Below are positions 1-64,000 of a stretch of 64,000 nucleotides of DNA, one piece after another. The translations under genes and the position numbers were made by a program. This stretch comes from Bacteroidales bacterium (GTDB lineage Bacteria; Bacteroidota; Bacteroidia; Bacteroidales; UBA932). The first letter of the stretch is position 1; each line of letters begins with the position of its first letter. The stretch spans positions 1 through 64,000 of the forward strand of contig JAEEQS010000005.1 of NCBI GenBank assembly GCA_016285455.1, written 5' to 3'. The notes below the pieces were generated by a model. The model searched no databases. It was not told where the DNA came from and saw nothing but the letters and a program-made list of their open reading frames with translations.

Positions 1-2
1 CA

Positions 3-92
3 CGAAGCCAGAGCGAAAAAGAATCAAATTACTTATCTAAGTCTAGGGATACGATTTTGCCTCAGTTGATGTCCGGAGCGCTCATTAATTGA
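3..92 (+). CDS. hsdS: C-terminal end of a type I restriction specificity subunit (HsdS), truncated by window start
   Basis: Frame 3 reads ...RSQSEKESNYLSKSRDTILPQLMSGALIN*, matching the typical HsdS C-terminus (RDTLLPKLMSGEL-like). Confidence 0.75.
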   Translation, partial: RSQSEKESNYLSKSRDTILPQLMSGALIN

Positions 93-117
93 TTATTGGC
101 CTGTTAAATTCTCATTT

Positions 118-693
118 ATGGAAGAATGGAAATTGACTAAAATAGGTTCTATCTGTAAAAAAGTTTGCAGCGGAGGAACGCCCAAGAGCACCGTGGATGA
201 TTACTATGGTGGTGGCATTCCATGGCTTAATACCAAAGAGGTCAATTTCAACCGCATTTATTCTACTGAATCCAGCATTACAGATCTGGGCCTCAAGAAT
301 TCATCAGCAAAATGGATTGACAAGTATGCCGTTATCGTAGCAATGTATGGGGCAACGGCAGCAAAATGTGCTATTGGAATGATTCCAATGACCACAAACC
401 AGGCATGCTGCAATCTAATGATTGATGAGACTAAAGCAGATTACCGTTTCGTGTATTATGCTTTAGCTAATTCTTATTCTGTGCTTGCTGGGCTCGCTAA
501 TGGCGGAGCGCAGCAAAATCTGAATGCTCAACTCATCAAGGATTTTGAGATAAGTCTTCCTCCGTTGGCTACTCAAAAACAAATCGCGGATTTTCTCTCG
601 ACAATTGATAGTAAGATTGATAATAACAATCGCATAAATCATAATTTACAATATATTCAGATATCAAAAGACTGTGATAATAAATTGGATTAA
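118..693 (+). CDS. Half-length type I restriction specificity subunit (one TRD plus central conserved region)
   Basis: 191 aa; N-terminal EWKLTKIGSICKKVCSGGTPK and LPPLATQKQIADFLSTIDSKIDNNNRINHNLQ are HsdS hallmarks. It ends at the central conserved segment, with no second TRD. Confidence 0.85.
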   Translation: MEEWKLTKIGSICKKVCSGGTPKSTVDDYYGGGIPWLNTKEVNFNRIYSTESSITDLGLKNSSAKWIDKYAVIVAMYGATAAKCAIGMIPMTTNQACCNLMIDETKADYRFVYYALANSYSVLAGLANGGAQQNLNAQLIKDFEISLPPLATQKQIADFLSTIDSKIDNNNRINHNLQYIQISKDCDNKLD

Positions 694-713
694 AATTAAA
701 TAAATAGAATATT

Positions 714-2792
714 ATGGAACCAGGGAAAGGAAGCATTTACGATTTGCTAAACGGTATTAAGCAATATATTGTACCCGTATATCAGCGTAAGTATAGTTGG
801 CTGAAAGATAAGCAGTGTGAGAGACTTTGGAATGATATAGTCTCAATGGAAAAGACAGGAAAGAGACAGCATTTTGTGGGTTCCATCGTGAATATTTCGG
901 AAACTCATACTCCGATGGGTATTCAGAAATATCTAGTGATAGATGGGCAACAACGCATGACGACATTAACACTTTTAATGATAGCATTACGCGATTATTT
1001 GGAAGAACACCCCGTTGATGATGTAAATCCAGATGATCTCTCGGCAATGTTACTCAAGAACGATAAGCAGAAAGAAGATAATCAATACAAGTTGATCCTA
1101 AATGATACGGACAAAGATGTACTCATTAAATTAGTGGATAAAGCTCCTATTGATGATAAATACAAAGAGTCGAATCTTTATAAAAACTATACCTTCTTTC
1201 TAGATAAGATAGCTAATGCTTCTATTATCCCGTCGCAAATCTATGAATCTATTGCCAAGTTACAAATTGTTAGTATAACCCTAAAACGAGAAGATGGCGA
1301 TGATCCGCAACTAATATTTGAAAGTCTTAATTCTACTGGTATGGATCTGTCTCAGTCTGACCTGATACGCAACTTCCTGCTGATGGGTCTTTCTAACGAT
1401 GAACAGGTAAATGTATATAATAACTATTGGAAACCTGTAGAGGACTCTTTTCCTCCTGAGGAGCGTTCAGAAGCTATGGATACCTTCTTTCGTCATTACT
1501 TGATGATGAAAACTATGCAGTTTGTAAAGGAAGAAGACGTGTATGAAACTTACAAGAAATTTAATTATAATTCAGATCTTAAAAGTGCTAAAGAATTTGC
1601 TGAAGACATATACTCATACGGGAAGTGTTATACAGAGATGTTTTATGTCTCTTCACCTTATCAGGAGCTTAATGTCGTTTTAGGCGATATGGCTAAATTG
1701 AAGATGGATGTCCAATTCCCTTTCTTGATGTATGTTTATAAAGACTTCAAAAATGATAAACTCTCATTAGAGGATTTCAAATGTATTTTAAGGATGACAG
1801 AGGCATACATTGTTAGACGAGCTATTTGTGAAATACCGACTAATTCTCTGAATAAGACCTTTATTACAATGAAGAGGTCTATAAAATATGACGATTATTT
1901 GAATTCTTTAAAGATGGCATTTATTAAGCTTGATACTTATAAGAAGTTTCCAACTGATTCAGAATTCAAGGAAGCATTCCTTGCAAAGAACATATATAAG
2001 ATGCGCATAGCCAATTACCTGCTTGTGAAACTGGAAAACTACGACAATAAAGAACCAATAGCGTTTGAAGGTTTTACTATTGAGCATATTATGCCGCAGA
2101 ACAAGGATTTAAGCCAGGAGTGGAGAGACGTTTTAGGTACTGATTGGGAAGAAATCCACAACACTTTTTTACATCGCATAGGCAATTTAACGCTTACTCG
2201 TTATAATACGGAGATGAGTGATAAACCATTTTCTGAGAAACTAGTTGTTTTGAAAGAGAGCGCTACTCATATTTTAAACAAGAGCATTGTTGATAAAACA
2301 ATATGGAATCAAGAGGCTATGAGTAAGCGAGCTGAAGTCTTAGTTGCTTATGCTACAAAAGTATGGAAATATCCAGAGGTTACGGATGAAATAATAGCAA
2401 ATTACTCAGAAACAGAAGTTAAAGAAACAACCCCAAAATATTCTCTTAAGTCTAATAAAGTCTATAATAATGATGCTCTTACGAGAATGTTTTTTGATAA
2501 ACTAAATGATGCAATACTTTCCCTTAATCCAAATATAGTAAGAGATTTTAAAAAGCTTTATGTGGCGTATAAACTGCACACTAATATAGTTGATGTCATA
2601 TTACAACAGGCCCGTCTTAGTCTTATTGTCAATATGGATCTTGAGGAAGTAAATGACCCATCTGGTATATGTCGTGATATCTCTAGTATTGGCCATTGGG
2701 GAAATGGTGATGTGGGGATTTACTTTGATTCTTTGGGTATGTTAGAGGCCACGATTGATATTATTAAGCAGTCACTTGCAAAGCAATTGTAA
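714..2792 (+). CDS. DUF262/DUF1524 (GmrSD-like) protein with DUF5655-like C-terminus
   Basis: VPVYQRKYSW and IDGQQRMTTLTLL (DUF262 DGQQR motif); FTIEHIMPQ...LHRIGNLTLTRYNTEMSDKPF (DUF1524 HNH-like). Confidence 0.85.
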   Translation: MEPGKGSIYDLLNGIKQYIVPVYQRKYSWLKDKQCERLWNDIVSMEKTGKRQHFVGSIVNISETHTPMGIQKYLVIDGQQRMTTLTLLMIALRDYLEEHPVDDVNPDDLSAMLLKNDKQKEDNQYKLILNDTDKDVLIKLVDKAPIDDKYKESNLYKNYTFFLDKIANASIIPSQIYESIAKLQIVSITLKREDGDDPQLIFESLNSTGMDLSQSDLIRNFLLMGLSNDEQVNVYNNYWKPVEDSFPPEERSEAMDTFFRHYLMMKTMQFVKEEDVYETYKKFNYNSDLKSAKEFAEDIYSYGKCYTEMFYVSSPYQELNVVLGDMAKLKMDVQFPFLMYVYKDFKNDKLSLEDFKCILRMTEAYIVRRAICEIPTNSLNKTFITMKRSIKYDDYLNSLKMAFIKLDTYKKFPTDSEFKEAFLAKNIYKMRIANYLLVKLENYDNKEPIAFEGFTIEHIMPQNKDLSQEWRDVLGTDWEEIHNTFLHRIGNLTLTRYNTEMSDKPFSEKLVVLKESATHILNKSIVDKTIWNQEAMSKRAEVLVAYATKVWKYPEVTDEIIANYSETEVKETTPKYSLKSNKVYNNDALTRMFFDKLNDAILSLNPNIVRDFKKLYVAYKLHTNIVDVILQQARLSLIVNMDLEEVNDPSGICRDISSIGHWGNGDVGIYFDSLGMLEATIDIIKQSLAKQL

Positions 2793-2794
2793 TT

Positions 2795-5700
2795 ATGTTT
2801 ACAGAAGAAAGTTACGAGAATGCCTTGTTGGAGATGTTCTCCAATCTTGGATATGAAACTCTATATGGACCAGATGTAGAGAGAGATTATCAAGTGCCTT
2901 ATTATGAGGTTCAGTTGCGTCATTCTCTAAAGATGGTCAATCCGTCAAAGCCTGATGAGGCTTTGGAAGAGGCTTTCAGGAAGGTACGTGATATAGATAC
3001 AGGAAGTCTTGTGCAGAGGAACGAGAAATTCATGGACTATCTTCAGAATGGTGTGGAAGTGTCATATGAATATGCTGGAGAACAAAGGAATGACATTGTT
3101 TATTTGATTGATTATAAGAATACAGAGAGAAATACCTTTCAGGCAATTAATCAATGGACATTTGTAGAAAAGTCGGAAAAAAGAGCGGATATAATAGTTT
3201 TTGTGAATGGTTTGCCACTTGTTCTATGTGAGTTGAAATCACCATCCAGAGAAGAAACAGATGCATCTGATGCATATAAGCAAATCCGCAATTATATCCA
3301 GGAGATTCCTTCAATGTTTGTTTATAATGCTTTTTGCGTAATGAGTGATCTTGCGCTATCGAAGGCCGGAACAATTACAAGCAATGAGGATAGATTCATG
3401 GAATGGAAAACAGCAGACGGAAAGACTGAGGATCAAACGCTGTTATCTTATGACACGTTTTTTACCGGTATGTTTAGGAGAGACAGATTTTTAGATCTTA
3501 TTAAGAACTTTATCTGTTATAGTTGTGATGAGGGGAACGATGCTAAAATACTTGCAGGATATCACCAGTATTTTGCCGTTAGGAAGGCCATTGAAAGAAC
3601 TTTAAAAGCCACATATAGCGATGGTAAAATTGGAGTGTTCTGGCACACTCAGGGTAGCGGAAAATCCTTGTCTATGGTTTTCTATGCCCATCTTATTCAA
3701 ACAGTACTAGATAAGCCAACGATTGTTGTTATAACGGACAGAAATGATTTGGATGATCAGCTTTTCTCTCAGTTTTCTAAGTGTTCGTCGTTCTTGCATC
3801 AGATACCGGTTCAAGCTACTAGCCGAGAGAATTTGAAGGAGTTGCTGATAGGAAGGGAGGCCAATGGCATTATTTTCACAACAATGCAGAAGTTCACAGA
3901 ATCAGATGATTCCTTGTCAGATCGCAGAAACATTGTTGTGATTACCGACGAGGCACATAGGGGGCAGTATGGTTTTGAAGAGAAGATAAATGAACAAGGT
4001 AAGGTTAGCATTGGCATGGCAAGGATGATACATGATTCATTGCCCAATGCTTCTTATATCGGATTTACAGGAACTCCAATTTCCAAGAAAGATAAAGATA
4101 CTCAGGAGGTTTTTGGAAATTATATAGATATATACGACATGACTCGTGCTGTAAATGATGGTGCAACTTGTCCAATTTATTACGAGTCGCGTGTGGTAAA
4201 TCTAAAGCTTGATGAAAAGACTGTAAAAGAGATAGATGAGGAGTATGAGAGATTGGCAGAAGAGGGGGCAACACGTGAGCAGATAGAAAAGAGTATGCAT
4301 GAAATGTCTCATCTTGAGGAAATACTTGGCGCTCTAGAAACTATAGATTCGTTGGTTTGCGATATAATTAAGCACTATGAAGAAAATCGTCAGCAAGAAT
4401 TAACAGGAAAGGCGATGATAGTGGCTTATTCTCGTCCTATTGCAATTAAGATTTACCAGAGGATTTTAGAGCTGAGACCAGAGTGGACAGAGAAGGTTAA
4501 AGTAGTTATGACTGGTGCGAACAACGATCCAGAGGAGTGGCATGAAATAGTTGGCAATAAGTTTTATAAGAAGGAACTGGCTAAGAAATTCAAGGATGAT
4601 AATGATCCTTTGAAGATTGCAATTGTGGTGGATATGTGGCTGACAGGATTTGATGTTCCATCTTTGGCCACGATGTATGTTTATAAGCCTATGTCCGGCC
4701 ATAATCTTATGCAGGCGATAGCTCGTGTTAATAGAGTTTTTGCAGGAAAAGCAGGTGGCTTGGTTGTAGACTATATTGGCATAGCAAAGGCTCTCAAAGA
4801 AGCTATGCGTGATTATACAATTCAGGATCAGAAGAACTATGGTAATCCGGATATCAAAGAAACAGCATTAGTCAAGTTTAGGGAGAAGCTTGAGATTTGC
4901 AGAGACTTTATGCACGGCTTCGATTATTCTAATTTCAGAAAAGGATCTGATGCTGATAGAGCTGCAATAATCAAAGGTGCTGTTAACTTCTTGCTTGATC
5001 CATCCAAGGAAGAAGCTATTTCAAGTTTCTTAAAAGAAGCTTTGTTGTTGAAAAATGCTGTTAGTCTTTGCCGAAGTCTTCTTAATGAGGACCAGCGCTT
5101 TGAAGCTGCATTCTTTGAGACGACTAGAACAATGATTAATAGAATCAAGAACGTAAAGGCACCAGTCTCTAAGAAAGAAATTAACGAAAGGATAGGAGAA
5201 TTGCTGAAGCAGAGTATAAAGAGCGAAGGCGTCTTGAACTTATTCTCGGATGTTAAGGCTGAGTTCTCATTATTTGATGCTTCTTTCTTGGAAGAAATTG
5301 CCAAGATGAAAGAAAAGAATATTGCCATAGAGTTATTGAAAAAACTATTGAAAGAGAGGGTTCATTTGTATGGCAGAACAAATCTTGTCCAGTCTCAGAA
5401 ATTCTCTGAATTGCTTAATATGTCGTTGTCAAATTATCTTAAAGGCCTGTTGACTAATGAAGAGGTAATCAAAGAGTTACTTGATTTGGCAAAAGAAATA
5501 GCAAAGAATGAATCTGAGGCGGATAGCTTAGGGCTTAATCAGGAAGAAAAGGCTTTCTATGATGCTTTGACCCGACCAAAAGCTGTCAAAGATTTCTATA
5601 CAAATGAACAGCTTGTTCAGATTACTAAGGAATTGACAGAAGCTCTCCGTAAGAACCGAACAATAGATTGGCAGAAGAAAGAATCTGCAAGGGCCGGTAT

Positions 5701-5836
5701 GAGACGAATAGTCAAGAGACTTCTTAAGAAGTATAAATATCCACCAGAGGAAGAGCAGAATGCATTGGACACTGTAATCAAGCAGTGCGAGCAGTGGGCT
5801 GATGTGGATGAAAGTGAATATATTAACTACGAATAG
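2795..5836 (+). CDS. hsdR: Type I restriction endonuclease subunit R
   Basis: 1013 aa; Walker A HTQGSGKS, VITDEAHRGQYG (DEAH), GFTGTPI and a PD-(D/E)xK-like N-terminal region (ADIIVFVNGLPLVLCELKSP). Confidence 0.95.
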   Translation: MFTEESYENALLEMFSNLGYETLYGPDVERDYQVPYYEVQLRHSLKMVNPSKPDEALEEAFRKVRDIDTGSLVQRNEKFMDYLQNGVEVSYEYAGEQRNDIVYLIDYKNTERNTFQAINQWTFVEKSEKRADIIVFVNGLPLVLCELKSPSREETDASDAYKQIRNYIQEIPSMFVYNAFCVMSDLALSKAGTITSNEDRFMEWKTADGKTEDQTLLSYDTFFTGMFRRDRFLDLIKNFICYSCDEGNDAKILAGYHQYFAVRKAIERTLKATYSDGKIGVFWHTQGSGKSLSMVFYAHLIQTVLDKPTIVVITDRNDLDDQLFSQFSKCSSFLHQIPVQATSRENLKELLIGREANGIIFTTMQKFTESDDSLSDRRNIVVITDEAHRGQYGFEEKINEQGKVSIGMARMIHDSLPNASYIGFTGTPISKKDKDTQEVFGNYIDIYDMTRAVNDGATCPIYYESRVVNLKLDEKTVKEIDEEYERLAEEGATREQIEKSMHEMSHLEEILGALETIDSLVCDIIKHYEENRQQELTGKAMIVAYSRPIAIKIYQRILELRPEWTEKVKVVMTGANNDPEEWHEIVGNKFYKKELAKKFKDDNDPLKIAIVVDMWLTGFDVPSLATMYVYKPMSGHNLMQAIARVNRVFAGKAGGLVVDYIGIAKALKEAMRDYTIQDQKNYGNPDIKETALVKFREKLEICRDFMHGFDYSNFRKGSDADRAAIIKGAVNFLLDPSKEEAISSFLKEALLLKNAVSLCRSLLNEDQRFEAAFFETTRTMINRIKNVKAPVSKKEINERIGELLKQSIKSEGVLNLFSDVKAEFSLFDASFLEEIAKMKEKNIAIELLKKLLKERVHLYGRTNLVQSQKFSELLNMSLSNYLKGLLTNEEVIKELLDLAKEIAKNESEADSLGLNQEEKAFYDALTRPKAVKDFYTNEQLVQITKELTEALRKNRTIDWQKKESARAGMRRIVKRLLKKYKYPPEEEQNALDTVIKQCEQWADVDESEYINYE

Positions 5837-5875
5837 AAGGTCAATGAGATTTCATCGCTTAGGATAATAATAATC

Positions 5876-6466
5876 ATGGCAATGAATTACAGCAGAAATA
5901 AGTATAGTGGCAGAATGGGCAGTGGCGGGAATGGGCAGCAGACGTATATAGAGATAGAGGTGCCGCTGAGGCAGTCGGCGGAGTGGATGGGAGAGCTGAA
6001 GCAGGTGATGCGGGATGCGTATGTGCCTGTAAGATGGCAGAATGGGTACTATCATATCACGCTGGCGTTTTTGGAGAAAGTGCCTTCCAGGGAGGAAGTT
6101 ATTTCCATAATTAATAAGCATCTTGAGTTGTTTGAGGCGCCGGAGCTTACGTTTGACAAGCTGGATGCTTTTGGCAAGAGGTCTGGCGGGGGAGTGCTGT
6201 TTCTGACGTGTACAGCCGTTCCGGAGAATTTTATGCGGATGGTGGATGCTCTGCGACAGGATCTTGAAGCTGCAGGCTGTATGATAGAGGCTGACTTCAA
6301 GCTGCACGTGACGCTTGGGCGCGTGGATAGGGATGCCAGGGTAGATGCCGAGCGGCTGCGGGAGCTGGCTGAGAGCGTGGAAGTGCCGGCGTTTTCTCTA
6401 AGGCTGAAGACTGTTAACTACCGGGAGTTCAGAGGCCGAACGCTTTACAGCTTGGCGCTGAAGTAG
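5876..6466 (+). CDS. 2H phosphoesterase / 2'-5' RNA ligase (ThpR/LigT-like)
   Basis: Two HxTL motifs (YYHITLAFLEKV and LHVTLGRVDR) about 80 aa apart in a protein of about 196 aa. Confidence 0.85.
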   Translation: MAMNYSRNKYSGRMGSGGNGQQTYIEIEVPLRQSAEWMGELKQVMRDAYVPVRWQNGYYHITLAFLEKVPSREEVISIINKHLELFEAPELTFDKLDAFGKRSGGGVLFLTCTAVPENFMRMVDALRQDLEAAGCMIEADFKLHVTLGRVDRDARVDAERLRELAESVEVPAFSLRLKTVNYREFRGRTLYSLALK

Positions 6467-6497
6467 CAGTAATATTGACATAACGGCGAGTTTTTAA

Positions 6498-6529
6498 GCA
6501 GGGGACCTTCTGGGGTCCCTGTTTTTTTG
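6498..6529 (+). terminator. Rho-independent terminator
   Basis: CAGGGGACC TTCT GGGGTCCCTG followed by TTTTTTT, downstream of the 2H phosphoesterase. Confidence 0.7.
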
Positions 6530-6613
6530 TCCATTTCCGGACGATTCCAGAATCGTACAGGGTAAATTTTACCGGATGGTTTGCAAGAGGGGGTGGAGCG
6601 GGTGTAGATTTGC
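6529..6613 (+). repeat. Structured repeat, copy A (85 bp)
   Basis: Near-identical to 7833-7917; contains ACGATTC-CA-GAATCGT and GGTAAA-T-TTTACC inverted repeats bounded by CCGG. Confidence 0.85.
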
Positions 6614-6638
6614 AGGAGTGAATTTAAATGTGATTGTT

Positions 6639-7652
6639 ATGGAAGAGAAACAGAATTTGAAAGAGGCATTTGTCGGGGAAATCAAGGGAATTATTGATGG
6701 TGCAAGAGCAAATGCCGTGCGGAGTGTAAACTTCAGCAGGGTGCAGATGTACTGGAATATCGGGAGGAGGATAATCGAGGAAGAGCAGCAGGGAAAGCAG
6801 AGAGCGAAGTATGGGAGTTATTTGATTAGGAGGCTTGCTGAGAGGCTGGAGCCGGAATACGGGAGCGGATTTGGGGTGAGGCAGCTTGAGATGAGCCGTC
6901 AGTTTTTTCGGTTGTATCCAATTGCGAACGCACTGCGTTCGCAATTAAGCTGGGCTCAATACCGGCGTTTGATACAAATATCAGATGCCTCTAAAAGAGA
7001 GTATTATGAACTTGAGGCCGTGAATAATGCCTGGACGAGCAGAGAGTTGGAAAGGCAGATAAACTCAATGCTCTATGAAAGACTGCTGCTAAGCAATGAC
7101 AAAGAGTCTGTTTTAGCAGTGGCTCGAAAGGAAAGGATTCCGGAAACACCTACTGAGGTGATAAAGGATCCGATGGTGCTGGAGTTTCTGGGACTTGAGA
7201 AGAAGGCATCGTATTACGAGAAGGATTTGGAGAGCGCCATTATCTCTCATTTGGCGGATTTTCTTCTGGAGATGGGTAAGGGGTTTTCATTTGTGGCTAG
7301 GCAGAAAAGGATAATGCTGGAGGATGATGAGTTCTTTGTGGATCTTGTTCTTTATAACAGGCTTCTTCGTTGCTTTGTTGTAATAGAAATCAAGACAGAG
7401 AAACTTACTCATCAGGATTTGGGGCAGTTGCAGATGTATGTCAACTATTATGACAGATGCGAGAAACTGAAGGAGGAGGGGCCTACATTAGGAATCTTGC
7501 TATGTGTAGACAAGAATGATACTGTGGTCAGGATGAGTCTTCCGGAAGACAATCAGAGCATTGTGGCAAGTAGATATAAGCTGTGTATGCCTAGTGAACA
7601 GCAGCTTGTTAAAGAAGTGGAGGATGTGAAGAAAAAGATTGAACAGCGCTGA
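6639..7652 (+). CDS. DUF1016 / YhcG-like PDDEXK nuclease domain protein
   Basis: YWNIGRRIIEEEQQG, RLAERLEPEYGSGFGVRQLEMSRQF, LSWAQYRRLI, FFVDLVLYNRLLRCFVVIEIKTEKLTHQDLGQLQMYVNYYD (D-ExK core). Likely ATG at 6639, with the upstream part of the ORF lying in the repeat. Confidence 0.9.
   Translation: MEEKQNLKEAFVGEIKGIIDGARANAVRSVNFSRVQMYWNIGRRIIEEEQQGKQRAKYGSYLIRRLAERLEPEYGSGFGVRQLEMSRQFFRLYPIANALRSQLSWAQYRRLIQISDASKREYYELEAVNNAWTSRELERQINSMLYERLLLSNDKESVLAVARKERIPETPTEVIKDPMVLEFLGLEKKASYYEKDLESAIISHLADFLLEMGKGFSFVARQKRIMLEDDEFFVDLVLYNRLLRCFVVIEIKTEKLTHQDLGQLQMYVNYYDRCEKLKEEGPTLGILLCVDKNDTVVRMSLPEDNQSIVASRYKLCMPSEQQLVKEVEDVKKKIEQR
6920..6946. repeat. Perfect 27-nt palindrome inside the DUF1016 CDS
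   Basis: AATTGCGAACGCA-C-TGCGTTCGCAATT. Confidence 0.9.
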
Positions 7653-7655
7653 AGA

Positions 7656-7684
7656 CAATTGCGTCCGCAGCGCGGACGCAATTG
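7656..7684. repeat. Perfect 29-nt palindrome just after the DUF1016 stop codon
   Basis: CAATTGCGTCCGC-AGC-GCGGACGCAATTG; shares the AATTGCGnnCGC core with 6920-6946. Confidence 0.9.
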
Positions 7685-7691
7685 ATGGATG

Positions 7692-7808
7692 GGCGATGGT
7701 GCGCTATAAATCGCGGAGTATCAGGGTATCTGAAATATTGCCATCCGTTATCCGGCGGGTAATAATAGGGGATTGCTGATAGTCAGGTAGTTACAAGGCA
7801 CCATCGCC
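7692..7808. repeat. 117-bp element with 11-bp perfect terminal inverted repeats
   Basis: GGCGATGGTGC (7692-7702) and GCACCATCGCC (7798-7808). Confidence 0.7.
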
Positions 7809-7832
7809 TAGCTCTATCGGGGACAAAAAGTT

Positions 7833-7917
7833 GTTCATTTCCGGACGATTCCAGAATTGTACAGGGTAAATTTTACCGGATGGTTTGCAAGAGGGGATGG
7901 AGCGGGTGTAGATTTGC
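7833..7917 (+). repeat. Structured repeat, copy B (85 bp)
   Basis: Same as copy A apart from a few substitutions; lies immediately upstream of the next ORF. Confidence 0.85.
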
Positions 7918-7937
7918 GGGAATTGAGGTTGATTTGT

Positions 7938-8354
7938 ATGGAAGAGAGCTATTCAATTGATGAGCAGATAAGGGAATACGATAAGCATACCTCATCAAAT
8001 CTAGCGGGGTTTATAGAACTTGTACGGAAGAAGGTAAGAGGAGGTGAATTGCCTTTGGAGTATTTCCATAATGATCCGTTGGCTATTTGCCAATATGATG
8101 GAAATAAACGCTTTCGAGTATATACAACAGCTATTATTGAGGGTATGAATGTATGTGTAGGGTTGAATGTCAATAGTGTTGGTAGAAATATCTTAGTGTC
8201 AAATATATCAACGGTTTTTGGGCGAAAAATTTCAAGACTGGGCGCCAGCACGACAGAAAAACTGCTTTACAAAAAAGAGGCGGCTGGGGAATCTTCCTCT
8301 GGGCACAATCCCCAGATATATCCTCAGTCGCCTGTATCTGATGCAAAGGTATAA
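7938..8354 (+). CDS. Small protein of uncertain function, weakly resembling MuF-C/phage-associated domains
   Basis: MEESYSIDEQIREYD...RVYTTAIIEGMNVCVGLNVNSVGRNILVSNISTVFGRKIS; ATG at 7938 downstream of repeat B. Family assignment is tentative. Confidence 0.45.
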   Translation: MEESYSIDEQIREYDKHTSSNLAGFIELVRKKVRGGELPLEYFHNDPLAICQYDGNKRFRVYTTAIIEGMNVCVGLNVNSVGRNILVSNISTVFGRKISRLGASTTEKLLYKKEAAGESSSGHNPQIYPQSPVSDAKV

Positions 8355-8392
8355 AATGGTTTGGGTTCTGCAATACCTACGGTAAAATAATT

Positions 8393-8439
8393 GTTCATTT
8401 CCGGACGATTCCAGAATTGTACAGGGTAAATTTTACCGG
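8393..8439 (+). repeat. Structured repeat, copy C (47 bp, truncated)
   Basis: Identical to the first 47 bp of copy B. Confidence 0.85.
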
Positions 8440-8442
8440 TTT

Positions 8443-8568
8443 CCTGATAAAAGTAAAACTCTTGACTATCTACGCATTTCCGCTCCCATTGCGGAGGCAC
8501 AAGATAATCAAGAGTTGTTAACTGCTGTAAAGATAATTGAAGGATTCGAAAATCCCCAAATACCATAG
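8443..8568 (+). pseudogene. Possible gene remnant fused to repeat C
   Basis: Open frame PDKSKTLDYLRISAPIAEAQDNQELLTAVKIIEGFENPQIP* has protein-like composition but no start codon of its own. Confidence 0.3.
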
Positions 8569-8570
8569 AT

Positions 8571-10580
8571 TTATTTCAAAAGGCTGAGGCTGCGGGAGAC
8601 AAAGTCTGAAAGCTGCTTGCCTTTGAGCATGCCGTTGGCAAGAAGGGCAAGGTCTGAGATTTGCTTGAGGAGGGTGTTGCCTCTTCCGAAGTCTCGCATC
8701 AGGTCTCTCTTCTGGTCCTGGAGGCTGGTCAGGGTGGAGTTGAGCTTGGTTCGCTTGTCCTTCATTTCCTGAGGGATATCCTCGTCCTTTTTGTTCTTGG
8801 TGTCTTTGTCTATGAGGTCAAGGGCGTCTTTTACGTTGGCTATCTGAGCCTTGAGGTCGTTGGCCTTGGTTTCGGTTGCTTCGTCTTTCTGCTTTATGAT
8901 CTGCTTAACCAGAGGGTTTTCAACGTTGAGCTTGAGGGTGTAGGAGTCTGGCATCTCGCCGTAGAAGTTAAGGCCTCCGCCAAGGGAACTCATCTCCTTG
9001 TAGCGGCGCATGAACTCATTCTGGGTAATAAGCAGAGGAGCGCCATTTTCGCCCATATTCTCGGCCTGGAGGGTATATCTGCCTTCTTCAGGAAGAACGG
9101 CCGCAAAAGCATACTCCAAATCAAGCTCCTCGCCTTCTTTGAGCTCAGGCTTCTTGCTGTCTTCCTTCTTTATGAGGTTTTCTATGCTGTCGGAATCTAC
9201 GCGGGCAAATTTGGAGTCCTTGATCTTGGTCTCCAGCAGGTTAACGAAGTGCGCGTCCAACTGGCTGTCGAACAGCAGAACCTGGTAGCCTTTGTTCTTG
9301 GCGGCCTCTATGTATTGGTACTGGGCTACGGCGTCTGTGGCGTAGAGGTAAACAATCTTCTTGTCCTTGTCTTTCTGCTCTTTTTCAATGAGTTTGTTGT
9401 AGTCGTCGTAGTTGAGGTATTTGCCGTCTGTAGTCTTGAAGAGGGCAAACTTCAGGGCCCTTTCGCAGAACTTCTCATCGGTGAGCATACCATATTCTAT
9501 GAAGAGTTTCAGGTTATCCCACTTGCTCTCGAATTCCTCCTTCTTTTCCTTGGAGATTTCTTCCAGACGGTCTGCAACTTTCTTTGTGATGTAGGTGGAG
9601 ATCTTCTTGACGTTGGCATCGGCCTGGAGGTAGCTTCTGGAAACGTTAAGAGGGATGTCTGGAGAGTCGATCACGCCGTAGAGCAGGGTAAGGAACTCAG
9701 GTACAATGTTCTCCACCTGATCGGTGACGAACATCTGGTTGCAGTAGAGCTGGATACGGTCCTTTGAGATGTCCATACGGTCCTTGATCTTCGGGAAATA
9801 GAGGATGCCCGTGAGGTTGAACGGATAATCCACGTTCAGGTGGATCCAGAACAGAGGGTCTTCCTTCATAGGGTAGAGCTTGCGGTAGAAATCCAGATAC
9901 TCTTCATCTTTGATTTCACTTGGAGTCTTGGCCCAGAGTGGCTCTGAGTCGTTGATTATATCCTTGCCAAAAGCAATCTTGACTGGCATGAACTTGCAGT
10001 ACTTATTAAGGAGCTCCTCAACCTTCTGCTTGGCGGAGAATTCCTTGCTGTCGTCATCCAGGTAGAGGGTAATCTTGGTGCCGCGGTCATCTTTCTTGCA
10101 CTCTTCCATCGTGAACTCCGGACTGCCGTCGCAGCTCCACTTGACGCCTTTGCTGCCTTCCTTGTAGCTCAGCGATTCGATTTCCACCTTCTTGGAAACC
10201 ATAAAGGCGGAGTAGAAGCCCAGGCCGAAATGGCCGATAATGCTGTCTATCTGATCTTTGTACTTTTCCAGGAACTCTCCGGCGGAGGAGAATGCTATCT
10301 GGTTGATGTACTTGTCTATCTCTTCTGCGGTCATTCCGATACCTCGGTCTGTAATGGTGAGGATGTTCTTCTTCTCGTTGGCCTCTATGCGGATGGTGGT
10401 GTCTCCCATCTCTCCCTTAAACTCTCCCTTGCCGGCTATGGCGCCCAGCTTCTGGGTTGCATCTACAGCGTTGGCTACCAGTTCCCTGAGGAAAATCTCA
10501 TGGTCAGAATACAGGAACTTCTTTATTACGGGGAATATGTTTTCCGTAGTTACCCCGATCTGTCCTTTTGTCTTTGTCAT
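8571..10580 (-). CDS. htpG: Molecular chaperone HtpG (Hsp90)
   Basis: FPVIKKFLYSDHEIFLRELVANAVDATQKL, GIGMTAEEI, IGHFGLGFYSAFMVS. Confidence 0.98.
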   Translation of the reverse strand: MTKTKGQIGVTTENIFPVIKKFLYSDHEIFLRELVANAVDATQKLGAIAGKGEFKGEMGDTTIRIEANEKKNILTITDRGIGMTAEEIDKYINQIAFSSAGEFLEKYKDQIDSIIGHFGLGFYSAFMVSKKVEIESLSYKEGSKGVKWSCDGSPEFTMEECKKDDRGTKITLYLDDDSKEFSAKQKVEELLNKYCKFMPVKIAFGKDIINDSEPLWAKTPSEIKDEEYLDFYRKLYPMKEDPLFWIHLNVDYPFNLTGILYFPKIKDRMDISKDRIQLYCNQMFVTDQVENIVPEFLTLLYGVIDSPDIPLNVSRSYLQADANVKKISTYITKKVADRLEEISKEKKEEFESKWDNLKLFIEYGMLTDEKFCERALKFALFKTTDGKYLNYDDYNKLIEKEQKDKDKKIVYLYATDAVAQYQYIEAAKNKGYQVLLFDSQLDAHFVNLLETKIKDSKFARVDSDSIENLIKKEDSKKPELKEGEELDLEYAFAAVLPEEGRYTLQAENMGENGAPLLITQNEFMRRYKEMSSLGGGLNFYGEMPDSYTLKLNVENPLVKQIIKQKDEATETKANDLKAQIANVKDALDLIDKDTKNKKDEDIPQEMKDKRTKLNSTLTSLQDQKRDLMRDFGRGNTLLKQISDLALLANGMLKGKQLSDFVSRSLSLLK

Positions 10581-10616
10581 ATAGTTATTGTTTTTGTTAT
10601 TTCTTCTGTTTTGGGA

Positions 10617-10662
10617 ATAAAAAAACCTCCCGATGGTGTTTCAATCTTTGTACCATCGGGAG
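10617..10662 (-). terminator. Rho-independent terminator for the head-GIN gene
   Basis: CTCCCGATGGT ... ACCATCGGGAG stem (10627-10637/10652-10662) with a T-run on the minus strand. Confidence 0.8.
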
Positions 10663-10715
10663 AGTTGTGACAATTTGTCACTATGAAAAAATTGATTTGC
10701 TTTGGTGTCTGGTTA

Positions 10716-12080
10716 TTAATTTGTCTTTGGAGTATATTTTCCTCCGTATTTATTATACGGCTCAGGCCTTCTTTGTCCAGAAGTAATGCCTCTGTAGCCT
10801 GGATCTGTATATCTGAGGTTTTTGTTGCCAGCCTGCAAATAATTGTTGTCTTTGAAATGGATAGGCACAATAACTTCGCAAGGCACGGCCTCATCTCCCG
10901 AATATGATGGAGTTATATGCTTTTTACGTATAAGATTGCGGCATTGGTTGATTAGCTTGTTGTCCAAATCATTGTTTCCTGTAGATTTAACTATTGAAGC
11001 CTCTTTCAAAGAGCCGTCTGCATTGATCTTGAATAGGACTTCCGGATAATAATCAGTATTGCGGTTTGTGCGGTCGCTGTGCCATCCGTAAAGACCGTTA
11101 TCTTCAAAGTACTGGGCTACAGCTTGTTTGAAAGGCTTGCCTTTGAACATAGGCGCAGTAGCTGAAGATGCCGTAGGCTTGTTTTCCTTAGCCTTTCGGC
11201 TTACGGAGGCGCCGCGGCTTCTTTCAAGTATTACCTTGTCCGGGTCACCGATGTACTTGAGGGTGGAGGCTCCGCTGACTTCTCCGCTGATTTCCTTCTT
11301 CACGCCGATTTCCGTCTTGGCGGCTCCGCTCAGCTCAACCTTGGCGGTCTTTGTCTGGAAGCTGTCTCCTTCAAAGTTAGAAGCTCCGCTGCACTCCATA
11401 ACGGTCTTGTCCGCTACCCCCTTGATATTGAGCTTGGACGCTCCGCTTATGTCTGCCTTGAGTTCGTCTATAGAATATGTAAGGAAGAGTTTGGACGCTC
11501 CGCTGGCATCTATATTCATAAAGCTGCAGTTTCCGGTTGAAACAAGCTCAGCTGCGCCGCTGGCGTCTATATTCAGCCTGTCTGCGCTGAGTTTGCTCAG
11601 CCTGACCTTGGAAGCTCCGCTGATGTCTATGTCGCAAGACTTCTCGGAGTAATTGTCTTTGACATTGAGGGTTGCGGCTCCGCTAAGATCTATGACACGG
11701 AGAGCTGAAAGCCCAACGGTAACCTTTACAGGGCCCTTAAGGTTCTTGCTGCGAGAAGGCCATCTTGTTCCTCCAAAGCTGTAGCCGTTCTCGATTCTGA
11801 GAGTCAGAACGCCGCCGCTTTCGCTGACTATAACGTGTTCCAGGGTTTTGGCCGGAGCTGAAATGGTAACCTTGCCGCGGTTGTCGTCTGTTGCTGTAAT
11901 TTCAAATACGCTGCCAGCCTTGATTCCGGTCAGAGTTGAGAACTTGTATGTCTTTGTGGCGAGGCTTTCATCTGCCTTGCCGTCTGATTTTACCACAATC
12001 ACCTTGCCGCCTTGGGAGTAGAGGCTTGCGGAAAACAATGTTGCTCCTGCTATAAGCAATGCTGCAAAAATCTTTTTCAT
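10716..12080 (-). CDS. Secreted head-GIN (DUF2807-type) beta-helix protein with TonB-C-like C-terminus
   Basis: Signal peptide; repeated DISGAS/DASGAA motifs; C-terminal VLFKINADGSLKEASIVKSTGNNDLDNKLINQCRNL resembles TonB C-terminal domains. Confidence 0.7.
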   Translation of the reverse strand: MKKIFAALLIAGATLFSASLYSQGGKVIVVKSDGKADESLATKTYKFSTLTGIKAGSVFEITATDDNRGKVTISAPAKTLEHVIVSESGGVLTLRIENGYSFGGTRWPSRSKNLKGPVKVTVGLSALRVIDLSGAATLNVKDNYSEKSCDIDISGASKVRLSKLSADRLNIDASGAAELVSTGNCSFMNIDASGASKLFLTYSIDELKADISGASKLNIKGVADKTVMECSGASNFEGDSFQTKTAKVELSGAAKTEIGVKKEISGEVSGASTLKYIGDPDKVILERSRGASVSRKAKENKPTASSATAPMFKGKPFKQAVAQYFEDNGLYGWHSDRTNRNTDYYPEVLFKINADGSLKEASIVKSTGNNDLDNKLINQCRNLIRKKHITPSYSGDEAVPCEVIVPIHFKDNNYLQAGNKNLRYTDPGYRGITSGQRRPEPYNKYGGKYTPKTN

Positions 12081-12120
12081 ATCATTTAAGTTTTTAATTT
12101 TCAGTTGGTTGCTATTTGTT

Positions 12121-12651
12121 TTATTCGTTTTCGTGGTTCATCGCCATAAAGGTCTGAATCTTCTTCAGGCCTTCCATCTTACGGTTATAGTATTCCTTTA
12201 TGATCTGCTGCTTTTCCTTCTTGGAAAGGTTTTCCGGAAGCTGAAGGGCCATAAGGCCATCTTCGTCGCTGAGTATAGAGGAAATTGAGTAGCTCAAGTC
12301 GTCCAGCTCTTCTGAAGACAGATTGGCTCCGTCTTCAAGCAACTGGTTTCCCAGAGCCTGTAGAGAGTTGACATAATTGTTCTCCATCAGCCTTATAGAG
12401 GAATCCGGATTGTTTTTGCCAAGGAAAAGCACCAGGGCCAGAACACAGAGGGCCGGTGAGATTACCCAGGCGGCCTTTTTGCCTGCAGAGCTGTCGCTGA
12501 GCCAATTTCCGATCCTTTGTATTAGAGATGGCTTTGCCTGGTTTTCAAGCTTTTGCATAAACCTTTCCTTGTGGCCTTGCGGCATCTGTATTTCTTCTGT
12601 TTCCATTCGGTTCTGCTCAAAGAGCTCCTCCAGTTTGTCCTTTGTTGTCAT
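12121..12651 (-). CDS. Probable membrane anti-sigma-like protein
   Basis: Single TM (AAWVISPALCVLALVLFLG); start overlaps the ECF sigma stop by 4 bp. Confidence 0.55.
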   Translation of the reverse strand: MTTKDKLEELFEQNRMETEEIQMPQGHKERFMQKLENQAKPSLIQRIGNWLSDSSAGKKAAWVISPALCVLALVLFLGKNNPDSSIRLMENNYVNSLQALGNQLLEDGANLSSEELDDLSYSISSILSDEDGLMALQLPENLSKKEKQQIIKEYYNRKMEGLKKIQTFMAMNHENE

Positions 12652-13160
12652 AAACTTATTCCCTCCTTTTTGAGACTGACAGAAAGCATCTGCCGCCCCC
12701 TCATAAATTTGCTTCTTATGGAACTTTCGTTCAACGATGTTATTTGCGCTATCTCTTGGTAGTCATACCCTTCTATAAGCTTCAGGGAGACTATCTGCCG
12801 GCAGCTCTCCGGAAGGCAGGCAATTAGGCTTATTATCCTTCCGATCAGCCCTTTTTGAGTCTTTTCCTCCTCTGGTATGCCGTCTTCCTCCGCATCCGCG
12901 TTCTTTAGCTCCTGGCTAAGAGACTTCTGGCGCTGCCTTTTTCTCAGAATGTCCAGACACCGGTTTACGCAGCTTTTGTAAAGGAAGCCTCCAATGTTGT
13001 CTATCTTGCTGATATCCTGAGTGGTGCAAACCTTCAAAAGCGTGTCTTGCATAACATCTTCCGCTTCCTGGGCATTTCCCAGAATACGGTATGAGGCAAG
13101 ATACAGCTTGCGGGAGTACTCGTCGTAAATGCTTTCAATTATGCCGGCGTCTGTCTTCAT
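12648..13160 (-). CDS. ECF RNA polymerase sigma factor
   Basis: AYRILGNAQEAEDVMQDTLLKVC-type region 2 and EGYDYQEIAQITSLNESSIRSKFMRGRQML region 4. Confidence 0.92.
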   Translation of the reverse strand: MKTDAGIIESIYDEYSRKLYLASYRILGNAQEAEDVMQDTLLKVCTTQDISKIDNIGGFLYKSCVNRCLDILRKRQRQKSLSQELKNADAEEDGIPEEEKTQKGLIGRIISLIACLPESCRQIVSLKLIEGYDYQEIAQITSLNESSIRSKFMRGRQMLSVSLKKEGISL

Positions 13161-13215
13161 TCCACAATAATGACGGATGTATTTTTGCTTTGTTGCAATT
13201 TAGGCATTAAAGAAG

Positions 13216-13223
13216 TAAATTTG
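13216..13223 (+). promoter_or_regulatory. Bacteroidota-type -7 box upstream of pruA
   Basis: TAAATTTG with a TTG about 20 nt upstream. Confidence 0.55.
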
Positions 13224-13262
13224 TGTGCATTGTTTAAGAAATATCAATCAAAAGAACTTTAT

Positions 13263-14900
13263 ATGAACAATTCTATTTTCAGTTTTCCGGTTCCAGCCAA
13301 CGAGCCTGTAAAGGGCTATCTGCCTGGAAGTCCGGAACGTATCGCTATTGACGCGGAACTTAAAAGGCAAAGCAAGACCGTTATTGAAATACCTCTTATC
13401 ATAGGAGGCAAGGAAATCAAGACTGGCAATATAGGTCAAGTGGTTGAGCCGCACAACCATAAGCACGTGCTTGCACATTACCACAAAGCCGGGGAGAAAG
13501 AGGTTCAGATGGCAGTGGATGCTGCAATGAAGGCCCATAAGGCCTGGGCAGAAACCCCTTGGACCACAAGAGCCGCGATCCTTCTCAAGGCCGCAGACCT
13601 GATAGCAGGAAAATACAGGGCTTTGATCAACGCAGCCTGCATGCTGGGCCAGAGCAAGAATATGTTCCAGGCAGAAATAGACTCCGCCTGCGAGCTGATA
13701 GACTTCCTGCGCTACAATGCCGCATACGCATCAGAGATTTACGCAATGCAGCCAAAATGCGCGCCTGGCCAGATTAACTCTATGGAATACAGGCCGCTGG
13801 AAGGCTTTATCCTGGCCGTTACTCCGTTCAATTTTACATCTATTGCATCCAACCTGAATATGACTCCTGTGCTGATGGGCAACACCACCGTATGGAAGCC
13901 GTCTACAACAGCTCTGCTGTCTAACTACTATGTAATGAAGGTATTTATGGAGGCCGGTCTGCCTGCGGGAGTCGTTAACTTTGTTCCTGGCCCTGGCTCC
14001 GTTATCGGAAAGGTTGCCTGCGCTTCTCCTGATCTGGGCGGTATCCATTTCACCGGTTCAACCGGAACGTTCCAGGGACTGTGGAAGACTGTTGGCGTTA
14101 ACATAGACAAATACAAGACCTATCCTCGCCTGGTTGGAGAAACCGGCGGAAAGGACTTCATCTTTGTTCACAAGAGCGCAGATGCTGAGGCCGTTGCAAA
14201 CGCCGCATTCTGCGGGGCATTTGAGTTTGCAGGCCAGAAGTGTTCTGCCGCCAGCCGTATGTACTGCCCTAAGAGCCTGTGGCCTAAGGTCCTGAAGGGA
14301 ATGAAAGACAGGTGCGCAAAGGTTAAAGTAGGGGATGTTCTTGATCCTGAGAACTTTGTGAACGCAGTTATAGATGAGCCTTCTTTCGACAATATTGCAA
14401 AGGCTATCAACTACGCCAAGAGAAGCAAAGACGCAGAGATCGTTATCGGCGGCCAGTGCGACAAGAGCGTAGGATACTTCATCCAGCCAACCGTAATCCT
14501 TGCCAAGAAACCTCATTTCAAGACAATGGAAGAGGAATTGTTCGGTCCGGTTCTGACCGTGTATGTATATGAAGACAAGGATCTTGACAAGACTCTTGAG
14601 CTCTTGGACACCACATCTCCATACGGCCTTACTGGTTCCGTATTCGGTCAGGACAGGATAGCCTGCGACTACATTGCAGACAAGCTGCGTTACTGCGCCG
14701 GAAACTTCTACATCAACGACAAGCCAACAGGAGCAGTAGTAGGCCTGCAGCCATTCGGAGGCAGCCGCGCGTCCGGTACAAACGACAAGGCCGGAAGCTC
14801 ATTCAACCTTATGAGATGGGTTACATCCAGAGCCATCAAGGAGACTCTTGTTTCTCCAACAGCCTGGAAGTATTCATATATGAAAAAAGACACAAAATAA
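13263..14900 (+). CDS. pruA: L-glutamate gamma-semialdehyde dehydrogenase (1-pyrroline-5-carboxylate dehydrogenase)
   Basis: ALDH fold: VGETGGKDFIFVHKSAD, FAGQKCSAASRMY, LQPFGGSRASGTNDKAG. ATG at 13263 follows the promoter box. Confidence 0.95.
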   Translation: MNNSIFSFPVPANEPVKGYLPGSPERIAIDAELKRQSKTVIEIPLIIGGKEIKTGNIGQVVEPHNHKHVLAHYHKAGEKEVQMAVDAAMKAHKAWAETPWTTRAAILLKAADLIAGKYRALINAACMLGQSKNMFQAEIDSACELIDFLRYNAAYASEIYAMQPKCAPGQINSMEYRPLEGFILAVTPFNFTSIASNLNMTPVLMGNTTVWKPSTTALLSNYYVMKVFMEAGLPAGVVNFVPGPGSVIGKVACASPDLGGIHFTGSTGTFQGLWKTVGVNIDKYKTYPRLVGETGGKDFIFVHKSADAEAVANAAFCGAFEFAGQKCSAASRMYCPKSLWPKVLKGMKDRCAKVKVGDVLDPENFVNAVIDEPSFDNIAKAINYAKRSKDAEIVIGGQCDKSVGYFIQPTVILAKKPHFKTMEEELFGPVLTVYVYEDKDLDKTLELLDTTSPYGLTGSVFGQDRIACDYIADKLRYCAGNFYINDKPTGAVVGLQPFGGSRASGTNDKAGSSFNLMRWVTSRAIKETLVSPTAWKYSYMKKDTK

Positions 14901-14910
14901 TCATAGAATA

Positions 14911-16041
14911 ATGGCAAAATCTGTACATCAGCTCCATATGGAGGCAATGGTTGTAGATACCCATTGCGACACTCCGCTCAGGATAGATGAAGAGCACGCA
15001 GACCTCGGCGTAAGGAGCAACGAGGGGCACAACGATTTCATCAGGATGAAAGAAGGCGGTCTGGACCTTATGTTCTACGCCATCTTCACCCGCGTAAGGC
15101 TCACTCCAGACCAGTCTACCGTTCAGGCAGTCAGGCTGATAGGAGAAACCAAGGATATGATTGCCGCCAACCGCGACAAGGTAGCGCTGGCATATTCAGT
15201 GCGCCACGCCCGCCAGATCAAGAAGAGCGGCCGAGGAGCCATAATGCTGGGAATGGAAAACGGTTCACCGATCCAGAACGACCTGGCTCTCCTGCACGAG
15301 TTCTACCGTATGGGAGTACGCTACATAACTCTCTGCCATTGCGCGCATAACCAACTCTGCGACAGCTGCGCTCCAAAGGAGGCTCAGTGGCACGGCCTTT
15401 CACCTTTCGGAAAGAAGGTTGTAGCCGAGATGAACCGCCTGGGAATGATAGTGGACGTAAGCCATCTTTCAGACGAGTCTTTCTACGACTGCCTTAAATA
15501 TTCCAAGGCTCCAATAGTAGCCACACATTCCTGCTGCAGAGCGCTTTGCAAGCATCCTAGGAATATGACAGACAAGATGATAAAAGACCTTGCCAAGGCC
15601 GGCGGAGTAATCCAGATCAACTTCTATCCTGCTTTCCTCAGCGATGCCTACGGCACAGACGAATACTTCGACGCTGCAGACCGCTACGACGCTTCGATGA
15701 AGGCATACTGGAGAAGCGGCAAAAAGGGTAAGAAAGAAATCGCTGAGTTCAAGAAGCAGACCGCTTACATAAAGAAGAACTTCCCATCTCCTTCATACAA
15801 GCTTCTGGTTGACCACATTGAGCACGTAATTGACCTTGTTGGAATAGATTACGTAGGTCTTGGTTCAGACTATGACGGAATCGAGATGCCTCCAATCGGC
15901 CTTGAGGACGTAAGCAAGTTCGAGGTCATTACCCGTGAGCTCCGCCACCGCGGATACTCAGACGAGGACATCAAGAAGGTTCTCGGAGAAAACTTCCTCC
16001 GTGCCTTTACACAGGTTGAAGACATGGCACTTACATTCTAG
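14911..16041 (+). CDS. Membrane dipeptidase (peptidase M19)
   Basis: VVDTHCDTPLR, GMENGSPI, IVDVSHLSDESFYD, VATHSCCRALCKHPRNMTD, GLGSDYDGIE. Confidence 0.95.
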   Translation: MAKSVHQLHMEAMVVDTHCDTPLRIDEEHADLGVRSNEGHNDFIRMKEGGLDLMFYAIFTRVRLTPDQSTVQAVRLIGETKDMIAANRDKVALAYSVRHARQIKKSGRGAIMLGMENGSPIQNDLALLHEFYRMGVRYITLCHCAHNQLCDSCAPKEAQWHGLSPFGKKVVAEMNRLGMIVDVSHLSDESFYDCLKYSKAPIVATHSCCRALCKHPRNMTDKMIKDLAKAGGVIQINFYPAFLSDAYGTDEYFDAADRYDASMKAYWRSGKKGKKEIAEFKKQTAYIKKNFPSPSYKLLVDHIEHVIDLVGIDYVGLGSDYDGIEMPPIGLEDVSKFEVITRELRHRGYSDEDIKKVLGENFLRAFTQVEDMALTF

Positions 16042-16084
16042 CGGGCGTTTCTTGTAATTCGCCTATAAATAGGTAGTTATAATA

Positions 16085-16115
16085 TTGAAGGGTATCCGGA
16101 AAAGATACCCTTCAA
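16085..16115. terminator. Bidirectional hairpin between convergent genes
   Basis: TTGAAGGGTATC-CGGAAAA-GATACCCTTCAA. Confidence 0.75.
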
Positions 16116-16157
16116 TTGTTTATATGCTTGTTTGTCAAGCAGAAGCGAAAAACGCTG

Positions 16158-17474
16158 TTATTCGGCTTTTGTTGTATCGGCTGGCGCTGCCTGCTGCTCC
16201 TTTGCAATTGGCTCAGTAAGGCCGGCATCTTTAAGTATCTGGTCAATCTTTCTTACAAGATCCCAGCGGTCTTTGTCGTTGCGGTTCTCGAATACAAGAA
16301 CGGTCAGGTCTGCGTCTGGGAAGTAGCCCTCGTAGATCTGGAATCCGCCGTTGTCTCCGGTATGGTAAACCTTCTTAGGGAAGCCAGGCTGCTGCTCCAG
16401 GAACCAGCCGTAACCGTAGAAAGTATTGTCGCGGTTCTGGTAGGTTGAGAACTTGCTGCCTGATACGTTGTTTATGTATGACCAGGCTTCTTCCCTTGCC
16501 CTGATAGGGAGTATCTTGTTGTCTCTCATAGCCTTGATCCACTCGGCGAACTCGTGGGTGGAAGTGTAGATTCCTCCGTCTGCCTTGGTGGCGAAGAAGG
16601 TTTCCTCTCCGTAGTCGCATTCAGAGAATTTGCTGTGAGGAGTGTCATCTGCCTTCTTTTCCGGCTGATAATTGACTGCTCCAGCTGGCTTGTCTGAATC
16701 CACGCTTGCAGCCTCGTTTCCGTCTTCCAGAATATAGCCGTGGGCCATATTAGGAATCTTGTTCTCGTTTTCTTCTGAGAAATAGAGAGTTGTAAGCATC
16801 CTTGCCGGAGTGAAAATGTGCTCCTTCATATATTCGTCAAAACTCTTTCCGCTGAGCTTCTCTATGAACAGGTACAGAAGCTGGAAGGTCGGATTGATGT
16901 ACTGGTACTCAGTTCCTGGCTCAAAGTTGAGTTCCTTCAGGCCTTTCATATACTCTATAGACTGCATGTCTGTGCATTTGAGCATAAAGTTGAGGTCTGT
17001 CCTTGGACGGGTGTCTGGAATGCCGGAAGCGTGGCTCATCAGATGGGCCGGAGTTATTTTGGTGAACGGCTCCCTTTTCTTTGGAAGATAAGGAGTTACA
17101 AGAGGGGATACATCGTAGATGCTCTTGTGGATATCCAGTTTTCCTTCTTCCGCCAGCTTTAGGATGGCAACAGCCGAGAACTGCTTGGAGCAGGAGGCTA
17201 TGTTGAAGAAGGTATTGCCGTCTATCTTGTAGCGGCGGGCGATGTCTGAATGGCCGTAACCCTTGTCAAAGAGAATGGAATCGCCTTTCATAATCAGAAC
17301 GGCTCCGCCAGGCTCGGCGAACATAGTGTCGATAGGGGTGTACCTGTCGACCATCAGTGAATCAACTTTCTGCATTGCTTGGGCAACTGGATCTGCCGCT
17401 TTCTTTTCTGTACAGGCAATCATGGCTGAGATTGTTAATGTCAAGAGAATACTCTTGGTAATAATGCGTTTCAT
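16158..17474 (-). CDS. Serine hydrolase, beta-lactamase/PBP family, lipoprotein-like N-terminus
   Basis: NIASCSKQFSAVAILKL (SxxK), YQYINPTF (YxN), HTGDNGGFQ; N-terminal lipobox AMIAC. Confidence 0.88.
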   Translation of the reverse strand: MKRIITKSILLTLTISAMIACTEKKAADPVAQAMQKVDSLMVDRYTPIDTMFAEPGGAVLIMKGDSILFDKGYGHSDIARRYKIDGNTFFNIASCSKQFSAVAILKLAEEGKLDIHKSIYDVSPLVTPYLPKKREPFTKITPAHLMSHASGIPDTRPRTDLNFMLKCTDMQSIEYMKGLKELNFEPGTEYQYINPTFQLLYLFIEKLSGKSFDEYMKEHIFTPARMLTTLYFSEENENKIPNMAHGYILEDGNEAASVDSDKPAGAVNYQPEKKADDTPHSKFSECDYGEETFFATKADGGIYTSTHEFAEWIKAMRDNKILPIRAREEAWSYINNVSGSKFSTYQNRDNTFYGYGWFLEQQPGFPKKVYHTGDNGGFQIYEGYFPDADLTVLVFENRNDKDRWDLVRKIDQILKDAGLTEPIAKEQQAAPADTTKAE

Positions 17475-17493
17475 ATCTTTATGTTATTGTGTT

Positions 17494-18765
17494 TCAAATT
17501 TTTCCTGCAATAAGACTCTTTCTGAAAAGGTCTAGGGCGCTTGAGGCGAACCTTTCTATGTTGATCTTGCGGGTACTCTTGGAAACAATGGTAGCGGTAA
17601 CTGTTCCCTTTGGACCGCTGGCCGCCATCCACAATGTTCCGACAGGTTTCTTTGCAGTTCCGCCGGTTGGGCCCGCAATGCCGGATGTGGATATGGAATA
17701 GGTAGTGCCTAGCTTTTTTCTCACTCCTTCAGCCATTTCCTTAACGCATTCTCTGCTAACCGCCCCGTATTTCTTTATGGTATTGGAACTAACCCCAAGA
17801 GTGTTGATTTTCACTGAGTTGTCGTAACTTACAACGCTGCCCCAGTAATACCGGCTTGAGCCAGGAATTTCTGTAAGAAGATGAGCCACGTAACCTCCGG
17901 TGCAGGATTCTGCAGTGCTGATTGTGGCGCCCCTTTCCAGCAGAAGCTCTCCCGCCACGGTCTGCGGGTTGGTATCTCCCTCTCCGTAAACTGCATCGCC
18001 GAGAATTGCCTTCAGAGAGGAAGCGTATTTTTCCAATTCCTCCTTTCCCTCTTTCTCCGCGATTCCATAGATAGACAAGCGGAGCCTTACGCCCAGAATA
18101 GGATTGGGAAGGTAGGCAAGGTGAAGATTTGCCGGAAGGGAATCTTCCCAGCTCTCAATCTTTTTGCTAAGCACGCTCTCGGCGATTCCGAAAGTGCAGA
18201 TAGTGTGGTGAAATATCTTTTCAAGCTTGTAATGGGCTCTGATTGCGTTAATTACATCTTCAGTTGCATACTCTGTTTCAAACGGAACGCCAGGCATTGA
18301 GAAAAGGAGATTGTCTTTTCCGAACCTTTCCTTTGGAAAGCTGAACTGCATAATAGGGGCCGTTCCAATCTTGTTTGGAATGACAGTGCTGTTTTCTGGA
18401 ACATAGGCCTGCTGACGGTTGATGTCTAGCATTTCTACTCCCCTGGAAGTCAGTATGTTCTTTATTATGCTGTACTGTTTCTGGCTCCTTGTCCACTTTT
18501 GGCTTTGGCTCAGGTCCATAAGAACGTTCTTGGTGATGTCATCTTTTGTAGGGCCCAGGCCGCCGGTGGTTATGACTATATTGCTGCGCCTTAGGCAGCG
18601 CTTAAGGGTGGTTAGTATATCTGCCTTGGAATCAGAGCAGGAGGCCATATGCACCACCTTGATTCCCGCTTTATTGAGAGCCTTGGCCAGGAATGCAGAA
18701 TTGGTATCAGTAATCTGGCCAATGAGAATTTCGTCTCCGATTGTGCAAATAGAAGCTGTTATCAT
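17494..18765 (-). CDS. cinA: CinA family nicotinamide mononucleotide deamidase-related protein
   Basis: ICTIGDEILIGQITDTNSAFLA, TTGGLGPTKDD, AESCTGGYVAHLLTEIPGSSRYYWGSVVSYDN. Confidence 0.96.
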   Translation of the reverse strand: MITASICTIGDEILIGQITDTNSAFLAKALNKAGIKVVHMASCSDSKADILTTLKRCLRRSNIVITTGGLGPTKDDITKNVLMDLSQSQKWTRSQKQYSIIKNILTSRGVEMLDINRQQAYVPENSTVIPNKIGTAPIMQFSFPKERFGKDNLLFSMPGVPFETEYATEDVINAIRAHYKLEKIFHHTICTFGIAESVLSKKIESWEDSLPANLHLAYLPNPILGVRLRLSIYGIAEKEGKEELEKYASSLKAILGDAVYGEGDTNPQTVAGELLLERGATISTAESCTGGYVAHLLTEIPGSSRYYWGSVVSYDNSVKINTLGVSSNTIKKYGAVSRECVKEMAEGVRKKLGTTYSISTSGIAGPTGGTAKKPVGTLWMAASGPKGTVTATIVSKSTRKINIERFASSALDLFRKSLIAGKI

Positions 18766-19841
18766 TTCTCCTCTTGAACATTGGCTTTTTCCGCCTCCAA
18801 CTTTCTTTTAATGAGAGTGTTGGCAATATACTTGTTGATCTTTCTGACAAACCTCGGCCCTTTGTAGATCCATCCGGTGTAAATCTGTACCAAAGATGCT
18901 CCGCTGTCTAGAAGTTCAAGGGCCTGCTGTGGAGTCATCACTCCTCCGCTGGCAATTATCGGAAGATGGCCGTTTGTCTTGTGGCGGATATATTTTACAA
19001 GCTCCAATGTCCTGTCATATAGCGGTTTGCCGCTGAGGCCTCCAGCTCCGGCCTTTTTTATGGCTCTCTTGGAGCTCCTGAGGTTCTCCCTCTTGGCGGT
19101 TGTGTTGGCGGCTATGATTCCGTCTAGTCCGGAAATTAGCACCAGGTTTATAATGTCGTCTAGATATTCACGGTCTGCATCCGGAGAAATCTTCAGGAGG
19201 ATAGGGCGGTAGTCGTCGTACATTATCCTCAGTTCCAGAAGCTTGTCTATGATAGGGGTGATGTTTTCAAGGCTTTGGTTGCCGGATGCGTCTTTTACGT
19301 TAGGGCAGGATACATTCATTACGAAATAGTCTACATAGTCATACATATACTCAAATGACATCTCGTAATCTTTGTAGGCATCTTCCATAGCGGTTTCCCT
19401 TCCCTTGGTTATGCTGCATCCCAAAGGGCAGGTGTTGCGGTGGCGCTGGATATAGGAAATGGCATGCTTGATTCCTTTGTTGTTGATCCCCATCCTATTT
19501 ACAATCGCCTGATCTTTAGTGAGTCTGAAGCAGCGCGGCTTTGGGTTTCCATCTTGCGGCTTTGGCGTAAGGCTGCCTATTTCCACAAAGCCGAATCCAA
19601 AGTTGGAAATGGCGTTAAAGGCGTCTCCATTCTTGTCGAACCCGGCGGCCAGGCCTACAGGGTTGCGGAACTTAACGCCGAAAACCTCCTTTTCCAGCAC
19701 AGGGTTTCTGTAATTGCAGAAGAGCCTTAGAATAGAGGGTATGAGAGGTATCTTGTCCAGCAGCTTAATAGTGGCTACTGCAAAGTCGTGGACCTTCTCT
19801 GCTTGCCAAAGAAAAAGTATGCTTCGAATCAGCTTATACAT
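18762..19841 (-). CDS. pyrD: Dihydroorotate dehydrogenase (quinone type)
   Basis: NPVGLAAGFDKNGDAFNAISNFGFGFVEIGSLTPKPQDGNPKPR, GGLSGKPL, LVQIYTGWIYKGP. Confidence 0.97.
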   Translation of the reverse strand: MYKLIRSILFLWQAEKVHDFAVATIKLLDKIPLIPSILRLFCNYRNPVLEKEVFGVKFRNPVGLAAGFDKNGDAFNAISNFGFGFVEIGSLTPKPQDGNPKPRCFRLTKDQAIVNRMGINNKGIKHAISYIQRHRNTCPLGCSITKGRETAMEDAYKDYEMSFEYMYDYVDYFVMNVSCPNVKDASGNQSLENITPIIDKLLELRIMYDDYRPILLKISPDADREYLDDIINLVLISGLDGIIAANTTAKRENLRSSKRAIKKAGAGGLSGKPLYDRTLELVKYIRHKTNGHLPIIASGGVMTPQQALELLDSGASLVQIYTGWIYKGPRFVRKINKYIANTLIKRKLEAEKANVQEEK

Positions 19842-19877
19842 ATACCTTGTAATATATATAAGACAAATTTAGCAAAT

Positions 19878-20483
19878 CTATTTCTCAAATGATTCAAAGG
19901 TTCCGTCTGAATACAGAAGAATGACTTTTATCGGGGTAGGGGCCAATTTTTCTTCATTTACGGGATTCTCAGAAGGTTCAGAAACCGTGATTTTAGGCTT
20001 AATATCTTCTTTTTCAGTTTGTTGCATAGCATTAACCCTTCTTTCCAGTTCTCCTGCTTCCAGAGCCGGATAAGGATGATATGCTTCTTCCTCTGGAAGA
20101 TCTCCATCTGGAAGGTCAGAGAACCCAAATAAATTGTCGTTTGAATACTGCGGTTCTTCTGCTGTGTCTGATTGACTCAAAATAGGGTGAGGCTCTCCAG
20201 CTTCTTTTATTGCGTCATATTGACGAACATTATTTGCGTCAAAAAGACTCTCTCCTCTAAAATTTTTCTCAGGATTTTTATAAGGTATTCCCTCCCCTCT
20301 GAGAAGCCACTCGATATTCAAATTCGGCAATTTTGTCATAATTGCCAAAATGAAGTCGAAACTCGGATTATTTCTCCCGCTGAGTAGATTGCTCAAAGTT
20401 GACCTCTGGATCATCAAAAGAGAAGCCATTTGGGCCGCCGACAATTTTTCAAGGTTCAGGATGGTCTGTAATCTGTCTTTCAT
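19878..20483 (-). CDS. XRE-family HTH transcriptional regulator
   Basis: MKDRLQTILNLEKLSAAQMASLLMIQRSTLSNLLSGRNNPSFDFILAIM HTH; C-terminal VILLYSDGTFESFEK. Confidence 0.85.
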   Translation of the reverse strand: MKDRLQTILNLEKLSAAQMASLLMIQRSTLSNLLSGRNNPSFDFILAIMTKLPNLNIEWLLRGEGIPYKNPEKNFRGESLFDANNVRQYDAIKEAGEPHPILSQSDTAEEPQYSNDNLFGFSDLPDGDLPEEEAYHPYPALEAGELERRVNAMQQTEKEDIKPKITVSEPSENPVNEEKLAPTPIKVILLYSDGTFESFEK

Positions 20484-20505
20484 AATTGAAAACATTTTTC
20501 TTTAA

Positions 20506-20513
20506 CAAATATA
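20506..20513 (-). promoter_or_regulatory. -7 box for the HTH regulator gene
   Basis: TATATTTG on the minus strand, upstream of the HTH start. Confidence 0.5.
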
Positions 20514-20993
20514 GACAAAATAATCATAATTTGCAAATTTGGACAAAAATAGGGTGTTTGTTCATAAATAAGACAAAATTGCGTAGTTTTATTAGATAGG
20601 GCTTCTAGAGCATCTAGAAGGGGATGCGCAAAATATTACCATATTCAATATGCAATTTAGGTAAGATAGTATAAATATACTTATATCAGATAGATAAATA
20701 GATATTAAATATTGTTTTTGCGCCTAGTTGCGCATTTTGCCCCTACTAAAGGGCACTTTTACCTCTAAATGAATTTAAATAGTATTATATAAAATACTGA
20801 AAATAAATAAGATAAATTTTCAAAAATTTTACCATTATAAAAAGTTATACTCTGCAGATGTTCGGCATATTTAAATTACGCAATTTGAAATACCTTTGTT
20901 GTTAATTGTGAATTATTGGTGTTCAATCTTGTGAAATGCGGAAAACTGAAAATCCCCTGTTTTAAGAGATTTCTTCTTTCGTGGGCAATTATG

Positions 20994-21001
20994 TATCTTT
21001 G
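20994..21001 (+). promoter_or_regulatory. -7 box for queA
   Basis: TATCTTTG, 17 nt upstream of the in-frame TTG at 21018. Confidence 0.55.
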
Positions 21002-21017
21002 CACAAAACAAAGCGAA

Positions 21018-22235
21018 TTGAAGCCTGAAATCAGAATATCGGATTACGCCTATCCCCTACCCCAGGAGAGGATAGCCAAGTACCCTCTTCCTGTCAGAGA
21101 CAACTCTAAGCTTCTGGTGTGGAAAGATGGCAAAATAGAAGATGACATTTTCCGGAATTTGGCAAGTCATATTTCCGGAAAATCCTTTATGGTGTTCAAC
21201 AATACCAAGGTGGTGCCGGCAAGGCTATTTTTCCGGAAAAATACCGGAGCCTTGATAGAAATTCTCTGCCTTAACCCTGTTTTTCCGTCTGAATACGTGG
21301 CAAATTTTGCTTCCCAGGGCTCCTGCGACTGGTCTGCGGTAGTTGGAAATGCCAAAAAATGGAAGGGCGGGGAGCTCAGTTTTTTCTCAGAAAACGGGGT
21401 TGAAGACCTTAATTTCCGCGTTGAATTGCTGGAAAAGGGAGAAGGAAAGGCGTCTAAAGTAAGGTTTCTCTGGGACGGGCCATCCACTTTCTCGGAAGTT
21501 CTCCAAAGATGCGGCCAGGTTCCGATTCCGCCTTACCTGAACCGCCAGACAGAAGATATAGACAAATCTAGATATCAGACCATATATGCTCATTATGAGG
21601 GAAGTGTGGCTGCTCCTACAGCTGGACTCCATTTTACAGACAGGGTACTTGAGGATCTGGACAGCAAAGGCGTAATTCGGGAGAATGTCTGCCTTCACGT
21701 GGGCGCTGGAACCTTTGTTCCTGTAAAAAGCGAGCTTATTTCCGGTCATAAGATGCACTGTGAGCCTTTTTCCGTTACAAAATCCTTCTTGGAGGACCTT
21801 CTGAAAGCATCTGGAAGCGGGAATGTGGTGGCAGTGGGAACAACTTCCACGCGCTGTCTGGAGTCTTTATATTATATAGGTGTTCAATGCCTGGAGAATC
21901 CTTCTGCTCCGCTGGGGGAGGTTGGCCAGTGGGATCCGTATGAAAGGGAATATCCTTATTCCACGCAGCAGGCCTTGGAAGCAATCATTTCCTATATGGA
22001 TGCCAGAGGCCTGAAAACTCTGGTTGCAGGAACATCTATTATCATAGTTCCTGGATTCAAGTATCGTATTGTTAATCTGCTTGTTACCAATTTCCACCAG
22101 CCACAAAGCACGCTTCTTCTTTTGATAGGAGCCTTCATCGGAGACGACTGGAGAAAATTATATTCACACGCTCTGGAAAATGGCTACCGTTTCCTCAGCT
22201 ACGGAGACAGTTCTCTTCTTTTCAGAAAGGAATAA
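21018..22235 (+). CDS. queA: S-adenosylmethionine:tRNA ribosyltransferase-isomerase
   Basis: ISDYAYPLPQERIAKYPL, MVFNNTKVVPARL, GSVAAPTAGLHFT, VGTTSTRCLES, NFHQPQSTLLLLIGAF. Start chosen downstream of the promoter; ATG at 20991 is an alternative. Confidence 0.93.
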   Translation: MKPEIRISDYAYPLPQERIAKYPLPVRDNSKLLVWKDGKIEDDIFRNLASHISGKSFMVFNNTKVVPARLFFRKNTGALIEILCLNPVFPSEYVANFASQGSCDWSAVVGNAKKWKGGELSFFSENGVEDLNFRVELLEKGEGKASKVRFLWDGPSTFSEVLQRCGQVPIPPYLNRQTEDIDKSRYQTIYAHYEGSVAAPTAGLHFTDRVLEDLDSKGVIRENVCLHVGAGTFVPVKSELISGHKMHCEPFSVTKSFLEDLLKASGSGNVVAVGTTSTRCLESLYYIGVQCLENPSAPLGEVGQWDPYEREYPYSTQQALEAIISYMDARGLKTLVAGTSIIIVPGFKYRIVNLLVTNFHQPQSTLLLLIGAFIGDDWRKLYSHALENGYRFLSYGDSSLLFRKE

Positions 22236-22243
22236 ACTTTTTG

Positions 22244-22251
22244 TAAATTTG
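22244..22251 (+). promoter_or_regulatory. -7 box upstream of the acyltransferase gene
   Basis: TAAATTTG, 20 nt upstream of ATG 22272. Confidence 0.5.
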
Positions 22252-22271
22252 CCGCTGATTCAAAGATTGCC

Positions 22272-23471
22272 ATGGCCGCTCTAGACAGCATATTCGATGG
22301 CATTAGGCCTTATTACGACAGCGAGATACCTGCCTCCATTTCTCGTATGCGGTCATTCGAATATCTTAATGATATTGCTGATTTTCTGCAGATTGAAGGT
22401 GGTGGAGACACTATGCGCAGCGCTTTGGACCAATGTTCTACCGTAGATGACTTCCAGGATAAGATAATGGCTATGGTAATGGAGCACGTGCTTTCACGCA
22501 CCAGCGCCGGAGTTGAATACAAAGGCTTGGAGTTTTTTGAGGGCGGGCAGAAGCATCTTATTCTGGCAAATCACAGAGACATTGTTCTGGATTCGGCTAT
22601 AATACAGCTGATTTTTCACCGCAAAGGCATCACTACCACGGAGATAGCAGTAGGAGACAATCTAATAACTTCACAGTTCATAGAGGATGTTGCAAGAAGC
22701 AACAAGATGATAAAGGTCACAAGGAGCACTTTCCCGAGGGAGGTTTACAACTCTTCTTTGCTGCTTTCCAAGTACATACGCCATCAGATATCTTCACATT
22801 CCAGCTCTATCTGGATTGCCCAGCGCAACGGCCGAACTAAAGACGGATTTGACCTTACAGAGCAGGGGCTTCTGAAGATGCTACAAATGAGCGGACAGGG
22901 AGATTTTGTAGAAGATATGGACAGCCTCAAGATTCTCCCTACCACAATCTCATACGAGTTTGAGCCTTGTGATGGTCTGAAAACCAAGGAGATATTCATT
23001 TCAAGAAGGCATCCTTACATAAAGGCGGAAGGGGAAGACCTCAACAGCATCTTAACCGGAATGAAATCTTGGAAGGGAAGGATTATGATCTGTTTTACGG
23101 AACCTATAATGCGCTCTGAGATAGAAAGCTGTGCTTCTTTTGCCAAGAACGAGAGGTTTGTGGAGCTGGGCAAGATTATAGACCGCCAGATCCACTCAAA
23201 ATACCATCTGTGGCCGAATAACTATGCCGCAATGGATATTTTAAGGGAAAGAGATGGTCTGGAGCCTGCTTTCAAGGGAAAATACGGAAAGGCCGCCCTG
23301 GATACCTTCAAAATCCATGTGCAGGAGCAGACAGATGCTGTTTTTGCCGAGCTTGTATCTGAGGGCAATCTTGGACAGACGGACGAAAAAGAATGGCGCA
23401 AAGAGCTGGAAAACATATTCCTGCATATTTACGCCAATCCTGTAAAGGCTTTTCTAGAAGCCAAAATCTAG
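22272..23471 (+). CDS. 1-acyl-sn-glycerol-3-phosphate acyltransferase-like protein
   Basis: HLILANHRDIVLDSAIIQL (NHxD), WIAQRNGRTKDG. Confidence 0.8.
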   Translation: MAALDSIFDGIRPYYDSEIPASISRMRSFEYLNDIADFLQIEGGGDTMRSALDQCSTVDDFQDKIMAMVMEHVLSRTSAGVEYKGLEFFEGGQKHLILANHRDIVLDSAIIQLIFHRKGITTTEIAVGDNLITSQFIEDVARSNKMIKVTRSTFPREVYNSSLLLSKYIRHQISSHSSSIWIAQRNGRTKDGFDLTEQGLLKMLQMSGQGDFVEDMDSLKILPTTISYEFEPCDGLKTKEIFISRRHPYIKAEGEDLNSILTGMKSWKGRIMICFTEPIMRSEIESCASFAKNERFVELGKIIDRQIHSKYHLWPNNYAAMDILRERDGLEPAFKGKYGKAALDTFKIHVQEQTDAVFAELVSEGNLGQTDEKEWRKELENIFLHIYANPVKAFLEAKI

Positions 23472-24214
23472 TATTTGTCTTCTATCTGGTCTTCCCGGTC
23501 TTCTATGTAGTTTTTGAACTGTTTTCTCAGCGATTCCGGTAGAGAATTGTCTGCCATAACCTTTTTCTCGATTTCCCACAGACGGTCTTCAACCTTCTTG
23601 GCAGCGCGCTTGTCGCCCTTTTTGAGAAGCTTGTCATACTGGCCGAGCATTCCGTAAACCCCGTATTGTTCGCAGAGTGATCCCAGGGTAGGCTTTTCTT
23701 TTTTCTTGGCCTCAGCTTCTTCAGCTTCCTTTTCCTCAGCGATGGTTTGCTGGCTCTGGAGCTTGTTGAAGGCCATTTTCAGGTTTTCGGCCTTTTCCAG
23801 TATGGCGTCTGCCTCTTTGCGTGTAAATTCCTTGTTAGACTTGAAAACTATGGTCTTTGCTGTGCTGTCTGCGGAGTTGAAGACAGGTATCAGGTTTGCC
23901 AGGTCTTGAGCCTGGAAAAAGAGGGAATCATCTACATTCACTCCTCTTTCATCTACAGGAATGATATCAATAGTCAGAGAATCAACAGCTTCTGAAGAAA
24001 CCTTTTTTACCGGCACTGTGGCCTGGATACTCCATTTTTCCTGGTCTTGCGGGTTCTGTGTCAGGAAAACGGTTAAGTCGTCTCCCAAGGCAAAATCAGA
24101 AAAAGCGTTTCCTAGAAATTCAACGGTGGATTTGTCAAAAATGACGTCTTTTGGGGCGGAGGTGCAGGCCTGAAGGGCAAAGGCCGCGGCTAAAACTATT
24201 AAAATGCGTTTCAT
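23468..24214 (-). CDS. Putative lipoprotein
   Basis: MKRILIVLAAAFALQACTS lipobox; coiled-coil, charged middle region. Confidence 0.75.
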   Translation of the reverse strand: MKRILIVLAAAFALQACTSAPKDVIFDKSTVEFLGNAFSDFALGDDLTVFLTQNPQDQEKWSIQATVPVKKVSSEAVDSLTIDIIPVDERGVNVDDSLFFQAQDLANLIPVFNSADSTAKTIVFKSNKEFTRKEADAILEKAENLKMAFNKLQSQQTIAEEKEAEEAEAKKKEKPTLGSLCEQYGVYGMLGQYDKLLKKGDKRAAKKVEDRLWEIEKKVMADNSLPESLRKQFKNYIEDREDQIEDKY

Positions 24215-24230
24215 TGGTTATAGGTTTTTG

Positions 24231-24986
24231 TCAAATATCTATGTCTAGCTCAACGGGGCAGTGGTCGCTCCCGAAGATTTCCGTATGTATCTTTGCGTCT
24301 TTGAGCTTGGAATCCAGCCGTTTGGAAGACAGGAAATAGTCTATTCTCCATCCTGTGTTCCTTTGCCTGGACTGGAAGCGGTAGCTCCACCAGGAGTAAA
24401 CTCCCTCGAGGTCTGGGTAGAAATGCCTCCAGGTATCGGTGAACCCAGATTCCAGGAGAAGAGTAAACTTCTCTCTTTCTTCATCGGTGAACCCGGCGTT
24501 TCGGCGGTTGGTCTTCGGGTTCTTCAGGTCTATTTCCTTGTGAGCCACGTTCATATCTCCGCAGACTATGACGGGTTTCTTCCTGTCCAGAGCCATCAGG
24601 TATGCCCTGAATGCATCTTCCCATTCCATCCTGTAATCCAGCCTCTTGAGCTCTTCCTGAGAGTTAGGGGTATAGACGCAGACAAAGAAGAAAGACTCAA
24701 ATTCCAGAGTTATTATCCTGCCTTCCTGGTCGTGGGCTTCCGTTCCTATGCCGTAAGTAACGTTTTTAGGCTCCACTCGTGTGAAAACGGCCGTTCCGCT
24801 ATAGCCTTTCTTCTGGGCATAGTTCCAGAATGAAAGGTAGCCGTCAAATTCAATATCCAGCTGGCCGGCCTGCATCTTGGTTTCCTGAATGCAGAAAATG
24901 TCTGCGTCCAGAGCCTTGAAAGCCTCTGCAAAGCCTTTGCCTTGGCAGGCCCTCAGACCATTTACGTTCCAGGAGACTAGTTTCAT
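24231..24986 (-). CDS. xth: Exodeoxyribonuclease III
   Basis: MKLVSWNVNGLRACQGKGF, CIQETKMQ, GDMNVAHKEIDL, RIDYFLSS, GSDHCPVEL. Confidence 0.96.
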   Translation of the reverse strand: MKLVSWNVNGLRACQGKGFAEAFKALDADIFCIQETKMQAGQLDIEFDGYLSFWNYAQKKGYSGTAVFTRVEPKNVTYGIGTEAHDQEGRIITLEFESFFFVCVYTPNSQEELKRLDYRMEWEDAFRAYLMALDRKKPVIVCGDMNVAHKEIDLKNPKTNRRNAGFTDEEREKFTLLLESGFTDTWRHFYPDLEGVYSWWSYRFQSRQRNTGWRIDYFLSSKRLDSKLKDAKIHTEIFGSDHCPVELDIDI

Positions 24987-25088
24987 CGCGATATAGATTA
25001 TTCCTTTGCAAATTTAAGAAAAATGCAGAATTACAACATTTCGGCGCTAATTCTTCGTATATTTACAATCGTTATAATTGATGATTGT

Positions 25089-25919
25089 ATGAAGAAATAT
25101 CTATTCTTGCTGCTATGTGTTTGCGGCGCCGCCTTTGCCTATGCGCAGGAGCCGGAAATGGCCGCTATACCTGACGACAGCTATTATGACCAGACTGTAA
25201 AGCAGAGATTCCCTGTTTTTGGGCAGTTCAAGGAAACGTATTTTATTACAGGCATTCCTGCCAATACTACCACCGTAGACAAGCACAATGCGGATATCCG
25301 CTTCCAGGTGAGCCTGGCACTGAGGCTGTTCAGAACTGAGAATGTGGATATTCTTGGAACATATACTGAAACCGGCGTATGGAATGTCTATGACACATCC
25401 AGCCCGCTGGTGGAGAATGCTTTCAATCCAGGCCTTTGCGTGTACTGGTTTGCCAATCCGAAATGGGATTTTCTGTTTGGAGTCAGCCATCAGTCAAACG
25501 GTTACGTGAATGAAAAATCCAGAAGCGTCAATACTGCCTATGCAGAGGCCATCTATTCTCCCATTAAGGATTTCCAGTTAGGCGGAAAGCTTTGGTACGG
25601 CTATTATGAGCATATTCCGGGGCTTCCGCACTATTTCAAGAGAAGGGGATTCGGGGCTGTGTGGGCTACCTACAGGGCATTTGACAACCGCCTGAACTTT
25701 ACGGCTCTGGTCAATCCGTCCAACACTTTCAAGAACTATAACCTGGAGTTCAACCTCTCATACAGGCTCAGCGACAAGGGAACCTTCCTTCCTGCCATTT
25801 TTGCCCAGTTCAGGAGCGGCTACTGCGAGACTCTGCTGAACTTCAACAAGTACGAGTCTCATATCAGGGTAGGCTTTGCCCTGGAGCTTAAGCATGGATA
25901 TAATTCGTCTATACACTAA
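25089..25919 (+). CDS. Secreted/outer-membrane beta-barrel protein
   Basis: Signal peptide MKKYLFLLLCVCGAAFAYAQ; aromatic beta-strand pattern; FGVSHQSNGYVNEKSRSVN resembles phospholipase A1/acyloxyacyl hydrolase-like barrels. Confidence 0.6.
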   Translation: MKKYLFLLLCVCGAAFAYAQEPEMAAIPDDSYYDQTVKQRFPVFGQFKETYFITGIPANTTTVDKHNADIRFQVSLALRLFRTENVDILGTYTETGVWNVYDTSSPLVENAFNPGLCVYWFANPKWDFLFGVSHQSNGYVNEKSRSVNTAYAEAIYSPIKDFQLGGKLWYGYYEHIPGLPHYFKRRGFGAVWATYRAFDNRLNFTALVNPSNTFKNYNLEFNLSYRLSDKGTFLPAIFAQFRSGYCETLLNFNKYESHIRVGFALELKHGYNSSIH

Positions 25920-25930
25920 AAAACATAATT

Positions 25931-26374
25931 ATGAAAAAGATTTTGACAATTGCTCTTGGAGCAATGGCAATTTCAGCAGTTTCAGCCAGTTGCAAAAACA
26001 GCGGGAACAATGGAGGAGAGGCTGAAGTCAAGGATACGGTAACCGTAGCGCAAGCTATGGATCCGGCATTTGATGAGGAGATTGCTCCGGAAGAGGGCCA
26101 GGAAGTTTGGAAGAGCTTTGGCGGAACATACTTCTTCTGGGGAGACGGAGAGGGCTTTGTGGTTGATTTCCCTCTACCTCAGGAAGGCGGCTGCATAAAG
26201 CTCAGCTACAAAGGCGAGGAGTATGAGGCCACTGCAGACGAGAATACGGGAAAGATTGTGGCAAAGGACACTCTGGGTCACGTGGTCTTCAAGGGCTATT
26301 TCTACGATGGCGGAAATACCGTCAAGGGCCTGTTCAAGGGTGAGCCTATAGAAATGGGCGGAAGCGGAGACTAG
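25931..26374 (+). CDS. Putative lipoprotein
   Basis: MKKILTIALGAMAISAVSASCKN lipobox. Confidence 0.7.
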   Translation: MKKILTIALGAMAISAVSASCKNSGNNGGEAEVKDTVTVAQAMDPAFDEEIAPEEGQEVWKSFGGTYFFWGDGEGFVVDFPLPQEGGCIKLSYKGEEYEATADENTGKIVAKDTLGHVVFKGYFYDGGNTVKGLFKGEPIEMGGSGD

Positions 26375-26402
26375 TTTTATTTATCGCGATAATTAATTGG
26401 AT

Positions 26403-28469
26403 ATGAAGAAAATACTTATTGCCCTGCTGGCGGTCCTGATGCTGACTCCGGCCTGGGCCGATGAAGGCATGTGGCTGCCTGTTCTCATAGGGCAGAGGAT
26501 TAAGGATATGAGAGCCAAGGGCTTTAAGCTCAAGGCTGAGGACGTTTACAGTGTGAACAAGGCTTGCCTGAAGGATGCCGTGGTGCTGTTCGGTTCCGGC
26601 TGCACTGGCGAGCTGGTTTCCGGTGAGGGCTTGCTGTTTACCAACCACCATTGCGGATACGGCCAGATCCAGAGGCACTCCAGCGTGGAGCACGACTATC
26701 TGAAAGACGGCTTCTGGGCAATGAGCAGAGATCAGGAACTGCCTAATCCTGGCCTGACCGTTAGTTTCCTGGAATATATGCAGGATGTCACCGATGCCGT
26801 TTTGCAAGGCTATTCACAGACAATGACGGAAAAACAGAGGGATTCCGTGATAAATGTTAATTCACAAAAACTTGTCGCTGAGGCTGTAAAAGATGGAAAA
26901 GGCCTCAGAGCCAATGTGGAGGCGCTATTCTACGGCAACCAGTATTTCCTGTTCGTGTTCCGCACTTTCAAAGACGTTCGTCTGGTAGGGGCTCCGCCTT
27001 CCTCAATAGGAAAGTTCGGCGGCGATACAGACAACTGGATGTGGCCGAGGCATACCGGAGACTTTTCCATCTTCAGGATCTATGCAGACAAAGACAACAA
27101 CCCTGCAGACTATTCAGAAGACAACGTGCCTTATCATCCAAAGAAATTCTTCAAGATTTCCACTTCCGGAGTTAAGGAAGGGGACTTTACCTTTGTTTAC
27201 GGATGCCCTGGCTCCACCAAGGAATATGTTACGTCAGATGAGGTGGAATACACGGGCAATGTATCTGATCCCAAGAAGATTGCGCTAAGGACCAAGCGTC
27301 TGGACATTATGAAGAAGTATATGGGAAAAAGCCAGGCCGTCAGAATCCAGTATTCTTCAAAGGCCGCCAACGTGTCAAACGCCTGGAAGAAGTGGCAGGG
27401 AGAGGAGAAGGGAATCCGCCGTATGCAGACAGTGGCAAAGAAGAAGGAGTATCAAGAGCGTTTCAAGGAGTGGTCAAAGGGAACCCGCTATGAGGGTCTG
27501 GTGGAAAAGCTGGAAGCCCTGTATGCGGAGAGGAACCCGTATTTCCTTGCCTATGAGTATTATAACGAAACGGCAAGAAGCATAGAGCTTCTGCAGATTG
27601 CTTCCACTGTAATGAATGTCCTCAAGAACAAGAAAGCCAAGGACGCTGCTGCGGAGTCTTTCTTCAAAGACTATTATCAGCCTATAGACGAGGAGATTTT
27701 CGTGGCAATGATGAAGGCATTTGACTCCGAGGTTCCAGACGATTTCAAGCCGGAGTTTTTCAAGGATAAACTCAAGGAATACGGCAGCGTGGAAGCCTGG
27801 CAGAAAGACCTTTACGCCAAGTCTATGTTTACAGACAAGGAGAAAGTGCTAGCCCTGACCAAGGATGACGCTGAGGCTGTCAGGAATGATCCGGCCTTCC
27901 AGATGTACTATGCGTTCTACAATTGGTATTTCAATAAGCTAAGGCCTAAGATCAACGATGTAAACAGCCAGATAAGGCTTGCCTACCGAGACTATATGCA
28001 GGGCCAGATGGAGTTTGAACCTGCCAAGCAATTCTATCCGGATGCTAACCTCACGCTGAGAATCGCCTACGGAAACGTCAAAGGCTACAGCCCGGCGGAC
28101 GGTATCTACTACAAGCCGGTTTCCACTCTGAAGGGCATTATCGAGAAGGACAATCCAGACATTTTTGACTATAATATTCCACAGACACTCAGAGACATAT
28201 ATGCAGAAGGCGGGCACGACGACCAGCCGGTTTGCTTCCTTGCCACCAACCATACAACCGGAGGAAATTCCGGAAGCCCTGTCATAAACGCAGACGGCAA
28301 CCTTATTGGAATCAACTTTGACAGGGTATGGGAGGGAACAATGTCTGACATTGTCTATGACCCTTCTGTCTGCAGGAATATCTCTCTGGATATCAGGTAC
28401 CTGCTGTTCAACATACAGTATATCGGGCACGCTGAGTACCTGTTCAGCGAAATGGTGTTTGCTGACTAG
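26403..28469 (+). CDS. S46 family dipeptidyl peptidase (DPP7/DPP11-like)
   Basis: LFTNHHCGYGQIQRHSS, PRHTGDFSIFRIYADKDN, ATNHTTGGNSGSPVINADGNLIGINFDR. Confidence 0.96.
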   Translation: MKKILIALLAVLMLTPAWADEGMWLPVLIGQRIKDMRAKGFKLKAEDVYSVNKACLKDAVVLFGSGCTGELVSGEGLLFTNHHCGYGQIQRHSSVEHDYLKDGFWAMSRDQELPNPGLTVSFLEYMQDVTDAVLQGYSQTMTEKQRDSVINVNSQKLVAEAVKDGKGLRANVEALFYGNQYFLFVFRTFKDVRLVGAPPSSIGKFGGDTDNWMWPRHTGDFSIFRIYADKDNNPADYSEDNVPYHPKKFFKISTSGVKEGDFTFVYGCPGSTKEYVTSDEVEYTGNVSDPKKIALRTKRLDIMKKYMGKSQAVRIQYSSKAANVSNAWKKWQGEEKGIRRMQTVAKKKEYQERFKEWSKGTRYEGLVEKLEALYAERNPYFLAYEYYNETARSIELLQIASTVMNVLKNKKAKDAAAESFFKDYYQPIDEEIFVAMMKAFDSEVPDDFKPEFFKDKLKEYGSVEAWQKDLYAKSMFTDKEKVLALTKDDAEAVRNDPAFQMYYAFYNWYFNKLRPKINDVNSQIRLAYRDYMQGQMEFEPAKQFYPDANLTLRIAYGNVKGYSPADGIYYKPVSTLKGIIEKDNPDIFDYNIPQTLRDIYAEGGHDDQPVCFLATNHTTGGNSGSPVINADGNLIGINFDRVWEGTMSDIVYDPSVCRNISLDIRYLLFNIQYIGHAEYLFSEMVFAD

Positions 28470-28478
28470 GCTCTGTTT

Positions 28479-30251
28479 TCAGAAATTGAAAATGTAACCC
28501 AGGACAAAGAACCTGCGGTTATTGTAGACTGTTTCCTTCCAGGCTTTATCTTCATCCAATGAGATGAATGTAGTTGAGATTTTGCTTTCCAGAAGGTCTC
28601 TTCCTTCCAGGAATATGGTATGGCGTCCAATATCCTTCTGAACCTTGCAATTCAGGGAGAAATACTTGTCGTAATGGTACAAGGCTTTGGTAACCTTGCT
28701 CCTGTATGACAGGTCAGAGGCAAAGCTCCATCCACGCTCCAGCTTGCAGCCTCCGGAAATCTTTCCGTTCCAGTAGTGGTCCTTGCTGATTTTGCCGGAT
28801 GTTTTGGCCTTTTCCTTGAAGTCGTAGTAACTTAAATCTGCACGGAAATAGAACCTTCTGGCATCCCACCTGGCATAGCAGGATGTGTTCCAGACTTTGC
28901 TGAAAACGGAGTTTACCCAGGTGAAAACCTTGATTGGGACACCATCTAGCTCGGTTTCAAAGAAAGTCTGCTCCAACTGTTTCTTGTTGCGGGTATAGGA
29001 GGAAGACACCTCAGAGGAGAATTTCCGCAGCCGTATTCTGTATGAAAGGGAATTTCTGAACGACCGGGCGGTTTTGAGGTTGGGATTGCCCATAATATAC
29101 TGGTTAGTGTATTCACCCTCTCTGACATACCAGCAAAGCTGAAAATAGGTTGGCCTTTTTATGGAAGTTGAATAACCTACGGCTACAAAATGGTTTTCTG
29201 CAATCCTGAATTCAGCCTCGCTGTTGCCTATAAGAGCAGGATCTTTGAAGTCGTATGACTGGTGCACTTCTTTGTTGGTGAGTTTGTCGCAGAAAAACTG
29301 AAATTGGTAATCTGCCTTGAGTTTCAGGAATTTGTAGTTATAACTGGCAACCAGATAAGGATTGAGGGTTATTACTCCGTACCTGAAAGTTTCCCTGAGC
29401 TTGAGACTGTCTTGCCAGGAGTTGTTGTTTGCCACATCTTTGAGGTAAGCGCCTCTATATTTGTCATTGTCGTAGCTGATGGAGAAGATTCCGCCGGACT
29501 CTATGTCGAGATTCTTGATTCCGAATGCGTTGGGGGCGCTGAAGAATGCTCTGGAATTTGCCTTGAAGCCATTGGATCGAGGAGTTTTGCGGTAAATCCT
29601 GTTGGCAGCGCCTTCGGCTGAACTTAGAAATGCCCATTCGGTATAGCGGTCTATGTTAGTGTAGCCCAGGTTAACCTCAAAGAACACTTTTCTGTTTCTG
29701 TCTAGCTTTCTGGTGATGTTGAAGCCCGTTCCGGAAGATATCGTGTATGAATTGTTGTCTTCTCCTCTGAGCGCTATATTTTCCGCTAAAAGTTCATAGG
29801 AAAAGATGTCTTTTTTGCTATGGCTGTAGTTGTAACTGATGAGGGCAAATGAATTGTAAATTGTTTTAGGTGTTTTCCACTGGAAGGAAGACCGGCAGTT
29901 GTAACGGCTGCTCATCAGTTTAATATCTCCGAATTTGACGCTGATATCTTCGCTAAAAAAGGATATGCCTTCCGACGCTTTCTTGTGATTGTCCCAGGCT
30001 GAACCCATCTGGATATTTGCCATAAAGTCATTTTTGACATATTTGAGATTCAGTTTAAGGTCTGCCATTTGATGCTGGAGCGACGGTACTGATTCTTTCC
30101 AAGGAGACTTGGAATAGTTGTATCCTCCCGATACGGTGGCCGAACCGCTCCATTTGCCCCTGACTGTACTGTCGCTTTTTTGGGCCAGAAGGGGAGCAGT
30201 TGAAGCTAGCATAAGGGTCAGAATAATTATTCTAAGGCTGGGCAAACTCAT
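28479..30251 (-). CDS. Outer membrane beta-barrel (TonB-receptor-barrel-like)
   Basis: Signal peptide; many alternating aromatic strands; C-terminal RRFFVLGYIFNF with terminal Phe. Confidence 0.65.
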   Translation of the reverse strand: MSLPSLRIIILTLMLASTAPLLAQKSDSTVRGKWSGSATVSGGYNYSKSPWKESVPSLQHQMADLKLNLKYVKNDFMANIQMGSAWDNHKKASEGISFFSEDISVKFGDIKLMSSRYNCRSSFQWKTPKTIYNSFALISYNYSHSKKDIFSYELLAENIALRGEDNNSYTISSGTGFNITRKLDRNRKVFFEVNLGYTNIDRYTEWAFLSSAEGAANRIYRKTPRSNGFKANSRAFFSAPNAFGIKNLDIESGGIFSISYDNDKYRGAYLKDVANNNSWQDSLKLRETFRYGVITLNPYLVASYNYKFLKLKADYQFQFFCDKLTNKEVHQSYDFKDPALIGNSEAEFRIAENHFVAVGYSTSIKRPTYFQLCWYVREGEYTNQYIMGNPNLKTARSFRNSLSYRIRLRKFSSEVSSSYTRNKKQLEQTFFETELDGVPIKVFTWVNSVFSKVWNTSCYARWDARRFYFRADLSYYDFKEKAKTSGKISKDHYWNGKISGGCKLERGWSFASDLSYRSKVTKALYHYDKYFSLNCKVQKDIGRHTIFLEGRDLLESKISTTFISLDEDKAWKETVYNNRRFFVLGYIFNF

Positions 30252-30289
30252 ATCAGATTAAATATCGGTGACACAAAAATAAAAATAAT

Positions 30290-30297
30290 TATCTTTG
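30290..30297 (+). promoter_or_regulatory. -7 box for the first DUF4421-like gene
   Basis: TATCTTTG, 6 nt upstream of ATG 30303. Confidence 0.45.
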
Positions 30298-30302
30298 ACA
30301 TT

Positions 30303-31352
30303 ATGAAAAAGTATCTTCTGCTGACAATCGCGTTTTTAACCCTTAGCACTTCTGTTTATTCTCAAACCGTAGCAGGCCAGTTTTTGAACAATGTCAAGAA
30401 TTTCCTGGAAAGAAGGGAACTTAATGGCATAGATACCAATTATATAGGCGTTCCGGACAAGAAGTGGTCCGTGTTTGCCAATACATATCTTTCACAGCTG
30501 GACTTTGACCTCAGGAGCAATGCCGAAGCCGATAGAGTCGTATTGGGACAAGAGCTTGGCAGGGTTAAGGTGGATATTAATTCCAAGGTGGAGACTCAAG
30601 TTTCTCTGGGGCTTTACTATATGGGTTACGGCCTTAGCTATTCTCAAGACTTGAACAAGGGCTTCAAGAAAAATTGGTCTTTTACGATGTACTCGTCTCC
30701 GGTAGGGGGAGAATTCCGCTACCATACTACGGACAGAATACACGGCAAGCTTGCCGCCAAGGGTCTAGGATTAGAATTCAACATTGTGGAAGGAGAGGCC
30801 AAGATGGAAAACTTCATAGTTAACGCATATTATGTGTTCAACCCCAAGAAGTTCTCCTATGATGCCGCTATGAGCTATTCCAAAATCCAGAAAAAGAGCG
30901 CCGGCAGCATTCTGGGCGGAGCCACGTTCAACCAGACCAGGATTACCGCCCACGATCAAGTCTTGAGGAGCATGATAGGCGGGGTGAACAAGATTTATCT
31001 CAGGCAGTTCTCGTTTGGTGCAGGCTATGGGTACAACTGGGTGCCAGCCAAGGGATTGAACGTGCATCTTTCCGCAATTCCGATGCTTCTGATAACCACC
31101 AAGAGCGCCACAAAGAACACAGGAGATGACTGGAACGATAAACAGAAGGATACTCAGAAGAAGCTCTTTGGCAGCAAGACTCACGTTTCTTATACCCATA
31201 TGGGAAGATTCTCTCTCAGCTATACTCTCAGCGACAGATATATGGTTGGCTTTTCGACCTTCTACAACTATTTCAGGGTGGGAAAGCACTCTTCCTACTA
31301 TGCAAGCACAGAAGACTGGAACATGAGATTTTTTATAGCGGTAAGATTTTAG
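30303..31352 (+). CDS. DUF4421-like outer membrane protein, paralog 1
   Basis: Signal peptide; LNGIDTNYIGVPDKKWSVFANTYLSQLDFDLRS; YFRVGKHSSYYASTEDWNMRFFIAVRF. Confidence 0.75.
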   Translation: MKKYLLLTIAFLTLSTSVYSQTVAGQFLNNVKNFLERRELNGIDTNYIGVPDKKWSVFANTYLSQLDFDLRSNAEADRVVLGQELGRVKVDINSKVETQVSLGLYYMGYGLSYSQDLNKGFKKNWSFTMYSSPVGGEFRYHTTDRIHGKLAAKGLGLEFNIVEGEAKMENFIVNAYYVFNPKKFSYDAAMSYSKIQKKSAGSILGGATFNQTRITAHDQVLRSMIGGVNKIYLRQFSFGAGYGYNWVPAKGLNVHLSAIPMLLITTKSATKNTGDDWNDKQKDTQKKLFGSKTHVSYTHMGRFSLSYTLSDRYMVGFSTFYNYFRVGKHSSYYASTEDWNMRFFIAVRF

Positions 31353-31357
31353 CTTAA

Positions 31358-32404
31358 ATGCGGAAAGCCATTCTCATACCAGCCCTGTTAATTGTTGCCT
31401 CCAGCGTGGCTTCCGCACAGCCCAAGTTTTTGGAGAAAGTCAAAACCTTTCTGGAAGTCAGGCAGCTGAATGGACTGGATACCAACTACATTGGCGTTCA
31501 CGACAGGAAATGGACAGTTCTGGCCAATACCTATCTGTCTGAGATGGACTTTGATATGCGCAGCCACATTGTGGATATCGCTGAGGGTGAAGCTCAAAAG
31601 GGCCGCTCTATTATAGATATGCGCTCCAAGACTCACAAACAGGTTTCTCTGGGACTGTATTATTTGGGCTACGGCTTGAGCTATTCTCTGAACCTGGGAA
31701 AAGGCTTCAAGAAAGACTGGTCTTTCACTATGTATTCTTCAAGGCTCGGCGGGGAATTCAGATACCATACCACCCGCAATTTCAAGGGCAGTTTTACCAC
31801 GCCGTCTGGCGAACAGTTGAGTTTGGTCGAGGGGGTGGCCAAGATGGAGAATCTCATACTGAACGCTTATTACGTTTTCAGTCCAAATAAGTTCTCATAT
31901 TCAGCGGCTATGAGCAATTTTGCTATACAAAAGAAAAGCGCCGGAAGCTTTCTGGGGGGCCTTTCTCTTCACCAGACGCGCCTGCGTTCTTACGAGCCGT
32001 GGTTCTCTTACACTTTGGGAAGGGTTAACCGCCTTAAATTCCAGCAGTTTGCCGTTGGAGCTGGCTATGCCTACAACTGGGTTGTAGCGCCAAGGCTTGT
32101 GCTTCATTTTTCAGAGATACCGATGCTGCTTGTGACAACAGCCGCCACCACAAGAATGAAGGCAAGCGAAGAAGACGACGGATGGGACACTATGCAGAAG
32201 CAAGGGTACAAAGATCTTTTCGGAAAGAAGACGCACGTTTCTTTCTCCCATATGTTCAGAACTGCCGCAAGCTATGACATTAGCGACAGGGTAAGCGTTG
32301 GCGCTACTTTCTTCTACAATTATTTCAGGGTAGGAAAGCACTCTTCCTACTACGTGAGCACGGAAGACTGGAGCGGAAGGTTCTATGTGGCAGTCAGATT
32401 CTAG
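31358..32404 (+). CDS. DUF4421-like outer membrane protein, paralog 2
   Basis: Clear paralog of the upstream gene: LNGLDTNYIGVHDRKWTVLANTYLSEMDFDMRS ... YFRVGKHSSYYVSTEDWSGRFYVAVRF. Confidence 0.75.
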   Translation: MRKAILIPALLIVASSVASAQPKFLEKVKTFLEVRQLNGLDTNYIGVHDRKWTVLANTYLSEMDFDMRSHIVDIAEGEAQKGRSIIDMRSKTHKQVSLGLYYLGYGLSYSLNLGKGFKKDWSFTMYSSRLGGEFRYHTTRNFKGSFTTPSGEQLSLVEGVAKMENLILNAYYVFSPNKFSYSAAMSNFAIQKKSAGSFLGGLSLHQTRLRSYEPWFSYTLGRVNRLKFQQFAVGAGYAYNWVVAPRLVLHFSEIPMLLVTTAATTRMKASEEDDGWDTMQKQGYKDLFGKKTHVSFSHMFRTAASYDISDRVSVGATFFYNYFRVGKHSSYYVSTEDWSGRFYVAVRF

Positions 32405-33804
32405 CGCCTCTTCTTGTAAGGATTGTGTGAAAGCAGGTAGTTAACTCCCACTACTACGTGCGCATTGGCCTCATACAGAGGTATGAACTGGCGGTTCATA
32501 TTGAAGTAGTAACTATCTGTTCCAAGATATGCGCTGAATTTCTTTGCATAAACATTGACCATTCCTCCAATTTCCCATCCATAGCTCGTGTAGGCGGTAT
32601 TGACAGAAAAACTCAGCCATTTCAGAGGCGCGGCGTTCAAAGACATCCTGACCTCGTTATAGCGGTTTATATGGCTGTTTCTGGTTGAGCCCAGAATACC
32701 AATAGACATCTTCTTGTAGAAAGGCATTTTGAATTCAGCGCCCAAATTCACGTTTATGCTAAGGCTTTGGGTAGTGAAGTCCTTCTTTTCCGGCATGAAT
32801 TCGTAAACGCTCTTGAATTTGTTTATAACGTTGTTTACCACATCAAATATGCTTCCTTCCTCGGAATCTATGTCGTCTATCTGGATTATGTAAGTGTTTC
32901 CGGCATTTACAGCGTTTACCTTGTTTCTCCAGACAATAAATCCCAGGTCATTTACAGAGGCTGAGACATTTATGTATTCGTTTATCTCGTATCTGGCTCC
33001 TATGTCTATGGCTCCTCCAATTCCACCGATTCCAAAAGGCCGGAATTTAACTCCATCCCAGTCTAATGCGTCGTAATCAGGGCTGATGGCCCCAGGCTTG
33101 GTTATGTTCTTTATTCCTCCGCCTGCTGCCGAAAGGTATCCGTAAGACTCTACCGCCCAGCTTGTACCGTCTAGCTGAGCAACCATTTTATGGACCTTCA
33201 TATTGATTTTGTTGGTTCCAAGCAGAAATTTCGCCCTTGCTCCCACACTCAGCTTGTCAAATTTTACGGAAGCGCCTCCGGCAAACTCCAGGAATGATCT
33301 TGTGTAGCCGTAAACGTGAGAAAGGTCGTAGGTGAAGGTCTCACCGCCGCCTTTCATAAAGTCGAACAGGCCGTAAGGAATCTTTGCGGAAGTGTTGTTT
33401 CGGAAGCTTATTTCAAAAGTCTGGAAAACATCCTTGTCTTTGATTTTTGTCCAGATACCTGTTGAGGCTAAATTATAGGTTACATTAATGCCAATCTTGT
33501 TGGTATTGTGCAATTTGCCAAGGAACTCGTCTCTATCCACAGAAGGATGCATGAATGTTGCCAGCTTGCCGTCTCTTGGGTAGAAGAAGGTGGAAAGGCC
33601 TACGTTGCTGTTTATGCCCGAATTCAGGTTGCTGACGATTCCGCCAATGAAATTCTTCTTGGTTGTAAAGGCCGGGTTCAGGCGGTAAGAATAAGTGTAG
33701 TTATCTATGAAATAGGCACTCTGAAGGTCTTGTGCAGGACATTCTGAGCCAAGTGCAGCTAAGAAGACAACAGACGCCAAAAATATTTTTGCAGTCTTTT
33801 TCAT
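32401..33804 (-). CDS. Outer membrane protein, DUF5723-like
   Basis: Signal peptide; IGINVTYNLASTGIWTKI, IGARYEINEYINVSASVNDLGFI, strand-rich. Confidence 0.6.
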   Translation of the reverse strand: MKKTAKIFLASVVFLAALGSECPAQDLQSAYFIDNYTYSYRLNPAFTTKKNFIGGIVSNLNSGINSNVGLSTFFYPRDGKLATFMHPSVDRDEFLGKLHNTNKIGINVTYNLASTGIWTKIKDKDVFQTFEISFRNNTSAKIPYGLFDFMKGGGETFTYDLSHVYGYTRSFLEFAGGASVKFDKLSVGARAKFLLGTNKINMKVHKMVAQLDGTSWAVESYGYLSAAGGGIKNITKPGAISPDYDALDWDGVKFRPFGIGGIGGAIDIGARYEINEYINVSASVNDLGFIVWRNKVNAVNAGNTYIIQIDDIDSEEGSIFDVVNNVINKFKSVYEFMPEKKDFTTQSLSINVNLGAEFKMPFYKKMSIGILGSTRNSHINRYNEVRMSLNAAPLKWLSFSVNTAYTSYGWEIGGMVNVYAKKFSAYLGTDSYYFNMNRQFIPLYEANAHVVVGVNYLLSHNPYKKRR

Positions 33805-33815
33805 CGCGATATGGA

Positions 33816-34496
33816 TTATTCCTCGTTTTTCTTCTTTATTCTGAAATTGATTCCTTGCGGAAGCTGGATCTTCACATTCTTCAGGGCTAGGCCTAAGTGT
33901 TTGTCTATGAACATCGTAGATGATGGCATAACCTTTACTTTAAGTATAATGTTGAAGCCGTCGAACCCAAGGCCGGACATTGTCTGCTTTGGAGATATGA
34001 CAAGAATTCCGTCTGCTGTAGCCGGGTTTTCTGCCGTTCCGGCTGTAAGATGAACGTTGTCCAGTATGGCAACAACATCTGGAATCGGATTTCCCAGTGT
34101 GTCTAAAACGTGGCTGGAAAGGTCAAATTCAAAAGGAAGCGTGTTGTAGAATGTTATGTAGAACTTGATTTCAGGTATGCCGAAATGCCCAAGGTCTATC
34201 AGTTCCAGCCCGTGAAGCTCGTAATGCCCAAGTTCAAAGTTCGTCAGATACTTCCCTTTGGGATCATATATGAAATTGTTGTCTTCGTCTTTGGTAAAGT
34301 ACTCGCGTGCCTCCTGAGTCAGCAGGTTGTTGATTCTCAATGTTGTAAAACTGCCGATCGGTACAGCTACCTGAGAGCCGGCATTTATCTTGTAATCAAT
34401 ATTGTCGCTTCTCAGGTCATAGTCCTTGTCTACGTGGCAGGACGTTGACAGGCAAAGCATAAACAGGATCAGGACTGGAAAACAAACCTTTTTCAT
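33816..34496 (-). CDS. Putative lipoprotein
   Basis: MKKVCFPVLILFMLCLSTSCHVDKDYDL lipobox; in operon with the following barrel gene. Confidence 0.7.
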   Translation of the reverse strand: MKKVCFPVLILFMLCLSTSCHVDKDYDLRSDNIDYKINAGSQVAVPIGSFTTLRINNLLTQEAREYFTKDEDNNFIYDPKGKYLTNFELGHYELHGLELIDLGHFGIPEIKFYITFYNTLPFEFDLSSHVLDTLGNPIPDVVAILDNVHLTAGTAENPATADGILVISPKQTMSGLGFDGFNIILKVKVMPSSTMFIDKHLGLALKNVKIQLPQGINFRIKKKNEE

Positions 34497-34565
34497 AAAA
34501 AAATCTAAATTGCTGTATTCGTTCCCCAAAAATACTAAAAAAATGGTTTATAAGATATTTTAAGT

Positions 34566-34573
34566 TATCTTTG
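34566..34573 (+). promoter_or_regulatory. -7 box
   Basis: TATCTTTG, 28 nt upstream of ATG 34601. Confidence 0.5.
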
Positions 34574-34600
34574 CCACCAAATTTTATTGTTCTATAGAGT

Positions 34601-35521
34601 ATGAAGAAAATGAATTTTATGGCATTCTTTGCTGCTCTGGCAGCATCTGTAATGCTTGTTCCAACGGTTTCTCACGCCCAGGAGCAGGAAGAAGGCTTTG
34701 ACCGCAACCATTGTTTCGACCTTTTTGTAGGCGACATCTACTACACGCCAAAAAGCAACACCACCAGGACCGGATCCAAGGTTCTGGACGTTATTGCTTC
34801 TGTTGCAACCGGCGAATTCACAGAGAACCACGACGGCTATGCAGATGCGGTGTCTTCCCAGATTGTCAAGGGCCTTTCCAGGACTTTCCGTTTCAAGGTT
34901 TACGACAGGCCTTTCAATCCTGATTCAGACAAAGAGGATTATGCCCTCACTATAGACGGCACCATTGCAAGCATCACCACCACTGCCAAGGTCTTTACAG
35001 AAGAATATAAAGACAAGAAAGGAAAGACCATAAAGACTACCAAAGAAAATTACAGGGCAGTGATCCTGTTTACCCTGAACCTCAAGGACTTGAACGGCAC
35101 TATCATAAACAGCAACACTTTCAGCATAGAGAGCAACGAGTATTCATCATCCTGGTTCGATTCTAGACAGAAGGCTCTGGAGAGGGCTATCTCATATGTA
35201 TCTAATTATGTAGCAAGATATTACGACGAGGTTTATCCTCTGACCGCAGACATCATCGAAGTTGGCAACGCTTCTACCAACCGCCAGAAAGAAGTTTATA
35301 TAGACCTGGGTTACGCCCACGGATTATATGTAGATTTGACCTTTGGCGTTTACCAGCTCACCGAGATCAACGGCAGAATCAGCAAGCATTATCTTGGCAG
35401 AATCAGGGTAAAGGAAATCCAAGGCCAGGATGTAAGCTTCTGCAAGGTTGTCAGCGGCGGAAGAGACATCAAGAAATGTCTGGATAACAATATTCCTCTT
35501 TTAATAATATCAAGACACTAA
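34601..35521 (+). CDS. Hypothetical secreted protein
   Basis: Signal peptide MKKMNFMAFFAALAASVMLVPTVSHAQ; no family recognised. Confidence 0.7.
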   Translation: MKKMNFMAFFAALAASVMLVPTVSHAQEQEEGFDRNHCFDLFVGDIYYTPKSNTTRTGSKVLDVIASVATGEFTENHDGYADAVSSQIVKGLSRTFRFKVYDRPFNPDSDKEDYALTIDGTIASITTTAKVFTEEYKDKKGKTIKTTKENYRAVILFTLNLKDLNGTIINSNTFSIESNEYSSSWFDSRQKALERAISYVSNYVARYYDEVYPLTADIIEVGNASTNRQKEVYIDLGYAHGLYVDLTFGVYQLTEINGRISKHYLGRIRVKEIQGQDVSFCKVVSGGRDIKKCLDNNIPLLIISRH

Positions 35522-35534
35522 TACATTGGTTCCT

Positions 35535-36875
35535 ATGAAAAAACTGCTTTTGACAGTAGCGGCTCTTGTCGCTGCCGTGGCTTTGTATGCAGGTGATTAT
35601 CTTACAAATACAAACCAGAGCATAAGATTCCTCAGAAATCCTTCACGCACGGGAGCCATAGGCATAGACGGAGTCTATTACAATCCTGCCGGCGCTGTTT
35701 TCCTCAGCGACGGATGGCATTTCCAGTTCAACTGGCAGAGCCCGCACCAGAAGAGGAACGTGTATTCCAACTACGGCCCGCTTTACGGAGCCAATTATCT
35801 GAATCCGGCCATCGCTGAGGCAGACGGATCATTCAGCCGTAAATTCACCGGCAAGGTTGACGTTCTTATCCAGCCATCGCTTTTTGCCGTTTACAATAGG
35901 GGAGACTGGTCTTTCCAGTTCGGCTTCGGAATATTGGGCGGAGGCGGAGAGTGCAAGTTCAGCCACGGAATAGGATCTTTTGAAGCCCTTGTGGGACAGA
36001 CTGGTATGAGAGAATTTGCTGAAAAGGGCATTCCATTCGGAGGCTATAGCCTCAACCAGCACGTGGAGGGAAAGTCTTTCTACTACGGAATAACTATGGC
36101 GGCAGGCAGACAGATCGGAGACAAGCTTAGCGTCAGCCTGGGACTCAGGGGAATAATCGCTTCTAACCATTTCAAAGGTGGAGTAGAGGATATAACTTTC
36201 CGTACGGCTGCCGGAGACATCATAAAGTCAGACAATACCTATGTGCTTGACTGCAAGCAGAGCGGATTTGGCTTTTCTCCTATTATCGGAGTGGATTTCC
36301 GCCCGAATGAGTGTGTGAATCTGGCCCTTAGATATGAATTCAGAACCCGTCTTCAGGTGGAGAGCAAGGCAAATAACAATGCTGCCTTCAATGCTCTGGC
36401 AGCAGGCAACGCCACCTTCTCCAAGTATCTCGACAAGGCAAAGCACAGAGCGGATATGCCTTCTATGCTGGCTTTCGGAGCAGAAATCTCTCCGGTTTCG
36501 GCCCTTAGGATAGACGCTGGCTACAACCATTACTTTGACCTTGACACGAAGCAGTGGAACAAGGAGTTGCTCAAGGATACTGATGAATTGACTTTCGGTG
36601 TGGAATATGATGTTACAAAGATGGTGGAGATCAGTGCCGGAATACAGTATACTTTCTACAAGCAGAAGGAAGAGAATTATTCCGACATGAATTTCAACCT
36701 AAATTGCACATCTGTCGGAATGGGAGTAGGGGTAAAGGTTTCAGACCATGTAACCGTAAATGCATCTTATTTCCATTCCTTCTATAAGGATCATACAAAG
36801 CCGCAAACCGTCGGTTTTTCCACTTATAGCCGTACCAACAGCGTGTTTGGCCTTGGAGTGGACTTCACTTTCTGA
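35535..36875 (+). CDS. OmpP1/FadL/TodX family outer membrane transporter
   Basis: RFLRNPSRTGAIGIDGVYYNPAGAVFLSDGWHFQFN; long barrel ending GLGVDFTF. Confidence 0.85.
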   Translation: MKKLLLTVAALVAAVALYAGDYLTNTNQSIRFLRNPSRTGAIGIDGVYYNPAGAVFLSDGWHFQFNWQSPHQKRNVYSNYGPLYGANYLNPAIAEADGSFSRKFTGKVDVLIQPSLFAVYNRGDWSFQFGFGILGGGGECKFSHGIGSFEALVGQTGMREFAEKGIPFGGYSLNQHVEGKSFYYGITMAAGRQIGDKLSVSLGLRGIIASNHFKGGVEDITFRTAAGDIIKSDNTYVLDCKQSGFGFSPIIGVDFRPNECVNLALRYEFRTRLQVESKANNNAAFNALAAGNATFSKYLDKAKHRADMPSMLAFGAEISPVSALRIDAGYNHYFDLDTKQWNKELLKDTDELTFGVEYDVTKMVEISAGIQYTFYKQKEENYSDMNFNLNCTSVGMGVGVKVSDHVTVNASYFHSFYKDHTKPQTVGFSTYSRTNSVFGLGVDFTF

Positions 36876-36904
36876 GTCTTTGGGTAAAATAAGAGTTATA
36901 AATC

Positions 36905-36933
36905 AAAAATCCTCTCAGATCGAGAGGATTTTT
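36905..36933. terminator. Bidirectional terminator overlapping the pfkA 3' end
   Basis: AAAAATCCTCTC-AGATC-GAGAGGATTTTT; the pfkA stop (36915-36917) lies inside the stem. Confidence 0.85.
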
Positions 36934-37904
36934 GCTATTGTGAGCATGTCCAAGTCTATGGGGTTGTGTTTGGAACAGGCCTCCTTGAAAGGGGTGTAAG
37001 AGACTTTCCCTCCCGTGATTCCAACCATTACGCCGCTCTTCCCTTCAATCAGGGCATTTACGGCATAATTGCCGAGCATGCTGGCCAATACCCTGTCCCT
37101 TGTCGAAGGAGAGCCGCCTCTCTGGATATGACCAAGAGTCGTGACCCTGGTTTTGTACTCAGGGAGCCTCTCTTTGACTTTTTCTGCGATTTCCTGAGCG
37201 CTGCCCAGTTGGGATCCTTCGGAGACGATGACGATTCCGCTTGTCTTGTCCTTCCTGCGTTCTGTCTGCATATATGAACAGATACTTTCTATTGTCGTCG
37301 GAACTTCAGGGATGACAGTTGCCTCAGCTCCTGTTGCAATTGCAGTATAGGTAGCTATGAAACCGGCGTCACGTCCCATAACCTCCACAAAGAAGAGGTG
37401 GTTGTGGGAATCTGCCGTGTCTCTGATCTTGTCTATGGCTTCTACTGCAGTGTTTGTCGCCGTGTCGAAGCCTATGGTGAAGTCTGTTCCGAATATGTCG
37501 TTGTCTATTGTGCCTGGTATGCCTACAATAGGGAAGCCAAATTCGTCTGACAGGAGATCAGCACCTCGGAAAGACCCGTCTCCTCCAATGACGACAAGGG
37601 CGTCTATCATGTCTTCCTTGAGGTTGTCTATAGCCATCTTCCTGAGCATCTTGTCTGTTGCAAATTCTGGCAGTCTGCTGGATTTGAGGATTGTGCCTCC
37701 CATCTGTATGATCTTTGAGACAGAATGGCTCTGCATTGTCTCGAAATCCTTCCTGACAAGCCCTTTGTATCCTTTGTGAATTCCCACTGGGATGACGTTG
37801 TTGTAGATGCAGCTCCTTACAACCGATCTTATGGCGGCATTCATTCCAGGAGCGTCTCCACCGGATGTCAGAACACCGATTTTATTAATCTTGCTGTTAT
37901 TCAT
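36915..37904 (-). CDS. pfkA: ATP-dependent 6-phosphofructokinase
   Basis: IGVLTSGGDAPGMNAAIRSVVR, IGGDGSFRGA, GIPGTIDNDI, EVMGRDAGFIA, GHIQRGGSPS. Confidence 0.97.
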   Translation of the reverse strand: MNNSKINKIGVLTSGGDAPGMNAAIRSVVRSCIYNNVIPVGIHKGYKGLVRKDFETMQSHSVSKIIQMGGTILKSSRLPEFATDKMLRKMAIDNLKEDMIDALVVIGGDGSFRGADLLSDEFGFPIVGIPGTIDNDIFGTDFTIGFDTATNTAVEAIDKIRDTADSHNHLFFVEVMGRDAGFIATYTAIATGAEATVIPEVPTTIESICSYMQTERRKDKTSGIVIVSEGSQLGSAQEIAEKVKERLPEYKTRVTTLGHIQRGGSPSTRDRVLASMLGNYAVNALIEGKSGVMVGITGGKVSYTPFKEACSKHNPIDLDMLTIAKILSI

Positions 37905-38071
37905 ACTTTATTCTATCGCGATTAAGGCAAATATAATACAACTTGCCCAACTAACAACCTTAATCCCTATGATAGATGCTATGAGAGTGAAGATTGTGTG
38001 CAACGATACTTATTTGTAAAAAAAATGCAAAGTTGCCTGACTGAATGCTGTGAAATGGTGAGCAAAATGGT

Positions 38072-38079
38072 TATCTTTG
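38072..38079 (+). promoter_or_regulatory. -7 box for the dcu gene
   Basis: TATCTTTG, 20 nt upstream of ATG 38099. Confidence 0.5.
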
Positions 38080-38098
38080 GGTAATCAAACAATAACCT

Positions 38099-39484
38099 AT
38101 GAGTACACTTATGATTATAGAACTCCTTATAGTGCTGGCAGCATTGTATGTGGGTTCACGTTACGGCAGTCTCGCCCTTGGTGCAATATCAGGTATTGGT
38201 CTGGCCATTCTTGTTTTCGGCTTCGGGATGAAGCCCGGAACGCCTCCTACAGACGTAATCTACATTATAATAGCGGCCGTTACCTGCGCCGGAACCCTTC
38301 AGGCTTCAGGCGGTATGGATTGGATGATCCAGATTGCCGAGAAAATGCTGAGGAAACACCCTGGAAACATCACTTTCCTGGCTCCTATTACCACTTTCTT
38401 CCTGACGGTTCTGGTAGGAACCGGCCACGTGGTCTATACGCTGATGCCAATCATCTGCGACATAGCCCTCAAGAAGAATATCCGTCCGGAAAGGCCTTGC
38501 GGAGTTGCGTCCATTGCTTCTCAGGTGGGGATTACCTGCTCTCCGATTGCAGCGGCGGTTGTGGCTTTTGTTACCATTTCCAATGCCAACGGATTTATGG
38601 TTTCCATCCCCCAGGTTCTGATGATTACCATCCCGGCTTGCCTTTGCGGCCTTATCTGCGCCTCTCTGTATTCATATCGCAGAGGAAAAGACCTAGACAA
38701 AGACGCTGATTTCCTTAGAAGAAAGGCAGATCCGGAGACTTTCAAATATATGTACGGCAATAGTGCCACCACCCTTAACAAAACCATTAGCAAGAGCGCA
38801 AAGGCTTCTGTTTACGTGTTCCTGGGGGCGCTGCTGGTGATAGTGTTCTTTGCTTTCTGCCAGATGATTCACGTAGACAAGAACGGTGAGAGCATTACTA
38901 TGGCTCAGCATATGGGCATTCCTAAGATGAATATTATCATCCAGATCATAATGCTTACTGCCGCAGCCTTAAACATAATGTTCTGCAGGGCCGAGCCTAA
39001 GAAGGCAGTGGGCGGAGCGGTTTGGCAGAGCGGTATGGTGGCTGTTGTCGCAATCTACGGAATTGCCTGGCTTGCAGATACATACTTCAGCAACTATCTG
39101 GACCAGATGAAGGTTATGCTGGCAGACCTTGTTTCCAACTATCCTTGGAGCATAGCCTTTGTTTTCTTCCTGGTTTCTGTGCTCATCAATTCCCAGGGAG
39201 CGGTGGTTGTGGCAATGCTGCCTCTGGCCTACGAGCTTGGAATAGCCGGTCCTGTACTGCTGGGAATACTCCCGAGCGTTTACGGATACTTCTTCATCCC
39301 TAACTATCCTTCAGACATCGCGACCGTGAACTTCGACCGAAGCGGCACCACGGTGATAGGCAAGTATCTTCTCAACCACAGTTTCATGATACCAGGCCTG
39401 ATTTCCGTAGCTGTTTCAACGATAATCGGATACCTGCTGACTACAACCGTATTTTCAGGCTATTTCGCAGGGTTTATTCAATAG
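38099..39484 (+). CDS. Anaerobic C4-dicarboxylate transporter (DcuA/DcuB family)
   Basis: Polytopic; GFGMKPGTPPTDVIYIIIAAVTCAGTLQASGGMDWMIQIAEK, VGTGHVVYTLMPII, GYFFIPNYPSDIATVNFDRSGTT. Confidence 0.95.
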   Translation: MSTLMIIELLIVLAALYVGSRYGSLALGAISGIGLAILVFGFGMKPGTPPTDVIYIIIAAVTCAGTLQASGGMDWMIQIAEKMLRKHPGNITFLAPITTFFLTVLVGTGHVVYTLMPIICDIALKKNIRPERPCGVASIASQVGITCSPIAAAVVAFVTISNANGFMVSIPQVLMITIPACLCGLICASLYSYRRGKDLDKDADFLRRKADPETFKYMYGNSATTLNKTISKSAKASVYVFLGALLVIVFFAFCQMIHVDKNGESITMAQHMGIPKMNIIIQIIMLTAAALNIMFCRAEPKKAVGGAVWQSGMVAVVAIYGIAWLADTYFSNYLDQMKVMLADLVSNYPWSIAFVFFLVSVLINSQGAVVVAMLPLAYELGIAGPVLLGILPSVYGYFFIPNYPSDIATVNFDRSGTTVIGKYLLNHSFMIPGLISVAVSTIIGYLLTTTVFSGYFAGFIQ

Positions 39485-40016
39485 GGTCGCCAGCCTTGTA
39501 GCTGCGGGCAAACCTGAACATCTCCAGTGGTAGATGGCAATATCCTGAAGGGTTCTTGAAAAGATATTCCTGATGGTATTCCTCGGCCTTGAAGAAAGAC
39601 TCTAGCGGGCAGAGTTCAACCACGAACTTCTGTCCTCTTCTTTTTTCCAGCTCGTCATAAACCGCCTTAATAACCGGATAATCCTCAGCGATGGAATAGA
39701 AAATGCCGGTGCGGTACCTTGTTCCTTCGTCGTGCCCCTGGCGGTTTAGCGATAGGGGATCTATTATCTTGAAATATAGTCTTATCAGAGAATCCAGGCC
39801 AATCTTGTCCGAGTCATAGGTGACCCTTACAGTTTCTGCAAAACCCGTTTTATCTGTGTAGACTTCTTTGTAGGATGGGCCTTCTCCTTCTGGGTTTCCG
39901 CAAAATGATATGTTTCCGTTTGCATAGCCCGCCTCGGCCTTTACAACGCCGTCTATGAGCGAGAAAAAGTGCTCCACGCCCCAGAAACAGCCGCCAGCCA
40001 GATAGATTTCTTTCAT
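39474..40016 (-). CDS. msrA: Peptide-methionine (S)-S-oxide reductase
   Basis: IYLAGGCFWGVEHFFSLIDGVVKAEAGYANG, EGPSYKEVYTDKTGFAETVRVTYD; 11-bp tail overlap with the dcu gene. Confidence 0.96.
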   Translation of the reverse strand: MKEIYLAGGCFWGVEHFFSLIDGVVKAEAGYANGNISFCGNPEGEGPSYKEVYTDKTGFAETVRVTYDSDKIGLDSLIRLYFKIIDPLSLNRQGHDEGTRYRTGIFYSIAEDYPVIKAVYDELEKRRGQKFVVELCPLESFFKAEEYHQEYLFKNPSGYCHLPLEMFRFARSYKAGDPIE

Positions 40017-40061
40017 TGGTTCTAGAATTTGGTACTGTGCAAAAGTAGAAAAGAAATTTCT

Positions 40062-40069
40062 TAACTTTG
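40062..40069 (+). promoter_or_regulatory. -7 box for the GDPD-PIG-L gene
   Basis: TAACTTTG upstream of ATG 40078/40090. Confidence 0.45.
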
Positions 40070-40077
40070 AACAAATA

Positions 40078-41547
40078 ATGCTTTCAGATATGCGTCCATT
40101 TAAATATCTAACGGTTTTTCTGATTTCTTTTTTATCGGTTTACAGCGTTTCAAACGCCCAAATCAAGGTTATAGCCCATCGCGGCCACTGGAATGTTAAC
40201 GCAACGGGACACGGAAATACAGCCACTCCGCAGAATTCCCTAGCCTCTTATAAGGCGGCAGATGAGATTGGAGCTTGGGGCTCCGAGTTTGACGTTAACC
40301 TTACCTCTGATAATCAGCTTGTTGTCTGCCACGGTCCAAAGATAGTTTCTCTGGCAGATGTCCAGAAAGAGACTTTTGCTACGGTTAGGGGAGAGAGGCT
40401 TTCCAATGGCGAGGCAGTGCCTTCGCTGGATGAACTTCTGGACCTTATCAAGAAGTGCAAGATACGCCCAATCCTGGAGATTAAGGAAGACTATCGCGAT
40501 AAAGACGGCTATGTTCCTTGTTTTGACAAAGTTGCACAGGCTTTGAAGAAGCACCGCATAGATATGGACAATCTGACCATAATCTCTTTCAGCCTGGAAG
40601 TTTGCAAGGCTGCCGCAAAGAAGTATCCCAAGACTATGGTTCAATACCTGGGCGGAGAGAAATCTCCTGAGGAACTCAATGCTCTGGGCATCAAGGGTCT
40701 GGATTACCATTACTCTGTATTTGACAAGCATCCCGACTGGGTTAAGAGGGCTCACGACCTGGGTATGGAAGTCAACGTCTGGACTGTGGACAAAAAACGC
40801 GACATAAAGCGTATGGCCGCTCTGGGAGTGGATCAGATAACCACTAATTATCCTGTTCTGACTCAACAGATTATTGACGGAACTCTGCCAAAGAAAGTTC
40901 TGGTGATAGGGGCTCATCCGGATGATCCTGAGACCGGCTGCGGCGGAACAATGATTCTTATGAAACGTGCCGGCTATGACGTCAAGTGCGTCTATCTTAC
41001 AAGAGGCGAGGCCGGTATAGAAGGAGTCAAAGGCGATGAGGCCGCCAGGATCAGAAGCGAGGAAGTGAAAAATGCCTGTGCCGTTACGGGCGCTGATCAC
41101 GTGTTCCTGACCCAGATAGACGGCCAGACAGAGATAAACAAAGCCCGCTACGACGAGATGCTCAAGCTCATCCAGAATGAAGATCCTGACATTGTCTTTA
41201 CCCACTGGCCTATAGACGGCCACAGAGACCACCGCATCTGCTCAATCCTGGTTTATGACACCTGGAGAAGGAGCGGCCGCAGCTTTGACCTTTACTACTT
41301 TGAGGTTATGACCGGAGTCCAGACTCAAAACTTCCATCCTACTGACTATGTAGACATAACATCTGTCCTGGAAGAAAAGCACAAAGCCTGCTACTGCCAC
41401 AAGAGCCAGAACCTTGAGCCAGTATTTGAAGGCTGGCATACTCCTATGGAAGTCTTCCGCGGCATAGAAAACCGCTGCAAGGCCGCCGAAGCCTTTGTCC
41501 GCCAGGAAAACGGCAACCGCATTTTTGAACTCCCTGAAAAGAACTAA
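40078..41547 (+). CDS. Fusion: glycerophosphodiester phosphodiesterase (N) plus PIG-L/LmbE-like deacetylase (C)
   Basis: N: VIAHRGHWN...GSEFDVNLTSDNQLVVCH...EVNVWTVD. C: VLVIGAHPDDPETGCGGTMILMKRAGYDVKCVYLTRGEAG, DGHRDHR. Confidence 0.9.
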   Translation: MLSDMRPFKYLTVFLISFLSVYSVSNAQIKVIAHRGHWNVNATGHGNTATPQNSLASYKAADEIGAWGSEFDVNLTSDNQLVVCHGPKIVSLADVQKETFATVRGERLSNGEAVPSLDELLDLIKKCKIRPILEIKEDYRDKDGYVPCFDKVAQALKKHRIDMDNLTIISFSLEVCKAAAKKYPKTMVQYLGGEKSPEELNALGIKGLDYHYSVFDKHPDWVKRAHDLGMEVNVWTVDKKRDIKRMAALGVDQITTNYPVLTQQIIDGTLPKKVLVIGAHPDDPETGCGGTMILMKRAGYDVKCVYLTRGEAGIEGVKGDEAARIRSEEVKNACAVTGADHVFLTQIDGQTEINKARYDEMLKLIQNEDPDIVFTHWPIDGHRDHRICSILVYDTWRRSGRSFDLYYFEVMTGVQTQNFHPTDYVDITSVLEEKHKACYCHKSQNLEPVFEGWHTPMEVFRGIENRCKAAEAFVRQENGNRIFELPEKN

Positions 41548-41559
41548 AAAACAAGTAAT

Positions 41560-42867
41560 ATGGAAAACAATTATTCAACTCCTCCAAAGGGGAAACAAGA
41601 AGATTGGTACTTTTCGTTTCTCAAATATTTGGCAGTCACCGGAATCCTGCTGCTTTTATGGGCCGTTCTCCAGATTGTAGACTTTCAGGTAGATGATCGT
41701 AAAAAGTATATGCAGGAAACAATGGATGAAGTCGGCGACACCTGGTCTTCAGACCAGACGCTGTCCGGCCCGTCTTTAAGGTATAACAAAGTCATTTATG
41801 ATACCATAAGGCATTATAGCAAAAGAGGAGATTCCCTGGAAATCAACAAAGAAACCAAGGTTTTCTCCGTCTTTCCAAATGAGCTTGACATTAATGGCAA
41901 TATTGAAGAGAAGACTCTCCATAGAGCTATTTACGATGTCAATGTGTATAGCTTGAATGCAGACGTCAAGGGAACTTTCAATTTGCCTGACAAATTGTTT
42001 GAGCCAGGCGTCAGCAATATCCGCCTTGTTTTTAAGGTATCTGATTTGAGAGGTATTTTCGAGCCTATGGTTATTTCTCTCGACACAACAAAATATGAAC
42101 TGGCTCCGTCTCAGGACACTGAAGGTCTGCTGATAGCTCCTGTTACTCTAAACAAGAACAACAGGTCCTTCTCTTATTCCTTGAAATTAGGTATTAAGGG
42201 TTCCAATTCACTGATGTTCAGGCCTTATGGAGACGTCACATCTATCAGTCTGAAATCAGGCTACAATAATCCTAGCTTTAAGGGAGACTTTCTTCCAATT
42301 GAAAGAGATGTGTCCGACAGCGGTTTTACGGCTTTTTGGAAAGTATTGAAAATAAACAGGTCTTCTCCTGATTCGGCTGAATTCGGAGTAGACTTGATCC
42401 AGCCGGTTACCCAGTACCAGATGACATCGCGGAGCATAAAATACGGAGTATTGGTTATTCTGCTGGTATTCCTGGCGGCCATTGTGGTTGAGCTGTTTAC
42501 AAAGAGGAAGATTAATTTGTTGCAGTATGCTGTGGTTGGCTTGTCTCTGGTGCTGTTCTATCTGCTCCTGCTGTCGTTCTCTGATTTCATTTCCTTTGGC
42601 AAGGCATACCTTGTTGCATCTGTTATGACAACCTTGGCCCTGACGGCATATTTCAAGGGAATTCTCAAGCACAAGTCTGCTTACCTTCTTGGACTTTTGA
42701 CCTTTATATTCCTGATGTTCAGCTTTGTGATGATGCAGATGCAGGTTTACTCATTGCTTACGGGATCTCTGGTTCTGTTTGTGATCCTTTGCGTGATAAT
42801 GTACCTGACAAGGAATATGACTCCAAACGAGAAAGACACTGAAAACAAGATAGAAACAAATAAATAA
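41560..42867 (+). CDS. CreD-like inner membrane protein
   Basis: N-terminal TM; SGPSLRYNKVIYD; DFLPIERDVSDSGFTAFWKV; several C-terminal TM helices. Confidence 0.8.
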   Translation: MENNYSTPPKGKQEDWYFSFLKYLAVTGILLLLWAVLQIVDFQVDDRKKYMQETMDEVGDTWSSDQTLSGPSLRYNKVIYDTIRHYSKRGDSLEINKETKVFSVFPNELDINGNIEEKTLHRAIYDVNVYSLNADVKGTFNLPDKLFEPGVSNIRLVFKVSDLRGIFEPMVISLDTTKYELAPSQDTEGLLIAPVTLNKNNRSFSYSLKLGIKGSNSLMFRPYGDVTSISLKSGYNNPSFKGDFLPIERDVSDSGFTAFWKVLKINRSSPDSAEFGVDLIQPVTQYQMTSRSIKYGVLVILLVFLAAIVVELFTKRKINLLQYAVVGLSLVLFYLLLLSFSDFISFGKAYLVASVMTTLALTAYFKGILKHKSAYLLGLLTFIFLMFSFVMMQMQVYSLLTGSLVLFVILCVIMYLTRNMTPNEKDTENKIETNK

Positions 42868-42871
42868 CGCT

Positions 42872-43702
42872 ATGAAAAAACTATTGTATTTGATTGCAGT
42901 TGCAGGATGCGTGGCTATGGTGTCCTGCAAAAACGGAGGCAATAAGCCTGCAGAAGAAGTTGATCCGGATACCGCTGCGGCAATAGCTGCTGCAGAAGAG
43001 GCTGAGGCCAACGGTGCTATGGAGTTGAAAGGCCCTACTTCAGATTCTCTGGATGTGGTTAATCTTTATTCCACAGCAGACAAACTTACCATTACTCCTC
43101 TTGGCCTTATCCGCCCGACCAAGGATTTCCTTTCTGGAGACATTGTAGAGCACGATGTTGTAAAAGGCTGGCCAAAGCTGAGCATAGCAGTTCCTCTTCA
43201 GAAAGACTCCGAGACTCCTGATATGAAAGCAATTCTGAAGGCAATTGCAGAGGTTTATCCTATGAAGATGCTTCTGGAATGGGCAAACGGAACCAATCAT
43301 CTGGGAGAGCCTACCAAGGGTGTTTTCAAGGAAGATGAGAAGAACCATTTCATCAGCTGCGTTTTCCCTAGTCCTGAGTATGAAGACAATTTTGCCCTGA
43401 AGGCTTGGGAAATGCCAATGGAAGAACAATGGGCAATTGGACTTGTTTGCCATAGGCTATGGGATGGAGATGACGGAATAGGGGTTTACCAGAACCTGAT
43501 GTTCTGGACCTATGACCCTAAGGGCGACAAGATTCTCAAACCTGTGAATACAGAAGAGAAATACCTTCCGGAGTATACTCCTCAGAGGGGCTATGTTGTT
43601 TTCTATCCAGAGAATGACAACATAGATTTCAAAGACGGGGCAGATCCTAGCCTTTTCTGGAAGTGGAACGGCTACTGGTTTGATTCATCCGCCAATCATT
43701 AG
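42872..43702 (+). CDS. Putative lipoprotein
   Basis: MKKLLYLIAVAGCVAMVSCKNGGNKP lipobox. Confidence 0.75.
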   Translation: MKKLLYLIAVAGCVAMVSCKNGGNKPAEEVDPDTAAAIAAAEEAEANGAMELKGPTSDSLDVVNLYSTADKLTITPLGLIRPTKDFLSGDIVEHDVVKGWPKLSIAVPLQKDSETPDMKAILKAIAEVYPMKMLLEWANGTNHLGEPTKGVFKEDEKNHFISCVFPSPEYEDNFALKAWEMPMEEQWAIGLVCHRLWDGDDGIGVYQNLMFWTYDPKGDKILKPVNTEEKYLPEYTPQRGYVVFYPENDNIDFKDGADPSLFWKWNGYWFDSSANH

Positions 43703-43726
43703 TAGCCTGCTGCTGCGGCCGTAAGT

Positions 43727-43835
43727 GCTGCCGCTTAATTGATTGATAAATAGCATATTAAATAAACATCCCCTCTGTGTTTTACGGAGGGGATGTTTGC
43801 GTAAAGACCTTTCTTACAGGTGTTTAAGCGGCAGC
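43727..43835. repeat. Nested inverted repeats between convergent genes
   Basis: Outer GCTGCCGCTTAA (43727-43738) / TTAAGCGGCAGC (43824-43835); inner AAACATCCCCTC / GAGGGGATGTTT. Confidence 0.8.
43764..43798. terminator. Bidirectional hairpin
   Basis: AAACATCCCCTC - 11 nt - GAGGGGATGTTT, 12-bp perfect stem. Confidence 0.75.
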
Positions 43836-43837
43836 GG

Positions 43838-44683
43838 CTATTTGGTATAGTCGTAGAAGCCCTTGCCGGTCTTGCGTCCGAGAAGGCCAGCCCTTACCAT
43901 CTTCCTCAGAAGTGGATGCGGACGATACTTGCTGTCTCCGAACTCGTTGTAGAGAACTTCCATAATGGCAAGGCAAACATCCAGGCCAATCAGGTCTCCA
44001 AGAGCCAGAGGACCCATAGGATGGTTGGCGCCCATCATCATTGCGGCGTCTATCTCCTCCTTGGTTGCGATACCGTCTGCCAGGATTCCAACTCCCTCGT
44101 TTACAAGAGGAATGAGGATTCTGTTTACTACAAAACCAGGAGCCTCGTTAACTGAAACAGGGCTCTTGCCGATAGCCTTTGCAATCTCCACAACCTTGTC
44201 GTGAACTTCAGGGGAGGTAAGCTGTCCCTTGATAACCTCAACGAGCTTCATCAGAGGAACCGGGTTGAAGAAGTGCATTCCAATCACGTTCTGAGGACGT
44301 GAGGTGAATGCTGCTATAGCGGTGATACTCAGCGATGAAGTATTGGAAGCAAGAATAGCCTCAGGCTTGCATACTTTGTCCAGAGTCTCCCAGATTTCTT
44401 TCTTTACAGCCATATCCTCGGCTACAACCTCTATTACCAGATCAGCGTCTTTGAGGTCTTCATAGTTGAGGGTGTCTTTGATTCTGGCGATAATCTCGTC
44501 TTTAACCTGAGCTTCCATCTTTCCCTTCTCAACGCTTCTGTTGAGGAATTTCTCGATGGCTTTGTGGGCTCTTCCCAGAGATGCTTCGCTGCGTCCCTTG
44601 AGGAGAACATCGTGGCCGGCGGTGGCGAATGCCTGTGCTATGCCGTGGCCCATTGTTCCGTTACCAACAACTGCAACTTTCAT
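43838..44683 (-). CDS. hbd: 3-hydroxybutyryl-CoA dehydrogenase
   Basis: [72 protein letters not shown]. Confidence 0.96.
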
Positions 44684-44726
44684 GTTTTGAAGATTTTAAA
44701 TGTTAATGTTTATAGTGTGTTTTGTC

Positions 44727-45506
44727 TTATTTCTTTTTCCAAACAGGCGGTCTCTTTTCAAAGAAAGCCTTCATTCCTTCTTTCTGGTCTTCCGTTGAGA
44801 AGCAGATGCCGAACAGGCTGTTCTCTATGGCGATGGCGGAGTCTATGTCTGTCTGCATTCCGCGGCCTATAGCCTCTTTGCTGAGCCTTACTGCAACGGG
44901 AGCGTTCTTGGCGATGGTCTTGGCCATAGTCATAGCTGCATCCATAAGTTCTTCCGGTTCAACTACCTTGTTAACCAGGCCTATTCTGAAAGCCTCGTCT
45001 GCTGTGATGGCCTTTGCGGTGTAAATCAGCTCTTTGGCTCTTCCTTCACCCACGATTCTTGGAAGCCTCTGAGTGCCGGAGAAACCCGGGGTGATGCCTA
45101 ATCCGACTTCCGGCTGGCCGATCTTGGCCTTGGCGGAAGCGATGCGGATGTCGCAGGAGAGAGCAAGCTCGCAGCCTCCTCCCAGCGCAAAGCCATTGAT
45201 GGCGGCGATAACCGGTTTAGGCAGCAGCTCGATCTTGCGGAAGACCCTTGAACCCTGGACGCCGAATTCCTTTCCCTGGGCGGCGTTCATTGTACTCATT
45301 TGGGAAATATCCGCTCCGGCAACAAAGGCGCGTCCTTCTCCCGTAAGTATAACTGCATCAATCTCAGAGTCTTGCTCAATGCAGGAAAATGCCGCGTCCA
45401 GTTCACTCAGAACTTCTGAGTTGAGGGCGTTCATACTCTGGGGATTGTTGATCTTGACAATGCAGATGTTTTCTTCTTTCTGGATGATTAGGTTTTTGAA
45501 ATCCAT
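44727..45506 (-). CDS. crt: Enoyl-CoA hydratase / crotonase
   Basis: AVILTGEGRAFVAGADISQM, PVIAAINGFALGGGCELALSCDIRIAS, GITPGFSGTQRLPRIVG. Confidence 0.95.
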   Translation of the reverse strand: MDFKNLIIQKEENICIVKINNPQSMNALNSEVLSELDAAFSCIEQDSEIDAVILTGEGRAFVAGADISQMSTMNAAQGKEFGVQGSRVFRKIELLPKPVIAAINGFALGGGCELALSCDIRIASAKAKIGQPEVGLGITPGFSGTQRLPRIVGEGRAKELIYTAKAITADEAFRIGLVNKVVEPEELMDAAMTMAKTIAKNAPVAVRLSKEAIGRGMQTDIDSAIAIENSLFGICFSTEDQKEGMKAFFEKRPPVWKKK

Positions 45507-45531
45507 ATTCCGAATGTTTTAGCAAAACGTT

Positions 45532-45549
45532 GCAGACAACCTTGTCTGC
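45532..45549. promoter_or_regulatory. Palindromic candidate operator/leader hairpin upstream of crt-hbd
   Basis: GCAGACAA-CC-TTGTCTGC, perfect 8-bp arms, about 26 nt upstream of the crt start. Confidence 0.5.
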
Positions 45550-45624
45550 TATCTTGCGAATTTACAAAAAATATCCTTAAATAAAAATATAACATCGTTG
45601 TTATTTTTTCTCGATATTTTTAAT

Positions 45625-45632
45625 TATATTTG
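45625..45632 (+). promoter_or_regulatory. -7 box for the lysine-fermentation operon
   Basis: TATATTTG, about 107 nt upstream of ATG 45740. Confidence 0.45.
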
Positions 45633-45739
45633 TTTGATTTTGGACGCCATTAAGGCTTTTCGGAATCCCCCAAGGCAGAGCAGAGTTTTTTAACGCATAT
45701 AAATAATTGAAATACAAATAAATTCAAAATCGTTTTCTT

Positions 45740-46414
45740 ATGGATAAAAGAATTTCATTACAGGAAGCCGTTTCTATGATTAAGGACGGCATGACAATCA
45801 TGGTTGGAGGTTTCCTCTCAGCCGGTTCTCCACTGGACATCCTCGACGCTCTTGCAAAGAGTGATGTAAAGGATCTGACCCTCATCTCCAATGATACTGC
45901 ATATCAGGGAATTGGAGTTGGAAATCTTATCGGAGCCCATAAGATCAAGAAACTTTATGTTTCCCATATCGGAACAAATCCGGACACTGCAGCCCAGATG
46001 AATGCTGGCGAGCTGGAGATTGAATTCTGCCCTCAGGGAACCCTGGCAGAGAGAATCCGCTGCGGCGGAGCTGGCCTTGGCGGCGTTCTGACAACTACCG
46101 GAATGGGAACAGTAATCGCTGAGGGAAAGCCTACAGTTGAGGTTGACGGCAAGACTTACCTCCTCGAGAAGCCTCTGCACGCAGACATCGCACTGATTGG
46201 CGCTACCGTTGCAGACGAGAGAGGAAACTGCATCTATGTTGGAACATCCCAGAACTTCAACCCTCTGATGGCAACTGCAGCAGACGTGGTAATTGTTGAG
46301 GCAGAGAAGATTGTGCCAGCAGGAGAGATTAAGCCTGAGGCAGTTATCACTCCTCACGTATTTGTAACTCACCTGTACCAGTCAACCAACAACCTCCAGA
46401 AAGTAAGAGAATAA
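45740..46414 (+). CDS. atoD: Butyrate/acetoacetate CoA-transferase subunit A
   Basis: [59 protein letters not shown]. Confidence 0.93.
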
Positions 46415-46415
46415 T

Positions 46416-46805
46416 ATGGGAGCAAAATCACTGATCAGAGTAAGAATGGGCGGAGAAGACGCTCATTACGGCGGAGGCCTTGTTGACGGAGCCCATATGC
46501 TTAAGCTCTTTGGAGATGTGGCAACAGAACTCCTCATTATCAACGATGGCGACGAGGGCCTTTTCAAGGCTTACGACAACGTGGAATTCATAGCTCCAGT
46601 GTTTGCAGGTGACTATATCGAGGCTACCGGCGAGATTACCCACGTGGGAAATACATCACGCAAGATGGTGTTCGAGGCCCGCAAGGTTATAGTTCCTCGC
46701 CCAGAGGTATCAGACTCGGCAGCCGACGTGCTTGAGGAGCCAATAGTAGTTTGCCGTGCAAGCGGAACTTGTGTAGTTCCTGCCAAGTGCCAGAGAAAGA
46801 AATAG
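46416..46805 (+). CDS. kal: 3-aminobutyryl-CoA ammonia-lyase
   Basis: Hotdog-size protein: [33 protein letters not shown]; context adjacent to kce. Confidence 0.9.
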
Positions 46806-46812
46806 TTGAGAT

Positions 46813-47646
46813 ATGGATAAGCTTATAATCACAGCTGCGATCTGCGGCGCCGAGGTAACCAAGGAGCAGAATCCTGCCGTTCCTTACACCGTAGAGGAAA
46901 TAGTAAGAGAGGCTAAGAGCGCCGTTGACGCTGGCGCCGCCATAGTCCACCTTCACGTAAGATGGGACGATGGAACTCCTACGCAGTCCAGAGACCGCTT
47001 TCAGGAGTGCGAAGAGGCCATCCTGAAGGTTTGCCCAAATGTCATACTGATTCCTTCAACTGGAGGTGCAGTGGGAATGACTCCAGACGAGAGACTCCAG
47101 AGCACAGACACAGATCCGCTGCCTGAAATGGCTACGCTGGACTGTGGAACCTGCAACTTTGGAGACGAGATATTCGACAACACGATGCCTACTATGAGGG
47201 CATTCGGAGCAAGAATGATGGAAAGGGGAATAAAGCCTGAGTACGAGTGCTTTGAGATGGGGCATCTTGATACTATACTCAATATGGCTCGCAAGGGCCA
47301 GGCTCCTGGAGCTCCTATGCAGTTCAATTTCGTGCTGGGTGTTCCTGGATGTACTCCTGCAACCGTTGCCAACCTCTGCTGGCTGGTAAATGGAATCCCT
47401 ACAGGCAGCACCTGGACCGTTACCGGAGTAGGCCGCCACGCTTTCCCGATGGCTGCTGCAGCCATTGCAATGGGAGGTAACGTAAGAGTGGGCTTTGAGG
47501 ACAACCTCTATCTTTCCAGAGGCGTTCTGGCACCCTCCAACGGCGCCCTGGTAGAGAAGGTAGTACGCCTTGCCAATGAACTCGGCAGGCCAATTGCCAA
47601 CTCTGACGAAGCTCGCGAAATTCTTGGCCTCAAACCACGCAAATAA
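46813..47646 (+). CDS. kce: 3-keto-5-aminohexanoate cleavage enzyme
   Basis: BKACE fold: LIITAAICGAEVTKEQNPAVPYTVEEIVREAKSAVDAGAAIVHLHVR, VRVGFEDNLYLSRG. Confidence 0.96.
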   Translation: MDKLIITAAICGAEVTKEQNPAVPYTVEEIVREAKSAVDAGAAIVHLHVRWDDGTPTQSRDRFQECEEAILKVCPNVILIPSTGGAVGMTPDERLQSTDTDPLPEMATLDCGTCNFGDEIFDNTMPTMRAFGARMMERGIKPEYECFEMGHLDTILNMARKGQAPGAPMQFNFVLGVPGCTPATVANLCWLVNGIPTGSTWTVTGVGRHAFPMAAAAIAMGGNVRVGFEDNLYLSRGVLAPSNGALVEKVVRLANELGRPIANSDEAREILGLKPRK

Positions 47647-47691
47647 TTAATCAAATCGTTGAACAATAACAAATTACAAACAATACATTTT

Positions 47692-48765
47692 ATGCAGAAA
47701 CATGGAAATCGCTACGGTACACACCGTGTAATTGAGCCTGTAGGCGTTCTGCCGCAGCCAGCCAACAAATTGGATAACAATATGGACGAGATCTACGACA
47801 ACGAGATACTTATCGATGTCCAGACTCTCAACATAGACTCCGCTTCTTTCACTGATATTCACAACTATGCAAAGAGCCAGGCAAAGAATCCTAACGACGA
47901 GGCCGAGGTAATGGAGGAAATCAAGAAGGAGATGCTCCTGAACGTTGAGCTTCAGGGAAAGCACCGCAACCGCCGTACAGGTTCCGGAGGTATGCTTCTG
48001 GGAACTGTTGAGAAAATTGGCGACGCCCTTAAGGGAAAGATAGACCTGAAGGAAGGCGACCGTATTGCCACTCTGGTTTCTCTGTCTCTTACTCCTCTGA
48101 GAATTGACGAGATTCTGAATATCAAGGCAGACGTTGACCAGGTAGACATCAAGGGTAAGGCCATTCTGTTTGAGAGCGGCATCTACGCAAAGATTCCTGA
48201 CGATATGCCTGAGAAGCTGGCTCTGAGCGCATTGGACGTTGCCGGAGCTCCTGCACAGACTGCAAAACTCTGCCAGAGCGGCCAGACTGTTGTAATCCTT
48301 GGAGCAGGCGGAAAGAGCGGTATGCTCTGCTGCTACGAGGCAAAGAAGAGGGTAGGCGTTACAGGAAAGGTTATCGGTCTTGCTAACAGCCCTAGGTCTA
48401 CCAACCGTATCAAGGATCTGGGATTCTGCGATGTTGTTGAGAGCGCATCCGGAATGACTCCAGTACAGGTTTATGAGCTTATCTACAAGCTCACCGACGG
48501 CAAGATGGCAGACGTTACCATCAACTGCGTGAACGTTCCAGACCAGGAGATGACCGCAGTGCTCTGCACCAAGGACGGCGGCGTTGTTTACTTCTTCTCT
48601 ATGGCAACCAGCTTTACCAAGGCAGCTCTGGGAGCAGAGGGAATCGGCGCAGACGTGAATATGATTATTGGCAACGGCTACACCAAAGGCCACGCAGAAA
48701 TCACTCTTCAGGAACTCCGCGAGTGCCCTAAACTGAGAAAGATATTCGAAGAACTTTACGCTTAA
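47692..48765 (+). CDS. kdd: L-erythro-3,5-diaminohexanoate dehydrogenase
   Basis: YGTHRVIEPVGVLPQPANKLDN, VVILGAGGKSGMLCCYEAKKRVG Rossmann; cluster context. ATG at 47692 preferred over upstream TTG. Confidence 0.92.
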   Translation: MQKHGNRYGTHRVIEPVGVLPQPANKLDNNMDEIYDNEILIDVQTLNIDSASFTDIHNYAKSQAKNPNDEAEVMEEIKKEMLLNVELQGKHRNRRTGSGGMLLGTVEKIGDALKGKIDLKEGDRIATLVSLSLTPLRIDEILNIKADVDQVDIKGKAILFESGIYAKIPDDMPEKLALSALDVAGAPAQTAKLCQSGQTVVILGAGGKSGMLCCYEAKKRVGVTGKVIGLANSPRSTNRIKDLGFCDVVESASGMTPVQVYELIYKLTDGKMADVTINCVNVPDQEMTAVLCTKDGGVVYFFSMATSFTKAALGAEGIGADVNMIIGNGYTKGHAEITLQELRECPKLRKIFEELYA

Positions 48766-48777
48766 TCTGTTAATTTT

Positions 48778-50091
48778 ATGGCAGTTTCAAGAAGAAAACA
48801 ACTCTTTCCTGAAGTTACTGACGCCCAGTGGAACGACTGGAAGTGGCAGGTAAGAAACAGGATTGAGACTCTTGACAAGCTCAAGAAATACATCAAGCTT
48901 TCCAAGGAGGAGGAAGCCGGAATCCGCGAGAGCCTCAAGACTCTGCGAATGGCCATTACTCCTTACTACCTGAGCCTTATAGATCCAAACAACCCTGAGG
49001 ACCCTGTAAGGAAGCAGTGCATTCCTACAATCCGCGAGACTCATCAGGCTAGCGCAGACCTTCTGGACCCTCTTCACGAGGATACAGACTCTCCTGTTCC
49101 AGGCCTTACTCATCGTTATCCGGACAGAGTGCTTCTGCTTATAACTGACATGTGCTCAATGTATTGCCGCCATTGCACCAGAAGAAGGTTTGCCGGCCAG
49201 AAAGACGCCGCCACCTCTATGGACAATGTTGAGAAGGCTATCGAGTATATAAAGAACACTCCACAGGTCAGAGACGTGCTGCTTTCCGGCGGTGACGCTC
49301 TGATGGTTCCAGACGAGAGGCTCGAGTACATAATCAGCAAGATCCGTAAGATCAAACACGTGGAAATCATTAGGCTGGGAACCAGAACTCCTGTTGTATG
49401 TCCTCAGAGAATTACTCCTGAGCTCTGCAACATGCTCAAGAAGTACCATCCAATCTGGCTTAACACCCACTTCAATCATCCTCAGGAAGTTACAGAGGAA
49501 AGCGCAGCAGCCTGCGCAAGGCTGGCAGACGCTGGCGTTCCACTTGGCAACCAGTCTGTTCTGCTTCGCGGAGTTAACGACTGCGTGAACATTATGAAGA
49601 AGCTGGTTCACGAGCTTGTTAAGATGAGAGTAAGACCTTATTACATCTACCAGTGCGACCTTTCACTCGGTCTGGAGCATTTCCGCACCCCGGTTTCCAA
49701 GGGCATCGAGATTATCGAGGGTCTGAGGGGCCATACCAGCGGATACGCTGTTCCAACCTTTGTGGTAGATGCTCCTGGCGGAGGCGGAAAGACTCCTGTA
49801 ATGCCTAATTACGTTATTTCCCAGGCTCCTGGAAAGGTAGTTCTGAGAAACTACGAGGGCGTTATTACAACTTATTCAGAGCCAGAGGACTACAAATTTG
49901 AGTGCAACTGCAAATTCTGCAAGGAGAACAAGGAGTGTGAGGGCGTTGTTTCTCTTCTGGAGGGCAAGGCAATGACTATCCAGCCAGCTCATCTTGCAAG
50001 AGAAGACAGGGCTGTAAAGTACCGCGCAAAGATGGCCAAGAAGGCTCCTGCCAAGAAGCCTGCAGCCAAGAAAGTTGCAAAGAAAAAGTAA
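48778..50091 (+). CDS. kamA: Lysine 2,3-aminomutase (radical SAM)
   Basis: DMCSMYCRHCTRRRF (CxxxCxxC), HTSGYAVPTFVVDAPGGGGKTPVMPNYV, C-terminal CNCKFC; lysine/alanine-rich tail. Confidence 0.97.
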   Translation: MAVSRRKQLFPEVTDAQWNDWKWQVRNRIETLDKLKKYIKLSKEEEAGIRESLKTLRMAITPYYLSLIDPNNPEDPVRKQCIPTIRETHQASADLLDPLHEDTDSPVPGLTHRYPDRVLLLITDMCSMYCRHCTRRRFAGQKDAATSMDNVEKAIEYIKNTPQVRDVLLSGGDALMVPDERLEYIISKIRKIKHVEIIRLGTRTPVVCPQRITPELCNMLKKYHPIWLNTHFNHPQEVTEESAAACARLADAGVPLGNQSVLLRGVNDCVNIMKKLVHELVKMRVRPYYIYQCDLSLGLEHFRTPVSKGIEIIEGLRGHTSGYAVPTFVVDAPGGGGKTPVMPNYVISQAPGKVVLRNYEGVITTYSEPEDYKFECNCKFCKENKECEGVVSLLEGKAMTIQPAHLAREDRAVKYRAKMAKKAPAKKPAAKKVAKKK

Positions 50092-50102
50092 GACACTCGG
50101 CG

Positions 50103-51119
50103 ATGTCTTTCATCAGTGATATACTCAAATTCAAGAGCCTGTCTATTGTAGGGCTGGAGAAGAACACTGGAAAGACAGTATGCCTGAATTTTATCCTGGA
50201 CAGGTTACCGTCCGCCTGCCGCGTGGCGGTAACCTCGATCGGGATAGACGGGGAGAGTAAGGATCAGGTGACCGGAACGGCCAAGCCTGAGATAATACTC
50301 AAGGAAGGAACCATTTTCTCGACTTCAGAAGTCTTTTATGCCCGCAGGCGGGTTTTAAGCGAGCTTCTGGAGATCACTTCCGAGAGAAGTTCATTGGGCA
50401 GGATAGTTACTGCCCGGGTACTTAGAGGGGGAAAGGTTCTGCTGAGCGGGCCTTCATCTGCGCAGTCTCTGGCAAGATGGGCCAGTGGCGTGGAAAAGTT
50501 CAGTCCGGACCTTACGATTGTAGATGGAGCGCTTTCCAGGCTGAGTAGCGCATCTCCCGTAATTAGTGAAAGCCTGGTACTTACAACGGGAGCGGCCTAT
50601 TCGGTTGATATGGCAACGCTGGTAAGGAGGACAAAGTTCATAGTGGAACTGGTGCGGCTGGAAAGGGCAGATGAAGCGGTCTGCCGGAAGTTTGAAGGGC
50701 TGGAAAAAGGAGTGTGGGGAATAGATTCTGACGGAAATCTGATTGATTTCCACGTGGAGTCTTCCCTGGCAATTGATAAGATCAAAGATGATGTGACGGG
50801 GAGGAGCGTGGCGGTATTTGCTGCAGGAGCTTTGACAGACAGGTTCCTGGGGATGATCTCCGATTCCAAGAGGGTGAAGGAGATAGATCTGATGGTGACA
50901 GACTTCACCAAAATATTCGTCTCTGAAGAAGCCTACAGGGTTTTCCTGAAAAAGGGAGGTCATCTGAAGGTTCTCAGAAAGAGCAAGCTGATTGCAGTTT
51001 GCGTAAATCCGACAAGCCCGAGAGGATTTGTGCTTGATTCGGATGTGCTGTGCGAGAAAATGAGACAGGCGGTAGGAGTGCCTGTATATGATATAGTAAA
51101 GAACAGAGAAACAATTTGA
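50103..51119 (+). CDS. kamB: KamB-like protein with P-loop-like N-terminus, function unassigned
   Basis: SIVGLEKNTGKTVCLNFILDRL Walker-A-like; position between kamA and kamD. Confidence 0.6.
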   Translation: MSFISDILKFKSLSIVGLEKNTGKTVCLNFILDRLPSACRVAVTSIGIDGESKDQVTGTAKPEIILKEGTIFSTSEVFYARRRVLSELLEITSERSSLGRIVTARVLRGGKVLLSGPSSAQSLARWASGVEKFSPDLTIVDGALSRLSSASPVISESLVLTTGAAYSVDMATLVRRTKFIVELVRLERADEAVCRKFEGLEKGVWGIDSDGNLIDFHVESSLAIDKIKDDVTGRSVAVFAAGALTDRFLGMISDSKRVKEIDLMVTDFTKIFVSEEAYRVFLKKGGHLKVLRKSKLIAVCVNPTSPRGFVLDSDVLCEKMRQAVGVPVYDIVKNRETI

Positions 51120-51120
51120 T

Positions 51121-52533
51121 ATGCTGTTTAGAGAGTGCCTTGACATACCGTGCGGAATAAGGTTTATGTTCGACGACCTGCAGCTGCAGTCTGCCTGCGG
51201 CCGCACACGTCTGCTGCATTCTCCTATGATGCAGACCAGAGAGGATGTAGAGAAGGCGTACAAGACGCTAGGAGATTGCTACAAAACTCTTTACAGCAAT
51301 ACCACTCCGCAGGTTTCTTCTTCTCTGGCGGCTCTGAAGCACAGGCTTATGTGCCTTAGAGACATAACCGGCACGCTGGACAGGCTCTCCAGAGATGTGG
51401 TGCTGGATGACGTGGATCTGTTCGAGATAAAGTACGTAGGGCTGTTAGCCGGCCACGTAAGCGAAGGGGTGAAGGCTTTAGGACTAGATGGCGTAGAGAT
51501 TCCAGATATGGAAAAAGTGGTTTCCATACTGGATCCTGAGGGAATGAAGATAGAGAGCTTCTACGTGTATGACATTTATTCCAAGGAACTTGGAAGGATT
51601 AGGGCAGATATAAAGAAGCTCCAGGGGCTTAGTCCTGATGTTTCCGTAACCTCAGACAGGCTGCTGGAACTCATAGAGAAGGAAAGGCTTCTGGAAAGAG
51701 ATATCAGGGAGAACCTGAGCCATCTTCTTAAGAATCATATCGCTGAGATAAGGCAGGCCATAGACGCAATGGGAGATTTGGACGTTCTCCTTGCAAAGTG
51801 CTTGCAAATGAAGATGATGGGGCTTTGCATCCCAGTTGTTTCAGAGGATTCCGAAACTGAGTACAATGGAATGTTCCATCCGTTCATTGTGCACGTGTAT
51901 GAGAATCAGGCGGCCCTAGGCGGAAAGAAGAAGCAGTTCCAGCCAGTGGATCTCAGATTTGGACTGGAGAGCGTGACGATAATAGGGGCCAATATGGGCG
52001 GAAAGAGCGTGGTGCTGAAGATGGCAGCCCTTAACCAGCTGCTGTTCCAGTTCGGCTTCGGAGTGGCTGCGCAAAGCGCAAAGATTGATATTAAGGAAGA
52101 TATTAGGGTTTGCATCGGCGACGACCAGGATCTGTCATCCGGCCTTTCCTCTTTTGCGGGAGAAGTGAAGGCAATAGACAATGTTCTCAGGGGAATGCGG
52201 ACGGGAAGCCGTATGCTGGCCCTGATAGACGAGCCGGCCAGAACCACCAATCCGATTGAGGGTACGGCACTTGTGCAGGCTCTACTGGACATATTGAAAG
52301 ATAGGAGGATATCCGTACTTATGACCACTCACTACAATGTTCCGGGAGACTTCTTTAGAAGGCTGAAGGTCCGCGGGCTTGTAGAGGGCAAGATGGATTA
52401 CTCCCTGATGGAGACCGTGGAAGGGGAGATTCCGCACGAGGCCATTAACGTGGCCCGCAGCCTGGATATAGATCCGCTGTGGCTGGATGAAGCAGAGAAA
52501 ATATTGGCAAAAGAAGATATTGGTAATAACTAA
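51121..52533 (+). CDS. kamC: MutS-like ATPase (KamC), no N-terminal mismatch-recognition domain evident
   Basis: SVTIIGANMGGKSVVLKMAALNQLL (Walker A), MLALIDEPARTTNPIEGTALVQALLD (Walker B region), VLMTTHYN. Confidence 0.75.
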   Translation: MLFRECLDIPCGIRFMFDDLQLQSACGRTRLLHSPMMQTREDVEKAYKTLGDCYKTLYSNTTPQVSSSLAALKHRLMCLRDITGTLDRLSRDVVLDDVDLFEIKYVGLLAGHVSEGVKALGLDGVEIPDMEKVVSILDPEGMKIESFYVYDIYSKELGRIRADIKKLQGLSPDVSVTSDRLLELIEKERLLERDIRENLSHLLKNHIAEIRQAIDAMGDLDVLLAKCLQMKMMGLCIPVVSEDSETEYNGMFHPFIVHVYENQAALGGKKKQFQPVDLRFGLESVTIIGANMGGKSVVLKMAALNQLLFQFGFGVAAQSAKIDIKEDIRVCIGDDQDLSSGLSSFAGEVKAIDNVLRGMRTGSRMLALIDEPARTTNPIEGTALVQALLDILKDRRISVLMTTHYNVPGDFFRRLKVRGLVEGKMDYSLMETVEGEIPHEAINVARSLDIDPLWLDEAEKILAKEDIGNN

Positions 52534-52538
52534 TTAAT

Positions 52539-54098
52539 ATGCAGAGTAAAGTAGGTTTAGATTTTGAAAAAGTCGCCTTGGCCAAATCCTTGGCAGAGAA
52601 GGTTGCGGTTGAGGTTCAGGCTTTTGTGGAGCGCTATACTACTGTAGCTACGGAAAGGACCATTGCCCGCGCCCTAGGCATAGACGGCGTGGACGAGAGT
52701 GCCGTCCCGCTTCCTAACGTTCTGGTAGAGCAGCTCAAGGAGAAAGGAGTGCTTTCGCAGGGAGTGATGTTCTACATCGCCAACGCGATGCTCAGCACGG
52801 GGCTTTCTCCTCAGCAGATTGCTGAAAAGATTGCTAACGAAGGCTTCGATGTCACAAAGGAGGCCAAGGTTACAGATCCAGTTAAGCTTCAGGCTGTTGT
52901 GCAGCCTGTTATAGACGCTACGATAGAGAGGATCAGAAATAACCGCCTCCGCCGTGAAAAGTACGTGGCAGAATACGGAGAAGACCGCGCCCGCCCATAC
53001 ATCTACGTGATTGTGGCTACGGGTAACATCTACGAGGATGTGGTTCAGGCCCAGGCCGCCGCAAGACAGGGAGCAGACATCATTGCCGTTATCCGAACCA
53101 CTGGCCAGAGCCTTCTGGACTATGTGCCTTACGGAGCCACCACCGAGGGATTCGGCGGAACCTTCGCCACCCAGGAGAACTTCCGCATCATGCGCAAGGC
53201 CCTGGACGAGGTAGGTGAGGAGCTTCACCGGTATATCCGCCTTTGCAACTACTGCTCAGGACTTTGCATGCCTGAAATCGCGATTATGGGAGCCCTCGAG
53301 GGACTGGACGTTATGCTCAACGATGCCCTTTATGGAATCCTCTTCCGCGACATCAACATGCAGCGTACCCTGATCGACCAGTATTTCTCCAGAATCATCA
53401 ACGGCTTTGCCGGCGTTATAATCAACACCGGTGAGGACAACTACCTCACCACCGCAGACGCCATCGAGGCGGCTCACACCGTGCTGGCTTCAGACCTTAT
53501 CAACGAGCAGCTTGCTCTGTTTGCCGGACTGCCTGAAGAGCAGATGGGTCTTGGCCACGCATTCGAGATGGATCCTATGCACAAGAACGGATTCCTTCTG
53601 GAACTGGCTCAGGCACAGATGACAAGAGAGATCTTCCCTAAGGCTCCGCTGAAGTATATGCCGCCTACCAAGTTTATGACGGGCAACATCTTCAGGGGCC
53701 ACATCCAGGATGCTCTCTTTAATATTATAGGTATATGGACACACCAGGGCCTTCAGCTTCTGGGTATGCCTACCGAGGCAATCCATACGCCATTCATGAG
53801 CGACCGTTTCCTCTCCATCGAGAACGCCAACTACATTTTCAACAACCTCCACGACATCGGAGACGAAGTTGAATTCAAGGAAGGCGGAATTATCCGCAGC
53901 CGCGCCAAGGAAGTTCTGGACAACGCCATCAACCTGCTTCAGGAAATGACCTCCGAAGGTCTTTTCAACACCCTGGAACAGGGCAAGTTCGGCGATGTAA
54001 AACGTCCTAAGAACGGCGGCAAGGGTCTTGACGGCGTAACCGAGAAGGGAGCAAATTATATGAATCCGTTTATTGAACTTATGAAAGGGAGGAAATAG
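52539..54098 (+). CDS. kamD: D-lysine/beta-lysine 5,6-aminomutase alpha subunit
   Basis: ERTIARALGIDGVDE, TTGQSLLDYVPYGATTEGFGGTFATQENFRIMRKALDEV, followed by kamE. Confidence 0.95.
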   Translation: MQSKVGLDFEKVALAKSLAEKVAVEVQAFVERYTTVATERTIARALGIDGVDESAVPLPNVLVEQLKEKGVLSQGVMFYIANAMLSTGLSPQQIAEKIANEGFDVTKEAKVTDPVKLQAVVQPVIDATIERIRNNRLRREKYVAEYGEDRARPYIYVIVATGNIYEDVVQAQAAARQGADIIAVIRTTGQSLLDYVPYGATTEGFGGTFATQENFRIMRKALDEVGEELHRYIRLCNYCSGLCMPEIAIMGALEGLDVMLNDALYGILFRDINMQRTLIDQYFSRIINGFAGVIINTGEDNYLTTADAIEAAHTVLASDLINEQLALFAGLPEEQMGLGHAFEMDPMHKNGFLLELAQAQMTREIFPKAPLKYMPPTKFMTGNIFRGHIQDALFNIIGIWTHQGLQLLGMPTEAIHTPFMSDRFLSIENANYIFNNLHDIGDEVEFKEGGIIRSRAKEVLDNAINLLQEMTSEGLFNTLEQGKFGDVKRPKNGGKGLDGVTEKGANYMNPFIELMKGRK

Positions 54099-54100
54099 AT

Positions 54101-54889
54101 ATGAGTGAAGGTTTATATTCAATGGAGGCCAAGAATTACGACAAGACTCTTGACCTGAAGAAAGTAAAGCCGTACGGAGACACTATGAACGACGGCAAGG
54201 TGCAGCTGAGTTTCACCCTCCCTGTTCCGGCCGGTCCGGAAGCCATCGAGGCCGCTAAGCAGCTGCTCAAGAAGATGGGCTTCGAGAATCCTCTGGTAGT
54301 GTTCTCTCAGGAGCTGACTCCTGGCTTCACCTTCTTCAACTGCTACGGAAGCAGCACCATGACAGTTAATTACGCAGATATCTATGTGCCTAAGGTTGAG
54401 TCCAAGACTATGAGTATGGAGGCTACGGACGAGTTCATACAGGAGAAGATCGGCCGTCCTCTGGTGGTGGTTGGAGCCAGCACCGGAACCGATGCCCATA
54501 CGGTAGGTATCGACGCCATAATGAACATGAAGGGCTATGCCGGACATTACGGCCTGGAGCGTTACAAGATGATAGAGGCCTACAACCTGGGAAGCCAGGT
54601 TCCTAACGAGGAGTTCCTGGCCAGGGCCATCGAGCTCAAGGCCGACGCCCTGCTCGTAAGCCAGACTGTTACGCAGAAAGACGTTCACATCCAGAACCTT
54701 ACCAACCTTATCGAGTTGATGGACGCTGAAGGTCTCCGCGACAAGATGATAGTGGTTTGCGGCGGTGCCCGTATCAGCCACGAGCTGGCCAAGGAGCTTG
54801 GATATGACGCCGGATTCGGCACCAACACCTATGCCGATGACGTGGCAAGCTTCATCGCTGAGGAATTTGTAAAGAGACACAATAAGTAA
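54101..54889 (+). CDS. kamE: D-lysine/beta-lysine 5,6-aminomutase beta subunit (B12-binding)
   Basis: GASTGTDAHTVGIDAIMNMKG (DxHxxG cobalamin motif), GGARISHELAKELGYDAGFG. Confidence 0.96.
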   Translation: MSEGLYSMEAKNYDKTLDLKKVKPYGDTMNDGKVQLSFTLPVPAGPEAIEAAKQLLKKMGFENPLVVFSQELTPGFTFFNCYGSSTMTVNYADIYVPKVESKTMSMEATDEFIQEKIGRPLVVVGASTGTDAHTVGIDAIMNMKGYAGHYGLERYKMIEAYNLGSQVPNEEFLARAIELKADALLVSQTVTQKDVHIQNLTNLIELMDAEGLRDKMIVVCGGARISHELAKELGYDAGFGTNTYADDVASFIAEEFVKRHNK

Positions 54890-54921
54890 CTAACAATAAT
54901 CAATCATTAAATATCAAGATT

Positions 54922-55587
54922 ATGGATAAACAGCAAATTAGAGAGTTTATTGCCAAACGTGCTGCCCTGGAAGTTAAGGACGGCGACGTTGTGAATCTGG
55001 GTATTGGACTTCCTACCCTTATTCCTAACTACCTCCCTGAGGGAGTGACTGTTACCATCCAGTCAGAGAACGGATGCCTCGGAATGGCAGCTGACCCTGC
55101 ATTGACTGGCGGCACAAGGGATCCTCACTGGATTGATGCCGGCGGCGGATACATTTCACACGAGGCCGGAGCCGCTTCCTTCGACTCTGCAACAAGTTTC
55201 GGAATGGTTCGCGGAGGCCACATCAACGTGACTTTCCTCGGCGCTCTGGAAGTTGACGAGAAGGGCGACCTTGCAAACTGGATCATTCCTGGAAAGAGAG
55301 CTCCTGGAATGGGTGGCGCTATGGACCTTCTGGTTGGTGCCAACAGAGTAATCCTCACTATGGAGCACACTGCAAAGGGCAACCCTAAAATCCTCAAGAA
55401 GTGCCACTTGCCTCTTACAGCAGCTGGCCAGGTTAACATGATTATCACTGAAATGGGTGTGATGAACATCACTCCTGAAGGAATCGTTCTCAGCGAAATC
55501 AACCCTGAATTCACCGTAGAGCAGGTTCAGGCCGCTACCGAGGCTACCCTCATTATTTCACCTGATTTGAAGAAGATAGAACTTTAA
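54922..55587 (+). CDS. atoA: Butyrate/acetoacetate CoA-transferase subunit B
   Basis: VVNLGIGLPTLIPNYLPEGVTVTIQSENGCLGM, GGHINVTFLGALEVDEKGDLANWIIPGK. Confidence 0.94.
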   Translation: MDKQQIREFIAKRAALEVKDGDVVNLGIGLPTLIPNYLPEGVTVTIQSENGCLGMAADPALTGGTRDPHWIDAGGGYISHEAGAASFDSATSFGMVRGGHINVTFLGALEVDEKGDLANWIIPGKRAPGMGGAMDLLVGANRVILTMEHTAKGNPKILKKCHLPLTAAGQVNMIITEMGVMNITPEGIVLSEINPEFTVEQVQAATEATLIISPDLKKIEL

Positions 55588-55597
55588 AATTTAAGAT

Positions 55598-56740
55598 ATG
55601 GATTTCGAACTTACTAAATCTCAGAAACTGTTTCAGCAGATGATCAGGGAGTTCGCCGAGAAAGAGGTGAAACCTATCGCTGCAGAAGTTGACGAGGAGG
55701 AAAAATTCCCTACGGAGAATGTGAAGAAGCTCGGAAAGCTTGGAGTTATGGGTATTCCTACTCCTAAGAACTACGGCGGCGCTGGTGGAGACCACGTTAT
55801 GTATACCATTGCCGTTGAGGAACTTTCAAGAGTTTGCGCAACTACTGGAGTTATTGTTTCCGCTCACACTTCCCTCTGCGAGGACGCTATCCTTGACAAC
55901 GGAACCGAGGAGCAGAAGCAGAAGTATCTGCCTAAGCTGGCAAGCGGCGAGTGGATTGGCGCTTTCGGTCTTACCGAGCCTAACGCCGGTACCGACGCTT
56001 CCGCCCAGCAGACTATGGCAGTTGAGGACGGAGACGACTACATCCTCAACGGAACCAAGATCTTCATCACCAACGCAGGCGAGGCAGATGTTTACGTAAT
56101 TGCCACAATGACAGACAAGTCCAAGGGCAACAAGGGCATCACAACCTTCATCGTTGAGGCAACCACTCCTGGTTTCTCAATCGGAAAGAAGGAGCACAAA
56201 ATGGGTATCAGGGGCAGTGCAACCTGCGAGCTGATATTCGAGAACTGCAGAGTACCAAAGGCTAACATGCTCGGCAAGCTCGGAGGCGGATTTGCCGTTG
56301 CAATGAAGACTCTGGACGGCGGACGTATCGGTATCGCAGCCCAGGCTCTTGGTATTGCACAGGGCGCTATGGACGAGACCGTCAAGTACTGCAAGGAGAG
56401 GAAGCAGTTCGGTAAATCGCTGAGCCAGTTCCAGAACACCCAGTTCCAGCTTGCAGACCTGCAGACCAAGATTGAGGCCGCCAGGTATCTTGTAAGGGCT
56501 GCCGCCTGGAAGAAAGACCAGGGAATGCCTTTCAGCGCTGATGCCGCAATGGCCAAGCTCTTTGCCGCAGAAACCGCTATGGAAATGACTACCAAGGCAG
56601 TGCAGTTCCACGGAGGTTATGGTTACACAAGGGAATATCCTGTCGAGAGAATGATGAGAGACGCTAAGATCACCGAGATCTACGAGGGTACCTCAGAAGT
56701 TCAGAGAATGGTTATTGCCGGAAAATTGTTCAAAAAGTAA
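55598..56740 (+). CDS. bcd: Butyryl-CoA dehydrogenase / short-chain acyl-CoA dehydrogenase
   Basis: GAFGLTEPNAGTDASAQQT, KMGIRGSATCELIFENC, QFHGGYGYTREYPVERMMRDAKITEIYEGTSEVQRMVIAGKL. Confidence 0.96.
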   Translation: MDFELTKSQKLFQQMIREFAEKEVKPIAAEVDEEEKFPTENVKKLGKLGVMGIPTPKNYGGAGGDHVMYTIAVEELSRVCATTGVIVSAHTSLCEDAILDNGTEEQKQKYLPKLASGEWIGAFGLTEPNAGTDASAQQTMAVEDGDDYILNGTKIFITNAGEADVYVIATMTDKSKGNKGITTFIVEATTPGFSIGKKEHKMGIRGSATCELIFENCRVPKANMLGKLGGGFAVAMKTLDGGRIGIAAQALGIAQGAMDETVKYCKERKQFGKSLSQFQNTQFQLADLQTKIEAARYLVRAAAWKKDQGMPFSADAAMAKLFAAETAMEMTTKAVQFHGGYGYTREYPVERMMRDAKITEIYEGTSEVQRMVIAGKLFKK

Positions 56741-56752
56741 AAACATCAGATT

Positions 56753-57535
56753 ATGAATATAGTAGTTTGTGTAAAACAAGTTCCGGATACAACCGTTGTA
56801 AAAATTGATCCGGTAAAGAACACTCTCATCAGAGAGGGCGTTCCTTCCATCATGAACCCAGACGACAAGGGCGGTCTTGAACTGGCTCTCCAGCTCAAGG
56901 AGAAGTGCGGGGCAAACGTTACTGTCATCACTATGGGTCCTCCTCAGGCAGACCTGGTGCTCAGAGAGGCTTTCGCTATGGGAGCAGACAGGGCTATCCT
57001 TCTGACCAGTAGGGCTTTCGCAGGCGCCGACACTCTTGCCACCTCCAACGCTTTGGCAGGTGCAATGAGGGCTATCCCTTACGATCTGATCATCACCGGC
57101 CGCCAGGCTATCGACGGTGATACCGCTCAGGTAGGTCCTGAGATGGCAGAGCATCTTCACCTGCCTCAGGTATCTTACGTTGTTGACTGCGAATACAAGG
57201 GTGGTAACAACTACCGCGTAAAGAAAGAAACAGAAGACGGATACGAGATTCTGGACGTTGAAGGTCCTGCAGTGTTCACCGTTCTGGCTTCAGGCTACAA
57301 GGCCCGCTACATGAACGTTAGAGGCATCGTAGAGGCTTTCGAGCGCGAAGTTGAAATCTGGACAGAGCAGAACATAGACGTTGACGCTTCCAAGCTCGGT
57401 CTGAAGGGTTCTCCTACCAAGGTTAAGCAGGCATTCCCTAAGCAGACCAAGGCTGCAGGCCAGGTTTATGAACTCGAGCCGGAGCAGGCTGTTGATGTTA
57501 TCATCACCAGGATGAAAGAAAAGTTTTTAATCTAA
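56753..57535 (+). CDS. etfB: Electron transfer flavoprotein subunit beta
   Basis: MNIVVCVKQVPDTTVVKIDPVKNTLIREGVPSIMNPDDKGGLELAL, ITGRQAIDGDTAQVGPEMAEHL. Confidence 0.96.
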   Translation: MNIVVCVKQVPDTTVVKIDPVKNTLIREGVPSIMNPDDKGGLELALQLKEKCGANVTVITMGPPQADLVLREAFAMGADRAILLTSRAFAGADTLATSNALAGAMRAIPYDLIITGRQAIDGDTAQVGPEMAEHLHLPQVSYVVDCEYKGGNNYRVKKETEDGYEILDVEGPAVFTVLASGYKARYMNVRGIVEAFEREVEIWTEQNIDVDASKLGLKGSPTKVKQAFPKQTKAAGQVYELEPEQAVDVIITRMKEKFLI

Positions 57536-57554
57536 TTGCCTAATACTGAAAGAT

Positions 57555-58562
57555 ATGAATAAATCAGACTATAAAGGCGTATATGTTTTCGCCGAACAAA
57601 GAGACGGAAAGATCCAGTCTGTTGCCCTCGAACTTTTAGGAAAGGCAAGAGTGCTTGCAGACAAGCTGGGCGAGGAAGTTGTGGCTTTCTTCCCTGGTTA
57701 CAAGAATACTGAAAGCGCAAAGGAACTCGTTGCCTGGGGAGCAGACAAGGTTGTCGTTATGGATGCCCCTGAACTTGAGCACTATCTGACCGAGCAGTAC
57801 TCTCAGGCCATGAGCCAGGCCATTGACAAATACAAACCAAGCATCGTGCTTCTTGGTGCAACCACCATCGGCAGAGACCTCGGTCCAAGGCTGGCTTCAA
57901 GGCTCGGCACCGGTCTGACTGCAGACTGCACCGCTCTGGACATCTCAGAGGAAAGAGAGCTCCTTATGACTCGTCCTGCATTCGGCGGCAACCTGATGGC
58001 TACCATTATGTGTACCGAGCACAGGCCTCAGATGTCTACCGTACGTCCGGGCGTTATGCAGAAGGGCACAAGAGACGAGAACCGCAAGGGTGAAATTGAG
58101 AACTTCGCACCGGTATTCGACGCATCCAAGTTCAAGGTAAAGCTCGTTGAGAGCGTTAAGGAGAACAAGGGCAAGGTTGATATCACCGAGGCCAAGATCT
58201 TGGTTTCCGGAGGCCGTGGAGTAGGTAATCCTGAGGGATTTGCCAAGCTTCAGGCTCTGGCAGACGTTATCGGCGCCCAGGTTTCTTCTTCACGTGCTAT
58301 GGTTGACGCTGGCGTTATGCCACACGAGGTTCAGGTTGGCCAGACCGGAAAGACCGTCCGTCCTGCCCTTTACATGGCTTGCGGTATCTCTGGCGCCATC
58401 CAGCACCTTGCAGGTATGGAAGAGAGTGATTTCATCATTGCCATCAACAAGGACAAGTTCGCTCCTATCTTCGGTGTCGCTGATGTAGGTATTGTAGGGG
58501 ACGTTCACAAGATTATCCCTATGCTCACCGAAAAGCTCTCTAAGATGATTGTCAAGAAGTAA
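57555..58562 (+). CDS. etfA: Electron transfer flavoprotein subunit alpha
   Basis: [72 protein letters not shown]. Confidence 0.97.
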
Positions 58563-58592
58563 TCAAATAACTGACAATCAGTAAAAACAAAT

Positions 58593-58625
58593 CAGCCTTC
58601 CTCAGAAACGGGGAAGGCTGTTTTG
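58593..58625 (+). terminator. Rho-independent terminator after etfA
   Basis: CAGCCTTCC-TCAGAAACGG-GGAAGGCTG followed by TTTTGTT. Confidence 0.8.
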
Positions 58626-58642
58626 TTACAAAAATCTCTAGT

Positions 58643-59287
58643 TTATTCTTTCACCCAGAGGTAGGTTCCATCCTTGCATTCTTTGACCAGGCGCAGCATA
58701 TACTGTTCCTCTATGGCCACGCAGCCTGCAGTGGTCTGATCGTCAAGATAATCGCAGTGAATAAATATGGCAAAGCCTTTGCCCCAGATCACCGGATTGG
58801 TGTTGAAATCTATGGCCATTGCATATTTATAGGATATCTTGAACCTATACAGATATTCGCTTCTTTTCATATCTCGCGAACCAGGCTCCATTTCCACCCA
58901 AGTATTGTAGTCTTCTTTTTCCCCAGACCAATAGGATGTTCTTTGTATTTGCCTATATGTCATTCCGGCTCCCGGATCCGGCGCATTTCCAAAAGAATAC
59001 AGCACCTTGAACAATCCGATAGGGGTAGTTCCGTCTCCATCTCGGCGATCTGCGCTCAGCCCGTTCTTCCCGTAATGGCACGGCACTTCAAATGCCATCT
59101 CCCAGCCAGAACCTTCATCACAGCCACAGTCCTCAACATCCGTCCTGTTCCACAGGCTCAGTTTGTAATCCTGCACCAGAATCACCTGTTTAACTTCTTT
59201 GGGAAGGGTAGAAAGCTCTTCCACAGTCTTGTTATCTCGACCAATAATCATCGATATAAAGCAAATAACGGCTAGTATAATTTTCAT
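58643..59287 (-). CDS. L,D-transpeptidase (YkuD-like) family protein, secreted
   Basis: Signal peptide; GDGTTPIGLFKVLYSFGNAPDPG; FAIFIHCDYLDDQTTAGCVAIEEQYML (H...GC). Confidence 0.85.
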   Translation of the reverse strand: MKIILAVICFISMIIGRDNKTVEELSTLPKEVKQVILVQDYKLSLWNRTDVEDCGCDEGSGWEMAFEVPCHYGKNGLSADRRDGDGTTPIGLFKVLYSFGNAPDPGAGMTYRQIQRTSYWSGEKEDYNTWVEMEPGSRDMKRSEYLYRFKISYKYAMAIDFNTNPVIWGKGFAIFIHCDYLDDQTTAGCVAIEEQYMLRLVKECKDGTYLWVKE

Positions 59288-59322
59288 ATCTCAAAGTTAA
59301 TGTTTTTCTGTCACCGGCGAGC

Positions 59323-60633
59323 TTATTTTCCGGCTTTGTCTAGAATGAGGGTTCTGTCTTCCCCGGTAGGGGCGATGTATGGTTTTGTGGACTTGAGCAT
59401 CTTGCGCTGCATTCTTTTTATCAGGCGGTAATCTCTTTTCCTTGCAGCTTCAATCTTGCGGTCAAGATTCTTTACCTGAGGATTGAAGCCTTTTTCCAGA
59501 AATCCGGCCCTGGCTTTGAGCATCAGCACTTTGCGTACTTTGGAATCAAGCTCGTCCATACTCCATTCGCCATTTTCCACTTTCTGGGCAATGGCTTCTA
59601 TGCAGTCTTTTGGCTGGGCTGTCATAAGTATCATATCTGCACCGGCCTTATACACGCACAAGGAGGCTTCCACGGGACCTCTGCTTTCGTTGGTAAGTCC
59701 TTTCATTGCAACAGCATCTGTTATTACCACGCCTTTGAATCCGTGGTCTCCCCTGAGGACTTTATTTATAAGCACGGGAGATATGGACATCGGAATTCCG
59801 GTGGAATCTATGGCGGGAATGGAATAATGGCCCACCATAACCATTTCCAGCCCGTTGGCAAACATATTGAAATACGGATACATATCTACCGTATCCATAT
59901 ATGCGCGTGACTGGGTGAGAAGTGGCGTGGCAAAATGCGCATCCACTTTTGTTCCGGCGTGCCCCGGATAATGCTTGCCGCAGGCGTAAATGCCTTCGTC
60001 CTGCATACCTTTCATATAGGCGGTGGCGAGAACTGATATTTGCTTTGGATCTGGCCCAAAGGATCGCTGGGAAAATGCTGCAACGTCTCTGTCCGAAACG
60101 TCTGCTACAGGAGCGTAATTTACAAAGATATTAAGGTCTTTAAGCTCTTTGCCCACATTGCGCCCCATCTTGTAGAGAAGCTTTTCCGCCCCTTTCTCTA
60201 TCCTTCCCAGCTGAGCCTGCCTAGGGTAGGAGAGATACTCGGAAAATCTCATTGCCGCTCCCCATTCAGCGTCTGTTGCAACCAGCAGTGGAATGCGGGC
60301 CAGAGTCTGGAGGTAGTTAACCCTCTCTATAAATTCATATATGGATCCTCTCATTATTATCAGGTTGCCCACGCCGTAATCCTTAATCAGGGTTTCCTGC
60401 CTGGCTTTGGTCTGCTCTGAAGGATTGCGGCTTATGTCTATAATGAAAAGCTGCGCAACCTTTTGTCTAACAGACATATTCTTGAGAATTTCCTCTACCT
60501 GCGCCTTGTGCTTTACGGAGTCTTTGTCCGGTGTAACTGCCTTGAGATTTGAAGAAAACATCATTGAGACACCGGCTATCGCTGAGAATAATACTAATTG
60601 TCTTTTCATAATTGAAGACTTTTTCAGATTCAA
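59323..60633 (-). CDS. Glycoside hydrolase family 3 (beta-N-acetylhexosaminidase-like)
   Basis: YACGKHYPGHAGTKVDAHFATPLL, VVITDAVAMKGLTN, VNYAPVADVSDRDVAAFSQRSFGPD. Confidence 0.92.
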   Translation of the reverse strand: MNLKKSSIMKRQLVLFSAIAGVSMMFSSNLKAVTPDKDSVKHKAQVEEILKNMSVRQKVAQLFIIDISRNPSEQTKARQETLIKDYGVGNLIIMRGSIYEFIERVNYLQTLARIPLLVATDAEWGAAMRFSEYLSYPRQAQLGRIEKGAEKLLYKMGRNVGKELKDLNIFVNYAPVADVSDRDVAAFSQRSFGPDPKQISVLATAYMKGMQDEGIYACGKHYPGHAGTKVDAHFATPLLTQSRAYMDTVDMYPYFNMFANGLEMVMVGHYSIPAIDSTGIPMSISPVLINKVLRGDHGFKGVVITDAVAMKGLTNESRGPVEASLCVYKAGADMILMTAQPKDCIEAIAQKVENGEWSMDELDSKVRKVLMLKARAGFLEKGFNPQVKNLDRKIEAARKRDYRLIKRMQRKMLKSTKPYIAPTGEDRTLILDKAGK

Positions 60634-60698
60634 ATTTACATCTTTTTCCTGAAGCGGCGAATTTGTTGTATATTGGCAATTGATTTGATTGTTCCATT

Positions 60699-62327
60699 AT
60701 GAAAGATCATCCGAGGCATAAGTACAGGTTACTGAAAATCACGGCAATAATTATTGGCTGCTTGGCATTGGCTGCGTATCTGCTATGGGTTAATGCAGAC
60801 CGCATACTGACTTCCTATGCGGACCAGAAACTCAAGGAACTTTCTGCCAAGTCTGTTTCTTTTGCCTTGAGTTATTCTAAACTTGACCTCAATCTTGCAA
60901 AAGGTGTTATAAGTCTCAGCGATGTGTCTTTCTCAAAGGACAGCATCAAGGCAACGGCTGATAAGCTGGAAGCTGGGGGAGTTAGTCTTCTCAAGGCCTG
61001 GAGGAGCCGGCAGCTGCTGCTGGATTATCTGGTTGCTGACGATTTGAAATTTTCGGCGGGACTTGACCGCAAGGTTAAGGCCGATACGCTTGCAACTGAC
61101 TCGGTTTCAGTAGATAAACTCGCGGGAATAAAAAAGTATCTGGATTCAATAGGGGTTGGGAGAATCATTCTGAACGGCCGGGATATGTCTTGCCGCAGGC
61201 TCAGCGATAAAATGAAGGCGGCCATCGGTGAGCTTCATTTGACTCTTTTTGATTTTGGGTATGGAGTTTCCTCCGGAGAGTTCTCGTATTGCGATTCGCT
61301 TTATGGCTTGCAGGTGAACAATCTGTCTTTCACTTCAGCCAACGGGCTGTATGCCATATCAGTTGACAGCCTTGAGGCAAAGAATTCAGGCGCCGTTGAA
61401 ATTAGGAACTTCCGCGGCCGCAACACGGTGGGCAAGAAAAAGCTTTCCAGGCACAAGGGCAATGTTCCAGTATCCTGGACAGATATACAAGCCAAGAAAC
61501 TTAGAACTTCCCGCGTGAACCTCATACGCTCTGTAAATGAGAAGAATATAAAAATTGACAGCCTCTTTGTAGAAGGAAAGCAGATGGATGTTTTCCGCGA
61601 TGCAAGGCATCTTCCAAAAGCTGAACTGAAGATGCCGCAGCAGGCTATAGAGTCAATTCCGGTTCCGCTTCATATAGGAATCGTTGAACTTCAGATGCCA
61701 TACCTTAAAATGGAGAATCTTCCCAAGAAGGGCGGCACAGGGGCTTTGACTCTCCACGATGTGGGCGCAACCATTTCCAACGTGACAAACAAGCCTGGAA
61801 GCACCGTAAAAGCCCATATTAGGCCACATCTGGGAAAGGGCAAGGGAAACATCCACCTGAATCTGACATTGGACAAAAACAGCTCTTTTTCTATCTCGGC
61901 AGACATAATCGGCCTCAAAGGCTCGGACCTGGAGACTTTGCTGCACCCTATGTTCGGTGTATCGGTGAGCGCAGACATAAAGAAACTGAACTCTTCCATC
62001 AGCGGAAACAGGCACTCGGCATCCGGCAGTTTCTGCCTGCAATACAGTGATCTCAAGGTTATTGTGGACAAGGATAACGGGCCATACGAGAAACTGTCAG
62101 AAAAGGCGGGGCTGATAAACAAGTTTGCCGGCGTGGCCATTCATAAAGAAAATCCTCGCAAGAACCAGGCAGAACCTTATACTTGCGAGGTATCCGTTTC
62201 TAGAGACCCGATGAAGAATTATGGGGCATACCTTGTATCTGCTCTTCTGGACGGCGTAAAGAAAACCGTCCTCAGAGATCTAGCTTACAAGGAAGTCAAC
62301 AAGCGTATGGGCCGCAAAAAGCATTAG
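60699..62327 (+). CDS. AsmA-like/DUF748-like envelope protein
   Basis: N-terminal TM followed by long beta-rich repeats (LDLNLAKGVISLSDVSF...). Confidence 0.6.
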   Translation: MKDHPRHKYRLLKITAIIIGCLALAAYLLWVNADRILTSYADQKLKELSAKSVSFALSYSKLDLNLAKGVISLSDVSFSKDSIKATADKLEAGGVSLLKAWRSRQLLLDYLVADDLKFSAGLDRKVKADTLATDSVSVDKLAGIKKYLDSIGVGRIILNGRDMSCRRLSDKMKAAIGELHLTLFDFGYGVSSGEFSYCDSLYGLQVNNLSFTSANGLYAISVDSLEAKNSGAVEIRNFRGRNTVGKKKLSRHKGNVPVSWTDIQAKKLRTSRVNLIRSVNEKNIKIDSLFVEGKQMDVFRDARHLPKAELKMPQQAIESIPVPLHIGIVELQMPYLKMENLPKKGGTGALTLHDVGATISNVTNKPGSTVKAHIRPHLGKGKGNIHLNLTLDKNSSFSISADIIGLKGSDLETLLHPMFGVSVSADIKKLNSSISGNRHSASGSFCLQYSDLKVIVDKDNGPYEKLSEKAGLINKFAGVAIHKENPRKNQAEPYTCEVSVSRDPMKNYGAYLVSALLDGVKKTVLRDLAYKEVNKRMGRKKH

Positions 62328-62803
62328 TCCTTGGAGAAATCTGCAATAATCTTCTTGATGTCTGCAGGGTTGAGGTGGCCGTAAACCTTTTCTCCAACCA
62401 TTGCAACAGGTGCAAGGCCACAGGCGCCAACGCACCTGAGGCAGTCCAGAGAGAATCTTCCGTCTTCCGTGGTTTCTCCAACGTCTATTCCAAGAGTTCT
62501 CTTGAATTCTTCCAGAATCTTTTCAGAACCCCTTACGTAGCAGGCGGTTCCAAGGCAAACTGAAACTGGGTGCTTGCCTTTTGGAGTCATTGTGAAGAAT
62601 GCGTAGAAGGTAACTACACCGTAAACGCGGCTTACCGGAATGTTGAGTTTCTCAGCGATAACGGCCTGAACTTCCATAGGAAGGTAGCCAACCGTATGCT
62701 GGGCTTCGTGAAGTATGTTGATGAGCTCACCTGGCTTGTTGCCGAATTTGTCGCAGATGGCTTTTATCTTTTCAACGACTGTGCTGCATAATTTTTCTGC
62801 CAT
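62324..62803 (-). CDS. NADH dehydrogenase subunit E-like / HndA-type [2Fe-2S] subunit of bifurcating hydrogenase
   Basis: LINILHEAQHTVGYLPMEVQAVIAEKLNIPVSRVYGVVTFYAFFTMTPKGKHPVSVCLGTACYVRGS...LRCVGACGLAPV. Confidence 0.93.
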   Translation of the reverse strand: MAEKLCSTVVEKIKAICDKFGNKPGELINILHEAQHTVGYLPMEVQAVIAEKLNIPVSRVYGVVTFYAFFTMTPKGKHPVSVCLGTACYVRGSEKILEEFKRTLGIDVGETTEDGRFSLDCLRCVGACGLAPVAMVGEKVYGHLNPADIKKIIADFSKD

Positions 62804-62820
62804 AACCGTTATGTTTTATG

Positions 62821-64000
62821 CTAGTACTTAATTGTTTTGTCTGAATAATGGGTGTGGAGAAGAGCGTGGGCCTTTTCGCTCAGAGGCTTGCCAAAATACT
62901 TCTCGTACATCTCTATGATGCTGCGGTTCTCGTGGCTCTTTCTCAGAGGCATGTTCTTATCTTCCTCGTAGATAGCCTTCTGGCGAGCCTTGATAATCTC
63001 AAAGTCTCCGTGGTGGAGAGGCTGTCCGCCGCCGCCGATGCATCCGCCAGGGCAGGCCATAATCTCGATAACGTGGTACTTGCACTTGCCGGCTCTGATT
63101 TCTTCCATAAGCTTGCGGGCGTTGCCAAGGCCGTAGGCGATAGCCACGTTGAGGGCAAATCCGTTGAAGTCTATGGTAGCGGTCCTGAGGCTGTCCATAC
63201 CTCTAACTTCCTCAAAGTCAATCTTAGGGAGAGGCTTCTTGGTGTAGAGTTCGTAAGCCGTTCTGAGAGCTGCCTCCAGAACGCCGCCTGTAGAGCCGAA
63301 GATGGCAGCAGCGCCGGTACTTTCTCCCAAAGGATTGTCAAAGTCCATATGAGGGAGAGTGTCAAAGTTGATGTTGCATCTGCGGATAAGGGTAGCGAGC
63401 TCCCTGGTGGTGATGGAGTAGTCCACATCCGGATTTCCATTGGTCTTGAATTCAGGCCTCTGGCACTCGAATTTCTTTGCAAGGCAAGGCATTACGGAAA
63501 CAACCACAAGCTTTTCCCTTGGGATGTTCATCTTTTCTGCCCAGTAGTTCTTGGCTATTGCACCGAACATCTGCTGAGGAGATCTTGCCGTGGAAGGATA
63601 CTGGAGAAGATCAGGGAAGTTGTGCTCGTAGAAGTTAACCCAGGCCGGGCAGCAGGAAGTCATAAGAGGAATAGGAACGCTCTTGTCTCCCTCCAGGAAC
63701 TTGGTAAGCCTTTCCAGAAGCTCGCTGCCTTCCTCCATAATGGTGGCATCTGCAGAGAAGTCTGTATCGAACACGTAGTCGAATCCCAGGTCTTTCAGGG
63801 CGGCAACCATCTTGCCGGTAACAATGCTACCAGGAGCGTTGCCGAATTCCTCGCCGAGGGCAACCCTTACGGCAGGGGCAACCTGAACCACAACGGTCTT
63901 TTCAGGATTCTCAAGATCATCGATAAGCTGGTCTGTATAAGTCCTTTCCGTGAGAGCGCCAACAGGGCATACCGCAACGCACTGGCCGCAATAGGTGCAG
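62821..64000 (-). CDS. [FeFe]-hydrogenase catalytic subunit (group A), N-terminus beyond window end
   Basis: TSCCPAW, MPCLAKKFE and MACPGGCIGGGGQP H-cluster signatures; upstream CTYCGQCVAVCP ferredoxin motif runs off the window. Confidence 0.96.
   Translation of the reverse strand, partial: CTYCGQCVAVCPVGALTERTYTDQLIDDLENPEKTVVVQVAPAVRVALGEEFGNAPGSIVTGKMVAALKDLGFDYVFDTDFSADATIMEEGSELLERLTKFLEGDKSVPIPLMTSCCPAWVNFYEHNFPDLLQYPSTARSPQQMFGAIAKNYWAEKMNIPREKLVVVSVMPCLAKKFECQRPEFKTNGNPDVDYSITTRELATLIRRCNINFDTLPHMDFDNPLGESTGAAAIFGSTGGVLEAALRTAYELYTKKPLPKIDFEEVRGMDSLRTATIDFNGFALNVAIAYGLGNARKLMEEIRAGKCKYHVIEIMACPGGCIGGGGQPLHHGDFEIIKARQKAIYEEDKNMPLRKSHENRSIIEMYEKYFGKPLSEKAHALLHTHYSDKTIKY

Follow-up and report, generated by a model that had tools for sequence, protein, structure and literature searches.

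KamB and KamC in a Bacteroidales lysine fermentation cluster: a P-loop protein and a clamp-less MutS2-like ATPase as a probable accessory system of lysine 5,6-aminomutase

The window analysed here, a stretch of 64 000 nt from contig JAEEQS010000005.1 of a Bacteroidales bacterium, carries five kam genes head to tail on the + strand, the strand on which all motifs given below also lie. The first, kamA (48778..50091), encodes the radical-SAM enzyme lysine 2,3-aminomutase (TIGR03820, 632.9 bits, cut-off 525.4) and is the upstream neighbour of the two genes considered in this study. These are kamB (50103..51119), encoding a P-loop accessory protein of 338 aa (NF052386, 331.9 bits, cut-off 210), and kamC (51121..52533), encoding a MutS2-like ATPase of 470 aa without a clamp (NF052383, 365.1 bits, cut-off 300). 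They are followed by kamD (52539..54098) and kamE (54101..54889), encoding the alpha subunit of lysine 5,6-aminomutase (NF052384, 900 bits, cut-off 600; PF09043) and its beta subunit with the B12 domain (NF052385, 406.6 bits, cut-off 280; PF02310 and PF16554). The intergenic gaps of 11, 1, 5 and 2 nt bear out the tight coupling of kamB and kamC between kamA and kamDE that a previous reading of this DNA, made from the sequence only, had described. Judged by their own sequences and the published pathway, the upstream flank reads as atoD, kal, kce and kdd and the downstream flank as atoA, an acyl-CoA dehydrogenase gene and etfBA, and the locus with its flanks is a lysine-to-butyrate fermentation cluster. 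Both kamB and kamC were found to be under strong purifying selection, with a dN/dS of ~0.05 against two near relatives (~0.057 for kamB). Far upstream in the window, an apparent type I restriction specificity fragment (118-693), a DUF262-like ORF (714-2792) and an HsdR-like ORF (2795-5836) were recognized by eye.

The pair belongs to known families. KamB of the window scores above the cut-off of the NCBIfam equivalog NF052386, ‘lysine 5,6-aminomutase reactivase subunit KamB’, and covers the whole model (1-326 of 326), and KamC scores above that of NF052383, ‘lysine 5,6-aminomutase reactivase ATPase KamC’, which it covers in two stretches (model positions 2-157 and 209-508); both occupy the operon place expected of members and show no difference from the families. 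The reactivase idea is not original to our study, because this curated annotation already states it; the reactivase name is a curated label. A literature search on the function of KamB and KamC or on the reactivase found no study, a sequence search found no solved structure of either protein, and in a 2011 paper the gene in lysine clusters was drawn only as ‘MutS family protein’ (PMC3149608). The newer element of our study is a clade of KamB-like proteins with a single-chain aminomutase-like partner, described below, more than the window pair itself.

KamC contains all the MutS-type motifs that the sequence-only reading had listed, and the invariance of their residues was counted over 72 KamC homologues. 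Walker A, GANMGGKS (residues 289-296; 51985..52008), has G289, N291, M292, G293, G294 and K295 invariant; in the Walker B region, LIDEPARTTNP (residues 368-378; 52222..52254), D370, E371, P372, A373, T376, N377 and P378 are invariant, as are T403, H404 and Y405 of TTHY (residues 402-405; 52324..52335). MutS domain V was the only Pfam domain above its cut-off (PF00488, 71.3 bits), domain III remaining below threshold, and the scan gave no domain I (mismatch), domain II (connector) or Smr domain in a protein that ends at residue 470, which agrees with the earlier statement that the mismatch-binding N-terminal domain is missing. The AlphaFold2 model (mean pLDDT 89.7) was matched by Foldseek to the cores of MutS2 and MutS (E ~1e-17 to 3e-23, TM ~0.7), with which KamC has the ATPase domain V and the core/lever fold in common. 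Between the LDP motif and Walker A, KamC has 136 residues (the median over 68 proteins, with a range of 135-155) and MutS2 has 199-204, so the clamp insert of ~55-65 residues is absent by this comparison, and the earlier wording ‘MutS clamp ATPase’ was wrong. KamC is a MutS2-like core from which the DNA clamp has been lost, with no mismatch or Smr domain. Its residues 137-157 (LDPEG...FYVYDIYSKEL; 51529..51591), with L137, D138, P139, F147, Y150, Y153 and L157 invariant, form the stretch after which MutS2 carries the clamp; the aromatic motif here is specific to KamC and is a possible partner-binding site.

Because KamC is homologous, by sequence as well as by fold, to MutS and MutS2, one might ask whether it functions with KamB in DNA repair or recombination and lies in the operon only by chance. 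However, besides lacking domains I and II, clamp and Smr, KamC scores far below the family cut-offs (152.8 versus 400 for mutS2, and 91.6 versus 641.7 for mutS1), the source genome already encodes its own full-length MutS1 (886 aa) and MutS2 (828 aa) elsewhere, and KamC co-occurs strictly with KamD even where the genes are unlinked. A repair gene was rejected on the missing domains and this co-occurrence, and we regard it as extremely improbable. Genomes with KamC keep separate MutS1 and MutS2, and in a tree of the ATPase region KamC stood apart from both, and the support for a single KamC clade was weak (90/48). The isoelectric point is uninformative on DNA binding, because KamC is acidic (median 5.1) and so is MutS1 (5.5).

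KamB has the Walker-A-like sequence GLEKNTGKT, also noted in the sequence-only reading, at residues 17-25 (50151..50177), where G17, K20, N21, G23, K24 and T25 are invariant in 70 KamB homologues and also across KamB and the KamB-like proteins. The DG of a Walker-B-like motif, D141-G142-A-L-S-R146 (50523..50540), is likewise invariant in the 70 homologues, and D141, G142 and R146 were invariant in 18 of 18 aligned rows that included KamB-like, Fusobacterium and Acetoanaerobium proteins. In all, 24 residues stay the same in KamB and in its distant relatives alike, among them the P-loop, a GxDGExxD motif, D141-G142 and N302-P303. The nucleotide-binding motifs of both proteins are thus intact, the Walker motifs being invariant in the 70 KamB and the 72 KamC sequences. 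On its AlphaFold2 model (mean pLDDT 85.3), KamB weakly resembles SIMIBI P-loop NTPases: the best fold matches were of this class (Get3, ParA, MinD-like, MeaB, HypB, MobB and the IcmF G domain), none fell below an E value of 1e-3 and, because all of them are weak, SIMIBI is to be read as an inferred class and not as family membership. Searching the PDB by sequence returned noise only. A profile search matched cyclic 2,3-diphosphoglycerate synthetase weakly (E 0.36); this match recurred, again weakly, at rank 15 of the fold search and was not used. A scan of IMG/VR gave no KamB relative.

MeaB/MMAA-type proteins gate the delivery of cofactor to methylmalonyl-CoA mutase. The job of KamB is likely to be similar to that of these proteins and of the IcmF G domain, although the fold likeness is weak (MeaB at rank 28, IcmF at rank 48, E ~0.2-0.3), KamB has no Pfam match to the MeaB/ArgK G3E GTPases and differs from them in P-loop sequence and, unlike these GTPases, it would work beside a MutS-type ATPase. 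The appearance of MeaB, the IcmF G domain, HypB and MobB among the weak fold matches favours the main rival to a rescue function, in which KamB and KamC would be a cofactor-loading or maturation system that delivers or makes AdoCbl, or loads PLP, on new KamDE without rescuing spent enzyme. However, the Pfam scan of KamB gave no match to adenosyltransferases, and an own PduO-type adenosyltransferase was found elsewhere in 13 of the 14 genomes with KamD in our sample, so that KamB is not needed for AdoCbl synthesis and is disfavoured as the cobalamin adenosyltransferase of the cell. In the remaining genome (G429, 96 % complete) neither a PduO nor a BtuR adenosyltransferase was detected, which reflects either an assembly gap or another source of AdoCbl.

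Co-occurrence was examined in 119 genomes of the same order, Bacteroidales, with one genome per genus. KamD was present in 14 of these, and KamB in exactly the same 14 and in none of the 105 genomes without KamD, an overlap of ~1e-18 by the hypergeometric distribution when shared ancestry is ignored. KamC exceeded its cut-off in 13 of the 14 (in the other, G400, a contig end interrupts the gene) and in none of the 11 KamD-negative Bacteroidales genomes that were checked for it. Wide occurrence of the pair without a 5,6-aminomutase, which the sequence-only reading had named as a refutation of its proposal, was therefore not observed; with the interrupted gene included, all 14 genomes with KamD have both. 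In G475 (10 contigs) and in G396, each of kamB, kamC and kamD has a contig to itself among the three, and kamABC lies apart from kamDE in G398 and G429. As the association is kept where the genes are unlinked, it is not due to operon hitch-hiking alone.

The same genomes bear upon whether KamB and KamC might instead serve KamA, the radical-SAM 2,3-aminomutase. In favour of this, kamB usually lies directly after kamA, and stays with kamA where kamDE is elsewhere (G475, G398 and G429). However, the comparison of kamDE genomes with kamA-only genomes that the sequence-only reading had proposed showed KamB to track KamD, and two genomes with KamA over its cut-off (G399 and G490) had neither KamD nor KamB, so KamB follows KamDE rather than KamA. 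Service to KamA is further disfavoured by G396, where kamB is away from kamA, and by the KamB-like proteins, which adjoin a B12 enzyme with no KamA; we consider it very improbable. In one locus of G396, whose kam genes are scattered, kamB is followed by a diaminopimelate-dehydrogenase-like ORF (L084:7992-9918), which is reminiscent of the KamB-like clusters and could be chance.

The arrangement of the two genes is conserved as well. Directly adjacent kamB and kamC, in that order, were found in 72 of the 76 Bacteroidales loci with a readable kamB ORF (80 loci in all); of the four remaining kamB loci, L172 and L173 stop shortly beyond kamB, and L135 and L157 could not be assigned. Outside Bacteroidota, synteny was assessed in two genomes, and the order kamA-B-C-D-E was identical in both Fusobacterium vincentii and Acetoanaerobium noterae, which represent two other phyla. 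Both sequences (NZ_CP084075.1 and NZ_CP154629.1; circles of 2.1 and 2.6 Mb, respectively) are entered in PLSDB as plasmids, and by size and gene content they look like chromosomes filed as plasmids.

Our study further revealed a KamB relative in seven Bacteroidota genomes without KamD, always after an unannotated protein of ~600 aa. The N-terminal B12 domain of this protein is closest to KamE (8t0v, E 2e-13) and OraE (3kow, E 6e-11), and its barrel shows a weak likeness to KamD (E 0.002), which suggests from sequence a single-chain B12 aminomutase-like enzyme with a KamD-like barrel. In a wider sample of 294 genomes of one class, including these seven, the KamB-like protein was found in 18; the ~600-aa protein, counted where it was complete or almost complete, was likewise found in 18, and 17 genomes had both. 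The two exceptions, G540 and G531, show a fragmentary ~600-aa match that lies at the end of a contig. No protein exceeded the KamC cut-off in any of the seven genomes, whose MutS-like proteins were limited to MutS1 and MutS2 except in G264, which has two further, shorter ones. In a phylogenetic tree a single branch separated the KamB-like proteins (100/100) from the KamB of lysine operons (100/100), among them those of Fusobacterium and Acetoanaerobium. Full-length KamB-like members score ~172-225 bits against NF052386, and two of them pass its cut-off of 210: L183 (G684:C114:4566-5552) with 225.1 bits and L184 (G538:C1:928999-929991) with 210.4 bits. The neighbour of both is the ~600-aa single-chain enzyme, and the name ‘lysine 5,6-aminomutase’ is probably wrong for them.

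Also encoded in the KamB-like clusters are two enzymes, one diaminopimelate-dehydrogenase-like and one a PLP enzyme, together with a DUF6917 protein and a conserved protein of ~80 aa. In the cluster at L017:2790-9544, and also in L014, L015, L016, L018, L019 and L020, these genes, the single-chain enzyme gene (6720-8516 in L017) and the KamB-like gene are accompanied by that of a GntR-type regulator, recognized by eye. These unannotated Bacteroidota clusters look like an uncharacterized diamino-acid catabolic pathway, with a gene order parallel to that of the ornithine operon. The ~80-aa ORF before the single-chain enzyme was aligned with OraS as a candidate homologue and showed no convincing similarity.

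Because KamB relatives in genomes without KamD adjoin another B12 aminomutase-like enzyme, a role for KamB with B12 aminomutases is strengthened. As the KamB-like protein stands beside this enzyme with neither KamC nor KamD (17 of 18), KamB appears to be a general aminomutase partner and KamC a KamDE-specific motor. An accessory gene beside such an enzyme also has precedent, because in the ornithine 4,5-aminomutase operon (G156), Ord-OrtA-OrtB-(OraS by position)-OraE-Or-4-Orr, the GlmL-related Or-4 follows directly after OraE. GlmL and Or-4, of glutamate and ornithine mutase, resemble KamB and KamC in adjoining a B12 aminomutase of the same superfamily, but are unrelated to them in sequence and are different proteins in the same operon place; NCBIfam and Pfam profile scans gave no match of KamB or KamC to an ASKHA-type (GlmL/DdrA/EutA) family. 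Within one enzyme superfamily there are three relatives with three helper arrangements, namely KamB with KamC, a KamB-like protein alone, and a GlmL relative. B12 aminomutases inactivate themselves and, to our knowledge, the two well-known kinds of B12-enzyme helper, the ASKHA-type proteins and the GTPase MeaB, do not cover lysine 5,6-aminomutase.

It is established that lysine 5,6-aminomutase inactivates itself in turnover, its cob(II)alamin losing an electron and ending as cob(III)alamin (PMC3958899). According to the same paper and PMC9081730, the native enzyme is accompanied by an auxiliary protein, E2, of ~80 kDa, which is tied to ATP, activation and reactivation, is required for activation by ATP and is reported to have AdoCbl synthetase activity; recombinant KamDE, without E2, is active but suicidal and without the native ATP regulation, and OraS restores ATP regulation. 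As recombinant KamDE is active without them, KamB and KamC are dispensable for initial activity, and the result with OraS means that an ATP effect can arise otherwise than through this pair. KamB and KamC may be E2, which is likewise ATP-linked and acts on KamDE, and the two genes are syntenic in Acetoanaerobium, a genus that we take to include now the classic source of the enzyme, C. sticklandii. Their summed mass (89.4 kDa here and ~94 kDa in A. noterae) fits the ~80 kDa of E2 only roughly, however, and AdoCbl synthetase activity is predicted by neither sequence. The passages of PMC3958899 and PMC9081730 that were consulted gave no E2 peptide sequence and link E2 to no gene.

These accounts also bear upon two other explanations. 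For loading, the reported AdoCbl synthetase activity of E2 speaks in favour, whereas cobalamin-depleted recombinant KamDE is described as active in vitro without helpers; together with the PduO-type adenosyltransferases and the Pfam result, this leaves loading without rescue rather unlikely in our judgement, although loading and reactivation may be one activity. Alternatively, the pair could be an ATP-sensing allosteric regulator that tunes flux through KamDE to the energy charge with no exchange of cofactor, which would suit an ATP regulation that the same accounts give to the native enzyme via E2 and deny to recombinant KamDE. However, the full conservation of the nucleotide-binding motifs in two distinct NTPases points to work more than to sensing, and KamB-like proteins stand beside another enzyme where there is no KamC; a purely sensing function seems to us decidedly improbable.

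Taken together, our data make it likely that lysine 5,6-aminomutase is served by an accessory (reactivase) complex of KamB and KamC that is driven by ATP. The reactivating or cofactor-loading function advanced in the sequence-only reading is supported by the co-occurrence of both proteins with KamD, by the pairing of KamB-like proteins with a B12 enzyme and by the NCBIfam names. What the data show directly are the genes and their motifs, the predicted folds, the co-occurrence, the synteny and the pairing of KamB-like proteins; reactivation itself, the exchange of cobalamin, the use of ATP and the formation of a complex are inferred. In the mechanism that we propose, KamC, a clamp-less MutS2-type ATPase, would grip inactivated KamDE and, by ATP-driven opening and closing, pry the B12 domain of KamE off the KamD barrel. 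KamB, as a SIMIBI-like P-loop protein partnering KamC, would recognize the B12 domain and gate the exit of damaged cobalamin and the entry of fresh AdoCbl. KamB would be the part common to other aminomutases, with KamC as the motor specific to KamDE.

A broader reading, which we put forward tentatively and with less than even confidence, is that KamB typifies a general class of P-loop helper for B12 aminomutases of the KamDE/OraE type. Its clients would number two or more: lysine 5,6-aminomutase, for which KamB acts together with KamC, and the single-chain enzyme that combines an N-terminal B12 domain with a KamD-like barrel, for which it acts without KamC. In this combination KamC would be a clamp-stripped remodelling motor of the MutS2 type, and KamB and KamC together would be E2.

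In summary, if KamC acts as proposed, the fold of MutS would have been put to an unusual use, in the service of a metabolic enzyme, and KamB and KamC could give a gene to an ATP-dependent activator that has been known for decades. To learn the role of KamB, the KamB-like clade provides a simpler system that lacks KamC, and its clusters point to an uncharacterized aminomutase pathway.
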